Shown: in pieces, positions 1 to 64,000 of the stretch
Numbering within the stretch: the first letter of the stretch is position 1
Layout of the letters: each line of letters begins with the position of its first letter
Origin: Hahella sp. CCB-MM4
Lineage (GTDB): Bacteria > Pseudomonadota > Gammaproteobacteria > Pseudomonadales > Oleiphilaceae
Direction of reading: 5' to 3'
DNA length: 64,000 nt
Assembly (NCBI RefSeq): GCF_002260525.1
Contig: NZ_MRYI01000017.1
Coordinates: forward strand, 62,001 to 126,000
Notes under the pieces: generated by a model
Databases searched by the model: none
Told to the model about the DNA's origin: nothing
What the model saw: the letters and a program-made list of their open reading frames with translations, nothing else
Position numbers and translations under genes: made by a program

Positions 1-307
1 GTAAGGCCAGGTAAAGAGTTTGATTTTGAATCCCTTTACCCGGCTCAAGAATATCCAGATTTACTTCGTAATCCGGGATGTTGACCGGCGTCCCGTCCGG
101 AAAAATACAACGGCAGCGATTAACGGCAAATTTACCGAGTTTCAGCAGCGCCGTATCGATCTCGAGTTCATCAAAGCCCCAAAAGAACATACTGAGAGGA
201 CGAACCCGTGCCTCCAGAAGACTTTCATGGTACCGGTCTTGCTGTTGAAAATGCTGCGGACGAAGGAACATTCCCTCCGTCCAGACCACTCTGTTTTCAA
301 AAGACAT
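1..307 (-). CDS. tssK: T6SS baseplate protein TssK, N-terminal part
   Basis: Partial gene running off the left edge; about 102 N-terminal residues are visible. TssK is the trimeric baseplate subunit of the type VI secretion system that joins the baseplate to the membrane complex. The N-terminus is typical of the family: a VVWTEGMFLRPQHFQQQD stretch near residues 7-24, then an FFWGFDELEID segment. It starts with ATG behind a GGGGAA-like ribosome site, 14 bases after the tssJ stop, so it is in one operon with tssJ. The identification is firm; nothing can be said about the missing C-terminus. Confidence 0.95.
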   Translation of the reverse strand, partial: MSFENRVVWTEGMFLRPQHFQQQDRYHESLLEARVRPLSMFFWGFDELEIDTALLKLGKFAVNRCRCIFPDGTPVNIPDYEVNLDILEPGKGIQNQTLYLAL

Positions 308-321
308 GCAATTTCCCCGGA

Positions 322-798
322 CTATTCATAGCGCATGCTGAGGCGGTCGATAAACATGCGAAACTTGTTTCCTGTATTGGCATCTATTGGCATGACAATT
401 TTGGTCGCAGCGTCTTCATAACGAATATATTCCGCCATAATCCCGATGTAGCGGGTACGATCATCCACTACAAGCGATTCGGTGCGCTCTTCACCGGGTG
501 TAAATTCCTTAAACTTGGTCGTAAAAATCAGATCACGTCCCAATACCGCATCCGGGTCCTGGTACAAGGCAATGAAGTCTTCCTGCTCAAACTGCCTTTC
601 ATTCTCCAGGGCATAAAAATTCAGGATAACGGGGGATGCACGTCCGTCCTCATCAGGATTGATATCGGTCGCAGTGGTGATATTCAGAGTGACCGTGGTG
701 TCACGACCAACCACACCTCCTACAGTAGAACAGCCCGCTATCAACACCATCAATATGCCTGAGATGATGGGAAAGATCGTTTGTTTAAGGCATTTCAT
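322..798 (-). CDS. tssJ: T6SS outer-membrane lipoprotein TssJ
   Basis: 158 residues. TssJ is the outer-membrane lipoprotein of the TssJLM membrane complex of type VI secretion. The N-terminus has a Lys residue, a hydrophobic core and the lipobox LIAG-Cys23, so the mature protein begins at the lipidated cysteine. The body (DTTVTLNITTATDINPDEDG, then a long Asp/Glu-rich beta fold ending in FRMFIDRLS) fits the transthyretin-like TssJ fold, and the length is normal. It lies between tagH and tssK on the same strand. The 250 bases before it hold no gene, only an imperfect GC-rich hairpin (about 951-977) that could attenuate read-through from tagH. Confidence 0.92.
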   Translation of the reverse strand: MKCLKQTIFPIISGILMVLIAGCSTVGGVVGRDTTVTLNITTATDINPDEDGRASPVILNFYALENERQFEQEDFIALYQDPDAVLGRDLIFTTKFKEFTPGEERTESLVVDDRTRYIGIMAEYIRYEDAATKIVMPIDANTGNKFRMFIDRLSMRYE

Positions 799-1048
799 GC
801 CGAATTTACCTCCACAAGAATTTCCAGGACCTCCGACCCGATAATGTCATATGCCACCAGGTGACATTGAATAACCATCTATAGCCTTTCGATCCTATTC
901 GTTTTCGTTAACCAATTTTCTGCCGAAACTTACAAATACTCTGCTTAAACGCCCTCCACCGCCGGCGAGGAGTGGGCATCAGATCTATGCGTAGAGTATA
1001 GAAACAGGTTTGCCGAAAAGCCTTATGAATATCATTATTGATAAGGCG

Positions 1049-2983
1049 TTATTTGCGGCGTTTTCCCTTCAATTCATTGAAACTCCTTTCATAATGTTCT
1101 GCGAAGGTTTCCCCGAACAGGTTCCTGAAGGTCTTTTCCGGATCTTCGCTCAGCTCTTCATAGTAGTCCTGATAGGCTTCCCAGTTCTTGCCTGAGCCGC
1201 CGAACAATGACTTACCGCGCTGCCTGGAAAAGCGTTTTTCCAGGCGCTCGGGATTGAAATTATTCATCAACTGATCATATGCACCACGTATTCCATTGAA
1301 CAGCGCAAGCTGGTGATCGGATATATCTGCAAAGGCTTCCGTGGTTGCATCAATTGCTGACAGGTATGCTTTACCCTGTTTGGCAAACAGATTCTCAATC
1401 GCATCATCCGGCGACAGAGAGAACTTCAGAGGGTTGTTTTCCGCAGCCTGAATCATCGTCAGATTCATACGAAATTCATTCTTGATTGTTTGCCGGGCTC
1501 TTAGCGCCTGCATCAATCCTTCAACACTCACCCGAACCACCTCTGCCACAATCGGTGTGAGCTGGCTTAACTGCTCCTTGCTCAACCCGGCCAAGCCAAG
1601 GGCCTGCGCCAGGTTCAAGGCCTGCTCCGGGGTCATTGCGGCTTGTTTGGCTGATGCCGTAGCCTTGGGGGACTCTTGAGGGGCAGACTTTTCCGCTGGA
1701 GCCTCTTTCTGGGACTTTTGAGGCTTACCAATCAGATCATCCAGGCCGGCTTCTGTTTTTGCCGGAGCCTCTTTTTTAGGCAACCCCTCTTTGGGCGGCT
1801 GCGCAACAACTTCTTCCTTAGGTTGAACTCCAGACATCGAGGCATCTTTCTGTTCCTGAAGCCAGGGACTTTTCCCGGGCACCGGCGTCTCGTCCGAGGG
1901 TATTTCCGCACCAAACTTGGACTCAAGAAGGCTATCGCTCAAAGGATCACGGGGAGGAATAGGCGCCGGCTTATCTTCATCTACCAACAGTTTGTCTTCG
2001 CCAGGCTGTGCCGGATTATCAAGTGATTGATCAAATGACTGTGCCGGCGTATCAAAAAAGCTATCAGACGTCGGCTTTGGCTCGGGGCTTGAAGACAACT
2101 CATGCTCAGGCGTATTCACCAGATCCAGCAAGGAGCCGGTTTCTTTGACCGAGGGCTTTTGCTTTTGAGGCGGCTCACTCTGCTTGAGCTGAACTTTCGG
2201 TTGAGGGACTTTCCCTGTAGGTGGCTGAGGACGGGAAGGTCGTTTTGGTGCTGCCGGCTGGATCAATGACTTATCCCAATCATCAGGAATAATGCCGGGA
2301 ACATCCATTCTGCCGCCACTCAACAGGCTTCCTTCCGGGAGTTCGCCTTCCGGAGCATCCTGAGCACCAATACCCGAATCAATTCCCAGCCCAAGATCCG
2401 CCATCGGATCTGATGCCCCTTTGCCGAGCGCAGCCAACGGGTCAAGCTCTTTGTCTCCGCTAATCAGACTGTCGTCCGCTCCGGCACTGTCAGGTATCAC
2501 CGGCTTAGGTTCAGGCGCAGCTTTTGGCTCATCCGGCTCCAGCCACTTATCCAGGTCGTCCAGGCCACCCGCAGAGTCTGCAGGTACACTCAGGGAATCA
2601 TATCCGCTCAGCGTGGCACTGACTGAAGTGGTATCGGCATCACCGGAAGCAGACGCAGCACCCGCATCAGTGACCACCTCCAGAACAAACGGCCCCATCA
2701 GGATCTGGTCACCATTGGACAAAGGCGTCGCCTGCCCTTTCACCAGCGCCTGACTAAGATTGTTCAGGAAAGTACCGTTGGTACTCTGATCAACGATCTC
2801 AAACTTCTGACCGGTGAATTGGATTTTTGCGTGTAGAGAAGATACGTAACGATTAACATCAGGCAAGGCAAACGTATTGGTTGCCGCCCGACCTATTGTC
2901 GCCCCTGACTCATCGACCGTCAGCATTTTGCCGGTCATTCCGCTCTCCGGGGGACATTGAACCACTTTCAATTTGATTTGCAT
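1049..2983 (-). CDS. tagH: T6SS FHA-domain scaffold protein TagH/Fha
   Basis: 644 residues. FHA proteins of type VI secretion bind phosphothreonine and take part in post-translational control of assembly, often with a PpkA/PppA kinase-phosphatase pair (not visible here). The N-terminal FHA domain (about 5-95) shows the fold signature: GRAATNTF at 31-38, SSLHAK at 48-53 and STNGTFLN at 67-74. A long Pro/Ser/Glu-rich linker of low complexity follows (about 110-430). The C-terminal 190 residues (ALNLAQALGL to FAEHYERSFNELKGKRRK) match the conserved T6SS-FHA tail. It is the first gene visible of the leftward tagH-tssJ-tssK run and probably heads this operon, because the next upstream gene diverges. 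Confidence 0.9.
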   Translation of the reverse strand: MQIKLKVVQCPPESGMTGKMLTVDESGATIGRAATNTFALPDVNRYVSSLHAKIQFTGQKFEIVDQSTNGTFLNNLSQALVKGQATPLSNGDQILMGPFVLEVVTDAGAASASGDADTTSVSATLSGYDSLSVPADSAGGLDDLDKWLEPDEPKAAPEPKPVIPDSAGADDSLISGDKELDPLAALGKGASDPMADLGLGIDSGIGAQDAPEGELPEGSLLSGGRMDVPGIIPDDWDKSLIQPAAPKRPSRPQPPTGKVPQPKVQLKQSEPPQKQKPSVKETGSLLDLVNTPEHELSSSPEPKPTSDSFFDTPAQSFDQSLDNPAQPGEDKLLVDEDKPAPIPPRDPLSDSLLESKFGAEIPSDETPVPGKSPWLQEQKDASMSGVQPKEEVVAQPPKEGLPKKEAPAKTEAGLDDLIGKPQKSQKEAPAEKSAPQESPKATASAKQAAMTPEQALNLAQALGLAGLSKEQLSQLTPIVAEVVRVSVEGLMQALRARQTIKNEFRMNLTMIQAAENNPLKFSLSPDDAIENLFAKQGKAYLSAIDATTEAFADISDHQLALFNGIRGAYDQLMNNFNPERLEKRFSRQRGKSLFGGSGKNWEAYQDYYEELSEDPEKTFRNLFGETFAEHYERSFNELKGKRRK

Positions 2984-3522
2984 GATATTTCTTGCACGAC
3001 GATGCAGCTGTAGGAAAAGAAACTTCAGTTAGATTAACGAATTATCTGAACCAGTTAAAGTTTAGTTAACACTCTCGGGCCACCTGGACAACAGACAGCC
3101 TGACTTGGGAACCCATTTCATTTAAGTCTGATAAGCTTAGTTCTTTTATGCGATTTATGCCTTTCAAATTTGCCATTCATACTCATATTTTCTTCATCAG
3201 CACAATTCCAGTCGCCAAATAAAACGAATACTTCGATTATCAGGCAAGTTCCAAAAAAAACATTACACTTGTTATAACGGTCTGATTGGCAGGTATAAAA
3301 CCCAGCAAGTGACATTTTGTCACCAGAAAGAGCCACTTGATAAACGAAATGTTGCTCGTAGTTGGCAATAACCTACCCGATAAGACCCCATACATTTGGT
3401 AATGCGATTTTTTGGCAAAATTAACCTCTGCTTTTTTCGGTTAACTGGAGGAAACAGAGCCAGGACCAGGAGAGCCCCCTACTGCCGGCAGTAGGAGCAC
3501 TTTGGCTTGGCAGGGATATCCA
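2984..3522. other. Intergenic region between divergent tagH and the TPR response regulator
   Basis: Divergent promoter region of about 540 bases, AT-richer than the flanks. It must carry the tagH promoter on the minus strand and the promoter for the response regulator on the plus strand. I see no convincing gene; a 72-codon open frame on the minus strand (3118-3336) lacks a ribosome site and any recognisable composition. Confidence 0.5.
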
Positions 3523-5154
3523 ATGAGCAATCTTTTTAAAACCTACCAAAAAAAGAAGTTCCTGATCGCTGATGACTTCGATAATTTCATTTTCTCCATG
3601 AAGCAAATGCTCAGACGTATGGGGGCGGAACATATTGATAGTGCAAGAAACGGGAAAGAAGCTATCCAGAAGTGTATCAGTACCCACTTCGACGTGGTGT
3701 TCTGTGACTACAATATGGGCGACAACAAGAATGGGCAGCAGGTACTGGAAGAACTCAGGTACCGGAAGCTGCTGAAGAACACGGATATTTTCTTCCTGGT
3801 CAGTGCAGAAACCGCCAAGGAAATGGTGATGGGGGCTCTGGAATATCAACCAGACGGTTACATTACCAAACCCATCACCCAGTCCTTGCTGCAAAATCGT
3901 TTGGACAGATTGGTTGAACAGAAAGAAGCACTGCAGGATGTCTATCGGGCTATCGACCAGGAGGATTACACCAAAGCCATCAGCCTGTGTAACCAGCATC
4001 TGCAAAGCAACAGCAAATATCGCGCTCTGATATTGAAAATTCAGGCCAACCTCTACTTCATCAGCGGAGATTATGTCCACGCCAAAAAATTATATGAAGA
4101 CATCATCAATAAGCGCCCTCTGGACTGGGCCCGGCTAGGTCTGGGAAAAGTACTCCTGGAAGAAGGGAATCCGCGTGAAGCCTGCGAAATGTTTGAGTTT
4201 CTGATTCAGGAACAGCCTGAGATGACAGAAGCCTATGACTGGCTGGCCAAAGCCCAGAAGCAACTTGGGAAAACCCAGCAGGCGCAGACAACACTGGAAA
4301 CAGCGGTATCCATTTCCCCAAGAGCTCTGCTAAGACAGAAGGAACTGGCACAAATCAGCCATGCCAATCATGACCTTGCCACTGCCACCAAGGCTTATCG
4401 ACATTCCAGCAAACTCAGCGAGAACTCCTGCTACGAAACGGCAAACCTGCACTTGGAATATGCAAGATGCCTTTCTGACTATGCCCAGGGCGATTTATCA
4501 CCAGAAGGACAGAAGCTGGCAGATGAGGCCAGCCGTGCACTGAGCAAAATCAGGGAGAAATATAAGGACGAAGATCAAGTACAACTACAGTCCCGACTGG
4601 TAGAAGCCAGGGTGCTGGCCGGTCAGAACAAAGATAACGATAGCAAGAAAGTGCTGCAGGCGGCTCAAAAACTCTATGAAAACATGGAGAGCTCAGCCCC
4701 TGATCTGACACTGGAACTTGCTGAGACACTATATGCATTGGACGATTCCGAGCAAGCGGGAAAACTCCTTGAAAAGCTGGCTGAAGAAAATCCGGACAAT
4801 AATCAGCTACTGCACAAGATAGAAGAACTCCGGGATGAACCCGTCAGTCTCAAGCAGCGTATCAAGGCACGGGAACTCAACCGGGAAGGTATCCAGCAGT
4901 ATGAGAAAGGTGACTTTGCGGCCGCTCTGGATGCATTTCGCGATGCCATGGAAATCACTCCGTTGCATGTCGGTTTGAACCTGAACCTGTTACAGACCAT
5001 TATTAAACTCAATAGTAAAAATATGAGCCAGGATCCTGAGATCGGCAGATTACTGAAAATGTGTTTTGAACGCCTGTCCGCCCTGACGCCGGATCATCGC
5101 CAGTATAAGCGATACCAGCATCTACTTGAGCGGTACAAAGCCAAGGCCGGCTGA
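3523..5154 (+). CDS. Response regulator with C-terminal TPR repeats (VieB-like)
   Basis: 543 residues from the ATG at 3523, which has an AGGG ribosome site seven bases upstream; an in-frame TTG at 3502 is the longer alternative. The N-terminal receiver (about 10-125) has the acidic pair D17/D18, phospho-acceptor D62 (CDYNMG), S94 and K116 (ITKP). The rest is helical tetratricopeptide repeats, with no DNA-binding or enzymatic output domain. This architecture resembles VieB of Vibrio cholerae, where phosphorylation tunes protein-protein binding. The adjacent small kinase gene downstream, in the same direction, is the obvious partner. The output target is unknown; it need not relate to the divergent T6SS genes. 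Confidence 0.85.
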   Translation: MSNLFKTYQKKKFLIADDFDNFIFSMKQMLRRMGAEHIDSARNGKEAIQKCISTHFDVVFCDYNMGDNKNGQQVLEELRYRKLLKNTDIFFLVSAETAKEMVMGALEYQPDGYITKPITQSLLQNRLDRLVEQKEALQDVYRAIDQEDYTKAISLCNQHLQSNSKYRALILKIQANLYFISGDYVHAKKLYEDIINKRPLDWARLGLGKVLLEEGNPREACEMFEFLIQEQPEMTEAYDWLAKAQKQLGKTQQAQTTLETAVSISPRALLRQKELAQISHANHDLATATKAYRHSSKLSENSCYETANLHLEYARCLSDYAQGDLSPEGQKLADEASRALSKIREKYKDEDQVQLQSRLVEARVLAGQNKDNDSKKVLQAAQKLYENMESSAPDLTLELAETLYALDDSEQAGKLLEKLAEENPDNNQLLHKIEELRDEPVSLKQRIKARELNREGIQQYEKGDFAAALDAFRDAMEITPLHVGLNLNLLQTIIKLNSKNMSQDPEIGRLLKMCFERLSALTPDHRQYKRYQHLLERYKAKAG

Positions 5155-5256
5155 TGTTTCATTTAATGCGAATAGTGAGTTTGAGCTAGAAATGAAACAT
5201 CAACAACACCTGTAAACTTGGACCTGTAGTCAACCCTGTAAACAAGTGGTCAAAAT

Positions 5257-5949
5257 ATGTCAGACAACTCAAATCCCCTCGATTTCAATTTCATCATGGC
5301 TTCCAGCGTCCATGACATGAAAAACTCATTAAGCATGCTGCTGCATTCGCTTGATGAGGTCAGCCAGGAGGTCAACGAACTCCAATTGCCCGTCGCCGAC
5401 AGGATGGCCACACTTCAATATGAAGCTGCCCGTGTTAACAATGACCTGGTCCAATTGCTCAGCCTTTATAAGCTGGAGAATGAAGCTCTACGCCCTCATA
5501 TAGACGAGCATTTTCTGAGAGATTTTCTGGAAGAGCACATTGCTCGATATCATCCTTTATTCAAAGTGAAGGATATGCGCTGTGAGCTGGTATGTGATGA
5601 GACACTTAGCGGCTATTTTGACCGGGATCTCATCAGTGGGGTCATCAATAACACTTTGGCCAATGCCATTCGCTACAGCCATGACGCCATTCGCGTTTCA
5701 GCATTCAAGGAAGAAGACGGACTCAGCATCATGATCGAAGATGACGGCGCCGGTTTTCCAACCGTCATGCTGGAGCAGCCCGGAAAATTGACAGAAGGGG
5801 TTAATTTCGAATCCGGCAGTACTCACTTGGGTCTTTATTTTGCCCATCGCATTGCCACCCTGCATACACAGAATGGTAAGACAGGAACCATCAAACTCAG
5901 TAATGACAGTAAACTTGGAGGCGGCACCTTTAAACTCTATCTGCCATAG
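5257..5949 (+). CDS. Small soluble sensor histidine kinase
   Basis: 230 residues, no membrane segment and no separate sensor domain. The phospho-acceptor motif is HDMKNSL with H19, almost at the N-terminus. A dimerisation helix follows, then an HATPase domain with N-box NNTLANAIRYS, G1 box EDDGAGFP and a GLYFAHRIATLH segment. It lies 102 bases after the TPR response regulator in the same direction, suggesting a cytoplasmic two-component pair. The lack of an input domain implies control by a partner protein or by the TPR regulator itself. Confidence 0.82.
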   Translation: MSDNSNPLDFNFIMASSVHDMKNSLSMLLHSLDEVSQEVNELQLPVADRMATLQYEAARVNNDLVQLLSLYKLENEALRPHIDEHFLRDFLEEHIARYHPLFKVKDMRCELVCDETLSGYFDRDLISGVINNTLANAIRYSHDAIRVSAFKEEDGLSIMIEDDGAGFPTVMLEQPGKLTEGVNFESGSTHLGLYFAHRIATLHTQNGKTGTIKLSNDSKLGGGTFKLYLP

Positions 5950-6087
5950 AGCTGCCTGTATCGACCAAGAGGCAAGTCCGACACAGGCTCATTTAGAGAG
6001 GTGCTTCTTCAGCAGAATTTTTCAGGGGAGGCTCCTCCTCCCCTCCGCACATTTCTACGCGCTACTTCTCACCGCAACCTTTCCTCG

Positions 6088-6735
6088 CTATCTGTGCGAG
6101 AACTCCGTCAATCGATTCAGCCAGAGCCTCAGATCGGGCGCAATATCCGTTAGCAGATCAGGATCGGAGATTTCCACCATTTTCACGTGACCATAGAGAG
6201 TTGCGTCAGCATAAGTGGGCTGATCTCCAAAAATAAATGCCTGTTTACTCAGCGTTTCCAGCGTGGGACGCAGAAGGCTGCGGGCCTTGCTGACCAGCTC
6301 ACCGCTTTGCCTGGCCCATTGGTCCACACATCCCTCGCCAAATTTACGTTCTTTGATGAAGGAGAAAAACGCTTTTTCAGAGGCAGTTTTGAATCGATTT
6401 CGAATTCCTGGGGAGGCCAGCCGGAACAGCACATCTTCCAACGCCGAGTCACACCAGTCAGCGTATGCCCAGATCGGCCCCTGCCAGGGAGAAGGCGTCA
6501 GTCTTTCGGCGTTGTCACCCGACAACAGGGATTTGCAGATCACTCTGGAGTCCTTGAGTACCGTTCCGTCATCCATTAACAGCACCGGCACCTGGATGTA
6601 ACCGCCAGTCAGGTTAATCAGCTTACTGCGATCGAGAAAAGGCACTTCTTCAATGTCGTACCGCAGATTCAACAGGTCCAGAACCATCTGAACCTTTCTG
6701 GCATAGCAACTGTAATCAAAACGATAGAGCTTCAT
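6088..6735 (-). CDS. Glutathione S-transferase family protein
   Basis: 215 residues. The N-terminal thioredoxin-fold domain begins MKLYRFDYSCYARKVQMVLDL and contains the cis-proline segment YIQVPVL and a DGTVLKDSRVI substrate-binding stretch. The C-terminal domain is all-helical and ends with the FGDQPTYADATLYGHV motif of the GST fold. Start ATG has a GGAGGT ribosome site. The first-helix motif SCYARK (Cys at the catalytic end) suggests thiol-transfer or glutathione-lyase chemistry rather than classical conjugation. The gene stands alone between convergent and tandem neighbours; its substrate cannot be inferred. Confidence 0.85.
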   Translation of the reverse strand: MKLYRFDYSCYARKVQMVLDLLNLRYDIEEVPFLDRSKLINLTGGYIQVPVLLMDDGTVLKDSRVICKSLLSGDNAERLTPSPWQGPIWAYADWCDSALEDVLFRLASPGIRNRFKTASEKAFFSFIKERKFGEGCVDQWARQSGELVSKARSLLRPTLETLSKQAFIFGDQPTYADATLYGHVKMVEISDPDLLTDIAPDLRLWLNRLTEFSHR

Positions 6736-6825
6736 TCAGACCTCCTCCAATTTGCGTTAGGTTATGACCTCCTGCGTTAGTTAAAGAGCTCCTCTATGCG
6801 CTGAAATGCCCGAATACCACCAAAT

Positions 6826-7602
6826 CTAATTCAGGCAACACTTCTTGTATTTTTTGCCGCTCCCACAAGGGCACGCATCGTTACGTCCGATTTTGGGTTC
6901 CTGGCGTACTTGAGGGTCACTGTGATAATAAACGGCCAATCCGTTTCCGGCCTTCATGTAGGCCGTCAGGTATTCGTTAAATACTTCGTAGCTGTCTCTG
7001 AGCTGTTGGCGAAAATCATCCACTTCTGCGGCTGAATCTTTTTCAAGCACCTCAAGTGCCGCATCAACATCCACCATGATTTTGAACAGGCCGATGACAT
7101 CATCAAGATCGTGAGAGAGTTTCTCGTAGGATACCGGATCCCGGTGATACGCCTGAGACAAGGCGTCCATCCACTGTGATTCCAGCCACTCATCCGCCAG
7201 AAGCGCTCCTTCACACCATTGTTCAAAACTCCGGCGCTCTTCTGCATCCCAGCTGAATTCATAGTCCTCAGGCAGTCGATAAGCACCTTCTGCTACCAGC
7301 TCCCTGATCGAAACATACAAGTCTTCAAGTTGCTGATCCAGCCCTTGTTGCGCCAGATCCTCGTCAATAAATTCCTCACCCAGCACCACCTGCAACCAGT
7401 CAGAAGTCTGGACGTCCTGTGGACAGCAGGCCACAGCAAACAGAAAGCCCTCTGTTTGAGAAAGATTAAGAGTGTTATGGGCTCTATCCGGATGCCCCAG
7501 GTATGTTTTCAATGCCTTTCGATCAACAGCCTGATATACCTGCCCCTCAATATCTCCAGAACTCTGTGTTTGCGGTGCCTCTGTTGTAGATTTCACTTCC
7601 AT
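6826..7602 (-). CDS. UPF0149 family protein with C-terminal SEC-C zinc motif
   Basis: 258 residues. The middle contains the UPF0149/YecA-YgfB-type helical domain (acidic; [11 protein letters not shown] near the N-terminus, then [26 protein letters not shown]). The C-terminus [20 protein letters not shown] is a complete SEC-C motif of the type that ends SecA and binds zinc (CxCx8CC). Members of this combination are common in gammaproteobacteria and are poorly understood; association with ribosomes or SecA has been proposed for SEC-C proteins. It is a single gene with no operon partner here. Confidence 0.85.
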
Positions 7603-8061
7603 ACAACATATCCCGCGATAAATTGATATTACCTATATAGTAGTCTCCGCAACCCTCGGAATCGATAGCAAACCCCACTATTTAACAGCATTTAATGATG
7701 CAAATAGGTCAAGTTGCGACTGAATCCGCTTTAGGGGTCATAGAGCTGCTTAATATTTAGACTAATTGCCTATTAGTTATTCTCCGGGACTCCACTAGTC
7801 TGTGATGTTGTGAGTAGAAGGAGCTGGAGGCCTCTCATCTAACGGAAGGTTTCTAAGAAAATTAAAGTTTCTAAAAAATAAAAGTCGCGCAAGTCTCACG
7901 GATCGAGCAAGAAGGATCAGGCGAGATTTGGCGGTAACTCCTCAAATACCCGAAATTCAGGAACCTCTGAAGAGTTCTTCCGCATTGGTGAAATATCCGG
8001 CTGTTGTGAAGAACTGTTTTTGAGATTCCCTTAACTAAAAACAAGAAAGAGGGTCGCACCA
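7603..8061. other. Intergenic region upstream of the substrate-binding protein
   Basis: About 460 bases, AT-rich, between the divergent UPF0149 gene and the plus-strand binding protein. It should hold promoters for both. I see no RNA gene, repeat or credible reading frame. Confidence 0.45.
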
Positions 8062-9315
8062 ATGCGCTGGTTTCATTCAAGCCTGGCAGTCTTTTGCCTG
8101 ATATTCTGTGGCGAAGTCATCGCCGCCACACCCGTCAAGATAGGTCTTAATTACCCACAAACAGGTCGCTACCAGGAACAGGGGCTGGCCCAGAGACGCG
8201 CAGCTTTCATGGCGGTGGATGAAATCAACGCCAGCGGGGGAATCTTGGGGCACCCGGTTGAGTTGATCATCAAAAATACCGGCTCAAAACCGGACCGCTC
8301 AGAACGTAATGTTTCCGAAATGATTGACCGCGAAGACGTCGTCGCAGTTTTTGGTGGCTCCTCCAGCGCTGTCGCTATTGCAGGAGGTAAGGCTGCCAAA
8401 GCCCGGGATCGCATCTATTTCGGCACTCTGACTTACTCCAACGCCACCACGGGTACTGAAGGCCATAGCCACATGTTCAGGGAGAGCTACAATGCCTGGA
8501 TGGGTGCCAAGGTCCTGTCCAAGTACCTCAAAGCCAATTATGCCGGCAAGAAGTATTTTTTTATTACAGCTGACTACACCTGGGGTTGGAGTACGGAGAA
8601 ATCCATCAGAATATTCAGCGATACCATGGACAAGGGGCAACATCCGGGCGTCATGACCCCCTTCCCCACCGCACTACAAAAGGATTTTGCCGGCGCACTG
8701 GAACAGGCGGACAAAAGCGGAGCTGAAATACTGGTTCTCGTATTGTTTGGCGATGACATGGTTCGGGCACTGGAAATGGCCACCAATATGGGAATCAAGG
8801 AAAAAATGGCCGTTGTGGTTCCCAACCTGACACTTGGCATGGCCAAAGCAGCCGGACCGGCGATTATGGAAGGCGTGGTGGGCGCAGCTCCATGGACCTG
8901 GGAGGTCCCCTATATTTATAACTTTGCCAAGGGCAAAGAGTTCGTGGAAAAGTTCTCCGAACTATACGGGTTACGACCCTCATCTTCAGCGGCTTCGGCA
9001 TACAGTATCCTGATGCAGTATCGGGATGCCGTGGAAAGGGCCAAGTCCTTCAAGACTTCCGATGTCATCAAAGCACTGGAAAACCATCACTACACCTTAC
9101 TAAAGGACGAACAGTTCTGGCGACCATTCGATCATCAGAATATCCAGACGGTGTACGCCGTGCGCTGCAAAAACCGCGCTGCCGTATTGGCCGATCCTTA
9201 CAACGATGATTACTTTGAAATTATCGATAGTATGACGGGCAGTGAAGCCGCCCATACCCAGGAAGAGTGGCTGGCGGACAGACGGGCAGCAGGAAAACCG
9301 GACAAACTATTGTAA
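8062..9315 (+). CDS. Periplasmic binding protein, branched-chain amino acid/amide type (no permease nearby)
   Basis: 417 residues. A signal peptide (MRWFHSSLAVFCLIFCGEVIAA) precedes a type I periplasmic-binding fold (Peripla_BP_6/LivK-AmiC group): VKIGLNYPQTGRYQEQG, MAVDEINASGGILG, then VVAVFGGSSSAVA and an ITADYTWGWS segment. No permease or ATPase gene follows; the next gene, 228 bases downstream in the same direction, is a MalT-like regulator. In this setting the protein may act as a ligand receptor rather than a transporter part, or may feed a transporter encoded elsewhere. Ligand unknown; candidates are amides, urea-like compounds or branched amino acids. Confidence 0.85.
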   Translation: MRWFHSSLAVFCLIFCGEVIAATPVKIGLNYPQTGRYQEQGLAQRRAAFMAVDEINASGGILGHPVELIIKNTGSKPDRSERNVSEMIDREDVVAVFGGSSSAVAIAGGKAAKARDRIYFGTLTYSNATTGTEGHSHMFRESYNAWMGAKVLSKYLKANYAGKKYFFITADYTWGWSTEKSIRIFSDTMDKGQHPGVMTPFPTALQKDFAGALEQADKSGAEILVLVLFGDDMVRALEMATNMGIKEKMAVVVPNLTLGMAKAAGPAIMEGVVGAAPWTWEVPYIYNFAKGKEFVEKFSELYGLRPSSSAASAYSILMQYRDAVERAKSFKTSDVIKALENHHYTLLKDEQFWRPFDHQNIQTVYAVRCKNRAAVLADPYNDDYFEIIDSMTGSEAAHTQEEWLADRRAAGKPDKLL

Positions 9316-9543
9316 ACCACATCCTCTGATACGCATAAATAGCTGCTATCCTTAACAGCGCCTGTTACACAGGCGCTGCGTCTACTTCCTGCCACCCGCC
9401 CTACTCCCCGAAAATGTACTCTACGCCAGGGGACTACTCCCCCATGGCGGAGGTTTTCAGCATCACCCGCCGTTATCTATCCTCCTGATCAAAGATAAAA
9501 ATAAAAATCGGCAGAGAGCCTAAACAGCTCCTTTGGACCTGAC

Positions 9544-12306
9544 ATGAATACTGATGAATTGCCAGACGCCAGACCCCTCATTCCCAGCAAAATCATTTTG
9601 CCTCACGTCGATTCGACCACGATGAATCGACCAAGACTGGATGCCCTGCTAAACGAAGCCACAAATAAACCCCTCTGTATCATCCGGGCTCCGGCCGGAT
9701 TCGGCAAAACCACACTCGTTGCCCATTGGAGTTCACATCAACCCGGTCGGACTGCCTGGTTTCAAATTGATGATCTGGATAATGATGCCGCTTGTTTCGG
9801 TCGCTACCTTCTGGTTTCTCTTCAGCAACAGCTACCTGAGCTCGAACAGGCCTTGGAGCGGATGCACGAGGTGTTTCATCTGTACGATCTCATCTGGCTG
9901 GTTGGGAAACTGTGCAACGAACTCAGCACCCTGGATCAGCGTATCATTCTGGTACTTGATGACTATCACAACATTCGAAACGAGCGGATTCATGAGGCCC
10001 TGAGGTTTTTCATCCAGCATCAGCCCACGCAGCTTCATCTCTATATACTCACTCGGGGAGAGCCTCCATTAGGGCTCGCAAACTGGCGGGTGCGCGGCGT
10101 CCTTCAGGAAATCGGTGCAGACGACCTGGGTTTTACCCTGGAGGAGGCACAACAGTTCCTTCAGGAAAGTTCTGCACGCCCGGTATCGGAAGGAACGCCG
10201 ATTAAACCTCTTAATCCAAGTCAGGCACAAATCATTGATCGCCAGTCGCTGGAGCAGGTACTCGAACGGCTCAATGGCTGGGCCGCCGGACTGCAGATCA
10301 TCGCCCTCTCTGCACCAACTCAGGATTCCATCAACCATTTTCTCCGTCACTTTAACGGCACCCATGCCCATGTACTGGACTTCCTGGCCGAGGAAATTCT
10401 CTTCAAGCAACCGAAACTTCAACAGGAGTTCTTACTCAAGACCGGGATTCTGGACAAATTCAATCCTGAACTGGCAACAGCTGTTACCGGCGTTACTGAC
10501 AGCTTTTATCAGATACAGGAACTTGAAAAGCGAGGGCTGTTTCTGGTTCCCCTTGATGAGTACCGGCGCTGGTATCGCTATCACCCGTTCTTCGCTGAGT
10601 TCCTTCGGCATCAACTGGAGCTTTCCTACCCGGCAGACCAGATCATGGCACTACATCAAAAGGCTCACGACTGGTGGCGGGACCAACACCAAGTGGCGGA
10701 AGCTCTAGGCCATGCATTGGCCATCGCCAACACGGAGCTGATCAGGGAAACACTAACCCAGCAGGGCTGGAGTCTGTTCGAGCAAGGTCATATCACGTTG
10801 ATTGAGCGCTGCCTGCAAGCTCTGCCACCGATGGATATCAGTCACAATCATCAGTTAACCCTCTTGAGGGCCTGGGTATGTCTCACGCAAGCTGACGCAA
10901 AGTCCCTGCAAAATGTCCTCAGCCAAGCCGAACAACAGCTTCCGGAGCAAGTGGAAAACCTGCATTGGCGCAAGGTGAGTGCAGAGATTCATGCGCTCAA
11001 GGCACAGCTATGCGCCATTGTTGAAGATACAGCTTCAGCAGAATGTCATGCCCGTCAGGCCCTGAAGACTGCCCCGGAGTCCGCGCATAATGTTCAGGCG
11101 GCCGCCCTCGCCGTCATGGGTGAAGTGAATGTCTGCAACGGGAATCTTGATCTGGCTCTGGCACACTTCAGTCGAGCCGAGTCGGAAGCAAGGGAGGTTC
11201 AATCCATTCAGTCTTTACTGTGGACCCTGGGCCAGCAGGCAGACATCCTGTTTCATCAGGGCGCTCTGCCAGACGCTTATCAAAAACAGGCTGAGACGTT
11301 TCAGGTGGCACGCTCCCATCATCTGGCCCAGATTCCTGTCATGGAATTCGTCCATCGGCGGCGCGCGGAGCTTCTGCTTGAATGGCTCCAGTTTCATGAG
11401 GCAAAGCAGCATTGCGACACCGGCTTGAGGATTATCGAGCATCTTGACGATCATTGTCAGGTACCGATTAACGCCCTTCAGGCACAAATAGCACTACATC
11501 AGGAAGACCTGGAAACCGCTGCCAGTCTGGTCGCCCGCAATTCAGATTTGATGTCCCAGCATCCATGCCACTCGGATTGGAAAGCGCTGGCAACTTCAAC
11601 CCAGATCAGGTTCTGGACCATGACTGGAAACCATCATGCCGTTCGTAACTGGCTCAGCCAGCAGTCGCCGGTTACTGAGGCCCCCAACCATTTTCGTCAG
11701 GCGCAAGTACGCAATTCGGCCAACGCCATGTTGGCCTGTTCCTATTTTGAAGCGGCTATCAACCTTCTAGTGCCCTTGATCAAACAATCTCAGGACCACG
11801 GATTAAAGCTGTCAGAAATGCGTAACCAGTTATTGCTGGCCTGGGGCTACGAAGCCATTGGGCAGAATCAAAACGCATCGATGGCGGTCCTCAGAGCGCT
11901 CGAACTGGCTGAGCCCATGCGGGCCATTGCCGGTTTCCTGCAAATGCCGGATCTGGTAATCGATCTATATCACCAGGTACAGGGTCAGTTAAATGCACAA
12001 CAGAACCGCCATCTGCAACGCATATTGGAGTTGTCCCGGCGTCGACAGCGCCCGCTCCACAAATTGGACAAAATTCCCGAGCAGGCCAAAGCGCTGGCGC
12101 TGACTCCAAAAGAATGGGAGGTATTGAGGCTCATTGGTGAAGGAAGAAGTAATGAAAATATTGCTGAAAACATGTTTGTTGCCCCAAGCACGGTCAGAAG
12201 CCATATCAAGCATATCTACCAAAAGCTGGGCATTGCCAATCGTCAGGAAGCCAGACGTGTATCCAGGGATCTCAGTCGGGGCAAACTTCCGGGACTATTG
12301 CCCTGA
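9544..12306 (+). CDS. MalT-like LuxR-family ATP-dependent transcriptional regulator
   Basis: 920 residues, the usual size for LAL/MalT-type STAND regulators. A Walker A loop lies at 49-58 (APAGFGKTTL) and Walker B near 135-142 (IILVLDDYH). These are followed by a winged-helix and long TPR-like helical region that normally binds the inducer. The C-terminal LuxR helix-turn-helix (about 850-905) reads LTPKEWEVLRLIGEGRSNENIAENMFVAPSTVRSH-type sequence. The preceding binding protein and the following convergent binding protein (its 3' end overlaps this one by 12 bases) suggest control of uptake or catabolic genes. Target and inducer are unknown. Confidence 0.9.
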   Translation: MNTDELPDARPLIPSKIILPHVDSTTMNRPRLDALLNEATNKPLCIIRAPAGFGKTTLVAHWSSHQPGRTAWFQIDDLDNDAACFGRYLLVSLQQQLPELEQALERMHEVFHLYDLIWLVGKLCNELSTLDQRIILVLDDYHNIRNERIHEALRFFIQHQPTQLHLYILTRGEPPLGLANWRVRGVLQEIGADDLGFTLEEAQQFLQESSARPVSEGTPIKPLNPSQAQIIDRQSLEQVLERLNGWAAGLQIIALSAPTQDSINHFLRHFNGTHAHVLDFLAEEILFKQPKLQQEFLLKTGILDKFNPELATAVTGVTDSFYQIQELEKRGLFLVPLDEYRRWYRYHPFFAEFLRHQLELSYPADQIMALHQKAHDWWRDQHQVAEALGHALAIANTELIRETLTQQGWSLFEQGHITLIERCLQALPPMDISHNHQLTLLRAWVCLTQADAKSLQNVLSQAEQQLPEQVENLHWRKVSAEIHALKAQLCAIVEDTASAECHARQALKTAPESAHNVQAAALAVMGEVNVCNGNLDLALAHFSRAESEAREVQSIQSLLWTLGQQADILFHQGALPDAYQKQAETFQVARSHHLAQIPVMEFVHRRRAELLLEWLQFHEAKQHCDTGLRIIEHLDDHCQVPINALQAQIALHQEDLETAASLVARNSDLMSQHPCHSDWKALATSTQIRFWTMTGNHHAVRNWLSQQSPVTEAPNHFRQAQVRNSANAMLACSYFEAAINLLVPLIKQSQDHGLKLSEMRNQLLLAWGYEAIGQNQNASMAVLRALELAEPMRAIAGFLQMPDLVIDLYHQVQGQLNAQQNRHLQRILELSRRRQRPLHKLDKIPEQAKALALTPKEWEVLRLIGEGRSNENIAENMFVAPSTVRSHIKHIYQKLGIANRQEARRVSRDLSRGKLPGLLP

Positions 12307-13158
12307 AGTGCCTGGTGATTCAGCAGTACGAATTTCCGTAGAGAGACTATGTTCCAGAATTCGGGCCACCGTGCTGTCTTCGACCATGCCTGAAAGCACA
12401 CGGTTAAATCTTTCAAAGGAAACAGGGGCTTTAGGCGAGTAAGCGCAGAATTTATCAACCCTGGCGTCCGCCAGCGGCATCATCTTGATGCCCGATGCGT
12501 AGGGTTCAAATTTGAGGTAATACTTCACCATCAAATCATTCAGAATGATGGCATTCACCCGGTCGCGGGCCAGCATATCCATCAGTTGAATCGGCGTATT
12601 AACATCAAGCCTGCTGGTTAAACCTGAGGCCACCAGACCGGAGAAAGCATCGGAGTAGCGGTAACCGATCTGGGTTCCCACGGTCAGTCCCCGAAGGTCA
12701 TTAAAGTCAGATAAACTTCCCGGAAAATCCTGCCTGACCAGATAAATATCAGCCGACTGATAAACGGGCTCCGACCACAATAACTCGTCCGACTCTTCCA
12801 CCCATTGCGGATTCCATTCGCAGTAGGCATGCACTTGTCCGGAAAGCAGCCACCGGGACATTCGCTTTCTCGGGACTTCCACAAATACAGCGTTGACTTC
12901 CAGCCGTGAGGATAATTCCATTCCCAGCTCATAAAGGAGACCTCCAGTCACCTTTTTCACTCCCCCATCCATTACCGTCAGAATATAGGGCGGGCCGTTA
13001 TGAGAACCGAAAGAAAACCGCAGAGTTGTCTTGCCGTGAGCAACACCCGGGAGCATGAGGCTAAGCATCAAGATAAGCGACACAGCTCCAAAAAGGTCTG
13101 AGCCTATAGCGTGCAGATTATTTATAGCGCACAGAATATTTGAGTACAGCTTAGTCAT
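12295..13158 (-). CDS. Solute-binding protein, family 3 (amino-acid type), orphan
   Basis: About 287 residues from ATG 13158; a longer frame to 13236 is possible but lacks signal-peptide logic. The N-terminus has a hydrophobic export segment (AVSLILMLSLMLPGVAHG) and then the SBP_bac_3 fold: TLRFSFGSHNGPPYI, GLLYELGMELSSRLEVNAVFV and LRGLTVGTQIGYRYSDAF. No permease is adjacent. The gene is convergent with the LuxR-type regulator, overlapping it by 12 bases, and divergent from a second binding-like protein. It may deliver ligand to a transporter elsewhere or to a sensor. Confidence 0.8.
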   Translation of the reverse strand: MTKLYSNILCAINNLHAIGSDLFGAVSLILMLSLMLPGVAHGKTTLRFSFGSHNGPPYILTVMDGGVKKVTGGLLYELGMELSSRLEVNAVFVEVPRKRMSRWLLSGQVHAYCEWNPQWVEESDELLWSEPVYQSADIYLVRQDFPGSLSDFNDLRGLTVGTQIGYRYSDAFSGLVASGLTSRLDVNTPIQLMDMLARDRVNAIILNDLMVKYYLKFEPYASGIKMMPLADARVDKFCAYSPKAPVSFERFNRVLSGMVEDSTVARILEHSLSTEIRTAESPGTSGQ

Positions 13159-13361
13159 TTGAAGTGATCTTTGTAGCCAGCCATCAAAACCTCGTGCACA
13201 ATCACCCCCCGCAGCAGAAATACCACTAATCATCATAACAGCAGGTTGACTCTCTCCCCAGTGGCTAAACTATGACGGGTTATCAATTCTGTCCTAATCT
13301 ATTTATAAACAGGTTTACCCCTAAAAACCATTCAGCGACAACATATCAGTCGGAAAGTGGT

Positions 13362-14243
13362 ATGGTCTGGCAGATTCGCTTTACTGTAGGTGTCTTGATT
13401 TTCTTTGTGGCTGCGTCCTGCTGGCCTGCCTCTCTGATTGTGCGCTATCCAAAACCTGAAACCGATACCGACAAACGCACCGACTACCCTTTGACATTGC
13501 TCCAGCTCGCACTCGATACCAGCGGCGTGGATTATCGCCTGGAACCAACAACACAAGTCATGACTCAAGGGCGGGCTTTGCAGCAGCTGCATAAGGGAAC
13601 CCATGTGGATGTCGTCTGGAGCATGACTTCCGAGCAGCGGGAAAGTGAGCTGCTCCCCATCCGCATTCCAATTTATAAAGGCCTGATAGGCTGGCGCATT
13701 TTTCTCATCCATAAAGATAACCAGAACCTGTTCAGTCACCCCATGACACTGACCGAACTACAGCGACACCCGGTTGTCCAGGGCCATGATTGGCCCGACA
13801 GCACAATACTTCGTGACAACGGATTCCAGGTTTTCGGAACTCCCAATTACAACGCCACCTTCGATATGCTGGCCTATAAACGTGTTGACCTGTTCCCACG
13901 GTCTATTGTGGAAATCTGGGCAGAAGAAAAAGCCCACCACAGTAGCGGCCTGATGGTGGAGAAAACCAAGCTATTGAGATATCCCACAGCCTTTTACTAC
14001 TTTGTCACGCCAGGAAATCAAAAGCTGGCCGATATCATTCAACGCGGACTGGAAAGCGCATTATCAAAGGGTTCATTTGACGAGTTATTCTATCAATTTC
14101 ATGCGGCGCTGATTGCCAAGGCAACCCTGAAAGACAGGCAGGTTTACTTCCTCGATAACACCATCCTTCCGGCAGCTACCCCATTGGATCGCCCTGAATT
14201 GTGGTTTGAAGCGTCTCCCAAAGACTCCACTTCTGACAACTGA
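13362..14243 (+). CDS. Secreted solute-binding-like protein, family 3 related
   Basis: 293 residues from ATG 13362, chosen because it starts a clean signal peptide (MVWQIRFTVGVLIFFVAAS, cleavage near PAS) with a GGAAAG site upstream; an in-frame ATG at 13272 would give a poor leader. The mature part resembles SBP_bac_3 proteins: a family-3-like first strand (LIVRYPKPETDTDKRTDYPL), a GRALQQLHKGTHVDVVWSMTSEQRE segment and a C-terminal QRGLESALSKGSFDELF helix. Ligand contacts are not conserved enough to name a substrate. It is divergent from the previous binding protein with a 200-base shared promoter region. Confidence 0.72.
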   Translation: MVWQIRFTVGVLIFFVAASCWPASLIVRYPKPETDTDKRTDYPLTLLQLALDTSGVDYRLEPTTQVMTQGRALQQLHKGTHVDVVWSMTSEQRESELLPIRIPIYKGLIGWRIFLIHKDNQNLFSHPMTLTELQRHPVVQGHDWPDSTILRDNGFQVFGTPNYNATFDMLAYKRVDLFPRSIVEIWAEEKAHHSSGLMVEKTKLLRYPTAFYYFVTPGNQKLADIIQRGLESALSKGSFDELFYQFHAALIAKATLKDRQVYFLDNTILPAATPLDRPELWFEASPKDSTSDN

Positions 14244-14256
14244 CAAGGCCGTACAG

Positions 14257-14284
14257 CGATCAATCAACCAATCTTGATTGATCG
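14257..14284. terminator. Perfect 11-bp hairpin after the binding-like gene
   Basis: Inverted repeat CGATCAATCAA / TTGATTGATCG with a six-base loop, 13 bases after the stop at 14243 and before the convergent gene ending at 14393. It lacks a T-run on either strand, so it may be a termination aid for both genes or an mRNA-end stabiliser rather than a classical terminator. Confidence 0.5.
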
Positions 14285-14392
14285 GCAGGCTCAGACAGAC
14301 AGAGCTGCAGACATTGATCGTTCGATGGACTTTGACAAGCGTTTGAGCTCTGGCTGGATATTGATTATAGGTTAGTGGTTTTTAAACGATAA

Positions 14393-14896
14393 CTACGGAT
14401 AAAGCTGCACGATACCCGTCTTACCTGCCATATCGCCAACCATCCAGATCTGTTCAAAAGGATGATTGGGAGGCACCTGAATATGGTGTTGCAAGGTCAT
14501 GATTTCTTCAGCCGTCCAGGCCGGGTGGGCATTTCGGATAACCAGCCACACCCGCTTGGATTTATAGCTCTTGGTGGCTTTGTTGGCCAGAATTCTGTTG
14601 AGGGCCTCAATCAGCCTTTCATGGGGATCTGTCGCTTTCAGGAGTTGCAGTTCGCGTCGAGTATGAGGATCCAGCGAACGTCCCAGGATCTGCATGGCTT
14701 CTTCCTCAGATCCATACAGATGGGCTATTTCAAGGTCCAGCCTCTCTCCGTCAATGAAACAGGATACATCCGGCTTTCTCGGCCGGTTATGCCAGATATG
14801 ACGAACAGGAATGCGGTAGTTCTTTTCATACCAGCGCATGAAGAGCCTTGCGGCTTCATGCTCAAGATTGATCTTCTCTTCCTCTGAAGGTGTCAT
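14393..14896 (-). CDS. Hypothetical protein, possible nuclease-like fold
   Basis: 167 residues from ATG 14896 (GGGTGG a few bases upstream); a TTG at 14917 is an alternative. I do not recognise a named family. Visible features: an amphipathic N-terminal helix, a segment RPRKPDVSCFIDGERLDLEIAHLYG (about 43-67) whose PD-x(n)-hydrophobic-E-x-A pattern recalls PD-(D/E)XK-like folds, basic patches (NKATKSYKSKRVWLVIRN), and a compact C-terminal beta segment. The ExK lysine of true nucleases is not visible, so catalysis is doubtful. It lies just downstream of the hybrid kinase gene on the same strand (54 bases between their limits once start choice is allowed) but need not be functionally linked. 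Confidence 0.55.
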   Translation of the reverse strand: MTPSEEEKINLEHEAARLFMRWYEKNYRIPVRHIWHNRPRKPDVSCFIDGERLDLEIAHLYGSEEEAMQILGRSLDPHTRRELQLLKATDPHERLIEALNRILANKATKSYKSKRVWLVIRNAHPAWTAEEIMTLQHHIQVPPNHPFEQIWMVGDMAGKTGIVQLYP

Positions 14897-14970
14897 AAGA
14901 CCACCCAATCCCTCCAAAGCATCATACCCATCCTGCTAGCAGGAAATATCCTCATCTCCTAATCATAAAC

Positions 14971-17475
14971 TCACTTACCGGATCGCTGACTCCTGAGCCA
15001 ATCGTCGATGATTGCCTCCACTTCCCGATAGCTGGTTTTCTGAACTTCCAACTCTTGAATCAGGATTTCCCAATCCGCACCTCGCCCCAGGCCTTCTATC
15101 TTTTCACATACTGCACTGAAATCCTCAGCCCCCACTGCTTTGGACGACGATTTCATCTTATGCGACAGAAACATAATGGTTTCGATATCTTTGTCCTGGG
15201 CGGCCAGGGACAATGCCTCCATACCTAGTCGGATATCGCTGAGATATTGGTCCAGGATATCGTAATGGATATCCAGATCATCGCCGATCTGCTCAGTAAG
15301 AATATCTAAATTCAGCGTCGCTTCTTTCATAGCGTTCTTTTCAATCTCATGAATTTTCACTTGCCCACGGTTCATAGGCTTTAACCATGTCACAATCTTT
15401 TCTTTCAAATGTGCAATTTCAACAGGCTTCGGCAGGTAGTCATCCATTCCTGCCTTCAGACATCTCTCGGCCTCACCCCGCAGCGCATTGGCTGTAATCG
15501 CGACAATAGGCACATGCTGTTTAAGCTGCTGCTCACGCTGCCGGATTGCCTTGGTCAGTTGCCACCCGTCCATCTGCGGCATATGGCAATCGGTCAGGAT
15601 GAGATCCACGTGTCGCTCCTGCCATACCGCGAGAGCCTGGCTTCCATTATCCACCATGACACAGTTCAACCCCAATCGCTGTAATTGCTTGCGGATAACG
15701 TCCTGGTTTGTGGCATTATCCTCTGCCACCAGAATACAGTAGTCTTCCACGCCTTCCGGAAGGGTAATCAGCTCAAGGTTTTGTCGGGAACTGGTTACAG
15801 CAACAGGAACCGGAGGACTGCACAACCCCGCGGCAGCGCCTACCGTCTGGATAAACTCTTCCCGGCGAATGGGCTGATTGGCGGCCTTCAGAGTACAGGA
15901 GGGTACAACTTTCATGTGCAACTGGTAGGGAGCCATGGCCACGACTGAGACTTCCCGGCCTCGAAGCAAAGGCTGGAGGCTCTCAATAAAATCCAGATCC
16001 TCCCGGTCTTCGAGATCCAGAACAACAATAGGAAGCTTCTTCTCATGTCTTGCCCTGACTGATACTTCGCCGAACAATCCGTTACGTTGGCGGTAACGGG
16101 TCACTTTGGCCCCGCCCCCTCTTAGATACTCCTCCACAGTGTCTCCGGCATGAAGATCACGCAGATACATGAGCACTTCCAGCCCGCACAGCAGTTTCTG
16201 ACGGGGCTCGGCCTCCCCCAACGGAAAATCAAGTTCAAGATTAAAAGTGGTGCCCTGATCTTTCTGGCTGGTAACGCTGATGACCCCACCAAGCAACTCG
16301 GTCAACCGCTTGCAGATGGACAGCCCAAGACCGGTACCTCCAAAGCGCCGGGTGGTAGAGCTTTCTCCCTGCATAAATGGTGTAAACAGGCGGTCAAGAA
16401 CCTCCTGCTCCATTCCGATGCCATTATCGCTCACCTGAAACTGCACCCGGCAATGATGCTTTTCCACGCTCTGCAGCTTGGCCGACATCAATACATATCC
16501 GTCGCCGGCGTTTAAGGTTTGCGTAAACTTGATGGCATTGGAGCAAAGATTAAAGAGGATCTGTCGAATACGAACTTCATCGCCAATCACGATATCCGGA
16601 ATGCTGGGGTCGATAAAGCAGTGCAACTTGAGGTTTTTCTGGTAGGCCCCGGGAGCTAATGTCTGAGCGACTCCTTCGACCAACTCGACCAATGACAGCG
16701 GATTGCTCTCGATCTCCAGGTGTTCCGCCTCGATTTTGGAAAAATCGAGGATATCATTGAGGATATTTAGCAGAGAGAACGCGGAATCCCGCACCGTTTC
16801 AATCATTCTCTGCTGTTCGGAATCCAACTCCGTATGGCTGACCAACTCCAACAGCCCGATAACCCCATTCATCGGCGTTCGGATTTCATGGCTCATCATC
16901 GCCAGAAACATACTTTTGGAGGCGTTGGCCCGCTCAGCGGCCTCCTTTGCACTGACCAGGCTCTGGTTAGCAGCTGCCAGTTCCGCCGTTCTTTCTTCCA
17001 CCCGGGCTTCCAAGGCCTGGTTCAAGTCCAATATCTGTTCTTGAGCTTCAGTTAGCGCGGAAACTTTACCCTGCAGTTTTTCCGCCACTCTTTTGTAATC
17101 CTGCTCCCGGATTCCCAGTTCACGGGAAGCGCGCTCCAGTTGTTTATTCAGGGCTGAATTTTCATCGTAAAGCTGGACATTACCTATCAGCAGTTCCACC
17201 AGAGGGGTCAGGAGCAGTCTGATATTGTTGCGCCAGGATTCCGGAACACTAATGTACCAGGCTAACGGACCAATACGCTGGGTAACCAGCTCCTTACCAG
17301 GGACCAGTATCACTCCATGAATACGACTCTTCCTGTTACCGACAATTTTGAATAGTTTTTCGGGCTGATCGGTATAAACAACCACAGGCCCGGCAACCAA
17401 ATCTTTTTTATTTGGTACCCCTGATTCAAATCCTTCGGGTGCAGGCTGGATCGTGCTGATAAAACGAGAGTTCAT
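14971..17475 (-). CDS. Hybrid sensor histidine kinase with receiver and HPt domains
   Basis: 834 residues, cytoplasmic (no membrane helix). A short N-terminal domain (1-105) precedes a coiled coil (105-185). The kinase core has H196 (MMSHEIRTP), N-box [10 protein letters not shown] and G boxes DNGIGM and [10 protein letters not shown] degenerate receiver-like domain (about 428-550) lacks the usual acidic pocket. A true receiver follows with phospho-acceptor D629 ([11 protein letters not shown]) and a KP lysine near 683. The C-terminal HPt domain carries H772 ([10 protein letters not shown]). The start ATG overlaps the stop of the upstream FIST gene by four bases, so the two are translationally coupled. 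The pairing matches VpsV-VpsS and NosP-NahK type sensors feeding phosphorelays for biofilm or c-di-GMP control. Confidence 0.93.
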
Positions 17476-18626
17476 TCGCCAATAAGCAATGTAATACAGG
17501 TCATATTATGAAACAGGTTTCTTGTATATTGTCCATCCAGTTGCAATGGCCCTATCTCGCCAAATGACGGAAACCCTGCGATGGGCAGTGACCCACCAAA
17601 TTCTTGGGTCAACGCCAATAATTCATGCTTGATCTCACTGCCAAGCAGCCACTTACGCCCCACGCAACTGACAACGATCCCCCCAACCGGCTCAAATCCC
17701 TTCTCTTTTTGTTCCCGGCACCGTTCATACACCTCCCGGACAATCAGTTCCGGTTCGGCCAGGCACACCTGGACAGACTTGCCCTTTTCTATTCCGCCAA
17801 ACAGGCCTAGAGAGGTATCGGAGCTGGAAAAATCCGGGACGATGGAACGCAGCCGCCGAATACCCGGTTGGTCAGGGTCGATAATCGTCAGAGAGGTAAT
17901 CCCCCGATCAGTCTGAAGCACAGGTTTTCCGGTCTCTCGCTCAATAAACTCTGTCGCGTGAATGCCATCCACCCTGATGATATTTGCCCCTTTGGCCTCA
18001 TCCACTGTTCCGGGTTTACCAATAGGTGTCAGAGTGTTGCTGATCGCAATATCGAAGTTGATAGAACCATAAGCCGCGACAGCCACAATCGCATCGCGAA
18101 CCGCCTCGCGATTGCAGTAAAGAAAACAGCTGGCCATCTTGTTATCGTCCGCCGCCATACCTCCTATGATGGGAAAGCGGCTCTCTCTTTCTATCACCTC
18201 ACCAACCAGGCTTGCGTCAGTCCGAAAATCCACGGCCATAAATACCAGTTTTGGCAGCTCATCTTTACCTGCAGCTACGATACGTGCAAGTATACGGTCC
18301 GTAACTTCAGTCGGAGAATCTTCCAACCCCTTCTCTAGATCAATGTGCCACTGAACTCGATTATCAGAATTCAATCCAATAGCTGCCGCACCAACTTCCT
18401 CAATACCATGAGTTTCATAGTACCCATCCCCTGAATTACCGATGATAATCAGTTGGTTGTTATTGAGAGTGTCATAGATCGCTTCCACCAGTTCTTCGGG
18501 TTGCTCGTAGTGAACCGTGGAAAAAAGAAAAATGATTTCCGGATTGAGCTCAGCCATTGCATCCGCCAATTCCACTCCTGCACGGTATGCATCCAGAGCA
18601 TTCGTTGATGCCGAGACAGCTTTCAT
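17472..18626 (-). CDS. FIST-domain sensory protein (NosP/VpsV-like)
   Basis: 384 residues with consecutive FIST_N and FIST_C domains. Visible hallmarks: [26 protein letters not shown] at the N-terminus, the GNSGDGYYE and [11 protein letters not shown] glycine motifs, and the C-terminal SFGEIGPLQ...LFHNMT region characteristic of FIST proteins. FIST proteins bind small ligands; NosP members bind haem and sense nitric oxide, repressing the linked kinase. The four-base overlap with the hybrid kinase downstream strongly suggests it is that kinase's input module. Whether this copy binds haem or another ligand cannot be decided from sequence alone. Confidence 0.9.
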
Positions 18627-18753
18627 AGAATTCGCTCGAAACTGTTTATCATTGCTTTCTAAAAGTGTAGTTGAAAGCGGGAACTTTTCAGCTCAGGACA
18701 TGCTCTGAGACGCATAATACCGCCTTTTCGAGCCGATGACGCCGAAATTGGAA

Positions 18754-19521
18754 TCAGTTCAGGTATTTATTGAAAATCTCACCAATGGTGCCGTCAGCCT
18801 TCATTTCCTGAATGGTATCGCTATATCGCTGAACCAGCCCTTCAATATCAGGATAAGTGGAATGTCTGGAAAAGGCATTGTAGTAACTGGCACTGGAAAG
18901 CGGGTTGGGGAGGAAAATCACTTTATCCTGCAAACCGGCCAGCTTAAGTTCATATCGGCTCACCAGAGTATTCAGCGGCACGGCATCAATCCGGCCGGCC
19001 ATTAACAGCGGTATTTGCTGTTCATTGCTGTTAACTTCCATCAACCTGAGTCTGCTGCTCCAGAAATCTTTCGTGTATGCATAGCCTTTGGTCGCCCCTA
19101 TGCGGTGTCCTTTCAGGTCAGATAATCGATCAAAGTGAATTTTATCGGCATCTTCTTTTCGGATGAAAAAGTGCCAGGTGAGTTCCAGATAACTGGCTTC
19201 CGGATAGTACAAATAAGCTTCCCTGGAAGGCTTACGCGACACAGCTATGACCATATCCACTTGCCCCAGCTCTGCCATACGCAGCATTCTGGCGCCCACA
19301 TCGATCAGCGTAAAACGAAAGTCGACCCCCATTCTCTTCAGGGCTTCCCTGATTACATCAATATCAATGCCGTAGTAATCCCGGTTGAAGTACATCTTCA
19401 ACGGTGCTTCTTCCACTCCGGCGATCACCAGTTTCCTGGCCTGGGCTTCCTCTCCTAGCGACAACAGCATGACTATCATGCAGAAAACTCTGCCAATATG
19501 ACTTCTCAGTGTCTGTCCCAT
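18754..19521 (-). CDS. Solute-binding protein, family 3, orphan
   Basis: 255 residues. A signal peptide (MGQTLRSHIGRVFCMIVMLLSLGEEAQA) is followed by the SBP_bac_3 fold: KLVIAGVEEAPLKMYF, GIDIDVIREALKRMGVDFRF, LGQVDMVIAVSRKPSREAYLYYPE and LSDLKGHRIGATKGYAY. It lies upstream of the FIST-kinase pair on the same strand, 127 bases away, with no permease. It is the fourth binding protein in 11 kb that lacks a transporter, and could be a separate transcript or part of the sensory locus. Confidence 0.83.
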   Translation of the reverse strand: MGQTLRSHIGRVFCMIVMLLSLGEEAQARKLVIAGVEEAPLKMYFNRDYYGIDIDVIREALKRMGVDFRFTLIDVGARMLRMAELGQVDMVIAVSRKPSREAYLYYPEASYLELTWHFFIRKEDADKIHFDRLSDLKGHRIGATKGYAYTKDFWSSRLRLMEVNSNEQQIPLLMAGRIDAVPLNTLVSRYELKLAGLQDKVIFLPNPLSSASYYNAFSRHSTYPDIEGLVQRYSDTIQEMKADGTIGEIFNKYLN

Positions 19522-19732
19522 TACTTCTGTCGCTCAGTCCAGATGAATTAATCAGTACCTGTTATCGCAGCCTTGTTCACCGCCACCGTCTAATTAAGAA
19601 TAGGATAAACGACAGGATATCGTATTAATTTCATTAAATTATGAACCTGGACACTCAATATCTCCCGACCTTATTTTTGTGATGAACTAAAATATAAATT
19701 TGATATAACCGTCACAATCTACGGAAGAGACT

Positions 19733-20815
19733 ATGTCCCTGCACAAAGAACTGAATATCACCGAATCCACCATGGAGAAGTACACCCCACTTCGCCAGCT
19801 ATCCAGCAAGTATCTGAATCAGGTGATTAAAAGAAGCCAGGTTATGACCTTCAACGCAGGTGAAACCATTTTTGAGAAGAACCATGAGCTACCCTTTACC
19901 TACTATCTGCTAAAAGGTGAGCTCAAGATCAAAAAGGGACTGCTTTCTTCAGAAACACTTAATGCAGACAGCAAGGAATGCCTCCACCCTATCAACAAGA
20001 AAATCCCTTCCGAAACGTCAGTCAAAGCCACTCAGTCCGGTCACATTCTCATGGTCGACACGGTTTTCCTTGATCGTGCTCTGGGGTGGACCGAAGCAGA
20101 GGCAGTGACGGAAAAAGACAAGGAGAAAGAGACTGTTCAAGCTGAGAGTGAGGAAATCAGCGTCGAAGAGGAACCGGCTGAGTTTGATCCGGAGCATTTC
20201 GATTGGATGGCCAGCCTGCTGTCATTCCCTCTGTTTTTCAATCTTCCTCCCTCTAACATGGAGACAATCTTCAACAAATTTGAGCGGGTGAAAGTCAAAG
20301 AAGGTGAAGTGGTTATCAAAGACGGTGACGAAGGTGACTTTTTCTACCTGCTGGTGGAAGGTTCTGCCAAAGTCCTGATTGGTGGCGATGGCGGTAAGCA
20401 ATTTCATTTGTCCAAAGGCTCCTACTTTGGAGAGGAAGCCCTGGTATCCGATACCCTGAGATCAGCCACCGTCATTATGAATGAAGACGGTGTCCTGGCC
20501 CGCCTGGACAAAACCTCTTTCCAGAGTCTGCTGCATGATCCCCTCGTGCAGTGTGTGTCTACGGCAGAATTTAAAGAGCAATCGACTAGTGGAATGAAGA
20601 AAACCGCCCTGCTGGACATCCGTTCCCTTGATGAGTTTGAGTTTGCGCCGATGCCTCAGTGTCTGCATATTCCATTGTCCGAACTTCGTCAGAAAATCCC
20701 CACATTAGATAAATCAACCACTTACTACCTGACCTCCGAGGGAGGACAGCGAAGTGACATTGCCGCCCATGTTCTGTGTCAGAACAGTATTGAGGTGTAT
20801 GTGATCAAGGATTGA
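19733..20815 (+). CDS. Tandem cyclic-nucleotide-binding domains with degenerate rhodanese
   Basis: 360 residues, soluble. The N-terminal cNMP-like domain (about 15-115) is divergent. An acidic, low-complexity linker follows (about 125-155). The second cNMP-binding domain (about 165-275) is well kept: VVIKDGDEGDFFYLLVEGSAKV and the phosphate-cassette-like SYFGEEALVSDTLRSATV. The C-terminal rhodanese-like domain (about 290-360) has LLDIRSLDEFEFAPMPQCLHIPLSELRQK, but where the active-site cysteine loop should lie it reads YYLTSEGGQRS, so it has no catalytic Cys. No helix-turn-helix is present, so it is not a CRP-type regulator. Likely a c-di-GMP/cAMP-responsive scaffold; function unknown. Confidence 0.82.
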   Translation: MSLHKELNITESTMEKYTPLRQLSSKYLNQVIKRSQVMTFNAGETIFEKNHELPFTYYLLKGELKIKKGLLSSETLNADSKECLHPINKKIPSETSVKATQSGHILMVDTVFLDRALGWTEAEAVTEKDKEKETVQAESEEISVEEEPAEFDPEHFDWMASLLSFPLFFNLPPSNMETIFNKFERVKVKEGEVVIKDGDEGDFFYLLVEGSAKVLIGGDGGKQFHLSKGSYFGEEALVSDTLRSATVIMNEDGVLARLDKTSFQSLLHDPLVQCVSTAEFKEQSTSGMKKTALLDIRSLDEFEFAPMPQCLHIPLSELRQKIPTLDKSTTYYLTSEGGQRSDIAAHVLCQNSIEVYVIKD

Positions 20816-20844
20816 AAGGGGTGAAAGGGGTGAAAGGGGTGAAA
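20814..20844. repeat. 9-bp tandem repeat (3.4 copies) at a stop codon
   Basis: Unit GAAAGGGGT repeated three times plus four bases, beginning inside the TGA stop of the cyclic-nucleotide/rhodanese gene. Perfect copies imply recent slippage. No coding role. Confidence 0.9.
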
Positions 20845-20963
20845 CACATCCGTCTTAAATAGATATCGCCAATCACAACAGTAAAAACAATTGATTTCAC
20901 CAATTCATGGTCATGATTTAACCTTTCCCGAGTTTTAAAATCATGATCACCGGGAGGTCATCT

Positions 20964-21221
20964 ATGTACACTGTTATTTTTGGCCGTCAGGGCTGCCCCT
21001 ATTGCGTTAGAGCCAAGCAAATCGCAGAAAATCTAAAAGACAGCATGGATGGCTTTGATTTTCGTTACGTTGATATTCATGAGGAAGGGATCAGCAAAGG
21101 TGATCTTGAAAAGACTGTCGGAAAACCGGTACATACGGTTCCTCAAATATTTATCGACCGGCAGCACATTGGCGGATGCAATGAATTTGAGGCACATGCC
21201 CGCCAGCAGCAATGGCTATAG
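20964..21221 (+). CDS. grxA: Glutaredoxin 1 (GrxA)
   Basis: 85 residues, the exact length of enterobacterial GrxA, from ATG 20964 with GGGAGGT upstream (an in-frame ATG at 20943 would be seven residues longer and has no ribosome site). Active site C11-P-Y-C14 within FGRQGCPYCVRAKQIAENL; the glutathione-binding TVPQIFID and GGCNEFEAH motifs are present. It reduces ribonucleotide reductase and protein disulfides with glutathione. Monocistronic, followed by a tandem array and a terminator. Confidence 0.95.
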   Translation: MYTVIFGRQGCPYCVRAKQIAENLKDSMDGFDFRYVDIHEEGISKGDLEKTVGKPVHTVPQIFIDRQHIGGCNEFEAHARQQQWL

Positions 21222-21240
21222 GCTGACGGGACATTTCACT

Positions 21241-21316
21241 TTTTAGAAAAAGTCTCAGGTTTTAGAAGTTGTCTCAAGTTTTAGAAGAAGACTCAGGTTG
21301 TAGAAAAGTCAGAGAC
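21241..21316. repeat. 19-bp tandem repeat, four units
   Basis: Four consecutive 19-base units with the form TTTTAGAAxxxGxCTCAGG, exactly in register (21241, 21260, 21279, 21298), each differing at a few positions. The array fills the space between the grxA stop and the terminator. Confidence 0.85.
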
Positions 21317-21348
21317 AAAAAAATCGGGCCCAGGCCCGATTCTTTTTT
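21317..21348. terminator. Bidirectional rho-independent terminator
   Basis: Stem AATCGGGCC / GGCCCGATT (21322-21341) flanked by a run of A on the left and a run of T on the right, so it works for grxA on the plus strand and for the small gene at 21347-21565 on the minus strand. Confidence 0.92.
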
Positions 21349-21565
21349 ATGCAGCTGCTGCGCTTCGCAGGCAGTATTCACGTTCCCAGTGAAATACATT
21401 ATTGCCCTCGTGAATCTGACGTCCGTGGCTGGAAACCAGTCCCCAATCCATCATTTCTTCAATTGAGTGCATGACCAAAGGCATTGTTTCAGAGCCAAAA
21501 AATGCAGCCAGTTCAATTTCGTTCTTTGCACCGCGTGCCAACAGTTCTAGGATTTCCGATTTCAT
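21347..21565 (-). CDS. Small hypothetical protein, possibly winged-helix-like
   Basis: 72 residues. The sequence MKSEILELLARGAKNEIELAAFF...MHSIEEMMDWGLVSS resembles the helix-turn-helix arrangement of small winged-helix proteins, and the C-terminus is short and basic/aromatic (VFHWEREYCLRSAAAA). An AGGAGAACGCTGCG ribosome region precedes the ATG, and a strong terminator starts at its stop, both arguing that it is expressed. No family name can be given. Confidence 0.65.
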   Translation of the reverse strand: MKSEILELLARGAKNEIELAAFFGSETMPLVMHSIEEMMDWGLVSSHGRQIHEGNNVFHWEREYCLRSAAAA

Positions 21566-21975
21566 CGCAGCGTTCTCCTGGGTTGTCGTTCTTTCAACTT
21601 CTCTCAGTTATTTGAGAGTTAATGGTGTTTGATCTAGAAAGCGACGTCTCACAGGATAACCCTTCAACAAAGAAGGTACTGATGTCAATACGGCCATATT
21701 TCCTATGCCTCACTGCATATAACCGACTGAAATCATTGATGTCTGTCAGTCGCTTTCGAGAAGAAAATATGACAAGCAATTCTGGTATTGCCATGTACAG
21801 GTAATGGCAAATTATGGCAGCGTGGGGCCAATCGGGACCTCATTCTTATGAAAGGTCATCCTCACGGGATATCCCTAACCGGTGGGCAAGGCCGTCATTC
21901 ATCGGCTAAACTGCCCCACTTTTAGTTACCTTCGGTCTTCAAAATCCATCTGATCAATTGAGCAAAAGCATCCCC
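21566..21975. other. Gene-free region of about 410 bases
   Basis: Lies between the divergent small gene and the membrane protein at 21976. Two overlapping open frames of 60-66 codons on opposite strands (about 21594-21804) have no ribosome site and unremarkable composition, so I do not call them. Presumably holds both promoters. Confidence 0.4.
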
Positions 21976-22572
21976 ATGTCTGTATTCGCCAATATCTCAC
22001 GACGCCTCCGGCTTCCTTTTAGTGGAGGGGAAATCAACGCCTTAAGTTTTTGGGTCAGCCAGTTCATCATGGTCCTAGCCACCATTCTGGGGGTTTACCT
22101 AGCGTCATCCGAAGGGCTAAAAGCCGCCGTAAAATTCAACGAGATCACCCGCATAGAACGTAATTACTACTTACGGACATCCTACGCGAATGAGCTGGAA
22201 GCCAACGCTGATATCGTTCTCAGCTATGCCGCACAAATTAAGGACTCACCACCCGGTTATAAGTTCTACGATTTGAATCCGCTTGTACTGGACCAGTTTG
22301 TCTGGACCGCAATGAAGGAGTCCGAAGCCACACTGGAAACGCCCAGCCACTTTCTGCAGGGCGGTCAAAGTTTTTACCGTTATGTGAAAGACACCTACAA
22401 GAAACTGGCCGACAAAACGTTCGGCCATAGTCACGGTGCCAAGTTGTTGATCGAGGCGGCGATAGATATCAAGGAACACCTGGTCCCCAAAATCCGCCAG
22501 AATACTGCCGTATTGCAACAGCAGCTTAAAACCCAGGGCGTGGAGGTCGATGTTGATGACCAGATCAACTAA
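21976..22572 (+). CDS. Membrane-anchored hypothetical protein
   Basis: 198 residues from ATG 21976 (an in-frame TTG at 21958 is possible; neither has a good ribosome site). One membrane helix near residues 24-46 (ALSFWVSQFIMVLATILGVYLASS) is followed by a long, helical, probably periplasmic domain rich in charged residues. I do not recognise the family. Its stop is overlapped by the start of the rhomboid gene, so it is probably co-translated with it, and it may be a partner or substrate of that protease. Confidence 0.7.
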   Translation: MSVFANISRRLRLPFSGGEINALSFWVSQFIMVLATILGVYLASSEGLKAAVKFNEITRIERNYYLRTSYANELEANADIVLSYAAQIKDSPPGYKFYDLNPLVLDQFVWTAMKESEATLETPSHFLQGGQSFYRYVKDTYKKLADKTFGHSHGAKLLIEAAIDIKEHLVPKIRQNTAVLQQQLKTQGVEVDVDDQIN

Positions 22573-23656
22573 ACACTGCCCCAGCTGTGACGCCAGATCG
22601 CTGGTACATATCCTCTTCATGGGCGAGGAAGTCCTGAAGTGCAAGATTTGCGAGGGATTGTGGTTCGATGATGGTGAGCTCAACCGGGCAATAGCCCACC
22701 ATCACGATGACGTTGACGAACATCAGCACGAGACGCAACTGGGGCAACATTTAGGCGTTAGTGAACGTCACTGTGGTTACTGCCTCAAACCACTGCAACA
22801 CTATCACCTGTTGAAGGAATATGAGGTGGTCATTGACTGTTGTCCCTCCTGCAACGGCATCTGGCTGGATAAACATGAAATAGACCAGGTGCTTCACTCG
22901 CCTAAAATTCAGCAGGCGATAGAATCACTGAACAAGAAAACCTCCTGGCGTTCCTGGGTATTTCAGGCCCTTACCCAGATGCCGGTTGAATACAATCTAC
23001 CGGTTAAGCGAACTCCTGTCATAACCTGGAGCCTGATCGGCCTGTGCTGCCTGCTGTTTATTGTGGGAACCGCCTATCCCGACCAATATGATTTACTTGT
23101 GGCTATGTTCGGGTTTTCTTCCTCCACCTCTAATCCCGGTGTTCTCCTGACCCAATTAATCGGCTATCAGTTTCTCCATGCCAGTTGGCTGCATCTGGCG
23201 GGGAACATGTACTTTTTATGGATTATTGGAGACAACCTGGAAGAAGCACTTGGAAGGTTTAAATTCCTCGCCATTTACCTGGTTTCGGGCATGGTGGCGG
23301 CTCTTGCGGAATGGGCTTTCTATACCTCAGTCCATTCGTCACCCCTGCTGCTGATCGGCGCCAGTGGCTCCGTCGCTGCACTTTTTGGAATTTATCTGGT
23401 GTTATTTCGTTACGCCAGCCTCAGCTTCATGTTCTTCGTGTTCCAGAAGAAACTGTCCCCTGTCTGGTATTTCCTGATATGGAGTGGGCTGAATATTCTG
23501 GGGTTATTGCTGGGTGACGCTGGAGTTGCCTACATGGCCCATCTATCGGGGTTCGCCTTTGGCATCGTGATAGGCCTATTGGTTCGTTCTTCAGTATTGG
23601 AGCAACATCCCATGATCCATATGCTGAGTCAGCCGATGTTGAGAGTGCGTAGGTAA
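22556..23656 (+). CDS. Rhomboid intramembrane serine protease with N-terminal zinc ribbons
   Basis: 366 residues from ATG 22556, eight bases after GGAGG; the ATG at 22550 is too close to it. The cytosolic N-terminus has two TFIIB-like zinc ribbons: CPSC (8-11) with CKIC (29-32), then CGYC (73-76) with CCPSC (96-99). A six-helix rhomboid core follows with HxxGN (HLAGNMYFL near 213-221), the catalytic GASG with S270, and H329 (MAHLSGFAFG). The catalytic dyad is therefore complete. It overlaps the upstream membrane-protein gene and is followed by a small zinc-ribbon membrane protein. Substrate unknown. Confidence 0.9.
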   Translation: MTRSTKHCPSCDARSLVHILFMGEEVLKCKICEGLWFDDGELNRAIAHHHDDVDEHQHETQLGQHLGVSERHCGYCLKPLQHYHLLKEYEVVIDCCPSCNGIWLDKHEIDQVLHSPKIQQAIESLNKKTSWRSWVFQALTQMPVEYNLPVKRTPVITWSLIGLCCLLFIVGTAYPDQYDLLVAMFGFSSSTSNPGVLLTQLIGYQFLHASWLHLAGNMYFLWIIGDNLEEALGRFKFLAIYLVSGMVAALAEWAFYTSVHSSPLLLIGASGSVAALFGIYLVLFRYASLSFMFFVFQKKLSPVWYFLIWSGLNILGLLLGDAGVAYMAHLSGFAFGIVIGLLVRSSVLEQHPMIHMLSQPMLRVRR

Positions 23657-23756
23657 GCCCCCCTTTTCTAGCTAAACCTGACAATCTCTACGGAACAGGC
23701 ACTTTTCAGGTAAAATACTTCATCCGTTTATCTTGATGGCTTTTGTCTGACTTAAT

Positions 23757-24056
23757 ATGGAATCAAATTTCATGGCTGAACTTTTTAATAGTCCTTTCAC
23801 GCTGCTTGCGATCCTGTTGGTAGTTTTTATTGCTCTTGCTGCGCAACGCTTTTTCAATCTGAACCGCTGCCCCCGTTGCAGAAAGGGAAAACTTATTACC
23901 ATTAAAAAAGATGCCTTGGAGATGGTTCATGAAGAAGGGTCACAGTCCGTTGACGCAGGTGGCGCTGGTTTCGACACCCGCACCTATGTCAAATCCCGCC
24001 TGCGGTATCGGTGCCCCAAATGCGGGGCAGAGATGGACACCATTGAGAATAAATAG
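23757..24056 (+). CDS. Small membrane protein with zinc-ribbon cysteines
   Basis: 99 residues. One N-terminal membrane helix (SPFTLLAILLVVFIALAAQRFF) and then a cytosolic domain with two Cys pairs, CPRC (38-41) and CPKC near the C-terminus, spaced like a zinc ribbon. It follows the rhomboid gene by 100 bases in the same direction. I do not recognise a family name. The shared zinc-ribbon plus membrane theme suggests a functional link to the rhomboid. Confidence 0.7.
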   Translation: MESNFMAELFNSPFTLLAILLVVFIALAAQRFFNLNRCPRCRKGKLITIKKDALEMVHEEGSQSVDAGGAGFDTRTYVKSRLRYRCPKCGAEMDTIENK

Positions 24057-24079
24057 CGGTCTATTTCCGCTATTTATTC
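24047..24079 (+). terminator. 13-bp hairpin spanning the stop codon
   Basis: Perfect stem GAATAAATAGCGG / CCGCTATTTATTC with a seven-base loop, the left arm containing the TAG stop of the zinc-ribbon gene. No T-run follows directly. A direct repeat of CCTCGTTTATT comes after it. Probably a terminator or 3'-end structure separating it from the convergent gene at 24106. Confidence 0.6.
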
Positions 24080-24105
24080 TCGTCCTCGTTTATTGGGTCC
24101 CTCGT

Positions 24106-24432
24106 TTATTTTGTACCAGGTTTGCCTTTTCTTAATTCGTTAAGTTGCTTCTGCTGCGTTTCCGCTATAGAGCGTTTTTTACGCAGCGCAGTGACCAGAT
24201 ACAAAATATTCCAAAGAACCAGGGCAACTGTCAGCATAATGGCTGTACGAGTGGAGGTGGTAAGCCACATGGTGGCAACCGTAAATAAGAGAATGACGTT
24301 AATCAGACCAAAAATCTTGTCGTTCAAATACCTCACAGACCAACTGGGCTGGTGACTCCCTCTATCACTTTCCGTCGACCTCATCTGGGCTCTGAACGCC
24401 ACCAAATCACTATCATGATCACCGCCTGACAT
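24106..24432 (-). CDS. Small hypothetical two-helix membrane protein
   Basis: 108 residues with a polar N-terminus, two adjacent membrane helices (about 40-60 and 64-83; LINVILLFTVATMWL and AIMLTVALVLWNILYLVTAL) and a basic C-terminal tail rich in Lys/Arg/Gln. AAAGGT precedes the ATG. No family recognised. Convergent with the zinc-ribbon protein. Confidence 0.6.
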   Translation of the reverse strand: MSGGDHDSDLVAFRAQMRSTESDRGSHQPSWSVRYLNDKIFGLINVILLFTVATMWLTTSTRTAIMLTVALVLWNILYLVTALRKKRSIAETQQKQLNELRKGKPGTK

Positions 24433-24519
24433 ACCTTTCAGTCCTTGTCCTTAATAAAATTCTACGTTGCCTGCTTTCGAAAACTGTCCCGGAACACGAC
24501 GGTTGTTTCTCACCATCGG

Positions 24520-24999
24520 CTACTTTGCCTGCAAAACATTATACAGATGATGCTCTCCGTTGATCAGCATCGATACTTCATCATCAACACTCTTTCCCAT
24601 CATCGCCTGACCAAGTGGCGAGGTCGGCGTCACCACTTTACAACTCTCTTCACCTATCCGCACTTCTATGCCGCCACCGGCCGGTCCCAAAAAGTAATTA
24701 CGGCATTCGCCGTCTTCCGACTCCAAGGTGACCAAAGCTCCCAGCCGAACCATGTCATCCTCAAAATCAACGAATTTTCCATTTCGATACATCTGAAGTG
24801 CCTGGGTCAATTCATCCACCTGCCGGGACAACCCCTCAGCCAGATAAGCCGCCTCAAGACCGAAGGTATCGTACTTGTTCTCTGCCACGCTTTCTTCATG
24901 GGTGGCCGTTTCATGGGCCGCTTTGGCACTGGCAACGGCAATATTCAGAGAGTCTTCTAATTGCGAGATTATCTGCTGGATAACATCGGCTTTAATCAT
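24520..24999 (-). CDS. GreA/GreB-family transcription elongation factor-like protein
   Basis: 159 residues. The C-terminal half (about 85-155) is a GreA_GreB C-terminal domain: a beta-rich segment YFLGPAGGGIEVRI, then VVTPTSPLGQAMMGKSVDDEV. The N-terminal half is a helical hairpin like the Gre coiled coil (EESVAENKYDTFGLEAAYLAEGLSRQVDELTQAL) and keeps acidic residues near the tip. Gre factors insert the coiled coil into the RNA polymerase secondary channel to rescue backtracked complexes. This is a divergent paralogue, neither canonical GreA nor GreB; its precise role is unknown. Confidence 0.8.
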   Translation of the reverse strand: MIKADVIQQIISQLEDSLNIAVASAKAAHETATHEESVAENKYDTFGLEAAYLAEGLSRQVDELTQALQMYRNGKFVDFEDDMVRLGALVTLESEDGECRNYFLGPAGGGIEVRIGEESCKVVTPTSPLGQAMMGKSVDDEVSMLINGEHHLYNVLQAK

Positions 25000-25144
25000 T
25001 AAGTCATGATCCGTTTAAAGGGGGTAAAGTATTGGATATGGCGTGAGAGACCTATCGCCAAAGGGCGTATCATAGCATTGGTAAAACGATTTCGTGGAAT
25101 CGTACTTTTCTCACAAATGCCCTGATGTGAAGGGACTTCAGGAG

Positions 25145-25450
25145 CTAAGCGTTATCGACTTCTTCGTCCCAGATTTCGCCATAACCGATATTTTCAAGAA
25201 AACCACCGAGAGTGTTGTATAGCTTTTCGGTCCAGTACTCAGCTCTTTCTGTCCATGGAAAACCAACCCCAGACGTTTCCATTTCAATGGACTTATCTAC
25301 CATTTTCCAGAAAAACAGACTTAGCTGTCTGGCATCAACTGGGCTATCAACGTTGCCTGTGCTCAGGATTTTCAATGCTATTTCGTCGTTTAAGGCATTT
25401 GCGAAATACATTGCGAATTGATGTTCTTGGTTGTATTTGAATTCGATCAT
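25145..25450 (-). CDS. Hypothetical protein at the left end of an accessory island
   Basis: About 101 residues from ATG 25450. Longer in-frame starts at 25495 and 25561 would run through a REP-like hairpin at 25500-25522, so I prefer the short form, though no good ribosome site supports any start. Acidic, with an aromatic-rich middle (LFFWKMVDKSIEMETSGVGFPWTERAEYWTEKLY). No family recognised. It follows the TIGR04141 gene on the same strand and could be its partner. Confidence 0.5.
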   Translation of the reverse strand: MIEFKYNQEHQFAMYFANALNDEIALKILSTGNVDSPVDARQLSLFFWKMVDKSIEMETSGVGFPWTERAEYWTEKLYNTLGGFLENIGYGEIWDEEVDNA

Positions 25451-25499
25451 GCTGCTGGTCTTGTTTCTTTTCTGAATCTGATAAAGCTGTGGCATGTAG

Positions 25500-25522
25500 G
25501 GTCTGACTCTGCGAGTCTGACC
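25500..25522. repeat. REP-like hairpin
   Basis: Imperfect palindrome with arms GGTCTGACTC and GAGTCTGACC around a three-base loop (one T:T mismatch), preceded by TGTAGG, like the edge of the REP units elsewhere in the window. Degenerate, so its membership in that family is uncertain. Confidence 0.4.
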
Positions 25523-25608
25523 TCGGCTTGCAGGTGACAGGTTTAGGCCAGGAGCGGACATTATCTACGCTCTGTCAAACATCAGAAATAGACAATTGCA
25601 GTTAACAC

Positions 25609-27276
25609 CTAGTCGTCTTCTCTCATATCCTTTTTCTTAGGGGATTCATTGTCAATAAAAGCAATGGAGACTTTGTATCCGCGCATGTTGTGAACACGAG
25701 AAAAAATATTATTCAAGTTGACCTTACTGAAAAATGGCAACTCAATCTCAGGCGTTTCAGGCTTCTTGATGATACCGTACACGATCTCAAATCCACGAAT
25801 CTCGTCATCAAATTCGTAGTCGCCACCGACATCTGGCGATTTAATCTTCTCTTCTACTTTAGTTCTGAATTCACTGTCATCCAACAGCAATTGTGCAGAA
25901 ACAAGACCTTGAGCAAACAAATGACTAAGCACGCTTGAGCCAGAATACTTCTTTATGTGAATAAGCTTCTTGTTCGTAACATCGAAGATGTCGCAGAATT
26001 CGATTTTACTGTATTTCCCACCATGCGAGATATTTTTGGCATCCATACAGAGAGCATCAGGAATATCAGCGGTCATGCTTGAATTATAGCCATTCTCATC
26101 TTTATGGGCTTCTACGTATGGTTTAAAGGTGATGTCTGACGGGTAATTATCAAGAATGTTTTGATACTTGGCATTAGTATCGCCAACAAAATCATTCTTC
26201 AGCTTATACCATTCACTATTGATCAGAATATAGCTGCTCCCGTTTAATTCAATTTCAGCATATAGACACTGATATGCCGACCAAACGTAAGCATCTCGTT
26301 CTCCAACTGAATGAAGTGCATGAACTTGAGTCGACTTGAGCAAATCAACAGAAAGAGGCTGACCAATAACTTCCTGCAACTCAGTCAATGAAACATCCCC
26401 AAATTGATTGTCTTGATCATTGTTAAAGTAGAAGGATTGAATGTTCTGCCAATCCACAAGTTCAGGAACCGCCAACCAAACCTTAGATTGATCCTGATCA
26501 TTAGTCAGACGGCGATCCAGCTCCGCCTGTAATTCATCAAATTGGGTGGTTTTTTTCTTTATAAGCTCTATTTTATCTATCCAGTCAAAGCCTTTATTTT
26601 CATATCGCTTCATTTGCGACGCCACATAAGCTGCCTTTAAAAGACGATCAACATTTTCAATATTGAATTTTGCATTGATGCTGAGGTTGGACTTCCCTGA
26701 AAGCGTCGTTCCGAAAAGTTTATGCTTGTATTTTTCTCTTCTGAGTCGCTTGTCTAGTGTGCCAGTTACTCCAAGTAAAATATCCAGCTCGAAATCCAGA
26801 CCAAAATCCATTTGCCCGCCTTTCTTGGAGAGTTGTTCAGCTGTGAATTTCGGTGTACCGGATATGTCATGTTTATCTATTCGGCGAAGGCTATTTTCAT
26901 CAACAACATTCAGGACTGAAAGCAATCCAAATCGCTGTTCGTAAGCATCCTTCTTCAACATGTGATGGCCTGTGCCAAAACAAATCGCAAATAGATGTGA
27001 GTCACCATTTATCGTCACTTCTCTAATTAGCACCGCTTGTGATGAAGCTGAATTGAAGACATGATGCTCCCTGTCGCCAATATCTTCCTTAAATTCAGTA
27101 TTAAAGAAATCCGTGACCCAAGGGGCTGGAATGACTATCTTGCTGTTGTAGTAAAGTGAATAGCCTTCCCTTACCTCAATGACGCTCAGATCAGCGATTG
27201 GGTCTTTAAAAATGTCATCGACCCCAAGATGATCCTTGATGAGATAGAAATTGATTTTGTTTGTTTTGCTGGACAT
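25609..27276 (-). CDS. TIGR04141/DUF6119 sporadically distributed protein
   Basis: 555 residues from ATG 27276, six bases after GGGAGA (an in-frame ATG at 27327 is longer and has no ribosome site). It matches the family in many places: an N-terminal INFYLIKD, then FGTGHHMLKKDAYEQRFGL, LRRIDKHDISGTPKF, FGLDFELDILLGVTGT, the VPELVDWQNI segment, and the C-terminal KLIHIKKYSGSSVLSHLFAQGLVSA and LPFFSKVNL motifs. The family is found patchily in defence or mobile islands; to my knowledge its biochemical function is not established. AT-rich codons unlike the flanks suggest transfer. Confidence 0.88.
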   Translation of the reverse strand: MSSKTNKINFYLIKDHLGVDDIFKDPIADLSVIEVREGYSLYYNSKIVIPAPWVTDFFNTEFKEDIGDREHHVFNSASSQAVLIREVTINGDSHLFAICFGTGHHMLKKDAYEQRFGLLSVLNVVDENSLRRIDKHDISGTPKFTAEQLSKKGGQMDFGLDFELDILLGVTGTLDKRLRREKYKHKLFGTTLSGKSNLSINAKFNIENVDRLLKAAYVASQMKRYENKGFDWIDKIELIKKKTTQFDELQAELDRRLTNDQDQSKVWLAVPELVDWQNIQSFYFNNDQDNQFGDVSLTELQEVIGQPLSVDLLKSTQVHALHSVGERDAYVWSAYQCLYAEIELNGSSYILINSEWYKLKNDFVGDTNAKYQNILDNYPSDITFKPYVEAHKDENGYNSSMTADIPDALCMDAKNISHGGKYSKIEFCDIFDVTNKKLIHIKKYSGSSVLSHLFAQGLVSAQLLLDDSEFRTKVEEKIKSPDVGGDYEFDDEIRGFEIVYGIIKKPETPEIELPFFSKVNLNNIFSRVHNMRGYKVSIAFIDNESPKKKDMREDD

Positions 27277-27646
27277 ATAATTCTCCCATCTTTGATTGGC
27301 ATCAAAGCTATGTCCGCTTTGGGTCAAAAGCGGTCTTCCATTACTCGATCATAGTTAAAAAGATAGCACATCTCTTATAGTCTATTTCGATCGACAAAGA
27401 ATTACAGGGAATCCGAATGTAGTGGAAGAAATTGGCAACTTTGGTATTTGGTTAGGACATTGCGTCCAAATGAGTGGGCCTAGATGACACGATCCTTGGG
27501 TTCAACTGGACGTGCTTCCATCTACTTTTCGTTCTTATAAATCAGGTCCTTCAAGAAAACATTTTATACCGCCGAAAGTCAGCACTTTTGGCGGTATAAA
27601 ATCCTGAAACACCGTATCGCGAAACCAAGGTATCAGGCTGTGTTGC
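27277..27646. other. Gap between TIGR04141 gene and tsi2
   Basis: About 370 bases, AT-rich, containing the promoter of the TIGR04141 gene and, next to tsi2, a very long hairpin at 27561-27602 (separate entry). No gene seen. Confidence 0.5.
27561..27602. terminator. 19-bp stem hairpin downstream of tsi2
   Basis: Arms ATTTTATACCGCCGAAAGT and ACTTTTGGCGGTATAAAAT, with loop CAGC; only one G-U wobble in 19 pairs. It begins 45 bases beyond the tsi2 stop (minus strand). There is no strong T-run, so it may be a terminator, an mRNA stabiliser or a transposon-derived palindrome. Confidence 0.6.
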
Positions 27647-27862
27647 CTATAAAAGTTCTTCGAGAGGAATACCAACTTCGTCTTCGATACGTTTGTATTG
27701 AGCCTTGATTTCGGCATAGAACTGGCTCACCTCAAGTAGGTGTTCTTCGTAATCTGCTCTATCTCGTAAAGTTTCGCTGTTCAGGAGTTGCTCGTTGTAT
27801 CTAACCGCGTCCTGAAGAGCCTGAATAAGAAGAGGTGCTGCAGCATTTGAAATTTCTATCAT
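27647..27862 (-). CDS. tsi2: Tsi2-like immunity protein (antitoxin)
   Basis: 71 residues, close to the 77 of Pseudomonas aeruginosa Tsi2, and like it a single two-helix acidic protein: LLIQALQDAVRYNEQLLN, then RADYEEHLLEVSQFYAEIKAQYKRIEDEVGIP. Its ATG overlaps the tse2 stop by four bases with GGAG just upstream, so toxin and immunity protein are translationally coupled. The pairwise identity is probably low and the call rests on size, helical pattern, an LL-x-K-Y-x-G-P trend and the neighbouring toxin. It should neutralise the Tse2 homologue by direct binding. Confidence 0.72.
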   Translation of the reverse strand: MIEISNAAAPLLIQALQDAVRYNEQLLNSETLRDRADYEEHLLEVSQFYAEIKAQYKRIEDEVGIPLEELL

Positions 27863-28311
27863 TTGGCCTCCTTAATGGCATTTCTAGCCAATTGATTTAA
27901 AAGCATCTTGAAGGTTGCTAGAGGCATATCGTATGCGGGTGCAATTGTATAATGAGTAGCCTCAAAGGTTTCGTTATATGAGTCTTGAACTATGGCCAGT
28001 CCCATAGGAAGTTCTGTCCCGGAAGGTATTTTGTAGTGTACCCAATCCTTACCTTTCGGCACACCCGGACGATCAAATGTCGAAATACCCCGAGGCCAAT
28101 GCTTCACTTTTACCCATCCGTTCTCAACGGATATATCAGGTTTTCTAGTTCGCCCATTCGACATCTTAAACGGCTTTTCAATCAAGTCGAATAAGCCACA
28201 ATTCTTCTTAACGTTCAAACCGCGCCACAAATTTACAGGTATGACTTTGTCGTAATACCTCTCCAGCTCCCCTAGTGAAACAAATACATCCTTTAAGATA
28301 GTCCTTTCCAT
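27859..28311 (-). CDS. tse2: Tse2-family ADP-ribosyltransferase-like toxin
   Basis: 150 residues, similar to P. aeruginosa Tse2 (about 158). Shared landmarks, by my recollection of Tse2: an LWR near 28-30 (LYR in Tse2), STFDRPGV at 77-84, KIPSGTELP, QDSYN at 109-113, ATHYTI at 118-123, and a C-terminal LARNAI. Tse2 is a cytosolic toxin exported by type VI secretion, with an ADP-ribosyltransferase-like fold, and is also found as a chromosomal toxin-antitoxin module. ATG with GGAG upstream. The T6SS genes seen at the left edge are 25 kb away, so export by that system is possible but not shown. Confidence 0.83.
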   Translation of the reverse strand: MERTILKDVFVSLGELERYYDKVIPVNLWRGLNVKKNCGLFDLIEKPFKMSNGRTRKPDISVENGWVKVKHWPRGISTFDRPGVPKGKDWVHYKIPSGTELPMGLAIVQDSYNETFEATHYTIAPAYDMPLATFKMLLNQLARNAIKEAK

Positions 28312-28633
28312 TTCTTCTCCAAAATATTCAATATCCCTTAAATTCGTTCCCTCATTAGGGTCCAGAATACGGATTCTGGCATATTTTGTTTTTTAACATC
28401 ATCGACCATTTGGCCACAGAGTTTAGTTCAATAAATCGAGGCTAAAAGGTGACAAATCTGCTTTATACTTCCGTCCACCTAACACAAAGCGACCTTTTAT
28501 TAGCTGACTTGTATACAAATATATATGTCAGCCTTGCGATTGCCTGCAAACTCCGAGGGCGGACACATAGGTCCGCCCCTACATATAGATGTATTCTGCA
28601 GGGTAGCGGATGACAGGAGGCACAGATAGGAGT
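28312..28633. other. Gap between tse2 and the GNAT gene
   Basis: About 320 bases. It holds a 7-bp hairpin CCAGAAT/ATTCTGG (28362-28379) followed by a T-rich run, the presumed tse2 promoter, and a REP element at 28557-28587. No gene seen. This is the right edge of the AT-rich accessory stretch. Confidence 0.5.
28557..28587. repeat. REP element, single unit
   Basis: Perfect 8-bp stem GGGCGGAC / GTCCGCCC with loop ACATAG, followed by CCTACAT, the same tail as the REP units at 34.2 and 60.1 kb. Confidence 0.72.
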
Positions 28634-29152
28634 TTAACCGCCAACAGGCAAGCAATACCTCACTTCACTTAGCTCAAACCCTGGTGCTAGCTGTTCTGTT
28701 TTCTCAGTTCCATCGAATTCAAATCCCAGCTTTTCGTACAGTGATCTGGCGCGGGTGTTTTTCTTGAGTACCCAAAGATAAAGGGTGTCCCAACCCGATG
28801 AAGTGGCATGCTCGATGACATGCTGGACCAGTAGCGTGCCGAAGCCTTTTCCCCAGTGGTCGGGAGAGATGTTCAGCGCCAGGAGTTCTCCGCAATTCCT
28901 GGTGCTCAGGGTTTCATCTCTGGGTGGGCCATAGATGCAGAATCCGGTGACCTCGTTACGGAATTCGGCCAATTGGTAGCTCCCCAAGCCATTCTCGGAC
29001 AGAGCGCTTCGCCACTGAGCCTCCCGCTCCTGTATTGAAAGAGCAGCCAGGTAGTCAGCGGGCATGATCCCTTTGTATCCTTCACGCCACGCATTCACAT
29101 GAATTTGTGCAAGAATGGTTGCGTCCCTTGGCTCTGCAGGGCGTGTTCGCAT
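28634..29152 (-). CDS. GNAT-family N-acetyltransferase
   Basis: 172 residues with the complete GNAT core: RPAEPRDATILAQIHVNAWREGYKG at the N-terminus, the acetyl-CoA loop SPDHWGKGFGTLLVQHVIEHA (Q/R-x-x-G-x-G/A), and the C-terminal LWVLKKNTRARSLYEKLGFEFDGTEK. Acceptor substrate unknown; sequences of this type often acetylate small amines or protein N-termini. Single gene. Confidence 0.88.
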   Translation of the reverse strand: MRTRPAEPRDATILAQIHVNAWREGYKGIMPADYLAALSIQEREAQWRSALSENGLGSYQLAEFRNEVTGFCIYGPPRDETLSTRNCGELLALNISPDHWGKGFGTLLVQHVIEHATSSGWDTLYLWVLKKNTRARSLYEKLGFEFDGTEKTEQLAPGFELSEVRYCLPVGG

Positions 29153-29390
29153 GCATCCTCCATAATTTAAAAGCTACTGATATCTGAAATCCGAAATCTG
29201 AATTGCGTAAATTACAGCATTTCTATATCAGATGACATTTCCCAGCCCTTGAACCGCCTTCGGGGCTTCTCAGGCCGCAAATGGTGGTCCAGGGCACTTA
29301 ATAACATTCCAATGACAGAAATGTCATTTTTCTCTCAACCGTGCCTTCACTGGATATTCTTTGGCCAAAAATGGTTGGGAGAATTTCGGG

Positions 29391-30743
29391 ATGAATAACA
29401 AAAAAGTCGAGACCAATACTCGAAAGTACTTGGCAGTATTTCTGGTTCTTTTTCTGGCTGTTTCCGGATTAACCGCTTGTGGCGGCGGGGGGGCTTCCTC
29501 TGGCACGAGCACCGGCGACAGCAGTACTGAGGACGCCAGCAGTGTGACCTTGTCCAGTACGGCTGATGAGACGAAGGATGTCTACTCCGCCTGGATGATC
29601 AACGAAAGCAACGAGACTTCCGCCGTGATGTTGGATGGAGGGGCCGGAATTCTGGTGAATGTCCAGTCCGTGACACCGATGTACTACAGTGGTGAGAACT
29701 ACGCGCAGGTTGAGGCTTCCGGCATCCCCAATTATCAGGTGACGATATCCCAAGATTTAATCGATTGGATAGAAGCCCGTCCCCGTGCCGATCTGGCGGA
29801 CGACAGTCAGCAGGATCTGGTGACCGGCGATGTCACCGTCAGTGCAGGAGACCTCATCGAGTTCGGTGAAGATATTGGTTACCGTTCCTTTTCCAGAGAT
29901 ACAACCTGCCCGCTGAATGCGGGATACGGATACTGGCCTCCCGGCCCTACCTGCCCTGAAAATACCGATAAGATCGGCTACTTCCCTGAAGCGCCCAGCG
30001 AGTCCGGTAGCGACTGCGAAACCGGGTTGGGTGTGGTGGGCTATGCCATCAATGGAGTCTCCATATTTAACTGGGACGACGGTCAGAGTTATAACAGAGA
30101 AGACGTATGGCATACCCTCGCTCCCGTTGCTGAAGCTTATGACGTCGATATTTGTGGTGGTCATGCAGCTAACGGAGAGTACCACCATCACTTCTATTCC
30201 TCCTGCTGGGCAGAGGTTGCCGGGGATGAAGGAAATGGACACTCACCAATCTACGGCTATGCAGCAGACGGCTACCCCATTTATGGTCCCTGGCATGATA
30301 CCGGCGTGGTCGCACAATCCTGTTGGAAGAAGCGGGACTATTCTGCCTCATCTGAAACAGGCTGCGGCACTGATGGTGAACGAAGCTGCCAGTTGGTGGA
30401 TGAGTACGATATCAGCAAGGGAGTTACAACCGTATCCCGTGATGGGCCCACCACCAGCGGCACTTATATCAGCTTATCCCAGAATTCCTTTGATACCGGG
30501 GAAGGCTTTTTCCGTGAAGACTATTATTACGATCCTGACTGCAGCGACGATGGGGAAGCCTACCTCGATGAACATAACGGCCATGATCACGGGGATTATG
30601 GTTATCACTATCACCTGACGGTTACCAGCGCCACAGACATGACGCCGGCCTTCCCTTTCACTTTTGGCCCCACCTTCAAAGGAAGCCTATCATCCATCGC
30701 TATCACCAGTTGCGGTGGGCTCTTACCCGGTGGCCCAGGATGA
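29391..30743 (+). CDS. YHYH-domain lipoprotein
   Basis: 450 residues from ATG 29391 (GGGAG nine bases upstream; a TTG at 29361 is the longer form). The leader ends with the lipobox LTAC, followed by glycines, so it is a lipoprotein. A Ser/Thr-rich linker follows. The core carries the YHYH family landmarks: GYAINGVSIFNWDDGQSY, HAANGEYHHHFYSSCW, IYGYAADGYPIYGPWHD, and the closing HDHGDYGYHYHLTV. The many His and Cys residues suggest metal binding. It is followed at 33 bases by a secreted partner gene in the same direction. Function not established. Confidence 0.88.
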   Translation: MNNKKVETNTRKYLAVFLVLFLAVSGLTACGGGGASSGTSTGDSSTEDASSVTLSSTADETKDVYSAWMINESNETSAVMLDGGAGILVNVQSVTPMYYSGENYAQVEASGIPNYQVTISQDLIDWIEARPRADLADDSQQDLVTGDVTVSAGDLIEFGEDIGYRSFSRDTTCPLNAGYGYWPPGPTCPENTDKIGYFPEAPSESGSDCETGLGVVGYAINGVSIFNWDDGQSYNREDVWHTLAPVAEAYDVDICGGHAANGEYHHHFYSSCWAEVAGDEGNGHSPIYGYAADGYPIYGPWHDTGVVAQSCWKKRDYSASSETGCGTDGERSCQLVDEYDISKGVTTVSRDGPTTSGTYISLSQNSFDTGEGFFREDYYYDPDCSDDGEAYLDEHNGHDHGDYGYHYHLTVTSATDMTPAFPFTFGPTFKGSLSSIAITSCGGLLPGGPG

Positions 30744-30775
30744 AACGGATCGCCAAGATAAGGTGGAGAACGAAT

Positions 30776-31348
30776 ATGATTAGAACCATCAAACTGTTGA
30801 GCATCCTGCTGTTGGGCCTGGCCGCTACTACTCATGCTAACCACCCAACCAGCCATGGGCAGGAGATGGAGCACGGCCAATCGCCGATTCCAGAGGGGGT
30901 ACCAACACCACAGATTGAACTGGCCCTGTTTGACGACAGGTCGCTGGATAATCTGGATGATTTGAATAACAAAGACACGCGGTCGGGATATAACCTGAAG
31001 CTCAATCTAAGAAATTATTCTCTGGTACCACCCGTTGAAGAAATAATTGCGACCACCGTAACGGGTCATCTGACAGGCCACGCACATCTTTACATTAACG
31101 GGAAGAAGATCATGCGGATTTATGGTCACTACGTACACCTGCCATCCAATCTGCTCGTAAAAGGACTCAATGTGATTACCGTGTCACTCAACAACCATCA
31201 TCACGACACCTGGACGCTCAATGGCCAGGAAATCCAGGCCACGCTGACCATCAATACGGTCCTCGACCAGTCGGTTATCAATGCGTATTCATCATCCCCG
31301 TTAACACCTCCAACACTTATTGCGGGAGAATCAGCCGGAAACTTATAG
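30776..31348 (+). CDS. Secreted protein, partner of the YHYH lipoprotein
   Basis: 190 residues from ATG 30776 with GGTGGAG seven bases upstream. A signal peptide (MIRTIKLLSILLLGLAATTHA) is followed by a His-rich segment (HPTSHGQEMEHGQ) and a beta-rich domain (LKLNLRNYSLVPPVEEI, then TGHAHLYINGKKIMRIYGHYVHLPS and VSLNNHHHDTWTLNG). The HAHxYxNG-like segment and His clusters suggest metal or copper binding. It is probably co-transcribed with the YHYH lipoprotein. Its 3' end overlaps the convergent kinase gene by 32 bases. Confidence 0.75.
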   Translation: MIRTIKLLSILLLGLAATTHANHPTSHGQEMEHGQSPIPEGVPTPQIELALFDDRSLDNLDDLNNKDTRSGYNLKLNLRNYSLVPPVEEIIATTVTGHLTGHAHLYINGKKIMRIYGHYVHLPSNLLVKGLNVITVSLNNHHHDTWTLNGQEIQATLTINTVLDQSVINAYSSSPLTPPTLIAGESAGNL

Positions 31349-32825
31349 AGCTATCTTCCGCATTGAGCAATATCAGATCGCCCTGGTGCGCCCGGGCGAT
31401 CTCTCTGGCCAGTCCCAAGCCCAGCCCCACGCCTTCCTGCTGTCGATTTCGGGAAATATCCGCCCTGTAAAAGCGCTCAAAGAGTTTATCCAGCTGAATC
31501 AATCCATTGGCGTTAAGGCTGTTACTGATATCAATGTGCCATTCGGCTTCGGCCTGATTGACGCAGATTCTGATCCAGCCACCTTCCTGGCCGTATTTGC
31601 AGGCATTACTCAGCAGGTTCTGGAGAACCTGAATCAACAGATCCTTGTCAGCAACAACCTCTATGACCGAGGGACCATGAAGCGACACCTGCCGATCAGC
31701 GGCCATCAGTTCAACATCTTCCAGCAGGTCCTCCAGCAACGGACGCATGTCGAACGACTCCAGGCTGAGTGGCAACTTGCCTGAATCCGCTTTCGCCAGC
31801 ATCAGGAGTTTTCCGACTATCGTATCCAGGCGACGTACCTCATCCAGCATCCCGGCGATTGAGATCTGAAGATCCGAGCCATTTCCGGCATGCTGCAGGC
31901 ATGTCTCCAGCCCAGCCTGAAGTGACATCAACGGCGTCCGCAATTCGTGGGCGGCATCCGCTGAAAACCGCGAAGCCTGGGCAAAACTCCGTTCCAGGCG
32001 CTCAAGCATGGCATTGAACACGGCAATCATTTCGATAAATTCACGGTCTTCATCCACAGCGCTGACCCGCTGATGCAGCTCGTTAATCCTGATACCGGCG
32101 ATGGTTCTGCTCAAATGCCGAATGGGCCGCACCGCTCGGTTGGAAATAATCCATGCCACAATCATGGACAGTAACAGCGCAACAGGAATCAGGACCAGAA
32201 GTCCCTGGAATCTCATCGCCACATCCCTGTCCAACTGGCTCAGATTCACTCCCACGAAGACTTTTAAGGCCGGGTGCTCCACACCACCGAAGCGCCACTC
32301 ATCACCGCCCACTTTTACCGTCGACAGGCGAAAATCCTGGGCTTTGAGGAAATTTGGAAATGGCTCAAGGCCGGGTGCATCTATATCGGTTCCAAGGCGT
32401 GGGAAGTTTGCCTGAAGCTGGTTCGCCTCCGGTAATTGGTCTTCGCTGAGAGAGACCGGCCAGCCGGCGGTGCGGTAGACTTCCTGACGTCGTGGGCCAT
32501 AAGCCAGCAACAACACTCGCCCTTCAGACGACACCCCGACCTCCCCTGCATTGGCCCCAAATCTGGAATCCAGCTGAGTCTGTATGGAGGCCCAGCCACT
32601 GACTGGAATTCTCCGGGACAACTGACCGGCAAACTCAGCCTTGAGATCGGCTTCTATTTGCTGATGATAAGAAGACCTGAGGATCAACCAGGCTGATACC
32701 GCAAACACCAGCAGGACCAACATGACAAAAGCCGCGGTCATCACGGCAAGGCGACGCCGGAATGACAGACGCCGGGAACTGGCGACAACGTCTGCATCTG
32801 AACGAAAATCAGAGGGAACGCTCAT
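31317..32825 (-). CDS. Sensor histidine kinase, heavy-metal/CusS type
   Basis: 502 residues. Membrane helix near 28-51, periplasmic loop of about 130 residues, second helix near 208-228, then HAMP. Kinase core: FSADAAHELRTPL with the phospho-acceptor His, N-box LQNLLSNACKYG, and GVGLGLAREIARAH. The architecture fits the CusS/IrlS group, which often responds to copper or silver, but the periplasmic loop has no obvious Met/His motif, so the signal is open. It pairs with the response regulator immediately upstream (one-base overlap, TGATG). Confidence 0.88.
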   Translation of the reverse strand: MSVPSDFRSDADVVASSRRLSFRRRLAVMTAAFVMLVLLVFAVSAWLILRSSYHQQIEADLKAEFAGQLSRRIPVSGWASIQTQLDSRFGANAGEVGVSSEGRVLLLAYGPRRQEVYRTAGWPVSLSEDQLPEANQLQANFPRLGTDIDAPGLEPFPNFLKAQDFRLSTVKVGGDEWRFGGVEHPALKVFVGVNLSQLDRDVAMRFQGLLVLIPVALLLSMIVAWIISNRAVRPIRHLSRTIAGIRINELHQRVSAVDEDREFIEMIAVFNAMLERLERSFAQASRFSADAAHELRTPLMSLQAGLETCLQHAGNGSDLQISIAGMLDEVRRLDTIVGKLLMLAKADSGKLPLSLESFDMRPLLEDLLEDVELMAADRQVSLHGPSVIEVVADKDLLIQVLQNLLSNACKYGQEGGWIRICVNQAEAEWHIDISNSLNANGLIQLDKLFERFYRADISRNRQQEGVGLGLGLAREIARAHQGDLILLNAEDSSISFRLILPQ

Positions 32826-33505
32826 CAGTGCAGATCTTCCGGGTCCTGCAAACGATACCCCACCCCTCGCACCGCCTCGATGGGGTATACCCCCACCGAC
32901 TCCAGCTTGCGGCGTATCCGTTGAACACAGACGTCCACCACATTGGTATTGGGATTGAAGTTATACCCCCATACGTATTCCAGAATTTGTACCCTGGTAA
33001 ACACCTGCTGCGGGGAACGCATCAGAAACTCAAGCAGTTTGAATTCTTTTCGGGTGAGTTCGACGGTTTCGCCCTTAACCTTTACCTCCCGTGTTAACCG
33101 GTCCAGGTTCAGATCGCCCCAGGTCAACAGGTTCTGTCGCTCTCCCGACACCCGGCGAAGCAGCGCATGAATCCGAGCCACCAGTTCTTCCACAAAGAAG
33201 GGCTTGGCCAGGTAATCATCGGCTCCAAGGTTCAATCCTTCGATACGGTCATCCAGCTCGTTACGGGCGGTCAGCAGAATAATGGGAGTCTCAACATCCT
33301 TCTTGCGTAACCCTTTCAGCACGGACAGCCCATCACGACCCGGCACCATGATATCAAGCAGAATGACGTCGAACGGCCGGCTAAGCGCCAACTCGAAACC
33401 TTCATCCCCATTGGCAACCCGCTCCACTTTGAAGCCTTGCTGACGCAAACCGGCACCGACAAACTCTGCAATACGTTCGTCGTCTTCGACGAATAGGACA
33501 TTCAT
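32825..33505 (-). CDS. OmpR-family response regulator
   Basis: 226 residues. Receiver domain with acidic pair near 8-9 (VEDDERIAEFV), phospho-acceptor D51 (ILLDIMVPGRDG) and a KP lysine (DDYLAKPF); C-terminal OmpR winged helix (ELTRKEFKLLEFLMRSPQQVFTRVQILEYVWGYNFNPNTNVVDVCVQRIRRKL). The stop shares a base with the kinase start, so the pair is co-translated. The neighbouring histidine-rich YHYH and partner genes, convergent with the pair, are plausible targets in a metal-linked system, but this is inference. Confidence 0.92.
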   Translation of the reverse strand: MNVLFVEDDERIAEFVGAGLRQQGFKVERVANGDEGFELALSRPFDVILLDIMVPGRDGLSVLKGLRKKDVETPIILLTARNELDDRIEGLNLGADDYLAKPFFVEELVARIHALLRRVSGERQNLLTWGDLNLDRLTREVKVKGETVELTRKEFKLLEFLMRSPQQVFTRVQILEYVWGYNFNPNTNVVDVCVQRIRRKLESVGVYPIEAVRGVGYRLQDPEDLH

Positions 33506-33550
33506 AAGATTCTAACTAGTGATTGACGTTGTAAGCTCGGTACTTCAAGT

Positions 33551-34063
33551 TTAGACACTTTGCCAGCGAATGGGGTTGGTGGAAATATATTGCCGACATT
33601 CCTGCAACTCAGTTTCATTCCGGACAATTCTCTCCCAGTAGTTTCGTTGCCACATTCTTCCCTCGAATCGAGGCCATGAATGACATTTTACGCCTTGGAT
33701 ATAGGCATTAGTTGTCATGGTTTTAAACCATTGGATGATGTCACGTAATGACGGTCTTTTGGATTGTATACCAGGCTGGATATGCAGATCCGTTGTATCC
33801 ATCAACAAAATAAAGTGAACGTGGTCTGGCATACAGATAAATTCATCGCAATATATGCCGGGAAATTTTTTCTCCAGTTCAAAATACCATCGTTCAATCA
33901 TCTTCCCTGCGTCATCAAGGTAATTGACATGATTGATGATCTCCCCAAACAGACATTTTCGGTATTGCGTGCAGATAGTGACGAAGTAGGCCCCGGAAAG
34001 GGAATTGTCGTACGTCTTCAAACGAATTGAACGACGACGGTGAAGACATGGGTCGTATGGCAT
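33551..34063 (-). CDS. REP-associated tyrosine transposase (RAYT)
   Basis: 170 residues. A Y1/HUH transposase of the RAYT family: N-terminal LHRRRSIRLKTYDNSLSGAYFVTICTQYRKCLFG, HUH motif H81-V-H83 (MPDHVHFILLM), catalytic tyrosine Y121 (TTNAYIQGV), and the C-terminal FEGRMWQRNYWERIVRNETELQECRQYI. All catalytic features are present, so the gene looks intact. RAYTs mobilise short REP palindromes; matching repeats lie immediately beyond its 5' end and at several other sites in the window. I chose the ATG at 34063; upstream in-frame codons are possible. Confidence 0.93.
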   Translation of the reverse strand: MPYDPCLHRRRSIRLKTYDNSLSGAYFVTICTQYRKCLFGEIINHVNYLDDAGKMIERWYFELEKKFPGIYCDEFICMPDHVHFILLMDTTDLHIQPGIQSKRPSLRDIIQWFKTMTTNAYIQGVKCHSWPRFEGRMWQRNYWERIVRNETELQECRQYISTNPIRWQSV

Positions 34064-34133
34064 GATGCATAATCCATTGCAATTGGTTAATCCATTGGTC
34101 CGCATTGTGGCAGACCCAAATTACCATGATCAA

Positions 34134-34210
34134 TGTAGGGGCGAACCTAGGTGTTCGCCCGGCTCTTCAGCGTGGGATTCAGGGCAGACACGCAGGTCTG
34201 CCCCTACATA
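34134..34210. repeat. REP/BIME pair A
   Basis: TGTAGGGGCGAAC...GTTCGCCC forms one hairpin and GGGCAGAC...GTCTGCCCC the second; the outer ends TGTAGGGG and CCCCTACA are complementary, so the whole block can fold on itself. It sits at the 5' side of the RAYT gene and is the most complete copy in the window. Confidence 0.9.
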
Positions 34211-34251
34211 GGGGGGAATGATGGCGTGGTATGACGAGGATGCATCTTCCC

Positions 34252-34310
34252 TGTAGGGGCGAACCTGTGTGTTCGCCCGGGTTTATACGCAGGGTTCGGG
34301 GCGGATGTGC
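34252..34310. repeat. REP/BIME pair B, second half degenerate
   Basis: Starts like pair A (TGTAGGGGCGAAC/GTTCGCCC) but its second hairpin is eroded (TTCGGGGCGGATGTGCAGGTC) and overlaps the 3' end of the MATE gene, whose stop lies at 34283. The bases before it (GATGCATCTTCCC) recur before pair C at 60 kb. Confidence 0.85.
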
Positions 34311-35665
34311 AGGTCGGTTCCGGAGAGGGTGCTTTGCTCCAATTCGTGAACCTTACGGATAAACATGATCGTCAGGCTCAATGCGGCAAAACCAAGTCCG
34401 GCTCCGAGACCTACCCAGACACCGACGATGCCGTATTGGCCCATCAACATCCAAGCGACGGGGAATCCTACTCCCCAATAACAGAATATTGTCACAACGG
34501 TAGGTGGCATCCCCACCCGAAGGGCACGCAATGCGGTCATCATGATTACCTGTCCGCCATCCACCAATTGGAAAAAGGCCGCAACAAACAGGATCTGCAC
34601 ACCCAGGCTTTGCACGTCGCTATCCAGAGTACCTTCTGCCCCCAGGGTAAACAGGGAAACGATCCACTCCGGGAACACCAGGAAGATGAAGGCCGCCACC
34701 AGACAGAATCCCATCCCCACGCCCAAACCTGCCCAGGTGTAGTGACGAACATTGGCAAAGTCATTTCGCCCAAAGCTTTGTCCGGTTTTAATGGCAGCTC
34801 CCTGGGCAAATCCTATATATACCGCAAATGACATGGAGGCAGTTTGCAGTGCAATCTGGTGAGCTGCCAGGGCCGCCACACTGATAGTACCGGCCAGAAT
34901 GGTTGCAGCGGTAAACAGACCCGCTTCCATGGTCCAGGCCAACGCAATGGAAACACCCAGCGTAAAGAACGGCTTGTAGTCATCTTTGTGCAAAACCACA
35001 TTGCGCAATGATTGGAGAACGTCCCTGACTTCAGGATAACGCCATAAATCCGCTGCTAACATTCCACACATCAACAGCGAGACCAGCGCTGTACCCAACG
35101 CAGCACCGGGTACTCCCATGGCCGGGGCCGGCCCCCAGCCGGTCATCAACACGTAGCTCAGAGGCACATTCAGCACAACCGCCAGAATACTGATTCTCAT
35201 AATACTGGTAGTACGACCCATTCCTGTCGCCAGTCCACGCAAAACCAGGAACGCAAATGCGGGGAAACCGATCAGAGAGGCCATGGTCAAATACTGATCC
35301 GCATAAAAGATAGACGCTTCTGTCTGTCCCATCAGTCTCAACATACCCGGCATCAGCATGATGATGCCCACCAGGGCAAGCGCCACAATAACAGACAGCA
35401 CCAGACCGGCTTTGACCACGCGGGCGATATCCTGCATGGCACCGCGCCCGACATAGATCGCCACTTCGCTGGCAACCGCAGCCAGCAGGCCGGTCACCAC
35501 GATCAAAAAGAAGTTATAAATACCCGAACCAAGACCGGCACCGGCCAGTTCTTCGACGCCCAACAGACCAAACAGGATGGAATCACAAAAAATCATGGCC
35601 GTCTGTGCCAATTGTGCTGCCGTCAGCGGCCCCGCCAACCTGAGTACTTCTACAAACCTATTCAT
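34283..35665 (-). CDS. MATE-family multidrug efflux transporter
   Basis: 460 residues from ATG 35665 with a TGTGAG site upstream; the ATG at 35701 is less likely. About twelve membrane helices and MATE signatures (AGPLTAAQLAQTAMIFCDSILFGLLGVEELAGAGLG, the GVPGAALGTALVSL repeat and GFAQGAAIKTGQSFGRNDFANV). Probably a Na+/H+-driven exporter of cationic drugs (NorM group). The last dozen residues are encoded by a REP element, so the C-terminus has been altered. The LysR gene is divergent 146 bases upstream and may regulate it. Confidence 0.9.
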   Translation of the reverse strand: MNRFVEVLRLAGPLTAAQLAQTAMIFCDSILFGLLGVEELAGAGLGSGIYNFFLIVVTGLLAAVASEVAIYVGRGAMQDIARVVKAGLVLSVIVALALVGIIMLMPGMLRLMGQTEASIFYADQYLTMASLIGFPAFAFLVLRGLATGMGRTTSIMRISILAVVLNVPLSYVLMTGWGPAPAMGVPGAALGTALVSLLMCGMLAADLWRYPEVRDVLQSLRNVVLHKDDYKPFFTLGVSIALAWTMEAGLFTAATILAGTISVAALAAHQIALQTASMSFAVYIGFAQGAAIKTGQSFGRNDFANVRHYTWAGLGVGMGFCLVAAFIFLVFPEWIVSLFTLGAEGTLDSDVQSLGVQILFVAAFFQLVDGGQVIMMTALRALRVGMPPTVVTIFCYWGVGFPVAWMLMGQYGIVGVWVGLGAGLGFAALSLTIMFIRKVHELEQSTLSGTDLHIRPEPCV

Positions 35666-35811
35666 AAATCTCACACTATTCCGTAACAACAGCGGGCACA
35701 TCCTTCCCCGCCAAGGCTGTATAAGTTAGGCTTAGTATGGCTATAGCTCAAGCGAATCTTTTGCCGTTATTTATGAGATTTTCTCATATAACCAACTTTC
35801 AATAGACCAAT

Positions 35812-36801
35812 ATGAATCGAAACAGAAAACTTCCACCACTACACGCCTTAAAGGCTTTTGAGGCAACGGCCAGAAGACAGAGTTTTTCCCTGGCCGCCGA
35901 AGAACTGAATGTTACCCAAGGCGCTATCAGCAAGCAGATAAAGGTACTTGAAGACTGGTACGGAGCCCCGCTCCTGCAACGTACGACCAAACAGCTCAAG
36001 TTGACCGAGGAAGGCAGAACCCTAAGTGAACATCTCACTCCGATGCTGGACGAACTTTCCTTTATCAGTATGAATATTTTGGAGCGGCATCAAAACTTAT
36101 TGCGCCTTCTGGTCAACCCTACCCTGGCGGTACGCTGGCTGTTCCCCAGGCTGGGGGCATTACAGAAACTGATGCCGGTTACCCAATTAAGGATCACCAC
36201 CAAATGGACACCCGCAGAGAAACGTTCAGACCTGGAGATGGAAAACTTTGACATTGTGATGCAGTGCGCGAGACGCCAGGAAGATGACCCCAACCTTCTG
36301 CGCGAAGAACAATTGATCCCGGCCTGCACCCCAGCCCTGCTGGCACAATACAATCACGATTGGCGACAAGTGATCCGTAACAGTACACTACTGCACCCGA
36401 CCGAAGACTTTGAAGACTGGCAACGCTGGCTGAAACAGTACCCGGTTGACGGAGCTGATCCGGAATCCGGCCTGACCTTCGACACGCTGGACATGCCGAT
36501 CACACTGGCTGTCCAGGGCCATGGTGTGGCACTGGCGGATCCCTTTTTCATCATGAATGAATTGGAAAACGGACTGTTGACCATCCCTCGCAATCATTTG
36601 CCGGACAGCGGTTGGGGTTATTATATGGTGACCCCGGCCAACCCGAGACGTCGGGAAATGATTGATATCGTATACGACTGGATGCATGAGGAGATCAAGA
36701 AAGATATGCGGCGGGTACAAGCCATGGTGACGTCCACCAACCTTTATCCTCTGGGCATTGAAGAATCCGGCTATGAGCGACAACAATCAGCCTCAGCGTA
36801 A
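35812..36801 (+). CDS. LysR-family transcriptional regulator (GcvA-like)
   Basis: 329 residues. N-terminal winged helix: LPPLHALKAFEATARRQSFSLAAEELNVTQGAISKQIKVLED, followed by the type-2 periplasmic-like effector domain. Divergent from the MATE exporter with a short shared spacer (146 bases), a classic arrangement for LysR control of its neighbour. Its 3' end overlaps the dinB start by 29 bases. Effector unknown. Confidence 0.9.
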   Translation: MNRNRKLPPLHALKAFEATARRQSFSLAAEELNVTQGAISKQIKVLEDWYGAPLLQRTTKQLKLTEEGRTLSEHLTPMLDELSFISMNILERHQNLLRLLVNPTLAVRWLFPRLGALQKLMPVTQLRITTKWTPAEKRSDLEMENFDIVMQCARRQEDDPNLLREEQLIPACTPALLAQYNHDWRQVIRNSTLLHPTEDFEDWQRWLKQYPVDGADPESGLTFDTLDMPITLAVQGHGVALADPFFIMNELENGLLTIPRNHLPDSGWGYYMVTPANPRRREMIDIVYDWMHEEIKKDMRRVQAMVTSTNLYPLGIEESGYERQQSASA

Positions 36802-37867
36802 AATTATCCATATCGACGCGGATTCCTTCTACGCTTCAGTGGAGATCAGGGAAAATCCCTCTCTGGCAGATTTGCCCGTCGCCGTGGGAGGCAGTCCGAG
36901 TAGGCGCGGGGTCATCTCCACCTGCAATTATGTGGCACGTAAATATGGTGTGCACTCGGCCATGTCGTCGGCACGGGCCATACAGCTTTGCCCGCAATTG
37001 GTTTTTGTCCGCCCGCGCTTTGAGCTGTATCGCACTGTCTCCCGACAAATTCAGGAGATTTTCAGGGAATATACCGACTTGATTGAACCTCTGTCTCTCG
37101 ACGAGGCCTACCTGGATGTCACCAACTGCCACCAATGCAAAGGCAGCGCGACCCTTATCGCAGAGGAAATCCGGCAGAAGGTTCGGGAAAGAGTCAATGT
37201 GACAGTTTCAGCCGGTGTCGCACCTAATAAATTTCTGGCAAAGGTCGCCAGCGATTGGAACAAGCCGGATGGTATCTTTGTGGTGAAGCCAAAAGATGTC
37301 AGCCGTTTTGTCTTTCAACTTCCGGTCAAGAAAATCAACGGTGTAGGCAAAGTCACTGCCGCTAAAATGGAGGGGCTGGGTATCATCACCTGCGGAGATC
37401 TCCAGCTCTGGACGATCGCGGACCTGACCAGACATTTCGGTAATTCCGGTGAACGCCTGTATAGACTGGCCAGAGGAATTGACGACCGGCCGGTTAATAC
37501 TGACCGTATTCGAAAATCCCTGTCCACCGAGCATACCTATGACAAAGACCTTATGGATTATGCTGCGGTTGAAGAACGGGCTCCAGCGATATACGAGGAG
37601 CTGACCCACCGCTATGGCCGCGTCAGCGACCAGTATCGGGTTACCAAGCGATTCGTCAAAGTGAAGTTTGCGGACTTTACCCAGACAACTCTGGAAGAAT
37701 TGATTCCTTCTCCAAGCGAACCCTGGCAAAGCCTGCCGGATTTCCTCCGTCTTTTGAAAGCCGCCTGGGAGCGCCAGTCCAAACCTGTGAGATTGCTGGG
37801 CATGGGCGTCAGACTGAAAGATGTAAAAGAGTCTTTGGTGGGAGAACAGCTATCCCTGTTTGACTAG
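36773..37867 (+). CDS. dinB: DNA polymerase IV (DinB)
   Basis: 364 residues from ATG 36773 (an in-frame TTG at 36758 is the alternative); the reading frame overlaps the end of the LysR gene by 29 bases. Y-family polymerase: HIDADSFYASVE near the N-terminus, YRxxSxxI segment, catalytic LSLDEAYLDVT, the helix-hairpin-helix INGVGKVTAAKMEGLGIITCGDLQ, and the C-terminal clamp-binding-like EQLSLFD. It bypasses damaged bases without proofreading. I do not see a LexA box directly upstream; the start lies in another gene. Confidence 0.96.
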   Translation: MSDNNQPQRKIIHIDADSFYASVEIRENPSLADLPVAVGGSPSRRGVISTCNYVARKYGVHSAMSSARAIQLCPQLVFVRPRFELYRTVSRQIQEIFREYTDLIEPLSLDEAYLDVTNCHQCKGSATLIAEEIRQKVRERVNVTVSAGVAPNKFLAKVASDWNKPDGIFVVKPKDVSRFVFQLPVKKINGVGKVTAAKMEGLGIITCGDLQLWTIADLTRHFGNSGERLYRLARGIDDRPVNTDRIRKSLSTEHTYDKDLMDYAAVEERAPAIYEELTHRYGRVSDQYRVTKRFVKVKFADFTQTTLEELIPSPSEPWQSLPDFLRLLKAAWERQSKPVRLLGMGVRLKDVKESLVGEQLSLFD

Positions 37868-38157
37868 AGCATGTTCTCTCTCATTTTCTCTCTCAATTTA
37901 ATCAGGGCCTGTTCGCTCTCATTCGTTAGCCTCTGCCCTCCTCCCTTCGTATATCTGTCCCGGCGTACCCCGGGAGTATGAGAACGTCTTAACGACGTAG
38001 GATTTTCCGCTAATACTTCTGATGTAATGTTGGCGATACGCTCATTTCCTGTTTCTGAAGAAAATGAACTACAAAGAAAATGAGCAGATAAATAAAGCCA
38101 GTAAAAAACGGCAAAGAACAACAATATTTCCGGAGAGGTATTTATGACAGACCGCAT
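37864..38157 (-). CDS. Doubtful small hypothetical protein
   Basis: About 97 residues from an internal ATG. An open frame of this length overlaps the kinase start by 14 bases on the other strand and otherwise fills a 276-base gap. The C-terminal half (SLRRSHTPGVRRDRYTKGGG then SEQALIKLREKMREN) is basic and helix-like. The N-terminal half reads through the presumed promoter of the kinase and looks non-coding. No ribosome site; could be chance. Confidence 0.22.
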   Translation of the reverse strand: MRSVINTSPEILLFFAVFYWLYLSAHFLCSSFSSETGNERIANITSEVLAENPTSLRRSHTPGVRRDRYTKGGGQRLTNESEQALIKLREKMRENML

Positions 38158-39034
38158 CTGCATTATCGGTGGAACTTCAGTAGACACGATCGTTCACCTT
38201 GACCAACTCCCCGATGGGAGCCCACAGACGATCTGGCCGCGGGAATGCTATCGAGCTGTCGGCAGCACCGGATCAGGCAAGGCATACAACATGAAAGCCC
38301 TCGGCATGGACGTCTGCCTGCATACGATTCTGGGATCTGATCCTGAGGCCGATATTATCCAGCAGCAAATGGCTGACCGAAAAATCCGACTGTTGATTGA
38401 TCGCTCCAATGAACCGACAGAGCAGCACGTTAACCTCATGGGAGCGGCCGGCGAGAGGATTTCCATTTTTACACATCCATCAGTGGTCCCTGAACACATC
38501 GACTGGCAACCGGTGAAAGAGGCTATGGAAAGTTCCGATCTGATCGTGGTCAATATCCTGGAATATGCCAAGCCCGCACTGGCTTTGGCGATGACAACCG
38601 GCAAGATAATCTGGACAGACCTTCATGACTACGACGGCCTTAACGACCATCATCAGCCCTTTATTGACGCCGCTGATATCATTTTTCTGTCCAGCGATAA
38701 TTTCCCCGGATACCGGGAATTTATGCAGCAGATGATCACACGGGGAAAACAATTTGTTGTCTGCACCCACGGTGGACAGGGAGCCACACTACTCAATGAC
38801 AAGGGTGAATGGATTGAGCAACCCGTGTTCAAAGTGGATCAGGTCAGGGATACCAATGGTGCCGGTGACGCCTTCTTCAGCGGCTTTCTGTTTGGTTACC
38901 TCAAAGGTTATACGTTGTCTGATTGCATGCAACTGGCGGCCGCCTGTGGTGCACTTTGCGTCACCTCCAAACAGTTGGCCGGCGAAGATCTCAATTCAGA
39001 GCATCTGATAAAAATGGCCAATTTACCCGATTGA
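38144..39034 (+). CDS. PfkB-family carbohydrate kinase
   Basis: 296 residues with ribokinase fold. N-terminal ICIIGGTSVDTIVHLDQLPDG, a GSTGSGKAYNMKALGMDV segment (PfkB signature 1 region), and the catalytic signature 2 DTNGAGDAFFSGFLFGYLKG with the base aspartate. GGAGAGG precedes the ATG. Phosphorylates a sugar or nucleoside; the substrate cannot be read from the sequence. Single gene. Confidence 0.9.
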   Translation: MTDRICIIGGTSVDTIVHLDQLPDGSPQTIWPRECYRAVGSTGSGKAYNMKALGMDVCLHTILGSDPEADIIQQQMADRKIRLLIDRSNEPTEQHVNLMGAAGERISIFTHPSVVPEHIDWQPVKEAMESSDLIVVNILEYAKPALALAMTTGKIIWTDLHDYDGLNDHHQPFIDAADIIFLSSDNFPGYREFMQQMITRGKQFVVCTHGGQGATLLNDKGEWIEQPVFKVDQVRDTNGAGDAFFSGFLFGYLKGYTLSDCMQLAAACGALCVTSKQLAGEDLNSEHLIKMANLPD

Positions 39035-39172
39035 CATATCACCCCATCGATATAGCCCTCTTGAGATACTAACAATTACTTATAGCGGCCAGACCAAGTA
39101 TGGACAAACCTTAATGTGGTCTTAGCTTCAACAACAAAAATTAAGAAACCAGGGAAACAAGAGAGGTTAACG

Positions 39173-39586
39173 ATGCAAGCCAGTGAGATGTCCTTTACGG
39201 AAAAAAGGCGTACCAGAAGATACCCGGCAGTTGAGTTATGCGCATATATCCTGCGCCGCAAAGCCATGTTGATCAGCCTGTGGGATGAGGTCCAGGTGAT
39301 TGACTACAGCCATCTAGGAATGGCTTTCACTGCCGATTCAGAACTTCTGGATAAGAAAAACCTCACCTTGTCGATTGAGCTGAAAATGGAAGTGGGTGAT
39401 ATCAAGGTAGACCGAATCAATGCAAAAATCTGCCATACCAAAAACCTCGGGGGGTTGCATCGCTATGCGGTGGAGTTTGAGAAAAGCGGTGATTCCGGCC
39501 TGATGCCACAGTTGGTCAGAATTGAAAGCCTGCTGACTCGAAGCCAGAACCTCGCTCAGCGAATCGAGAAGCAGTCACGAGGCTGA
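39173..39586 (+). CDS. PilZ-domain protein (c-di-GMP receptor)
   Basis: 137 residues from ATG 39173, with GAGAGG seven bases upstream (a GTG at 39116 would be longer). The PilZ consensus is present: RRxxR at the start (EKRRTRRYPAVE), then the D/N-x-S-x-x-G motif (VIDYSHLGMAF). These are the c-di-GMP contacts. Single domain, so an adaptor. No neighbouring target is evident. Confidence 0.82.
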   Translation: MQASEMSFTEKRRTRRYPAVELCAYILRRKAMLISLWDEVQVIDYSHLGMAFTADSELLDKKNLTLSIELKMEVGDIKVDRINAKICHTKNLGGLHRYAVEFEKSGDSGLMPQLVRIESLLTRSQNLAQRIEKQSRG

Positions 39587-39675
39587 ATGACCCACACGAA
39601 CGACCATCGGTGGTGGGTGGTATTTGGCCGTTCGTTTTCTTTCCTTGCTTTTCTCAACACCCTTACATTTTAATG

Positions 39676-39720
39676 AACTGTCTTAGCACTCTTAACTGTC
39701 TTAGCACTCCTAACTGTCTG
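39676..39720. repeat. 18-bp tandem repeat, 2.5 copies
   Basis: Unit AACTGTCTTAGCACTCTT at 39676-39693, a near-identical copy at 39694-39711 (one change), then a partial third. It lies between two convergent stop codons. Confidence 0.85.
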
Positions 39721-39724
39721 AGAG

Positions 39725-40387
39725 CTAGCGTTTCACCGCCAGAGAGACGCCGTCAGCAATCGGCACCATCGCATACTCCACCCGCTTATCGCCCTGCAGT
39801 TTTTTATTCAAGGCACGAATCGCTCGGGTATCTACATCCTGTACTGTATGGTCTGCCACTCTGCCTCCCCAAAGAACATTGTCTATGGCGATGAGGCCAC
39901 CAGGGCGCAGTAACCGCAAACAGGCTTCGTAATAGCTGTCATAGTTTTCCTTGTCCGCATCGATAAAGGCGAAATCAAAGGTTCTGGCGTGCCCCTGATC
40001 GAGCAGGGTCTGCAAGGTTTCCAAGGCGGGGGCGAGACGCAGATCTATGCGCTCGCTCAAACCGGCCAGACACCAGTAACGACGGGCGATGGACGTCCAT
40101 TCTTCACTGACGTCACAGCACACCAACTGCCCGTCTTTTGGTAATGCATCAGCGATACAGATCGAGCTGTATCCGGTAAATGTTCCCACTTCAATCGCTT
40201 TACGTGCACCGCACAGTTTGACCAACAAGCTCAAGAACTGCCCCTGCTCGGGCGCGATCTGCATTTTGGCATATTCGTCTTCTGCCGTTTCCACCCGTAA
40301 CGCGTGAAGAAGTTTGCTTTCCCTGCTAGTGGTATCCACAAGATAATTCAACAAATCTGCTGACATATTAAGTGTTTTATTGGACAC
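39725..40387 (-). CDS. SAM-dependent O-methyltransferase (CCoAOMT-like)
   Basis: 220 residues from GTG 40387, chosen because GGAG stands seven bases upstream; the ATG at 40366 and the frame to 40429 are alternatives. Class I methyltransferase with the CCoAOMT pattern: KAIEVGTFTGYSSICIADALP (SAM loop), VCCDVSEEWTSIARRYW, FDFAFIDADKENYDSYYE (metal-binding DAD) and GLIAIDNVLWGGRVAD. Catechol-type or small-molecule O-methylation is likely. Single gene. Confidence 0.9.
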   Translation of the reverse strand: MSNKTLNMSADLLNYLVDTTSRESKLLHALRVETAEDEYAKMQIAPEQGQFLSLLVKLCGARKAIEVGTFTGYSSICIADALPKDGQLVCCDVSEEWTSIARRYWCLAGLSERIDLRLAPALETLQTLLDQGHARTFDFAFIDADKENYDSYYEACLRLLRPGGLIAIDNVLWGGRVADHTVQDVDTRAIRALNKKLQGDKRVEYAMVPIADGVSLAVKR

Positions 40388-40517
40388 GTATTTTCTCCTT
40401 CTTATTTCCCGGGTCTGCCGGCGGCTCAATCAATGGGAAGAGGGCCCGGCAAACCTCGGTCCAACATAACTCTTTTTTCCGCCAAATTCGACAATTGAAA
40501 ATATGGGGATAGATGTC

Positions 40518-41825
40518 TCAGCAAATCGGAAGATCGAAATAGAAACTGCATCCCACAGGCTCATTTTGATAGTTCAATGATCCCCCATGGGCTTCAATGA
40601 TTCTGCGGCTGATGAATAATCCTAGACCGGATCCACCTGAGAGCCTGGTTTCGCCTTTCGCTGCCTGCGCAAAAGGCCGGAAGATGTCTTTATGAAAGTC
40701 CTGCGGAACGCCGGGACCAAAGTCTCTGACAGCAATCCGGGCAAACTCTCCATGCTGCTTCAGGGAAATCTCAATGACTTCACCATCAACGCCAAACTTG
40801 ATGGCATTGGATACCAGATTCAGTACGACCTGAAAAATCCGGTCTTCATCCGCTGTGACCTTCAGGTCGGTTTCCATATCAGTACGTATGCGCAGTCCCT
40901 TTTCCTCTGCCATTTTCATGCAGAATGCGGAGGTCTCACTCAGTAAGGTATTCAGGGGAAAACAGGACTTATGCAGCGGCATGTTTCCCGACTGCAGACG
41001 TTCCAGATCAAGAATATCATTCACCAGCCGTATCAGACGTTCTGAATTTCGCTTTCCCATAAGGATCAGCTCTCTGGTGGCTTCCACTCCGGAACGTCCC
41101 TGAACCTCACCTTCCGCGATCTGTTCAATCTGCTTCTGCAACAATGACAGCGCGCCGAATAATGCCGTCAACGGCGTTCTCAGCTCGTGAGCCACCATAC
41201 TGGTCCAGTTCCTGCGCTCGATCTCCATAGCGTTGTATTCAGACACGGCCCTGCGCCTGGCATTTTCGTATTGATGACAGATGGCAGAAACAAACAGCAT
41301 GGAAAATACGGTCGCCATGACCCGCCCGACGACGGCTCCATCATCCCAGCGATACTCAAGCACCTCGCGATAATGTAAAGCCACCAGCGCAAATAAACCT
41401 GATGCCAGTATCAACGTCGAACGCAGTGCTTTTAATTTCGACCCGACAAAGCTTGCCAACAAGGGCACTGCCGGCATCCAGACCAGCACTCTTGAAGAGA
41501 CACCACCGTCAGTAATGGCAATACAAAGCAGAATGAGAGCCAACAGGCCCACTAAAAGATCACTGGTCAGGGCCAGATTCCGATAAGTCCAGAGAATAAA
41601 GAGAAACCCCAGCAGAATGGGTACCAGGGAAAATGTCAGAACCGTGCTTGCAACCAGCCCCAGGGAACTGATTCTAACGATGCCCATGATCAGAGCACTG
41701 ACGGCGCCGTACAGGATGATACCGACCACGACCCTTGCCCGCGCCCTCTCCTCCGTATCAAGCGTCTCAACCGGTGTCAGCTTATCGATAAATGTGGCCT
41801 GAAGTTTAAGGAATCGTTGTATCAA
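40518..41825 (-). CDS. Orphan sensor histidine kinase with six-helix membrane domain
   Basis: 435 residues. Six membrane helices (about 30-190) form an integral sensor without a large external loop. Kinase core: WTSMVAHELRTPLTALFGALSLLQ with the phospho-acceptor His, N-box LNLVSNAIKFG, and GGSGLGLFISRRIIEAHGG. There is no response regulator beside it, so its partner is elsewhere. Signal likely membrane-derived or intramembrane; unknown. Confidence 0.88.
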   Translation of the reverse strand: MIQRFLKLQATFIDKLTPVETLDTEERARARVVVGIILYGAVSALIMGIVRISSLGLVASTVLTFSLVPILLGFLFILWTYRNLALTSDLLVGLLALILLCIAITDGGVSSRVLVWMPAVPLLASFVGSKLKALRSTLILASGLFALVALHYREVLEYRWDDGAVVGRVMATVFSMLFVSAICHQYENARRRAVSEYNAMEIERRNWTSMVAHELRTPLTALFGALSLLQKQIEQIAEGEVQGRSGVEATRELILMGKRNSERLIRLVNDILDLERLQSGNMPLHKSCFPLNTLLSETSAFCMKMAEEKGLRIRTDMETDLKVTADEDRIFQVVLNLVSNAIKFGVDGEVIEISLKQHGEFARIAVRDFGPGVPQDFHKDIFRPFAQAAKGETRLSGGSGLGLFISRRIIEAHGGSLNYQNEPVGCSFYFDLPIC

Positions 41826-41979
41826 AACGGTTACCGATCGCCTGCAGGTTTCGGGTGATCCCTGAGTTGCTGATTTACAACACAGAAATTGACCATGCGG
41901 TTAACTAAGCATAGACATAAATTCGACATTTTGGCTCGGAGCCGGTTAATCTCCTGCTACAGACAATTCAGGAGAATTT

Positions 41980-42288
41980 ATGATCCAGCATGTTGTACTT
42001 TTCAAATTGAAACCTGATGCCACCCGGGAACAGATCACTGTGATGGATCAGAGTCTTGCGGCTCTGTGTCACAGCGTTGAGGGGTTGCTCTTTTACAGCG
42101 GAGGGCCTAACAACAGCCCGGAGAATCTGGAGAGGGGTTACAACTTTGGGTTTGTCATGGCATTTACCGACGTGAAAGCCCGTGACAACTATCTCCCCCA
42201 CCCGGAGCACGAAAGGGTCAAGGAGATTATTGGTGAACTGCTGCTGGACGCAGAAGACAATGTGCTCGTCTATGACTACGAAATCTAA
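41980..42288 (+). CDS. Dabb-family stress-responsive alpha/beta barrel protein
   Basis: 102 residues. Starts MIQHVVLFKLKPDATREQI, then YNFGFVMAFTDVKARDNYLPHPEHERV, typical of the dimeric alpha-beta barrel (Dabb) family. AGGAG precedes the ATG. Some Dabb proteins are cyclases or decarboxylases in polyketide or aromatic pathways, others have no known activity. Single gene. Confidence 0.85.
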   Translation: MIQHVVLFKLKPDATREQITVMDQSLAALCHSVEGLLFYSGGPNNSPENLERGYNFGFVMAFTDVKARDNYLPHPEHERVKEIIGELLLDAEDNVLVYDYEI

Positions 42289-42334
42289 GGCCCACAGACA
42301 GCCCCAAAACAAAGTTCTACGGTAGCGGCGACAT

Positions 42335-43231
42335 TCAGATCGGGGACACCACTCTGCTCCGTTCCTGTTTCAAGGCGAGAATGCTATGGACGGCAATTGT
42401 CCCGATCACGATCACTCCCCCAACAAGGGCCAGCGAAGGCGGTATTTCGCCCACAACCCACCACACCCAGACCGGAGCCAGAACAGTCTCTATCAGCAGG
42501 AACAAACTCACTTCGGGCGACGGCAGATAACGAGTGGCAACCATGATCAGCAATGACGCCATCGGCATTTGCAGCAGCCCCATCAAAGCAAGCCAACCAT
42601 AACTATCGGCCTCAAGCGTCAATGGATGCGCGAAAGGTAATGCCAGTAACGCTGCTACCATCCCACTGACAGCGATGATAGGGATGCGGGGAATTCCCGG
42701 GTTGGAGCGCAGAATCGTCAGGGACAGCCCCATCAATATCGCCAGTACCAGCGCCAGGCCATCCCCCAACCAGCCACCACTTTCCATGGAGCTGGAAAAC
42801 ACCACCGCCACACCGAACATACAGGCCAATATTGCCATCGAGGTACGCAGCCGGATAACTTCACCGATCAGCAGCCATGAAAACAATGCGGCAAAAAACG
42901 GCGAACTGGACAGGATCACCACCGTGTTGGCCACCATGGTATTGGAAACCGAGAGTACAAAGAGTCCGGTAGACACCCCGTACAAAAGAGCAACACTCCA
43001 GGCTGCTCCCGCGGTCTCCTTGACCAGCATGGCACGCCACTGCCCGGACCTGACAGACAGGCTGGCCATGGTGAGGAAAATAAAGAATCCGCGCCAGAAC
43101 ATGACGTCCCACTCGTTGGCCGCTGCCAACCTTACCAGCAGCGCGTCAAAGCTCAGGACAGTCACTCCTATGATGGCCGCCCAGGTTCCCTGCAAACGGT
43201 GTGATGCCAGGTTGAGATGAGAAGGAGTCAA
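42335..43231 (-). CDS. DMT-family (EamA) transporter
   Basis: 298 residues, ten predicted membrane helices in two EamA repeats. First repeat IIGVTVLSFDALLVRLAAANEWDVMFWRGFFIF; second repeat GLSLTILRSNPGIPRIPI and ATRYLPSPEVSLFLLIETVLAPVWVWWVVGE (typical P-x-E-x-x-E helix). Likely exports amino acids or other metabolites. Divergent from the sigma-54 activator. Confidence 0.87.
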   Translation of the reverse strand: MTPSHLNLASHRLQGTWAAIIGVTVLSFDALLVRLAAANEWDVMFWRGFFIFLTMASLSVRSGQWRAMLVKETAGAAWSVALLYGVSTGLFVLSVSNTMVANTVVILSSSPFFAALFSWLLIGEVIRLRTSMAILACMFGVAVVFSSSMESGGWLGDGLALVLAILMGLSLTILRSNPGIPRIPIIAVSGMVAALLALPFAHPLTLEADSYGWLALMGLLQMPMASLLIMVATRYLPSPEVSLFLLIETVLAPVWVWWVVGEIPPSLALVGGVIVIGTIAVHSILALKQERSRVVSPI

Positions 43232-43380
43232 AGCGGTCCACCCAATTCAAAATACGGTATTGTGTTACGGATAACGGGTGATCTCAAGGGCGATTTACAC
43301 CTATACAGAACACCGGGATTATCATATGGTGAGCCTCAAATAATAATTTGAAATTCAATACAAAAGGCTATCTTCACGAG

Positions 43381-44766
43381 ATGATCACAACACAGTTCCT
43401 CAAGGAAGACCCTCTGGTGCACGTGGTGGACAGGTTCTGCGAGGGCAGCATCATCGTTGACCGTCATGCCAATATTCTCTGGATCAGTCAGAAGTACCGC
43501 AAGCTGCTTGAACTACCGGATGACACTCTGGTCGAAGGAAAGTCAGTGGAAGAAGTCATCCCCAACAGCATGATGCGTCAGGTGGTGGAGAGTGGTCAGC
43601 CGATTCTACTGGACATGCTACGGATTCGGGGAACCTGGATGGTGGTCACCCGTATCCCGATCAGAGACGATGAAGATCAGGTGATGGGCGGTATCGGTTT
43701 TGTCTTTTACAAGGAACTGGATTACCTCAAACCTTTCGTAGAGAAGTTTGCCCGTCTGCGCGGCCAACCGACGACCGCGGAAAGACAGCTGGCCGAAATG
43801 CGTCAGGCGAAGTACAGCTTTTCAGATTTCAAAGGTCGCAGTGAAGCCACCAGACAATTGCTGAAGCGAGCTCGCCAGGCGGCTGAACTGGACACAACAG
43901 TGTTATTGCTGGGCGAGACCGGCACCGGTAAAGAGGTGCTGGCACACGCCATTCATCAGGCTTCGGTGAGATCAGAACGCCCCTTTGTCTGCGTCAATAT
44001 GGCCGCCATACCGGAGAATTTGCTGGAGGCAGAGTTTTTTGGCGTTGCCCCCGGCGCTTATACCGGGGCCGACCGCAAAGGCAGGGTCGGAAAAATTGAG
44101 CTGGCCAACGAGGGAACCCTGTTCCTGGACGAAGTCGGTGATCTCCCCATCGGCTTGCAGAGCAAGTTGCTCCGGGTGCTGCAGGAGCAGGAATTCGAAC
44201 CCCTGGGATCCAACAATATCACCCGGGTCAACGTCAGGGTCATTGCGGCCACCAGTCGTGACTTAAAATCCATGGTGGATGAAGGCAACTTTCGCGCGGA
44301 TCTTTACTATCGCCTCAATGTCCTGCCTATCGAAGTTCCTCCCCTGCGGGATCGGTTGGAAGATATCAGCCTGCTTGCCGAAAATATGCTTGAAGAGTTC
44401 AGCCAGGCAACCGGATTGCCTCACAGGCACCTGGACCAGTCCGTGATCAATCTGCTGCGCAGCTACTCCTGGCCGGGTAACGTCAGGGAATTACAGAACA
44501 CTTTGGAGAGGGCCTTTATTTTTGCTGATGAGAACGAACTGGCCTTGGCCGACTTCCCGCAATTACGCAAGTCTGTCAGCGATCGTCAGTTATCCCGCAC
44601 CAGTCATCCTGTCGAACCTCTGCACAAAACGCTTGAAAAAGCTGAGCGGGAGGCTCTTATGAATGCTTTGAAATCGTCCGGCAATAACCGCAGCCACGCG
44701 GCCAGGTTACTGGGAATATCGCGGGCAACGTTCTATGAAAAATTGCAGCGACACGGCCTGGTCTGA
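43381..44766 (+). CDS. Sigma-54-dependent transcriptional activator with PAS domain
   Basis: 461 residues from ATG 43381 (a TTG at 43348 is the longer form). PAS-like N-terminus (about 12-120), then the AAA+ domain with Walker A GETGTGKE, the GAYTGA loop that contacts sigma-54, Walker B GTLFLDEVGDLP and the R finger region FRADLYYRLNVLPI, and a C-terminal Fis-type helix-turn-helix (SSGNNRSHAARLLGISRATFYEKLQRHGLV). Sits directly upstream of the TRAP operon, whose promoter is a clear -24/-12 site, so it is the likely activator. Ligand sensed by the PAS domain is unknown. Confidence 0.93.
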   Translation: MITTQFLKEDPLVHVVDRFCEGSIIVDRHANILWISQKYRKLLELPDDTLVEGKSVEEVIPNSMMRQVVESGQPILLDMLRIRGTWMVVTRIPIRDDEDQVMGGIGFVFYKELDYLKPFVEKFARLRGQPTTAERQLAEMRQAKYSFSDFKGRSEATRQLLKRARQAAELDTTVLLLGETGTGKEVLAHAIHQASVRSERPFVCVNMAAIPENLLEAEFFGVAPGAYTGADRKGRVGKIELANEGTLFLDEVGDLPIGLQSKLLRVLQEQEFEPLGSNNITRVNVRVIAATSRDLKSMVDEGNFRADLYYRLNVLPIEVPPLRDRLEDISLLAENMLEEFSQATGLPHRHLDQSVINLLRSYSWPGNVRELQNTLERAFIFADENELALADFPQLRKSVSDRQLSRTSHPVEPLHKTLEKAEREALMNALKSSGNNRSHAARLLGISRATFYEKLQRHGLV

Positions 44767-44813
44767 CCGGGCCTTATCACCCCAGAACACCTTCTGATTC
44801 GACCGATATTGAG

Positions 44814-44830
44814 CTGTCAGGAAATCCATA
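44814..44830 (+). promoter_or_regulatory. Candidate activator binding site 1 (UAS)
   Basis: CTGTCAGGAAATCCATA on the plus strand, closely matching the reverse complement of the second site (CTGTCCGGAAATCGAGA). About 200 bases upstream of the -24 element, the usual distance for enhancer sites of sigma-54 activators. Confidence 0.5.
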
Positions 44831-44939
44831 CACTGTCTTATTTTTCGTACACGATTATTTTCTACTGATAAAACAAAGAGATAGACAACGTCTTCCGATA
44901 AATCTCCTCGAATATCAGTTGAAAATAGCCGAAACCACG

Positions 44940-44959
44940 CTGTCTCGATTTCCGGACAG
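44940..44959. promoter_or_regulatory. Candidate activator binding site 2 (UAS)
   Basis: Near-palindrome CTGTC-TCGATTTCCG-GACAG. Its reverse strand repeats site 1 at 13 of 17 positions or better. Roughly 80 bases upstream of the promoter. Binding by the adjacent activator is inferred. Confidence 0.52.
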
Positions 44960-45020
44960 TCGCAATCCACCAAAATCCCCCATAAAACCTATCTTATTGA
45001 TTTTTAAATAGAATAAATCC

Positions 45021-45036
45021 TGGCCCATCCCTTGCT
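45021..45036 (+). promoter_or_regulatory. Sigma-54 (-24/-12) promoter
   Basis: TGGCCC-ATCCC-TTGCT: invariant GG (45022-45023) and GC (45034-45035) separated by exactly ten bases, as required. Transcription should start near 45047, leaving a leader of about 38 bases before dctP. Confidence 0.85.
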
Positions 45037-45084
45037 ATTTATCTAATCGTCAAAAACTCAGCAATAAAAACAATCGGAGTTCCC

Positions 45085-46158
45085 ATGACGCTTAATAGCA
45101 AATACAACAAAATCAACGCGGTTCTTTCCCTCACTTTGGCAGGCACCCTGCTTTGTTCCACTCTCAATGCGAGCGCAGAAGATAAAATCCGCTGGAAGAT
45201 GCAGGCGGCCTTCGGCAGCAATCTCCCGGCACTGGGCGATACGATCCCCGGAATCATGGACTCATTGAAAGAAGCCACCGACGGCCGTGTGGTGATCAAG
45301 CACTATGAGCCCAGCAAGCTGGTCCCTACCCTCAATATCACCGATGCGGTTAAAAGCGGAAAAATCGAAGCCGGTTATACCTGGCTCGGATATGACCAGG
45401 GCAAGTTTCCCTCTTCTGTACTGTTTGCATCAGTACCATTCGGAATGGAGCCCTGGGAATATATCGGCTGGTGGTATGAAGCGGGCGGCCAGAAACTCGC
45501 AGAAGATATCTACCACAAGATCAACATTCACCCGGTACTCTGCGGCATGACCGGCCCCGAAACCGCAGGTTGGTTCAAGAAAGAAATCAACGGCCTGGAA
45601 GATGTCAAAGGCCTGAAAATGCGCTTTGCCGGCATCGGTGGGCAGGTCATGCAGGACCTGGGAGCCTCCGTCACCGTATTACCCGGCGGTGAAATATTCC
45701 AGGCCCTGGAAAAAGGCGCCATCGACGCCACGGAATTTTCATTACCGGCGGTAGACCAGAAGCTGGGCTTCAACAAGGTCGCCAAGTACAACTATTTCCC
45801 CGGCTGGCACCAGCCTCACGCTGCTTTTCACTTGGTGGTCAACAAAGACGAGTGGGATAAAACCTCCGCCATGGATAAAGCCGTCATCAATCTGGCTTGC
45901 GAAGCCAGTGTCACCCGCGATCTGGCCCGCAGCGAGGGCATCCAGGGTGCCGCCATGGCCGAACTGGAAAGTGAAGGAGCCGTCTCCAAGCGCCTGCCCG
46001 AACCTTTACTGCGCGAGCTGCAAAAAGTCAGCATCAAAGTACTGGAAGCGGAAGCCAGCAAAGACAGTGACTTTAAATCTGTCTATGAACATCAGCTTGC
46101 ATTCTCCAAAGACTACAAACGCTGGAAGCAGTTCGGCTACCTGCCAAGGGACTTCTAA
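45085..46158 (+). CDS. dctP: TRAP transporter periplasmic binding protein DctP
   Basis: 357 residues. Signal peptide (ALSL-like hydrophobic core, NASA cleavage region near 32), then the DctP fold: WKMQAAFGSNLPALGDTIPGIMDSLKEATDGRVVIKHYEPSKLVPTLNITDAVKSG, then the GLKMRFAGIGG segment with the conserved Arg that binds the carboxylate, LPGGEIFQALEKGAIDATEFSLP. Binds an organic acid and delivers it to DctQM. The mannitol/chloroaromatic-type sub-family is my best guess from the WxxAGG-like helix. Driven by the sigma-54 promoter. Confidence 0.93.
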   Translation: MTLNSKYNKINAVLSLTLAGTLLCSTLNASAEDKIRWKMQAAFGSNLPALGDTIPGIMDSLKEATDGRVVIKHYEPSKLVPTLNITDAVKSGKIEAGYTWLGYDQGKFPSSVLFASVPFGMEPWEYIGWWYEAGGQKLAEDIYHKINIHPVLCGMTGPETAGWFKKEINGLEDVKGLKMRFAGIGGQVMQDLGASVTVLPGGEIFQALEKGAIDATEFSLPAVDQKLGFNKVAKYNYFPGWHQPHAAFHLVVNKDEWDKTSAMDKAVINLACEASVTRDLARSEGIQGAAMAELESEGAVSKRLPEPLLRELQKVSIKVLEAEASKDSDFKSVYEHQLAFSKDYKRWKQFGYLPRDF

Positions 46159-46216
46159 TGCGTAAGCTGGTCAGCTGTCTGCATAAGGACGTCTAAAGCG
46201 TAGTTGACCACTCTAC
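46141..46216 (+). repeat. Imperfect 38-bp tandem duplication across the dctP stop
   Basis: CTGCCAAGGGACTTCTAATG... at 46141 is repeated as CTGCATAAGGACGTCTAAAG... at 46179. The first copy contains the true stop TAA; the second is its diverged duplicate and non-coding. Confidence 0.7.
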
Positions 46217-46230
46217 CCGGAGCTCTGTCT

Positions 46231-46272
46231 GGGAGGGAACGTGCCACTGGCGGCGCCGCCCCTCCCCTTTTT
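46231..46272 (+). terminator. Attenuating terminator between dctP and dctQ
   Basis: Stem GGGAGGG / CCCTCCC (46231-46237 with 46260-46266) enclosing GGCGGCGCCGCC, followed by TTTTT. Partial termination here would make the binding protein more abundant than the permease subunits, as is common in TRAP operons. Confidence 0.78.
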
Positions 46273-46302
46273 CACTCACTTATTTCTTAAGGTTGCACAA
46301 AC

Positions 46303-46947
46303 ATGCAAGCTGAAAAGGTTCTTGTGGATTCCGCCCTGTCTGAGGTACTCCCTCACCAGGACGCGCAGCTCCCGCATACCTGGTTTTCCATGAAAGTGGA
46401 TGCCTTCGTTGGCAAAGCAGGAGAATGGATCAGTTGGGTTTGGCCTGTCCTGATGGCCATTATCATGATCAATGTCGTCATGCGTTATCTGTTCGGCGAG
46501 GGACGCGTCGAGTTTGAAGAACTGCAATGGCATTTCTATTCCATCGGCTTCCTCGGAGCCCTGTCTTTTTGTATCAAGGACGACAGCCACGTGCGAGTGG
46601 ACGTTCTCCACGAACGATTCCCGCTGAAGGCGAAAGCCTGGATTGAATTTATCGGCATCGGCTGCCTGCTGACTCCCTTTACCCTGTTGCTCATCTGGTA
46701 TGGCCTGCCCTTCGTGATTGATGCATGGCAGACCGGGGAAAAGTCCGGCTCACCGGGTGGCCTGCCCTATCGCTGGATCATTAAATCGGTGTTGCCGTTG
46801 GCCATGGTACTGGTAGGCGTCGCCCTGATCTCACGCATGAGCAGAGTCATCAGCTACTTGTTCCTGCAGGGCAACCGAAAGCATTACAGAGCCGACATCA
46901 ACAACGAAACCAGCGTAGTCACAGGAGGTCAACATGGAAGCAAATGA
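46303..46947 (+). CDS. dctQ: TRAP transporter small permease DctQ
   Basis: 214 residues with four membrane helices in the DctQ pattern: WISWVWPVLMAIIMINVVMRYLFGEG, EFEELQWHFYSIGFLGALSFCIKDDSHVRVDVLHERF. Partner of DctM. Its 3' end overlaps the dctM start by 14 bases, so translation is coupled. Confidence 0.92.
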   Translation: MQAEKVLVDSALSEVLPHQDAQLPHTWFSMKVDAFVGKAGEWISWVWPVLMAIIMINVVMRYLFGEGRVEFEELQWHFYSIGFLGALSFCIKDDSHVRVDVLHERFPLKAKAWIEFIGIGCLLTPFTLLLIWYGLPFVIDAWQTGEKSGSPGGLPYRWIIKSVLPLAMVLVGVALISRMSRVISYLFLQGNRKHYRADINNETSVVTGGQHGSK

Positions 46948-48289
46948 ATGGCTCGCCATCGCCATGTTTGCCAGCTTTATCCTGCTGATATTCAGTGGCT
47001 TTCCTGTTGCATGGCTGTTAGGCGGCATCGCGGTGATATTCACCGGCATCAGCCTGTTTGCCGACAATTATCTGGACACATTTATCGGCATTGACTGGAA
47101 CTACACTGCCCTGACCGTCGACCGGATCTGGGCAATCATGAGTAACTGGGTGCTGGTGGCCCTGCCCATGTTTGTCTTTATGGGACAAATGCTGGATCGC
47201 TCAGGTATGGCCGAAAATCTGATGCACAACGTCTCCCGGCTGTTCGGTCGTCTTAACGGCGGCACTGCAATCGCCGTTGTTCTGATCGGGCTGTTGCTGG
47301 CCGCCTCCACCGGCATTATCGGCGCTTCCGTGGCTCTGCTTACCTTGCTTGCCCTGCCTGTCATGCTGAAAAAACAGTACCAGTCCGAACTTGCGGTCGG
47401 CACTGTCTGTGCCGTGGGTACACTAGGGATCCTGATTCCTCCCAGTATCATGCTGGTGATGATGGCGGACCAACTGGCCCTGTCAGTGGGCGATCTTTTC
47501 CTGGGAGCAGTGTTCCCCGGTGTATTGCTGGGCAGCGCGTTTATCCTTTATATCGTGATCCGGGCCAAATTCAATCCGGATCTGGCCCCCGTGGGCGATT
47601 CTACTGAGTCCCTGGATTGGGGAGTGGTGATAGACGCACTGAAAGCCATCATTCCTCCAGCACTGTTGATCCTGGCAGTTCTGGGCTCCATTTTTCTTGG
47701 CCTGGCCACACCGACCGAAGCTTCCGGCGTAGGCGCTTTCGGAGCCACCATGCTGGCCTGGTATAACAAAAAGCTGAGTCTGGCCGTGTTCAAAACCGTC
47801 TGTATCCAGACCAGCCAGACCACCGGCTTTATATTTGCCATCTTGATCGGAGCAACGGCATTTTCCCTGGTTCTGCGGGGACTTGGCGGGGACGAACTGA
47901 TCGAATCCGCTCTTACCGGCCTGCCTTTCGGACCTACCGGCATCATTATCAGCATTCTGTTCTGCACATTCCTGTTGGGATTCTTCCTGGACTGGATTGA
48001 AATCACGCTGATTATTCTGCCGTTGGTGGCTCCCGTGGTGGAATCCCTCGGGTTTAATCTGGTGTGGTTCACCGTGTTGTTTGCGGTGTGCCTGCAAACC
48101 TCCTTCCTGACACCACCCGTCGGCTTTGCCCTGTTCTATTGCAAAGGGGTGGCTCCACCACAAATCAAAGTCGGCACCCTGTATCGCGGAGTGGCTCCGT
48201 TTATCCTGCTGCAGCTTGTGGCCATCATGATCGTGTTTGTCTGGCCCGCCATAGTGACCTGGCTGCCTGCACAGGCCTACGGCAACTAA
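46934..48289 (+). CDS. dctM: TRAP transporter large permease DctM
   Basis: 451 residues, about twelve membrane helices. DctM signatures include FSGFPVAWLLGGIAVIF, LFGRLNGGTAIAVVLIGLLLAASTGIIGASVALLTLLALPVMLKKQY and GTLGILIPPSIMLVMMADQ. Sodium-driven uptake with DctPQ. Same operon as the CoA-transferase (ten-base gap), so the imported acid is likely activated by CoA transfer. Confidence 0.93.
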   Translation: MEANEWLAIAMFASFILLIFSGFPVAWLLGGIAVIFTGISLFADNYLDTFIGIDWNYTALTVDRIWAIMSNWVLVALPMFVFMGQMLDRSGMAENLMHNVSRLFGRLNGGTAIAVVLIGLLLAASTGIIGASVALLTLLALPVMLKKQYQSELAVGTVCAVGTLGILIPPSIMLVMMADQLALSVGDLFLGAVFPGVLLGSAFILYIVIRAKFNPDLAPVGDSTESLDWGVVIDALKAIIPPALLILAVLGSIFLGLATPTEASGVGAFGATMLAWYNKKLSLAVFKTVCIQTSQTTGFIFAILIGATAFSLVLRGLGGDELIESALTGLPFGPTGIIISILFCTFLLGFFLDWIEITLIILPLVAPVVESLGFNLVWFTVLFAVCLQTSFLTPPVGFALFYCKGVAPPQIKVGTLYRGVAPFILLQLVAIMIVFVWPAIVTWLPAQAYGN

Positions 48290-48299
48290 GGAGAGAAGC

Positions 48300-49952
48300 A
48301 TGTCAGCCAAACACTTTCATAAAGTGATCAGTGCCGCCCAGGCAGCAGCACTGATTCCGAATGGAGCCACCATTGCCACAGCGGGATTTGTCGGCATCGG
48401 ATTTGCCGAAGAGCTTGCTGTTGCAATAGAGCAGCGCTACCTGCATGAGCAAGCCCCGGGGCATTTGACCCTGGTCTATGCTGCCGGTCAGGGTGACGGT
48501 AAGCACCGTGGACTTAATCACTTCGGCCATGACGGTATGGTCAGGCGGGTCATCGGCGGCCATTGGGGACTGGTTCCCAAGCTCGGCGCGCTCGCCTGTG
48601 ACAATAAAATTGAAGCTTACAACCTCCCCCAGGGGGTCATCAGCCATCTGTTCAGAGACATTGCCGCCGGCAAGCCGGGACTCTTGACCCAGGTGGGCCT
48701 GCATACTTTTGTCGATCCCCGTTATGAAGGCGGAAAGATCAATCAGGTCACCCGGGATGACCTGGTAGAACTCATGCATATCCAGGGACAGGAATACCTG
48801 TTTTACAAAACCTTCCCCATTCACATCGCCCTGCTACGGGGAACCACCGCCGATACCAGAGGCAATATTACCGGCGAGCGGGAGGCATTGCCTCTGGAAA
48901 GCCTGGCCATCGCCCAGGCGGTACACAACTGCGGCGGCAAGGTAATTGTCCAGGTGGAACGACTGACTGACCGTCACCGGCTGCATCCCGGCCAAGTCAC
49001 CATCCCCGGTATCCTGGTGGATCATGTGGTGCTGGCACCGCCGGAACATCACCAGCAGACGTTTGCGGAGAGCTATAACCCGGCTTACAGCGGTGAGGTC
49101 CTTGCCTCTCCGGTCATTTCCGGAGAAACAAAGACGGGAGAGGAGTTGAACCTGAGAACATTGATCGGCCGCCGGGCTGCCATGGAGTTGCGGCAAGATG
49201 CCATCGTCAACCTCGGAATCGGCATGCCCGAGGAAGTGGCCAATGTGGCCTGCCAGGAGTCGGTTCTTAGTCAGGTCACCCTCACCATTGAGCCAGGGGG
49301 AATCGGCGGCAGGCCCGCCGGCGGTTTAAGTTTCGGAGCCGTCAGCAACGCTGAGGCCATCATCGATCAGCCAGCCCAGTTCGATTTCTATGACGGCGGT
49401 GGATTGGATCAGGCTTTTCTCGGCATGGCACAGATGGACGCCCAGGGTAACGTCAACGTCAGTCGTTTCGGTAATCGCATGGCCGGTGCAGGTGGCTTTA
49501 TCAATATCAGTCAGAATGCCAAGGAGGTGTACTTCCTGGGAACCTTTTGTGCGGGAAATCCCCAGCCGGAAATAATGGAGGGCGAGGTGCGGGTTAGTGG
49601 GGATAATCGAAATTCCAAACTGGTGAACCGCGTGGAGCACCTGACCTTTAGCGGTCAGTATGCGCTGCAAAGAGGACAGAAAGTGAAATACATTACTGAG
49701 CGTTGTGTATTCCAGCTGACCACTTCCGGTGTTGAGCTGATCGAAGTTGCCCCAGGGGTCAGAATTGATCGGGACATTCTTCCTTTCATGGGGTTCAAGC
49801 CCCAGATATCCCCGCAACTCAGTGTGACGCCGATTCAATGCCTCAAACCCGGCTTAATGGGGTTGTCTCTTAAGTCCCCTGTTTCATCCTCGCCTGTCTG
49901 GGGAAAGGACCCGTCTTTATTGGCCTCCGAGGTGAGAGAAGCCGTCAACTGA
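48300..49952 (+). CDS. Fused-subunit acyl-CoA:carboxylate CoA-transferase
   Basis: 550 residues, the one-chain form of class I CoA-transferase (alpha-like domain 1-260, beta-like domain about 285-520). Motifs: GFVGIGFAEELA, GQGDGKHRGLNHFG and the catalytic glutamate in LTIEPGGIGG, with G-rich PAGGLSFGA following. YdiF/propionate CoA-transferase group. It would transfer CoA from acetyl-CoA or similar to the acid brought in by the TRAP system. Ten bases after dctM with GGAGAG as ribosome site. Exact substrate unknown. Confidence 0.9.
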   Translation: MSAKHFHKVISAAQAAALIPNGATIATAGFVGIGFAEELAVAIEQRYLHEQAPGHLTLVYAAGQGDGKHRGLNHFGHDGMVRRVIGGHWGLVPKLGALACDNKIEAYNLPQGVISHLFRDIAAGKPGLLTQVGLHTFVDPRYEGGKINQVTRDDLVELMHIQGQEYLFYKTFPIHIALLRGTTADTRGNITGEREALPLESLAIAQAVHNCGGKVIVQVERLTDRHRLHPGQVTIPGILVDHVVLAPPEHHQQTFAESYNPAYSGEVLASPVISGETKTGEELNLRTLIGRRAAMELRQDAIVNLGIGMPEEVANVACQESVLSQVTLTIEPGGIGGRPAGGLSFGAVSNAEAIIDQPAQFDFYDGGGLDQAFLGMAQMDAQGNVNVSRFGNRMAGAGGFINISQNAKEVYFLGTFCAGNPQPEIMEGEVRVSGDNRNSKLVNRVEHLTFSGQYALQRGQKVKYITERCVFQLTTSGVELIEVAPGVRIDRDILPFMGFKPQISPQLSVTPIQCLKPGLMGLSLKSPVSSSPVWGKDPSLLASEVREAVN

Positions 49953-50080
49953 AGACTTTGTTGCCGGTTAGCCTGCAACTTCCTCACCGGCTGTACTTGA
50001 CGGGCAGCCTTAATGAAGATAAAAACTAATCTGTCAGATTTTAATCAGCCAGGGTTCTGCTCAGGTTCAGTGTCCGAATT

Positions 50081-50848
50081 ATGTTACGCTCCTGTCACCG
50101 TATAAACGGCCTGGGTGGTGCATTCAAGGGATTTGTGAACGCCTCCCGATCGCCGCTTAAAGCATTGGTCGCCAGCTTTCCACTCTGGTGCTCCATGCAC
50201 GCACACAGCCTTGAAAAAGTTCCTGGACACCCACTAAGCCTACATCAAACGACCGTTAAGTTTTCCAGCGATATTCCCTTCAATGAGCGCAACTCCCATA
50301 GCATTGCCCGTCTTCTGAAAAGACTGCCACAGGAATCCGCCCTGCGGGTTCGGGAGTGGCTGAAGCTGGTGGAACAGAACCGGTTACGTCCGATGGTGAC
50401 CAAACTCAAGGCAGTGAATGATTACTTTAATGCCCTGGCTTATATTTCCGATGAAGAAATGTGGCAAGTGGAAGACTACTGGGCAACTCCCCTGGAAGTG
50501 ATCTCCAACGGTAAAGGGGACTGTGAAGACCTCGCCATTGCCAAATACTTTACGCTTCGGGCCATGGGAGTCTCCAGCCAGCAATTGGGCATCAGCTACG
50601 TAAAAAGTTATCGCCTGCCCACCGCACACATGGTTTTGGACTACTACGATTCCAGAGAATCCCGGCCGGTAACCCTGGATAACCTGGATGACACCATCCG
50701 CGAACGCCCGGACCTTAACGCCATTTACAGCTTCAATGAAGAACATGTCTGGTCCAGTCATAACCGTTCTTCAAATGTAGGCTCTCCTTCAGAAATCAGG
50801 CACTGGCTGCTGCTTCAGGAAAAGCTGAGCGATCAGTTGTTATTCTGA
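50081..50848 (+). CDS. lapG: LapG-type periplasmic cysteine protease (transglutaminase-like)
   Basis: 255 residues. Export segment near 22-42, then the bacterial transglutaminase-like cysteine peptidase domain. Catalytic triad C148 (GKGDCEDLAIA), H183 (TAHMVLDYY) and D200 (LDNLDD), with spacing like LapG. LapG cuts the N-terminus of large adhesins such as LapA, releasing biofilm cells when c-di-GMP is low; LapD normally sequesters it. Neither lapD nor an adhesin gene is adjacent, so the partners must lie elsewhere. Start ATG 50081 lacks a good ribosome site. Confidence 0.87.
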   Translation: MLRSCHRINGLGGAFKGFVNASRSPLKALVASFPLWCSMHAHSLEKVPGHPLSLHQTTVKFSSDIPFNERNSHSIARLLKRLPQESALRVREWLKLVEQNRLRPMVTKLKAVNDYFNALAYISDEEMWQVEDYWATPLEVISNGKGDCEDLAIAKYFTLRAMGVSSQQLGISYVKSYRLPTAHMVLDYYDSRESRPVTLDNLDDTIRERPDLNAIYSFNEEHVWSSHNRSSNVGSPSEIRHWLLLQEKLSDQLLF

Positions 50849-50912
50849 CCCTCCTGATCACCTTCCTCCCTCAATCCCCCAGATTTCGTGAAGCACTTCA
50901 CATTATTTCATC

Positions 50913-50951
50913 CTTAAGGTTAAGAAATGTTTCTCTTAAGGGTTCCTTAAG
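50913..50951 (+). promoter_or_regulatory. PmrA/QseB-type operator (CTTAAG direct repeats)
   Basis: CTTAAG-GGTTC-CTTAAG at 50935-50951 is a perfect YTTAAK-N5-YTTAAK box; a third CTTAAG at 50913 is 22 bases (two helical turns) upstream on the same face. A TTGACA at 50953-50958 follows directly as a possible -35 element. It precedes the hemolysin-family gene by about 90 bases, and a PmrA/QseB-like regulator is encoded 4.6 kb downstream in the same direction. Confidence 0.78.
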
Positions 50952-51043
50952 GTTGACAGGTTAACTTGGCTCCATCACTGCTCATAAACGTTTGAAGATA
51001 AACCGAATAACCCCCTTATGAGCGAATACGGAGATCATGAAAG

Positions 51044-51694
51044 ATGCCTGCAACCAGCTTAATAAACCTGCTTCCACAGGAGAAAGGCGAGCAAATCTAT
51101 ACCCTTTGCCGCCACCCGTTAAGGCACTACACCGAAGCATTTATCCGTCAGCGCTATGATGAAGATTACGGCGCCAGAATTTCTCATTTCTGTTCCCGGT
51201 TAATGGTCAGCGTATTTGAAGGGGAAATACAGTCTGCCATCGGGTTTGAACTGGCACAGCATCGCCAGTTATTCCTGGAGCAGTATTTCTCCCAGCCCGT
51301 GGAACAGGTCATCGCACATAAATGCAATCTGCCAACCACTCGCGGCCAGATTGTTGAAGTGGGTAACCTTGCTTCACAGTCTCACGGGGCTTTACGTCGC
51401 TTTATCCTGATTCTGGGGCAGTATTTCATCCAACAGCATCTTCAATGGGTGGTATTTACCGCCATTCCCAGTTTGCTCCATACCTTCGAGAAATTTCAGA
51501 TTCCCTTGTATGAACTGGGCGAAGCACGCCCGGATGCCTTGGGTGAAGAAGCCGGCAACTGGGGCAGCTATTACAAAAAATCTCCCAAAGTGGTGGCCGC
51601 CCATCTGGGCACGGGCATGGCCAAACTCAGAAGCAACGCCATGCTGGCCAAGCTGGTTGATGCTCAACCTACACCGCTATTTCTAGGCCAGTAA
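51044..51694 (+). CDS. Thermostable hemolysin family protein (PF12261), likely acyltransferase-like
   Basis: 216 residues, matching the delta-VPH/T_hemolysin family: HPLRHYTEAFIRQRYDEDYGARISHFCSRLMVS, then IVEVGNLASQSHGALRRFILILGQYFIQQHLQWVVFTAIPSLLHTFEKFQIPLYELGEARPDALGEEAGNWGSYY. No signal peptide or pore-like region. Despite the name, the fold is thought to belong to the GNAT/acyl-homoserine-lactone-synthase group, so N-acyl transfer is a better hypothesis than haemolysis. Starts the block of acyl-chemistry genes behind the PmrA-type box. Substrate unknown. Confidence 0.82.
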   Translation: MPATSLINLLPQEKGEQIYTLCRHPLRHYTEAFIRQRYDEDYGARISHFCSRLMVSVFEGEIQSAIGFELAQHRQLFLEQYFSQPVEQVIAHKCNLPTTRGQIVEVGNLASQSHGALRRFILILGQYFIQQHLQWVVFTAIPSLLHTFEKFQIPLYELGEARPDALGEEAGNWGSYYKKSPKVVAAHLGTGMAKLRSNAMLAKLVDAQPTPLFLGQ

Positions 51695-51744
51695 CGACAA
51701 CGATAAGACTATACCAGTCACTCAGGCAGCAGTAGATAAAGGAC

Positions 51745-53364
51745 ATGACAGAGATACTTACCAGCATCGCCACCTGGGCAGAGCAGCAGCCACAGGCTAT
51801 CGCCCTGGAGAATCATGAAATCTCCATCACTTACCGGGATTTGTGGTCCCGGATTGAGTATCTGTCCCGGCAGTTCAGAGACCAAAACGTTTCCATCCTG
51901 GCTCTGGCAGGCGATAACCATCCTGAATGGATCTGCGTGGATCTGGCCGCGCTTCATGCAGGCGTCACCCTGATTCCGATCCCAACCTTCTTCAGTCAGC
52001 AACAGGTAGAACACATACTCCGGGATGCAGCGGTAGACCATCTGGCATTTATGGCGTCGCCGATAACGGATCGGGCGCCTGCAGAATTCGTTTCAAATGA
52101 TCAGCAAAGCACGGTATTTCTGGGCGGAGACGTCTTCCTGAGAGCGCTCGCCAATACCCCACCACAACCTGGCTCCAGAATGGCTGACGTTGCCAAAATC
52201 ACCTACACCTCCGGCTCGACCGGTCAGCCCAAGGGAGTTTGCCTGTCTTCACAGACGCTCGATGCGGTCAGCAAGGCACTCACTGGCGCGATTCAGATCT
52301 CCGATGCTTTCACCCATCTGTGCACCCTGCCATTGGCCACCTTACTGGAGAACGTCGCTGGCGTTTACTGCACACTGATGAAGGGACAACGTTGTGTCAT
52401 ACCTTCATTGCATGAACTTGGTTTTCAAGGCTCCAGCAGACTGGACGCGGCCACCTGGGTCGGTCAGTTGCAACACTGGCAACCCGCAACATTAATTCTG
52501 ACTCCCGAGCTGTTAAAGCTGTTGGTATTGTCCTGTATGCGCCTTAACTGGCGACCGGATCATTTTCAATTCATTGCCGTCGGTGGCGGCAAAGTATCTC
52601 GGGAAATGCTGGAGCAAGCGCAAAGTATCGGTTTACCGGTTTTCGAAGGCTATGGATTGTCGGAATGCGCCTCCGTGGTGGCAGTCAATACTTCCCGGCA
52701 CCACCGCCCCGGAAGTGTCGGTAAACCCCTGCCCCATGTTTCCGTAACATTGGCTGACGACGGTGAAATCCTGGTATCCGGTAATGCCTACAGCGGCTAC
52801 CTGAATGATACGGTTTTGCCTCATCAGGCTATTAAATGTTCTACAAAAGAGGTAATTGAATGCTCTGCAAAAGAGGTGATTGAAAGCTCCTCATCAGAGC
52901 CGAATACCGTAACTCAGATTGTTCACACCGGTGACTTTGGTCGTTTCGATGAAGACGGGTATCTCTATGTGCTGGGGCGTAAAAAGAACCTCATTATCAA
53001 CGCCTACGGACGCAACATTAATCCTGAATGGATAGAAAGCGAGTTGACCGGCGTCCCCCAGATTCTTCAGGCAGCTGTGTTTGGAGAGGGAGAACCGGGA
53101 CTGGCTGCGCTGATCACGCCAGCCCCTGAGGTCAGTTTCACTCAGATCAATGAGCTGATGGAACGGATAAACCAGGATTTACCGGACTATGCCCGGATAG
53201 TTCAATGGTCCATCAACCAGATTCCTTTTACTCCGCACAACGGTCAGCTGACAGAAAACGGCCGACTGAAGCGGACGGTGATCGCCAATGCCTATCAGGA
53301 CACCCTTGATCAACTGTTTAAAGCGATTCAATCAGATAAATACCTTAATGGAGCCCTATCATGA
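51745..53364 (+). CDS. Acyl-adenylating (AMP-binding) enzyme
   Basis: 539 residues of the ANL superfamily. P-loop YTSGSTGQPKG near 154-164, GYGLSEC near 305, HTGDFGRFDEDGYLYVLGRKKNLIINAYGRNINPEWIE (about 392-429) and the C-terminal catalytic Lys in LTENGRLKR. Activates a carboxylic acid, probably a fatty acid, as the adenylate. Oddity: an insert of about 20 residues (363-382) made of a nine-residue tandem repeat (STKEVIECS/AKEVIESSS), just before the HTGD hinge region. The next gene overlaps by four bases. Confidence 0.9.
   Translation: MTEILTSIATWAEQQPQAIALENHEISITYRDLWSRIEYLSRQFRDQNVSILALAGDNHPEWICVDLAALHAGVTLIPIPTFFSQQQVEHILRDAAVDHLAFMASPITDRAPAEFVSNDQQSTVFLGGDVFLRALANTPPQPGSRMADVAKITYTSGSTGQPKGVCLSSQTLDAVSKALTGAIQISDAFTHLCTLPLATLLENVAGVYCTLMKGQRCVIPSLHELGFQGSSRLDAATWVGQLQHWQPATLILTPELLKLLVLSCMRLNWRPDHFQFIAVGGGKVSREMLEQAQSIGLPVFEGYGLSECASVVAVNTSRHHRPGSVGKPLPHVSVTLADDGEILVSGNAYSGYLNDTVLPHQAIKCSTKEVIECSAKEVIESSSSEPNTVTQIVHTGDFGRFDEDGYLYVLGRKKNLIINAYGRNINPEWIESELTGVPQILQAAVFGEGEPGLAALITPAPEVSFTQINELMERINQDLPDYARIVQWSINQIPFTPHNGQLTENGRLKRTVIANAYQDTLDQLFKAIQSDKYLNGALS
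52831..52890 (+). repeat. 27-bp tandem repeat inside the adenylating-enzyme gene
   Basis: Two adjacent in-frame 27-base units (TGTTCTACAAAAGAGGTAAT... and TGCTCTGCAAAAGAGGTGAT...) with a partial third. They add a Ser/Thr-Lys-Glu-rich insert; its position in a surface loop is inferred. Confidence 0.72.
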
Positions 53365-54053
53365 CAGCAGTGAAGGAACTTACGAGCCAACCCAAATACC
53401 AGACATTCTATGACCGGCTGCAGGCTGAAACTGTCGTAGAGCGCAACAAGCTGCTGAGCAGCCCCATTATCCAGGATGCACTGCAGGGCAATATTACCCT
53501 TACCCAATATCAGGCCTTTCTGACCCAGGCTTATCATCACGTCAAGCATACGCTCCCCCTGCTGATGTCCTGTGGCGGCAGATTGGGCGGTGAATATGAG
53601 TGGTTGCGGGAGGCTGTCGCCGAATATATCGAAGAGGAAACCGGCCATCAGGAATGGATACTCAGCGACATTGCCGCGACCGGTGCCGACGCGGAAGCCG
53701 TGCGCCATGGCCGCCCCCACCCTGACACTGAAGTTATGGTGGCCTATGCCTACCACTGTATCGACCGACAGAACCCGATAATGTTCTTCGGTATGGTCCA
53801 TGTCCTGGAAGGCACCAGCGTCACCACCGCCACCCAGGCCGGGGAGATCATCCAGCGTACTCTGGGGCTTCCCAACCAGGCCTTCAGTTATCTGTACTCA
53901 CACGGCAGCTTGGATCAGGAACACATTCGCTTTTTCGAAAACCTGATGGTCCGGGTCTCCGACGAAAATGACCAGGCAGATATTATTCACGCCAGCAAAA
54001 TGTTCTATGAGTTGTATGGCCGGGTGTTCCGTTCACTCCCCAGAGAGGTGTAA
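53361..54053 (+). CDS. Haem-oxygenase-like diiron oxidase (TenA/UndA-type)
   Basis: 230 residues. TENA/THI-4/PQQC fold with a full HDO metal set: E93 and H96 (EEETGHQEW), E150 (MVHVLEGTS), H181, D185 and H188 (HGSLDQEH). The H-x3-D-x2-H pattern, and the spacing from H96 to E150, match UndA-like oxidases that cleave fatty acids to terminal alkenes and related N-oxygenating or desaturating enzymes. No thiaminase active-site Cys signature is apparent. ATGA overlap with the adenylating enzyme. Predicted to oxidise the activated acyl product. Confidence 0.87.
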   Translation: MTAVKELTSQPKYQTFYDRLQAETVVERNKLLSSPIIQDALQGNITLTQYQAFLTQAYHHVKHTLPLLMSCGGRLGGEYEWLREAVAEYIEEETGHQEWILSDIAATGADAEAVRHGRPHPDTEVMVAYAYHCIDRQNPIMFFGMVHVLEGTSVTTATQAGEIIQRTLGLPNQAFSYLYSHGSLDQEHIRFFENLMVRVSDENDQADIIHASKMFYELYGRVFRSLPREV

Positions 54054-54056
54054 ATC

Positions 54057-54857
54057 ATGGATCTTGCCAAACTGACCGTATTGATCACCGGTGCGACTGG
54101 GGGAATTGGCCAGGCTCTGGCCCTGCAACTGGCAAGCCGGGGAACCTATCTGGTGCTGACCGGACGCGATTCTCAAGCCCTGACCGAGCTGCAAGCCAAA
54201 GTCACCGGAAAAGGAGGTCGATGCCGTACTGTCGCGGCTGATCTGAATTCAGAGGACGGACGCCAACAGGTACTACAGTGTTGTCTGGAAACCCCTATGG
54301 TCAACGCTCTGGTGAATAGCGCCGGTACGAACAGTTTCGTCTCCTTCTCCGAGCAGACTCCGGAGCAGATAGAATCGCTGATGCAGACGAACCTGATCAG
54401 CCCGATGTTACTGACCCGCATGCTGTTGCCATTATTACTGAAGCAACCCGACTCCACCCTGATTACCATTGGATCCACCTTCGGCTCCATCGGCTATCCG
54501 GGGTATTCCACCTATTGTGCCAGCAAGTTCGGACTCCGGGGCTTCCACGAAGCCTTGCAGCGAGAGTTGGCAGATACATCTGTACGCACTGTTTATGTTG
54601 CCCCACGGGCCACCCAGACCGGCATCAACTCTGAAAAGGTCGTCGCCATGAATAAAGAACTGGGTAACCAGATGGACAGCCCGGACTGGGTAGCACAACA
54701 GGTCGTACAAGCCATGCAGACAAACCGGCGCAGCGCCTACCTGGGCTGGCCTGAAAAACTGTTTGTCCGCCTGAATGCGCTATTCCCGGGACTCGTTACC
54801 GGGGCCATCGTCAAGCAGCTTCCGGTGATCAAAAAATACCTGCTGCAGTCATCCTGA
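54057..54857 (+). CDS. Short-chain dehydrogenase/reductase
   Basis: 266 residues. Classical SDR: cofactor loop TGATGGIG (11-18), NSAG near 87-90, catalytic S140, Y153 and K157 (YCASK). The C-terminal 30 residues are hydrophobic and may associate with membrane (LFVRLNALFPGLVTGAIVKQLP). NADP(H) preference suggested by an Arg after the second strand (GRDS). Three bases after the oxidase gene. Probably reduces or oxidises a keto/hydroxy intermediate of the same pathway. Confidence 0.9.
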   Translation: MDLAKLTVLITGATGGIGQALALQLASRGTYLVLTGRDSQALTELQAKVTGKGGRCRTVAADLNSEDGRQQVLQCCLETPMVNALVNSAGTNSFVSFSEQTPEQIESLMQTNLISPMLLTRMLLPLLLKQPDSTLITIGSTFGSIGYPGYSTYCASKFGLRGFHEALQRELADTSVRTVYVAPRATQTGINSEKVVAMNKELGNQMDSPDWVAQQVVQAMQTNRRSAYLGWPEKLFVRLNALFPGLVTGAIVKQLPVIKKYLLQSS

Positions 54858-54924
54858 AATCAACCACCGAAAAATGCCAAATCTCCTGTGGCCACACTTA
54901 TCACGATCTAGAGAGGTATCTACA

Positions 54925-55566
54925 ATGAAACGTCAACATATTTCCGTACTGGCCGGTATGGTACTCGGCGCCATGACAGGATTGACCCAGGCAGAGGTTG
55001 TTCCTGATGATGTTAAATCACTCTATATGGACTGGGCTCACATTCGTTATGAGTTACCGTCAGACCAGCAAAAGAAAGGTTACGAAGAACTGAAAAACCG
55101 GGCCGACCAGGTCGCAGATTCTCACCCAGATAATGCCACCGCCTGGATCTGGCGAGGCATTATTGCCAGCACCTATGCAGGCGCCAAGGGAGGCCTGAGT
55201 GCACTGTCTCTGGTCAAAGAGGCCAGGTCCTCACTGGAGCATGCGTTGGAAATTGATGCTTCCGCATTTAACGGTGCGGCCTACACCAGTCTTGGCGCTC
55301 TTTATTATCAGGTTCCCGGCTGGCCGATCAGTTTTGGGGATGACGACAAGGCCCGTGACCTATTACAAAAAGGATTGGAACTCAATCCGCAGGGAATCGA
55401 TGCTAATTTCTTCTACGGCGACTTTCTTGCAGACCAGGGGGACGATAAGATGGCACGTGAATATCTGAACAAAGCATTGAATGCGGCCCCAAGACCCGAC
55501 CGCCCGGTGGCTGATGCCGGTCGCAGGGAAGAGATCTATGCGGTCCTGAATAAACTGAAAAAATAA
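54925..55566 (+). CDS. Secreted TPR-repeat protein
   Basis: 213 residues from ATG 54925 with AGAGGT upstream. Signal peptide (MKRQHISVLAGMVLGAMTGLTQAE), then several TPR-like helical pairs (ATAWIWRGIIASTYAG, FNGAAYTSLGALYYQVPGWPISFGDDDKARDLLQKGLELNPQGIDANFFYGDFLADQGD). Periplasmic. Similar small TPR proteins are found beside two-component systems, but I cannot name a role. It may sense or chaperone within the unit; it is followed nine bases later by the response regulator. Confidence 0.78.
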   Translation: MKRQHISVLAGMVLGAMTGLTQAEVVPDDVKSLYMDWAHIRYELPSDQQKKGYEELKNRADQVADSHPDNATAWIWRGIIASTYAGAKGGLSALSLVKEARSSLEHALEIDASAFNGAAYTSLGALYYQVPGWPISFGDDDKARDLLQKGLELNPQGIDANFFYGDFLADQGDDKMAREYLNKALNAAPRPDRPVADAGRREEIYAVLNKLKK

Positions 55567-55575
55567 GGGAATCAT

Positions 55576-56238
55576 TTGAGAATATTACTGGTCGAAGACG
55601 ATGAGCTGCTGGCCGATGGCATCAAGACTTCACTATCTCTTAAGTCAAATGCCGTGGATTGGGTGGAGTCCGGAGAGGCAGCTCTGCATGCCGTCCAGGT
55701 CAGTATGTTCGATATCATCATCCTGGATCTTGGGCTACCCGGTATTGACGGGCTGACAGTGCTGCGAAAACTGCGGTCGGACGGTAATCAGACACCGGTC
55801 CTGATACTCAGCGCCCGCGACCAGATCCAGGACAGGGTCAAAGGGTTGGATTCCGGTGCAGATGATTATCTGCTGAAACCTTTTGATGTGAGTGAACTAC
55901 AGGCCCGACTCCGGGCCTTGACCCGGCGTTCAAGCGGTCATCGTCATCCGGATATCAATATCAACGATATCCGGATCCTGCCGTCTTCCTATCAAGTATT
56001 CAAAGGCGATGATGAAATCAAGTTGTCACGCCGCGAGTACGCGATCCTGCATGAGCTTGCCAGTCATCGGGGACGAGTCCTGTCCAGAGAACAATTGGAG
56101 GATCTGATCTACGGCTGGTCCGATGAGGTCTCCAGCAATACCATGGAAGTCCACATCCATAACCTGCGCAAAAAGCTCGGCAGTCAACTGATTAAAACGG
56201 TTCGCGGCCTGGGTTATACCATCGAGTTTTCTGCATGA
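55576..56238 (+). CDS. Response regulator, PmrA/QseB-like
   Basis: 220 residues, start TTG 55576 with AAGGGA five bases upstream. Receiver: MRILLVEDDELLADGIKTSL (acidic pair), phospho-acceptor D51 (IILDLGLPGIDG), DDYLLKPF lysine. OmpR-type winged helix closes with YGWSDEVSSNTMEVHIHNLRKKLGSQLIKTVRGLGYTI, the closest look-alikes being PmrA, QseB and BasR. Overlaps the kinase start by four bases. Expected DNA site is YTTAAK-N5-YTTAAK, found perfectly upstream of the hemolysin-family gene. Confidence 0.92.
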   Translation: MRILLVEDDELLADGIKTSLSLKSNAVDWVESGEAALHAVQVSMFDIIILDLGLPGIDGLTVLRKLRSDGNQTPVLILSARDQIQDRVKGLDSGADDYLLKPFDVSELQARLRALTRRSSGHRHPDININDIRILPSSYQVFKGDDEIKLSRREYAILHELASHRGRVLSREQLEDLIYGWSDEVSSNTMEVHIHNLRKKLGSQLIKTVRGLGYTIEFSA

Positions 56239-57749
56239 AAATCCGCGTTTCTTCCATCAAGCGGTTTCTGCTGATCAGCATTTCCGCACTCATTATCATC
56301 AGTGGTTTGATTACCCTGGTAACCAACTATGCCGAGACCCACGAGCAGGTAGAGGAGCTTTTTGATGCGGAGCTGGCGCAAATGTCCCGGCTCCTTCAAA
56401 GCATTCTGGCCAACCAGTTGAAGAGCACTCATCTCAATGCCCTCAAACAGGCACTGGTGTACGAGGACTACGAAGACAGCAAGGAAATGGAGAGTGACGA
56501 GGAACACTACCAGGAATACAACGAACTGGGCCATAAGTACGAAAAAAAGCTCGCTTTTCAAGTCTGGCACGAGAATGGGCAGATTCTGATTCATACCCAA
56601 TCTGCCAAAGAATATGAATACAAAAGAATGCCCGCAGGTTTCCATGACCTGAAGGTTGGGGACTCTGCCTGGCGCACCTTTACCCTGCACGATCCACAAC
56701 TGAGACTGTGGATACAGGTAGCACAGCGGGCTGACGTGCGCAGCGAACTCACCCAGCAAATCGCACTGCAGTCCCTCTGGCCGTCACTCGCCCTGATCGT
56801 GCTTTTGGTGTTTGGCATCAGTTGGGTCGTCACACGGGGATTACTTCCCCTGGGCGAAGTATCATCAGAGCTGAAGCAGCGGAGTGCCGACAATCTGTCA
56901 ACCCTTCCCCACGATCACTATCCCGAAGAACTTCGTAGCCTGGTGTCTGCCCTTAACGATCTTTTCACCCGGCTGCAAAAAGCCATGGAGCGCGAACGTC
57001 GTTTCACTGCAGATGCAGCCCATGAACTTCGCACCCCGCTTGCTGCCACCAAAGTACACCTGGAAAACGCCACCACTGCGTTAAAGTCCCTGGAGGATTC
57101 CACGAAGGAAACCGTCGAAAACAACGACAGCAATAGAGACAGCGAAAGAGAAAAAGAAAAAGAAAAAGAAAAAGAAAAAGAAAGTAACTCCTCACTCTAT
57201 CGACGGGTTGCCGGTGACAGCATTGATAAAGCCCTGACAGGCCTGCAACGCCTGATTCACATGGTCGAACAATTGTTACAGCTCAGCCGCCTTGACCAGG
57301 AAAATGCCATTCTTGAGAAAAAGCCGGTTCAATGGGGAGATCTGGTCAATGAGGAAATTGCCGCCGTCGAAGACTATGCCAAGGAAAAAGGGATCGACAT
57401 TGCAGTCACCGACAACGCATCTTCTCCTATAGAAGGCAATCCGGGGATGCTGCGTATCCTGCTTCGCAACCTGCTGGATAACGCGATACGGTATTCTCCT
57501 TCCGGTTCCCAAATCACAATCGTTCTGCGCCAGCACCAACTGATAATAGAAGATCAGGGGCCTGGAATACCCTCAGAATTAAGGGAACAAATGTTCGAAC
57601 GCTTTTTCCGCGGGAAGGCGACCCGGGAATCCGGCAGTGGACTGGGCCTTTCCATCAGCCTCCAGATCGCCGAACTCCACGGTGCCACATTAACCATGTC
57701 GGATGCCGAAAACGGCCCACATGGATTGCGTATGTGCCTGGACTATTAA
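56235..57749 (+). CDS. Sensor histidine kinase, PmrB/QseC-like, with Lys-Glu repeat
   Basis: 504 residues. Helix near 8-30, periplasmic domain 31-180 with a strongly acidic loop (residues 77-95, EDYEDSKEMESDEEHYQEY), second helix near 181-201, then the DHp region with H263 (FTADAAHELRTPL). The DHp hairpin is lengthened by a charged insert (about 285-320) containing a Lys-Glu dipeptide run. N-box LRNLLDNAIRYS and GSGLGLSISLQIAELHG complete the kinase. The acidic loop suggests cation, iron or cationic-peptide sensing. Autophosphorylation could be affected by the insert. Confidence 0.9.
   Translation: MKIRVSSIKRFLLISISALIIISGLITLVTNYAETHEQVEELFDAELAQMSRLLQSILANQLKSTHLNALKQALVYEDYEDSKEMESDEEHYQEYNELGHKYEKKLAFQVWHENGQILIHTQSAKEYEYKRMPAGFHDLKVGDSAWRTFTLHDPQLRLWIQVAQRADVRSELTQQIALQSLWPSLALIVLLVFGISWVVTRGLLPLGEVSSELKQRSADNLSTLPHDHYPEELRSLVSALNDLFTRLQKAMERERRFTADAAHELRTPLAATKVHLENATTALKSLEDSTKETVENNDSNRDSEREKEKEKEKEKESNSSLYRRVAGDSIDKALTGLQRLIHMVEQLLQLSRLDQENAILEKKPVQWGDLVNEEIAAVEDYAKEKGIDIAVTDNASSPIEGNPGMLRILLRNLLDNAIRYSPSGSQITIVLRQHQLIIEDQGPGIPSELREQMFERFFRGKATRESGSGLGLSISLQIAELHGATLTMSDAENGPHGLRMCLDY
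57143..57184 (+). repeat. Hexanucleotide repeat (GAAAAA) in the kinase gene
   Basis: About six in-frame copies of a GAAAAA/AAAGAA hexamer encoding Lys-Glu repeats in the DHp insert. Slippage would change the protein by two residues per unit without frameshift. Confidence 0.82.
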
Positions 57750-57787
57750 ACCTGGATACCAGGGTTAATAGTCCTGTTTCCTGACTA

Positions 57788-57870
57788 GCTATTGAGTAGC
57801 TGAAAGTTATTGAGTGTCTGACGGTTATTGCGTACATGAAAGGTTATCGAGTGCCTGAGCCGTTACAGCC
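57788..57870. repeat. 18-19-bp imperfect tandem repeat, four units
   Basis: Units begin G(C/T)TATTGAGT or GTTATTGCGT at 57788, 57806, 57824 and 57843. Located between the convergent kinase and MCP stops. The ATTGMGTA core also appears in the 15-bp array at 61.7 kb. Confidence 0.72.
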
Positions 57871-57882
57871 AGGCACTCCTGA

Positions 57883-59832
57883 CTAGGCAGTCTTGAAATT
57901 GGCCATCAATCTGGTCAGGGTTTCAGACAACGCTGCCAGCTCAGAACATAAATCACGCACCCGGTTGGCAGAATCAAATGTTTCGGAGCTGATGGTTTCC
58001 ACTTCGACCACATGCTTGGTGATATCTTCGACCACATGGCTCTGTTCTTCAGTTGCTGTCGCGACCTGAAAGTTGATATCGCTGATCTGTTCCACCGCCA
58101 CAAAAATATCCTGCAACACCGAACCGGTCTTGTTGACACTTTCCACACTCTTTTCAGTGTTTTGCCTGCCGCGGGCTATGGCGTCCACCGCTTTGCCTGC
58201 GCCGTTTTGCAAAGCATCAATCATTTCAGCTATTTCATCCGTGGACTCGGCGGTGCGCTTGGCCAATCCACGAACTTCATCCGCCACCACGGCAAATCCC
58301 CTACCAGCCTCACCTGCTCTGGCTGCTTCTATCGCAGCGTTTAATGCCAACAGATTGGTCTGCTCCGAAATTCCACGAATCACGTTCAGTATGCCACCAA
58401 TTTTTTCCGCCTGATCGCCCAGATCATTGACGACCTGACTGGTACTCTCCATTTCGTTTGCCAATGTCTGGATCATACCGATGGTTTCACGCACGGCAGA
58501 CTGTCCCTGGGAGGACTTATCCTTGGCTTCCACTGCAGCACCGGAGGCCGTGTTGGCGTTGGATGCAATTTCCTGCACCGTAGACCCCATTTCCGTAATC
58601 GCGGAGGCCACACTTTCAATACTGGCTTTCTGATTTTCTATGGAGGCAGCACTCTCGCCCGATATGCCTTGCACCTGATTCGTGACCATCATGAGCTGTT
58701 CAGCTTGTTGCGACACCTCTGAAATAATACCGCACAGTTTGTCTTCAAAGGCATTGAAGCTCTCACAGAGCACTCCTAACTCATCCTGACTGGAGACCGC
58801 CAGTTTCGTGGTGAGATCTCCACCGCCTCGGGAAATTTCATTCAGCAGCCGGGAAGTTGCCCGGATCGGCTGGGAAATGGCCTTGGCCGTCAGCATGGCA
58901 AGCAGAATAAACACGACAGCGATGACACAAGCCACCAGAATACTTTTCACCAGGGCATCATTAATCGCCCCGTAGAGTTCAGCTCTGGGAACCACGGCAA
59001 TGACCCGATAACCAAACGTCGGCACCACATAAGAAGCCGCCACAAACTCCGAACCGTCTTCAACAAATCGGGTGACGTTAAACTGAGCACTTGCGGCCAG
59101 CTCTCCGGCAACTGAACCCACACCCGGCAATGATCCCAAGGATTCCCCGGTCATGGACTTATCCGGATGAATCAGAACATTGCCGCGGTTATCAACGACA
59201 AAGACATAACCGGTCTGCTCTATTTGAAATTCACTGATCAGCGTCGTCAGCTCGTCGACATTAAGTCCCAACCCCGCCGCACCAACAGTCCTGCCGCCCT
59301 GCTTAACAGCATAATTGACGAATAAGGTCAGCGGCCCACTGCCCTCAAAATAATCAAGGTTGATATCGTAAGTCAGCCCGCTTCTGAGAAACCCGTAGAA
59401 CCACTGATCCGAAGCGTTACCAGAGTTCATTTCCTTCAATACTCCGTCCTGGGTGTAATATTTTCCGGAAACATCAGATACGTAAAACACCACATCAGCT
59501 TTGGTTGAGGTCTTCATCTGGCGAAAAAATTCAATCGCCTGGGATTGATCGGATTCAGGCTCACCGGATTTGATCCATCCCTGCAGGTAGGCATTTTCCG
59601 CCACCAGTTGAGAACTTTTAACCGGCTGCAGCAACAGCCCCTCGATCTTATTGCTGATTCCACCCAGGCTGCTGGGCAGGACCTTGGTCTCCAACCGTTC
59701 TTCGATCAGACTTCGCGAGTTTCGGTCGTTTAACCAGGTCAGCAGACCCAGTGAGATGACCAGTGCGGCCACAATAATGGCGGTGATTTTTTGCTGGATA
59801 CTGATTTTCGACCACATTAATAATTGCCTCAT
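57883..59832 (-). CDS. Methyl-accepting chemotaxis protein with dCache domain
   Basis: 649 residues. Helix near 15-35, large periplasmic domain (35-300) of the dCache_1 kind (ASDQWFYGFLRSGLTYDINLDYFEGSGPLTLFVNYAVK and GYVFVVDNRGNVLIHPD), second helix near 300-320, HAMP, then the signalling hairpin with the tip GISEQTNLLALNAAIEAARAGEAGRGFAVVADEVRGLA. A normal-length transducer. The ligand is not evident; the full amino-acid consensus of dCache_1AA is not obvious. Convergent with the PmrAB-like kinase. Confidence 0.93.
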   Translation of the reverse strand: MRQLLMWSKISIQQKITAIIVAALVISLGLLTWLNDRNSRSLIEERLETKVLPSSLGGISNKIEGLLLQPVKSSQLVAENAYLQGWIKSGEPESDQSQAIEFFRQMKTSTKADVVFYVSDVSGKYYTQDGVLKEMNSGNASDQWFYGFLRSGLTYDINLDYFEGSGPLTLFVNYAVKQGGRTVGAAGLGLNVDELTTLISEFQIEQTGYVFVVDNRGNVLIHPDKSMTGESLGSLPGVGSVAGELAASAQFNVTRFVEDGSEFVAASYVVPTFGYRVIAVVPRAELYGAINDALVKSILVACVIAVVFILLAMLTAKAISQPIRATSRLLNEISRGGGDLTTKLAVSSQDELGVLCESFNAFEDKLCGIISEVSQQAEQLMMVTNQVQGISGESAASIENQKASIESVASAITEMGSTVQEIASNANTASGAAVEAKDKSSQGQSAVRETIGMIQTLANEMESTSQVVNDLGDQAEKIGGILNVIRGISEQTNLLALNAAIEAARAGEAGRGFAVVADEVRGLAKRTAESTDEIAEMIDALQNGAGKAVDAIARGRQNTEKSVESVNKTGSVLQDIFVAVEQISDINFQVATATEEQSHVVEDITKHVVEVETISSETFDSANRVRDLCSELAALSETLTRLMANFKTA

Positions 59833-60028
59833 CCCGGACAGAGAAAGTTAGACATACCAATCTGGTGACCAATCCGTTACTGGAACGGGGAACAGATCTG
59901 ACTACATAAAAAATAGACGATATTTAGGAGGGTAACAGGATTTTCTGTCACTATTGTCAAGATTTGTCGTAAAACGGTAATGATTCATGGGGCGAATGGT
60001 GTGTGGTGTGACGGGGATGCATCTTCCC

Positions 60029-60104
60029 TGTAGGGGCGAACCTATGTGTTCGCCCGGCTCTTCGGCGTGGAATTCAGGGCAGACACGCAGGTCTCCCCCT
60101 ACAT
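60029..60104. repeat. REP/BIME pair C
   Basis: Same pair structure as at 34134: GGGGCGAAC/GTTCGCCC, then GGGCAGAC...GTCTCCCCC, ending CCTACAT. The preceding GGATGCATCTTCCC is shared with pair B, so the mobilised unit is longer than the hairpins. Sits between the MCP and the oxidoreductase. Confidence 0.88.
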
Positions 60105-60118
60105 AGGAGAAGGGAAGG

Positions 60119-61096
60119 TCAGCAGATCTTCACGACCGCTTTCCCGGTCAGCTTGCGGCCGGCCATATCGGCAATGGCCTGTCCGGCTTCCTCAAATGCA
60201 TAAATTTTATTGACCTTCGGTTGGATTTTGCCTTCCTTGATCCATGCCATCATCTGTTGAAAATTTGCCAGGTTATCGTGAGGTTGGCGCTGGGTGAATG
60301 CACCCCAGAAAACGCCAACAATTTCACAGCCTTTCAACAGCGTCAGGTTCGCCGGAAGTTTCGGGATATCACCAGCAGCAAAACCGATGATCAGGTGACG
60401 TCCACACCAGGCCATTGAGCGTAATGCCAATTCACTTAATTCACCACCAACGGGGTCGTAGACGACATCCACTCCCTGACCTTTGGTTAATTGTTTCAAA
60501 GCATCTTTGAGATTTGTCTCAGAATAATTTATCAGCTCATCGGCTCCCGCTTCTTTGGCGATTGCCAACTTCTCTGCAGAACTGGCCGCTGCAATGACGG
60601 TCGCACCCATAGCCTTGCCTAGTTCTACCGCAGCAAGTCCAACACCTCCGCCAGCACCAAGGACCAGCAGAGTTTCGCCGGCCTGCAACCGTCCGCGCTG
60701 TTTTAACGCGTGCATAGAGGTTCCGTAGGTCATGACAAAGCCTGCGGCATTTTCCAGCTCTATGCCCTCAGGCACCGGTATCAGGTTACTTTCAGCTACC
60801 GCCACTTTTTCGGCGAAACCACCCCAGCCGGTCAATCCCATCACCCGGTCACCAGGTTTGAAGTTCTTAACCTTGTCACCTGTCTGGGACACAACTCCGG
60901 CGATTTCACCACCAGGGCTGAACGGCATGGGTGGCTGAAATTGGTATTTTCCCTGGATGATCAGGGTATCCGGAAAATTCACTCCAGCCGCCTTCACCTC
61001 AACCAGGCAACTGTTGCCTCCCACTTTAGGATCAGCCGTCTCTTCAATCACCAGAGATTCAGGCGGTCCATATTCTTTACATAGCAGTGCACGCAT
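60119..61096 (-). CDS. Quinone oxidoreductase-like MDR enzyme
   Basis: 325 residues, zinc-free medium-chain dehydrogenase of the QOR group. MRALLCKEYGPPESLVIEE at the start, GVNFPDTLIIQGKYQ, GxGD-type GDRVMGLTGWGGFAEKVAV, cofactor loop LGAGGGVGLAAVELGKAMGATVIAAASSAEK, and DVVYDPVGG. NADPH-linked reduction of quinones or enals. No zinc-binding cysteine cluster. Single gene; the small membrane peptide upstream may be independent. Confidence 0.9.
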   Translation of the reverse strand: MRALLCKEYGPPESLVIEETADPKVGGNSCLVEVKAAGVNFPDTLIIQGKYQFQPPMPFSPGGEIAGVVSQTGDKVKNFKPGDRVMGLTGWGGFAEKVAVAESNLIPVPEGIELENAAGFVMTYGTSMHALKQRGRLQAGETLLVLGAGGGVGLAAVELGKAMGATVIAAASSAEKLAIAKEAGADELINYSETNLKDALKQLTKGQGVDVVYDPVGGELSELALRSMAWCGRHLIIGFAAGDIPKLPANLTLLKGCEIVGVFWGAFTQRQPHDNLANFQQMMAWIKEGKIQPKVNKIYAFEEAGQAIADMAGRKLTGKAVVKIC

Positions 61097-61250
61097 TCAG
61101 AATTCCTCGTCGTTTGTATTCTTGTCTTAACGGTGACGTTCCGTCTTGTGGTTATTCTAGTCGCCAATGAGAGGAGAACAGAAAGTTCATTGGCATCAGG
61201 TAGGTCAATTGAGGACTATCCGGCGGGTGATATACAGATGGAGATCAGAC

Positions 61251-61290
61251 AAAAAAAAGGCCCGGTCTGCCACTTCTGCATCCGGGCCCC
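61251..61290 (-). terminator. Rho-independent terminator of the small membrane-peptide gene
   Basis: On the minus strand: stem GGCCCGG...CCGGGCC (61282-61288 with 61259-61265) followed by a run of eight T (A on the plus strand at 61251-61258). It lies 40 bases beyond the stop of the peptide gene. Confidence 0.86.
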
Positions 61291-61329
61291 AATCGGGGAG
61301 GGTATAGAAAGGAAAAATAAGAGAGGAAA

Positions 61330-61443
61330 CTAAAGTGCACGTTCAACGAGAAAAACCAGGTGCTGAGCGCCGATAAAAGTCAACAACGCCACTGTTGCCA
61401 ACAGAGTCTGTGGTTTGAGTGGTCTCACCTTTACGTCAGTCAT
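61330..61443 (-). CDS. Unannotated 37-residue membrane peptide
   Basis: Short gene: ATG at 61443 with AGGAG six bases upstream, TAG stop at 61330, and a strong terminator 40 bases further. The product has a basic, proline-containing N-terminus (MTDVKVRPLKPQ), one membrane helix (TLLATVALLTFIGAQHLVFLV) and a short charged end (ERAL). No homologue is known to me. The combined ribosome site, helix and terminator make real expression likely. Such proteins often act as regulators of larger membrane proteins; no partner is evident. Confidence 0.7.
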   Translation of the reverse strand: MTDVKVRPLKPQTLLATVALLTFIGAQHLVFLVERAL

Positions 61444-61758
61444 GAGTTGCTCCTGTTGAGTGTTTTCTCGTTTATGATGCTCTCATCCAAGGATGCGGTT
61501 TTTTTGACCAGAAACCGTCAAAGCAGCGGGAAAAAATGGCAAATTATGGCAATAGGACCCGCCTGTCTTGAGGATATTCGCCGCCCCATGCTCTAATACG
61601 CCCAGATCGATTTGTACTGTCCGATCGTTGAGTATGTATCGGCTGCGCAATAGCTGATTGCGTAAGAACCGATTGCGTAAGAACCGATTGCGTATGAACC
61701 GATTACGTAATAACCGATTGTGCATGAGCCGGTCATCATTGAGAAAAACGAGGAAACC
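61444..61758. other. Gap before pdsR, with tandem array
   Basis: About 315 bases between the peptide gene and pdsR. No gene seen; the right part is filled by the 15-bp array listed separately. Contains both divergent promoters. Confidence 0.5.
61656..61730. repeat. 15-bp tandem repeat, five units, upstream of pdsR
   Basis: Units GATTGCGTAAGAACC at 61656 and 61671 (identical), then three diverging copies at 61686, 61701 and 61716; an eroded one may precede. The array ends about 28 bases before the pdsR start, so it sits in its 5' leader or promoter. Confidence 0.9.
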
Positions 61759-62457
61759 ATGTCCAGACGTATTGCCCTGGTGGAAGATGAGCCACTGATT
61801 CGCAGTAATTACAGCGAAGCCCTGAAGAAGCATGGTTTCCAGGTTGAGGCATATGCTGACCGTAAATCTGCACTGGAGCGCTTTAATGTCCAGCTGCCGG
61901 ATCTGGTCATTATCGACGTGGGCCTGGGATCAGAAATAGAGGGTGGCTTTGAGCTTTGCCGCGAAGTCCGGGCCAAGTCCGCAGAAGTACCCATCATTTT
62001 TCTGACCGCCAGAGACAGCGAGCTGGACCAGATTTCCGGCCTGCGCCTGGGGGCTGACGACTACCTGACCAAAGACATCAGCCTCCCCTATCTGATCACC
62101 CGCATTGTCGCCCTGTTCCGCCGCCTGGATGTTATGCAGGCACAGCAGAATCGTCCGGACGAGCTCATCACCCGCGGCAAGCTGGTACTGAACCTGGATC
62201 GCATGCATGCAACCTGGAGCGAGCAGCCACTTAATCTGACCGTGACAGAATTCTGGATTGTTCACGCGCTCGCCCGCCACCCTGGTCATGTCAAAAACCG
62301 TGATCAGTTGATGGACGCAGCCAACACCGTGCTCGACAACAGCACTGTGACCTCCCATATCAAACGCATCCGTAAAAAATTCCAGGCGCTGGATCAGGAA
62401 TTCGATTGTATTCAGACCGCCTATGGCATGGGTTATCGCTGGCACCTGGTTGAGTAA
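61759..62457 (+). CDS. pdsR: Sortase-system response regulator PdsR
   Basis: 232 residues from ATG 61759 (GAGGA upstream; a longer form starts at 61720). It closely follows the proteobacterial dedicated sortase regulator family: MSRRIALVEDEPLIRSNYSEALKKHGFQVEAYADRKSALERF, phospho-acceptor in VIIDVGLGSEIEGGFELC, IFLTARDSELDQISGLRLGADDYLTKDISLPYL, and TEFWIVHALARHPGHVKNRDQLMDAA with an OmpR-type C-terminus. These regulators pair with PdsS and control a sortase and its VWA/VIT surface target. The kinase begins six bases downstream. Confidence 0.9.
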   Translation: MSRRIALVEDEPLIRSNYSEALKKHGFQVEAYADRKSALERFNVQLPDLVIIDVGLGSEIEGGFELCREVRAKSAEVPIIFLTARDSELDQISGLRLGADDYLTKDISLPYLITRIVALFRRLDVMQAQQNRPDELITRGKLVLNLDRMHATWSEQPLNLTVTEFWIVHALARHPGHVKNRDQLMDAANTVLDNSTVTSHIKRIRKKFQALDQEFDCIQTAYGMGYRWHLVE

Positions 62458-62462
62458 TACCG

Positions 62463-64000
62463 GTGACCTTACGTAAACAACTGATCGTCATTGGGGTATT
62501 GCTGTTCACTCTGCCGCTGGCGGTCATTCGCTTTGCCATGCAGCTGGAAGAGACCCTGCGGGAATCGCAGAAAAACGCCCATCTGGAATTGACCCGTTAC
62601 ATCGTCGATATCCTGCAGCCAATCTGGGAGCAGGATGTTTCATCGTCGCCGGACGCCCTGTTACTCGAGTCTATCGATCGTCCAATCATCCTTGATGGTT
62701 ACAGTGAGGACTGGTCCCAAATCCCCTGGTCCCAGATTCCCCCGGCCACCCAATCTGCAGGCAATGAACCCGTTACAGCTTTCAAGCTCGCCAGCCGCGG
62801 ACAACGGCTATATCTTTTGCTGAAGCTACCGGATGAATCCATTGGCTACCGCCAACCCGGAGCCGCCGGTCAGTTATACGACCAGATTCGCCTGACATTA
62901 CATTTTCCCGACAACAGCACTCTGGAGCATTTGATCTTCGCCGAAGGCCCTGGTCAGATACGGGCAGATAACAGCTTGAATGCCGGCCTGCTGTTTGGCG
63001 TGTGGCAGGAAATTCCTGAAGGAAGTCTGTTGGAACTCAGCCTTCCCCTGCCCTCCGGCGCCCATTCGATATCCGTGGAATGGGAGGACGTTGACAGAAC
63101 CAGTGGATATGTTTTCTCGCGGACACTGCGTCCGGTGATCGGTTCTGCCAATAATCCGGCTGAACTGGTATATCTGTCCGACAAGCTGATCAAACTGACC
63201 AAGTCCCTGACACCGGAAGATTCCCGCTTGCGTCTGCTGACCGCAGACCGAAACCTTCTGCTGGAAGTCGACCGTGACCTGAACCGTGATTTGCCACAAA
63301 ACACCGAGCTATGGAAAAGTCTGGTGCGCAGGGTTTTGCAGTTCCTGGTGGATTCACCGGAACAAAGCATTTCTCCCAGAAGCGAATCCGATACCAGTCC
63401 CCGCTCCCATTGGGAAAACCCGGGCCAGACCGAACTTGCGAGCATCAATACGCTTTATCCCCTGAAGACTTCAGACGGCAAACTGACCGGCTGGCTTAGC
63501 CTGGAGAAACGCACTCCCAGAGTGGCGGCGGTGGCCAATGACGCCCTTTTCAGTGTCATCAGTGGGGTCTTCGCTTTGATCATTATCGTTGTCACCGGTC
63601 TCCTGGGATATGCGAGCTGGCTGTCCTGGCGGATCAGGACATTGAAGGACGACATCGTACAAAGCCTTGATCCGGAAAATCGGTTCCGTTATGAACTGCA
63701 CCCTTCCCGCCTGAATGATGAGGTGGGGGATCTGTCGCGCAACTTTGCTCTTATGATGTCCAGGCTGAAAGGCTATTCCGACTACATGGAAACCTTCGCC
63801 AGCAAGCTGACCCATGAATGCAGGACGCCATTGGCAATTGTCACCTCCTCATTGCAGCTGGCTGAGCAGGCTGACAGCGAAGAGGAACGACGGGAATACC
63901 TGAACCGGGCCAATACCGGAGCCAGGCGCATCAGCAAGCTGCTGACGGCCATGCGTCAAGCATCACAACTGGAAGCCATTATCCAGACTCAGGAAAAACA
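62463..64000 (+). CDS. pdsS: Sortase-system sensor kinase PdsS, N-terminal part
   Basis: Partial gene leaving the window, read from a GTG at 62463; about 512 residues seen. N-terminal membrane helix (LIVIGVLLFTLPLAVIRFAM), a large periplasmic domain with IDRPIILDGYSEDWSQIPW, resembling carbohydrate-binding-type sensor domains of this family, second helix near 362-385 (SVISGVFALIIIVVTGLLGYASWL), HAMP, then the phospho-acceptor His in FASKLTHECRTPLAIVTSSLQL. The HATPase domain lies outside. Family expectation: about 700 residues; the sortase and target genes should follow beyond the right edge. Confidence 0.87.
   Translation, partial: MTLRKQLIVIGVLLFTLPLAVIRFAMQLEETLRESQKNAHLELTRYIVDILQPIWEQDVSSSPDALLLESIDRPIILDGYSEDWSQIPWSQIPPATQSAGNEPVTAFKLASRGQRLYLLLKLPDESIGYRQPGAAGQLYDQIRLTLHFPDNSTLEHLIFAEGPGQIRADNSLNAGLLFGVWQEIPEGSLLELSLPLPSGAHSISVEWEDVDRTSGYVFSRTLRPVIGSANNPAELVYLSDKLIKLTKSLTPEDSRLRLLTADRNLLLEVDRDLNRDLPQNTELWKSLVRRVLQFLVDSPEQSISPRSESDTSPRSHWENPGQTELASINTLYPLKTSDGKLTGWLSLEKRTPRVAAVANDALFSVISGVFALIIIVVTGLLGYASWLSWRIRTLKDDIVQSLDPENRFRYELHPSRLNDEVGDLSRNFALMMSRLKGYSDYMETFASKLTHECRTPLAIVTSSLQLAEQADSEEERREYLNRANTGARRISKLLTAMRQASQLEAIIQTQEK

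Follow-up and report, generated by a model that had tools for sequence, protein, structure and literature searches.

Seven open reading frames (ORFs) on the same strand, at 51044–57749 of the 64,000-nucleotide stretch of DNA analysed here (the window), probably constitute a conserved, autoregulated operon for the biosynthesis of an N-acylated small molecule. They encode a PF12261 protein (hem), an AMP-binding ligase (acs), a haem-oxygenase-fold oxidase (hdo, a member of the HDO proteins), an SDR (sdr), a TPR protein (tpr), a response regulator (rr), and a histidine kinase (hk) (Table 1). The unit is conserved, its proteins combine predicted folds with conserved catalytic residues, and the operator and −10 element ahead of it are statistically tied to the regulator gene. 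The original prediction had described this run as an acyl-chemistry unit closed by its own two-component system. The families and their order were confirmed by the ORF list, Pfam, and NCBIfam, and the assignment to acyl chemistry was also supported. Beyond that prediction, the predicted fold of hem is that of acyl-homoserine-lactone (AHL) and N-acyl-amino-acid synthases, and a conserved PmrA-type operator with a −10 element precedes the genes.

Table 1. Features of the operon and its promoter in the window.
Feature	Positions	Strand	Description
operator	50935..50951	+	PmrA-type, CTTAAG-N5-CTTAAG (TTAA-N7-TTAA), ahead of the operon
−10 element (probable)	50962..50967	+	TAACTT, 10 bp past the operator
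hem	51044..51694	+	PF12261, dth / delta-VPH family; predicted LuxI/FeeM-like N-acyltransferase
acs	51745..53364	+	Acyl ligase, AMP-binding and AMP-binding_C_3; Arg at the place of the A10 lysine
hdo	53361..54053	+	Haem-oxygenase-fold oxidase; conserved candidate diiron ligands E92/E93, H96, E150, H181, D185, H188
sdr	54057..54857	+	SDR oxidoreductase, NF006565 (PRK09072); S140-Y153-K157 intact
tpr	54874..55566	+	TPR protein, probably exported; distantly similar to the sterol transporter BstC
rr	55576..56238	+	PmrA/QseB-like response regulator; TTG start
hk	56235..57749	+	QseC/PmrB-like histidine kinase; 2CSK_N sensor domain, acidic periplasmic loop

From hem to hk, the junctions consist of a gap of 50 bp, an ATGA overlap of 4 bp, gaps of 3, 16, and 9 bp, and a second ATGA overlap of 4 bp. 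To judge from the sequence, the left edge of the operon is the predicted promoter near 50935–50967, and the LapG-like gene at 50081–50848 is separate from the operon.

The five-gene core was present in 27 of 36 PF12261 neighbourhoods, which were drawn regardless of neighbours and thus form a set whose choice is independent of them. A second set was made up of loci with similar HDOs, the best 80 among 586 confirmed matches and therefore not an independent sample; 71 of the 80 had the whole core. In these best 80 loci, hem was missing from three (L080, L093, and L144), all at contig ends, and tpr from seven, including L080 and L101 at contig ends. Since the same order recurs in most relatives of both sets, a chance gene order was rejected. 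PF12261 was detected in 38 of the 369 genomes searched. HDO matches at an E-value of 1e-10 occurred in 40 genomes; 33 of these exceeded 300 bits, a line for cluster-type HDOs that was drawn after the scores were seen, and every one of the 33 was among the 38 genomes with PF12261. Of the seven genomes under 300 bits, PF12261 accompanies a split HDO in one (G111), and no PF12261 was found in G093, G121, G019, G022, G170, and G224. In addition, distances were correlated. Conserved synteny, genome-level co-occurrence, and correlated distances agree in indicating one functional unit, and the co-occurrence in other genomes that had been proposed as a check was borne out. Among the best 80 of the 586 HDO matches, the operon was spread over many kinds of proteobacteria, including freshwater, soil, and iron-oxidising genera. 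A scan of genome contigs with the single hem protein as the query found no relative. None of 5,426 E. coli genomes contained a place that covered 80% of the Citrobacter freundii core, and the matches listed corresponded to its IS26 end only. A known anti-phage unit was rejected, as the five core proteins gave no PADLOC match.

The T_hemolysin profile matched hem with 179.7 bits (gathering cut-off, 27). The structural model of hem was confident (pLDDT 94.8) and had the GNAT/LuxI-type fold of AHL and N-acyl-amino-acid synthases, not that of a pore former. Neither PF00765 (LuxI) nor PF21926 (FeeM) was among the Pfam matches of hem at an E-value of 0.01, and sequence searches of hem against the PDB found nothing. 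E46, D48, D51, and E103-x-x-R106 were invariant in the four LuxI relatives compared; we take the first three to be the acidic residues of the SAM site and the Arg of E-x-x-R to be the motif Arg. Of this set, hem retains the Glu alone (E105, with N108 in place of the Arg), and no conserved acid was present between residues 44 and 53 in the hem alignment. On the basis of the model, this "hemolysin" looks like a LuxI/FeeM-like N-acyltransferase rather than a pore former. Its acyl acceptor is probably not S-adenosylmethionine.

Many of the genome papers listed for the family name report PF12261 genes as haemolysins or as virulence genes. A true protein haemolysin, modified or exported by its neighbours as an acylated toxin unit, would agree with this historical name, with how the 2002 dth paper is titled, and with what the available passages say of dth in V. 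cholerae. However, the predicted fold is of the GNAT/LuxI type, the N-terminus of hem in the window does not resemble a signal peptide by eye, no secretion gene lies within the unit, and the family is conserved in the freshwater, soil, and iron-oxidising genera mentioned above. We consider a protein haemolysin very improbable. As a conjecture, the haemolysis behind the family name may be due to an amphiphilic product instead of the protein itself.

The AMP-binding domain of acs scored 171.1 bits (cut-off, 29.9). The ANL core motifs were found in acs, with T155, S156, G157, T159, P162, and G164, as well as G302-E307, G396-D397, and G411-R412, conserved in 98–100% of 118 sequences; the P-loop residues S158, G160, and K163 were kept in <96% of them. 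The A10 lysine was not found. Position 507, where we place by eye what we take to be the A10 motif, is Arg in 106 and Lys in 7 of the 118 sequences. Sequence comparison yielded no placement of the acs substrate.

The product of hdo matched Haem_oxygenas_2 (PF14518) with 109.5 bits (cut-off, 28.9) and has the HDO fold. Its residues E92/E93, H96, E150, H181, D185, and H188, conserved in 99–100% of 114 sequences, make up a 3-His/3-carboxylate set and are presumably diiron ligands, by likeness to other HDOs. At the thresholds used, hdo appeared closer in sequence to 3dde, CADD, and MboA than to UndA. UndA was not among the sequence matches of the HDO profile, which leaves room for kinship, and it appeared among the fold neighbours of the predicted hdo structure. 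The score of hdo against the CADD pABA synthase family TIGR04305 was 33.9 bits, below the curated cut-off of 200. A pathway to an UndA-like terminal alkene or another hydrocarbon, with hem and acs in supporting roles, is very improbable, given these sequence matches and the fact that alkenes need no N-acyltransferase. Among the products that the original prediction had suggested, an amide or AHL-like acyl compound is favoured over an UndA-type alkene by the predicted fold of the PF12261 protein.

The sdr product exceeded the equivalog cut-off of the PRK09072 SDR family (NF006565; 361.7 against 238), matched adh_short with 145.6 bits (cut-off, 26.6), and retains S140, Y153, and K157. The tpr product matched TPR_8 with 32.1 bits (cut-off, 25.7). 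By eye, an internal ATG approximately 50 bp past the listed start of tpr opens an apparent signal peptide; the true start probably lies at about this distance downstream of the listed one, and the protein is probably exported.

Pfam assigned Response_reg and Trans_reg_C domains to rr, and 2CSK_N, HisKA, and HATPase_c domains to hk. In NCBIfam, the best match of rr was PmrA (243.9; cut-off, 330), followed by QseB (228.3), and that of hk was QseC (285.1; cut-off, 475), followed by PmrB (203.4). All of these scores are below the equivalog cut-offs, so the "-like" label is correct. The motif YTTAAKN5YTTAAK matched a single place in the window, 50935–50951, on both strands, with 0.07 matches expected; a PmrA box is thus found at the target promoter. 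All 4 same-genus relatives compared had an identical operator, and 75 of 116 loci had one ahead of hem; the 116 are what remained of 121 after the removal of 5 that lacked hem or the upstream 200 bases. It was found in 59 of 65 loci with the regulator in the operon, compared with 8 of 38 without it. In 49 of the 75 loci, TAnnnT followed the operator at a distance of exactly 10 bp, whereas the other offsets between 4 and 19 gave 0 to 3 loci each. These operator data strengthen the prediction that the unit has its own two-component system. A global PmrA-type regulon in the same genome was rejected, since YTTAAKN5YTTAAK gave 8 + 8 matches and its reversed control 5 + 11; the lack of a genome-wide excess suggests a local regulator. 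The strict form CTTAAG-N5-CTTAAG occurred at three places in the genome: the operon promoter, the inside of an ORF taken by eye for an amidase, and a site just ahead of a cytochrome b561 gene.

The kinase gene is often followed by genes for a cupredoxin, an FTR1/EfeU-like permease (FTR1 in 32 loci), and an outer-membrane-like protein, and any of these three was found in 28 of 66 loci with the operon regulator versus 4 of 53 without it. This would fit iron or metal handling, with a metal as the cue of the regulator pair and an amphiphilic metallophore as the outcome of the oxidase chemistry. However, the module was missing from the stretch examined in over half of the loci that carry the regulator, among them the window, and no chelating-group enzyme or siderophore receptor was prominent among the neighbour families listed; we regard this role as improbable. 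RExxE is the BqsS-type iron-sensing motif. It was absent from the kinase loops listed, and iron sensing of this type was rejected. The strong acidity of the hk loop in the window was not general.

The PmrA-type operator and the PmrA/QseB-like regulator would also be consistent with envelope-stress defence under PmrAB/QseBC-type control, the operon making or remodelling a membrane (amino)lipid or an acylated envelope component rather than a diffusible signal or specialised metabolite. The similarity of the exported TPR protein to BstC, the occurrence of the operon in many kinds of proteobacteria, and genes for EptA-like phosphoethanolamine transferases close to 9 of 121 stretches point in the same direction. 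These genes are nevertheless found at a small minority of loci, the unit contains no glycerolipid acyltransferase or polar head-group gene, and the fold of hem is that of soluble AHL and N-acyl amino acid synthases. Such an envelope function is considered unlikely. The terms hemolysin, heme oxygenase, and diiron were absent from the available part of an aminolipid review (PMC11631085).

For the biosynthesis of an N-acylated small molecule, the following scheme is proposed, with the order of steps and the substrate classes assumed. The ligase would activate a fatty or other carboxylic acid, and hem, with its LuxI/FeeM fold, would move the acyl group onto an amine. The HDO, using O2 at its putative diiron site, may then oxidise either the acyl or the amine portion, and the SDR may reduce or re-oxidise the product. 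Within the periplasm, the exported TPR protein might handle or carry the lipid. The kinase and regulator would act on the promoter of their own operon via the PmrA-type operator, forming a feedback loop that is probably positive. It is conceivable, though doubtful, that the operon is a widespread and so far unrecognised acyl-amide signalling system, with a LuxI/FeeM-like synthase that bears the wrong name of a thermostable hemolysin, its own ligase, tailoring by a diiron oxidase and an SDR, readout by the cognate QseC-like kinase, and activation of its own synthesis through the operator. In many proteobacterial species it would then parallel LuxI/LuxR autoinduction, with a histidine kinase as the receptor, and haemolysis would reflect the amphiphilic product.

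If PF12261 proteins are N-acyltransferases of a biosynthetic operon, their haemolysin and virulence annotations change. A so far unassigned class of bacterial acyl amides would become findable, its product made tractable by the operator, the enzymes, and inducible control. An HDO would join the enzymes that tailor N-acyl amides, and the ability of a QseBC/PmrAB-type kinase to sense an endogenous acyl compound could be put to a concrete test.

The original prediction knew of no described pathway with this gene set, and none was found among the matches listed in the open-licence literature. The locus itself is on record. In the available parts of the Vibrio literature, the thermostable-hemolysin gene of the dth / delta-VPH family (VCA1111, dth) adjoins an acyl ligase gene (VCA1110, DthC), and VP1729, VP1731, and VP1735 appear piecewise as a hemolysin, an iron-containing redox enzyme, and a QseC-type kinase. 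Judged from these descriptions, the Vibrio dth region is apparently the same locus as the operon; the same passages regard it as a haemolysin, a ligase of fatty acids, or one node in a virulence network, and give no pathway, fold, or operator. The tyz and oxz acyl-oxazolone clusters, as described in the available text of PMC10404671, resemble the operon in that a LuxI/FeeM-fold N-acyltransferase (TyzA/OxzA, recognised in an AlphaFold model) is followed by an oxidising enzyme and further tailoring. In those clusters, however, the oxidase belongs to the flavin enzymes of the nitroreductase superfamily and has a cyclising partner, whereas the operon encodes a ligase, an HDO, and an SDR together with a TPR protein and a two-component system. 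AHL synthases of the LuxI family, including the CoA-dependent BjaI/RpaI, share with hem the overall fold and a Glu on the equivalent strand, but hem lacks the PF00765 match and the LuxI-conserved acidic residues and motif Arg; moreover, the operon has a histidine kinase as the adjacent sensor, and its genes include none of the LuxR type. FeeM N-acyl amino acid synthases differ in the PF21926 match, which hem lacks, and in gene context. Both rr and hk belong to the protein families of PmrAB and QseBC, and CTTAAG-N5-CTTAAG fits the verified Salmonella PmrA boxes given in the available part of PMC3973317. The pair differs from these systems in scoring below both equivalog cut-offs and in having an operator without a genome-wide excess.

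Seven ORFs were found on one strand at positions 51044 to 57749 of the window, with junctions of 50, −4, 3, 16, 9, and −4 bases. Pfam and NCBIfam assigned them, in order, to PF12261 T_hemolysin (hem), an AMP-binding ligase (acs), a Haem_oxygenas_2 oxidase (hdo), an SDR of NF006565 (sdr), a TPR protein (tpr), a PmrA/QseB-like regulator (rr), and a QseC/PmrB-like kinase (hk). The tightly spaced run closed by its own two-component system, as described in the original prediction, was borne out in all parts checked, namely ORFs, junctions, and families. The LapG-like gene upstream is not part of the unit. In the acs family, Arg stood where the A10 lysine is expected in 106 of 118 sequences (window 51745–53364 and relatives).

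Features in and around the gene unit, in the window and at related loci
Feature	Position	Context	Remark
LapG-like cysteine protease gene	window 50081–50848	directly upstream of operon	164.4 bits vs cut-off 320
PmrA-type operator CTTAAGGGTTCCTTAAG	window 50935–50951	upstream of hem	sole YTTAAKN5YTTAAK match in window
TAACTT (TAnnnT at 10 bp)	window 50962–50967	after the window's operator	
Cupredoxin/FTR1/outer-membrane-like module	L117:11450–12921, L135:11088–11432, and 30 other loci	downstream of hk	

Conservation was examined in 369 genomes sampled evenly across the class. PF12261 matched once in each of 38 genomes, and 36 neighbourhoods were fetched; the remaining two matches were the window and G302, where the match was broken by a contig end and HDO was found downstream on the same contig. 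The original prediction had proposed a search for co-occurrence of such genes in other genomes, and tblastn with the window's proteins as queries detected the complete five-gene core (hem, acs, hdo, sdr, and tpr) in 27 of the 36 neighbourhoods, in that order or with sdr and tpr swapped. The same searches detected hem, acs, hdo, and sdr, and no tpr, in four neighbourhoods (L039; L043, which runs into a contig end; L063 and L064, in which ~2 kb separates hem from acs), no hdo in L048 and L065, and no cluster around PF12261 in L060 and L066; L035 was truncated after acs. In L064, hdo and sdr were each in two pieces and apparently decayed. An HDO profile run over the same 369 genomes gave 40 matches at E 1e-10. 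Thirty-three exceeded 300 bits, all of them among the 38 PF12261 genomes; the other seven were G111, which carries PF12261 and a split HDO, and six genomes without PF12261 (59 to 212 bits). Furthermore, pairwise distances of the five core proteins were correlated, with r values (0.45–0.76, 100 loci) above those of all 200 permutations; genes that are passed on or transferred as one unit should show this pattern.

Within the genus, PF12261 was present in five of seven genomes, including that of the window, and the other four conserved the full seven-gene order and an operator identical letter for letter. Identity to the window in these four was 77–78% for HDO and only 44–46% for hem. We conjecture that such fast hem and slow hdo divergence would fit an oxidation step that stays constant as the specificity for the acyl group or the amine changes. 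The two same-family loci fetched both had operator-like boxes; L222 contained the core with the two-component genes upstream and inverted, and hdo was not detectable in L223. Scanning GTDB with the HDO profile yielded at least 586 confirmed matches, of which the best 80 by HDO similarity came from Massilia, Polynucleobacter, Methylophilus, Gallionella, Mariprofundus, Marinobacterium, Pseudomonas, and others. The complete core was present in 71 of these best 80 loci; three were without hem, and all three stretches end near HDO. Plasmid or second-replicon copies occurred in Variovorax, Citrobacter, Pantoea, and Pseudoalteromonas (4 of 24 records inspected), those of Citrobacter and Pantoea having no two-component genes after the core. 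The core on the Citrobacter freundii plasmid (L068:5922–10088) had an IS26-like sequence at its tpr end, and no place covering 80% of it at near identity was found in 5,426 E. coli genomes.

The operator fits the verified Salmonella PmrA boxes, CTTAAG-N5-xTTAAT, given in the available part of PMC3973317. TTAA-N7-TTAA was found upstream of hem in 75 of 116 loci with readable upstream DNA, compared with a mean of 2.6 and a maximum of 7 loci in 40 dinucleotide shuffles of those regions, 2–10 loci at each alternative spacing (3 to 17), and 13 of the 210 regions taken from in front of other ORFs. The motif occurred in 59 of the 65 loci whose operon includes the regulator versus 8 of the 38 whose operon does not (Fisher p 5.7e-13, which is optimistic, the loci being related), and in 8 of 13 loci where a contig end left regulator presence not judgeable. 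In addition, TAnnnT followed exactly 10 bp after the operator in 49 of the 75 loci and at other offsets tested in 0–3. Because the operator tracks the regulator gene across loci and is conserved in the genus, the regulator very probably acts on its own operon. We infer activation, since the box stands at a promoter position where PmrA-type activators bind. The window's genome contains another strict PmrA-type box (G000:C107:231754; L199:2255–2271), located a short way in front of a cytochrome b561 gene.

Several genes accompany the cluster at other loci. A cupredoxin, an FTR1/EfeU-like iron permease (FTR1 in 32 loci), and an outer-membrane-like protein with no Pfam or NCBIfam match are often encoded on the same strand after the two-component genes. 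Genes of the b561 type were seen in 3 of 121 stretches, immediately preceding hem in Pantoea (L069) and separating hem from acs in L063 and L064. A TauD/TfdA-family dioxygenase gene lies between tpr and hem in the hdo-less cluster L065 (5468–6340), and in L044 (4624–6074) acs and hdo are separated by a radical SAM gene and a pyridoxamine-phosphate-oxidase-like gene. In another genome, an HDO gene is immediately followed by a FeeM-domain gene (L183:821–1456 and 1456–2568). EptA-like phosphoethanolamine transferase genes occur near the cluster in nine loci (L037, L084, L094, L099, L115, L127, L130, L133, and L134), and a LapG-like gene in only one of 36 (L045).

Apparently the same locus is already on record in Vibrio, where we take VCA1105 to be its response-regulator gene. 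In the available parts of the reports, VCA1105 is among the genes changing in infection models (PMC4441509), dth is VCA1111 (PMC6474259), and VCA1110 is DthC, in the dth-region adjoining the delta-thermostable hemolysin; a VCA1110 transposon mutant fed C13 acid formed C15 and not C17 (PMC12208996). A network analysis names VP1729 hemolysin, VP1731 iron-containing redox enzyme, and VP1735 QseC-type kinase (PMC10469919). The parts available of these four sources describe no pathway, acyltransferase fold, or operator for the Vibrio locus.

Direct support covers the gene anatomy, the folds as predicted, the conservation of sites, and the structure of the promoter. The structure comparison supports the predicted LuxI/FeeM-like fold of hem, not its function. 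Judged from the families, it is most likely that an acyl group would be activated by the ligase and N-transferred by hem, with oxidation by hdo and then an SDR step tailoring the product and the TPR protein handling it in the periplasm, all steps being governed by the putatively autoregulated two-component system. Cytochrome b561 is possibly an electron donor to HDO. A more far-reaching interpretation, in which the unit is an acyl autoinducer system based on a kinase, appears rather unlikely to us. As ligase-fed N-acyl transfer with tailoring, the unit would be a variant of LuxI/FeeM-type N-acyl amide biosynthesis. The tyz/oxz pathway, as presented in the available part of PMC10404671, is a close logical precedent: it combines a FeeM/BjaI-like acyltransferase, recognised like hem through a structure model, with oxidising and cyclising enzymes.
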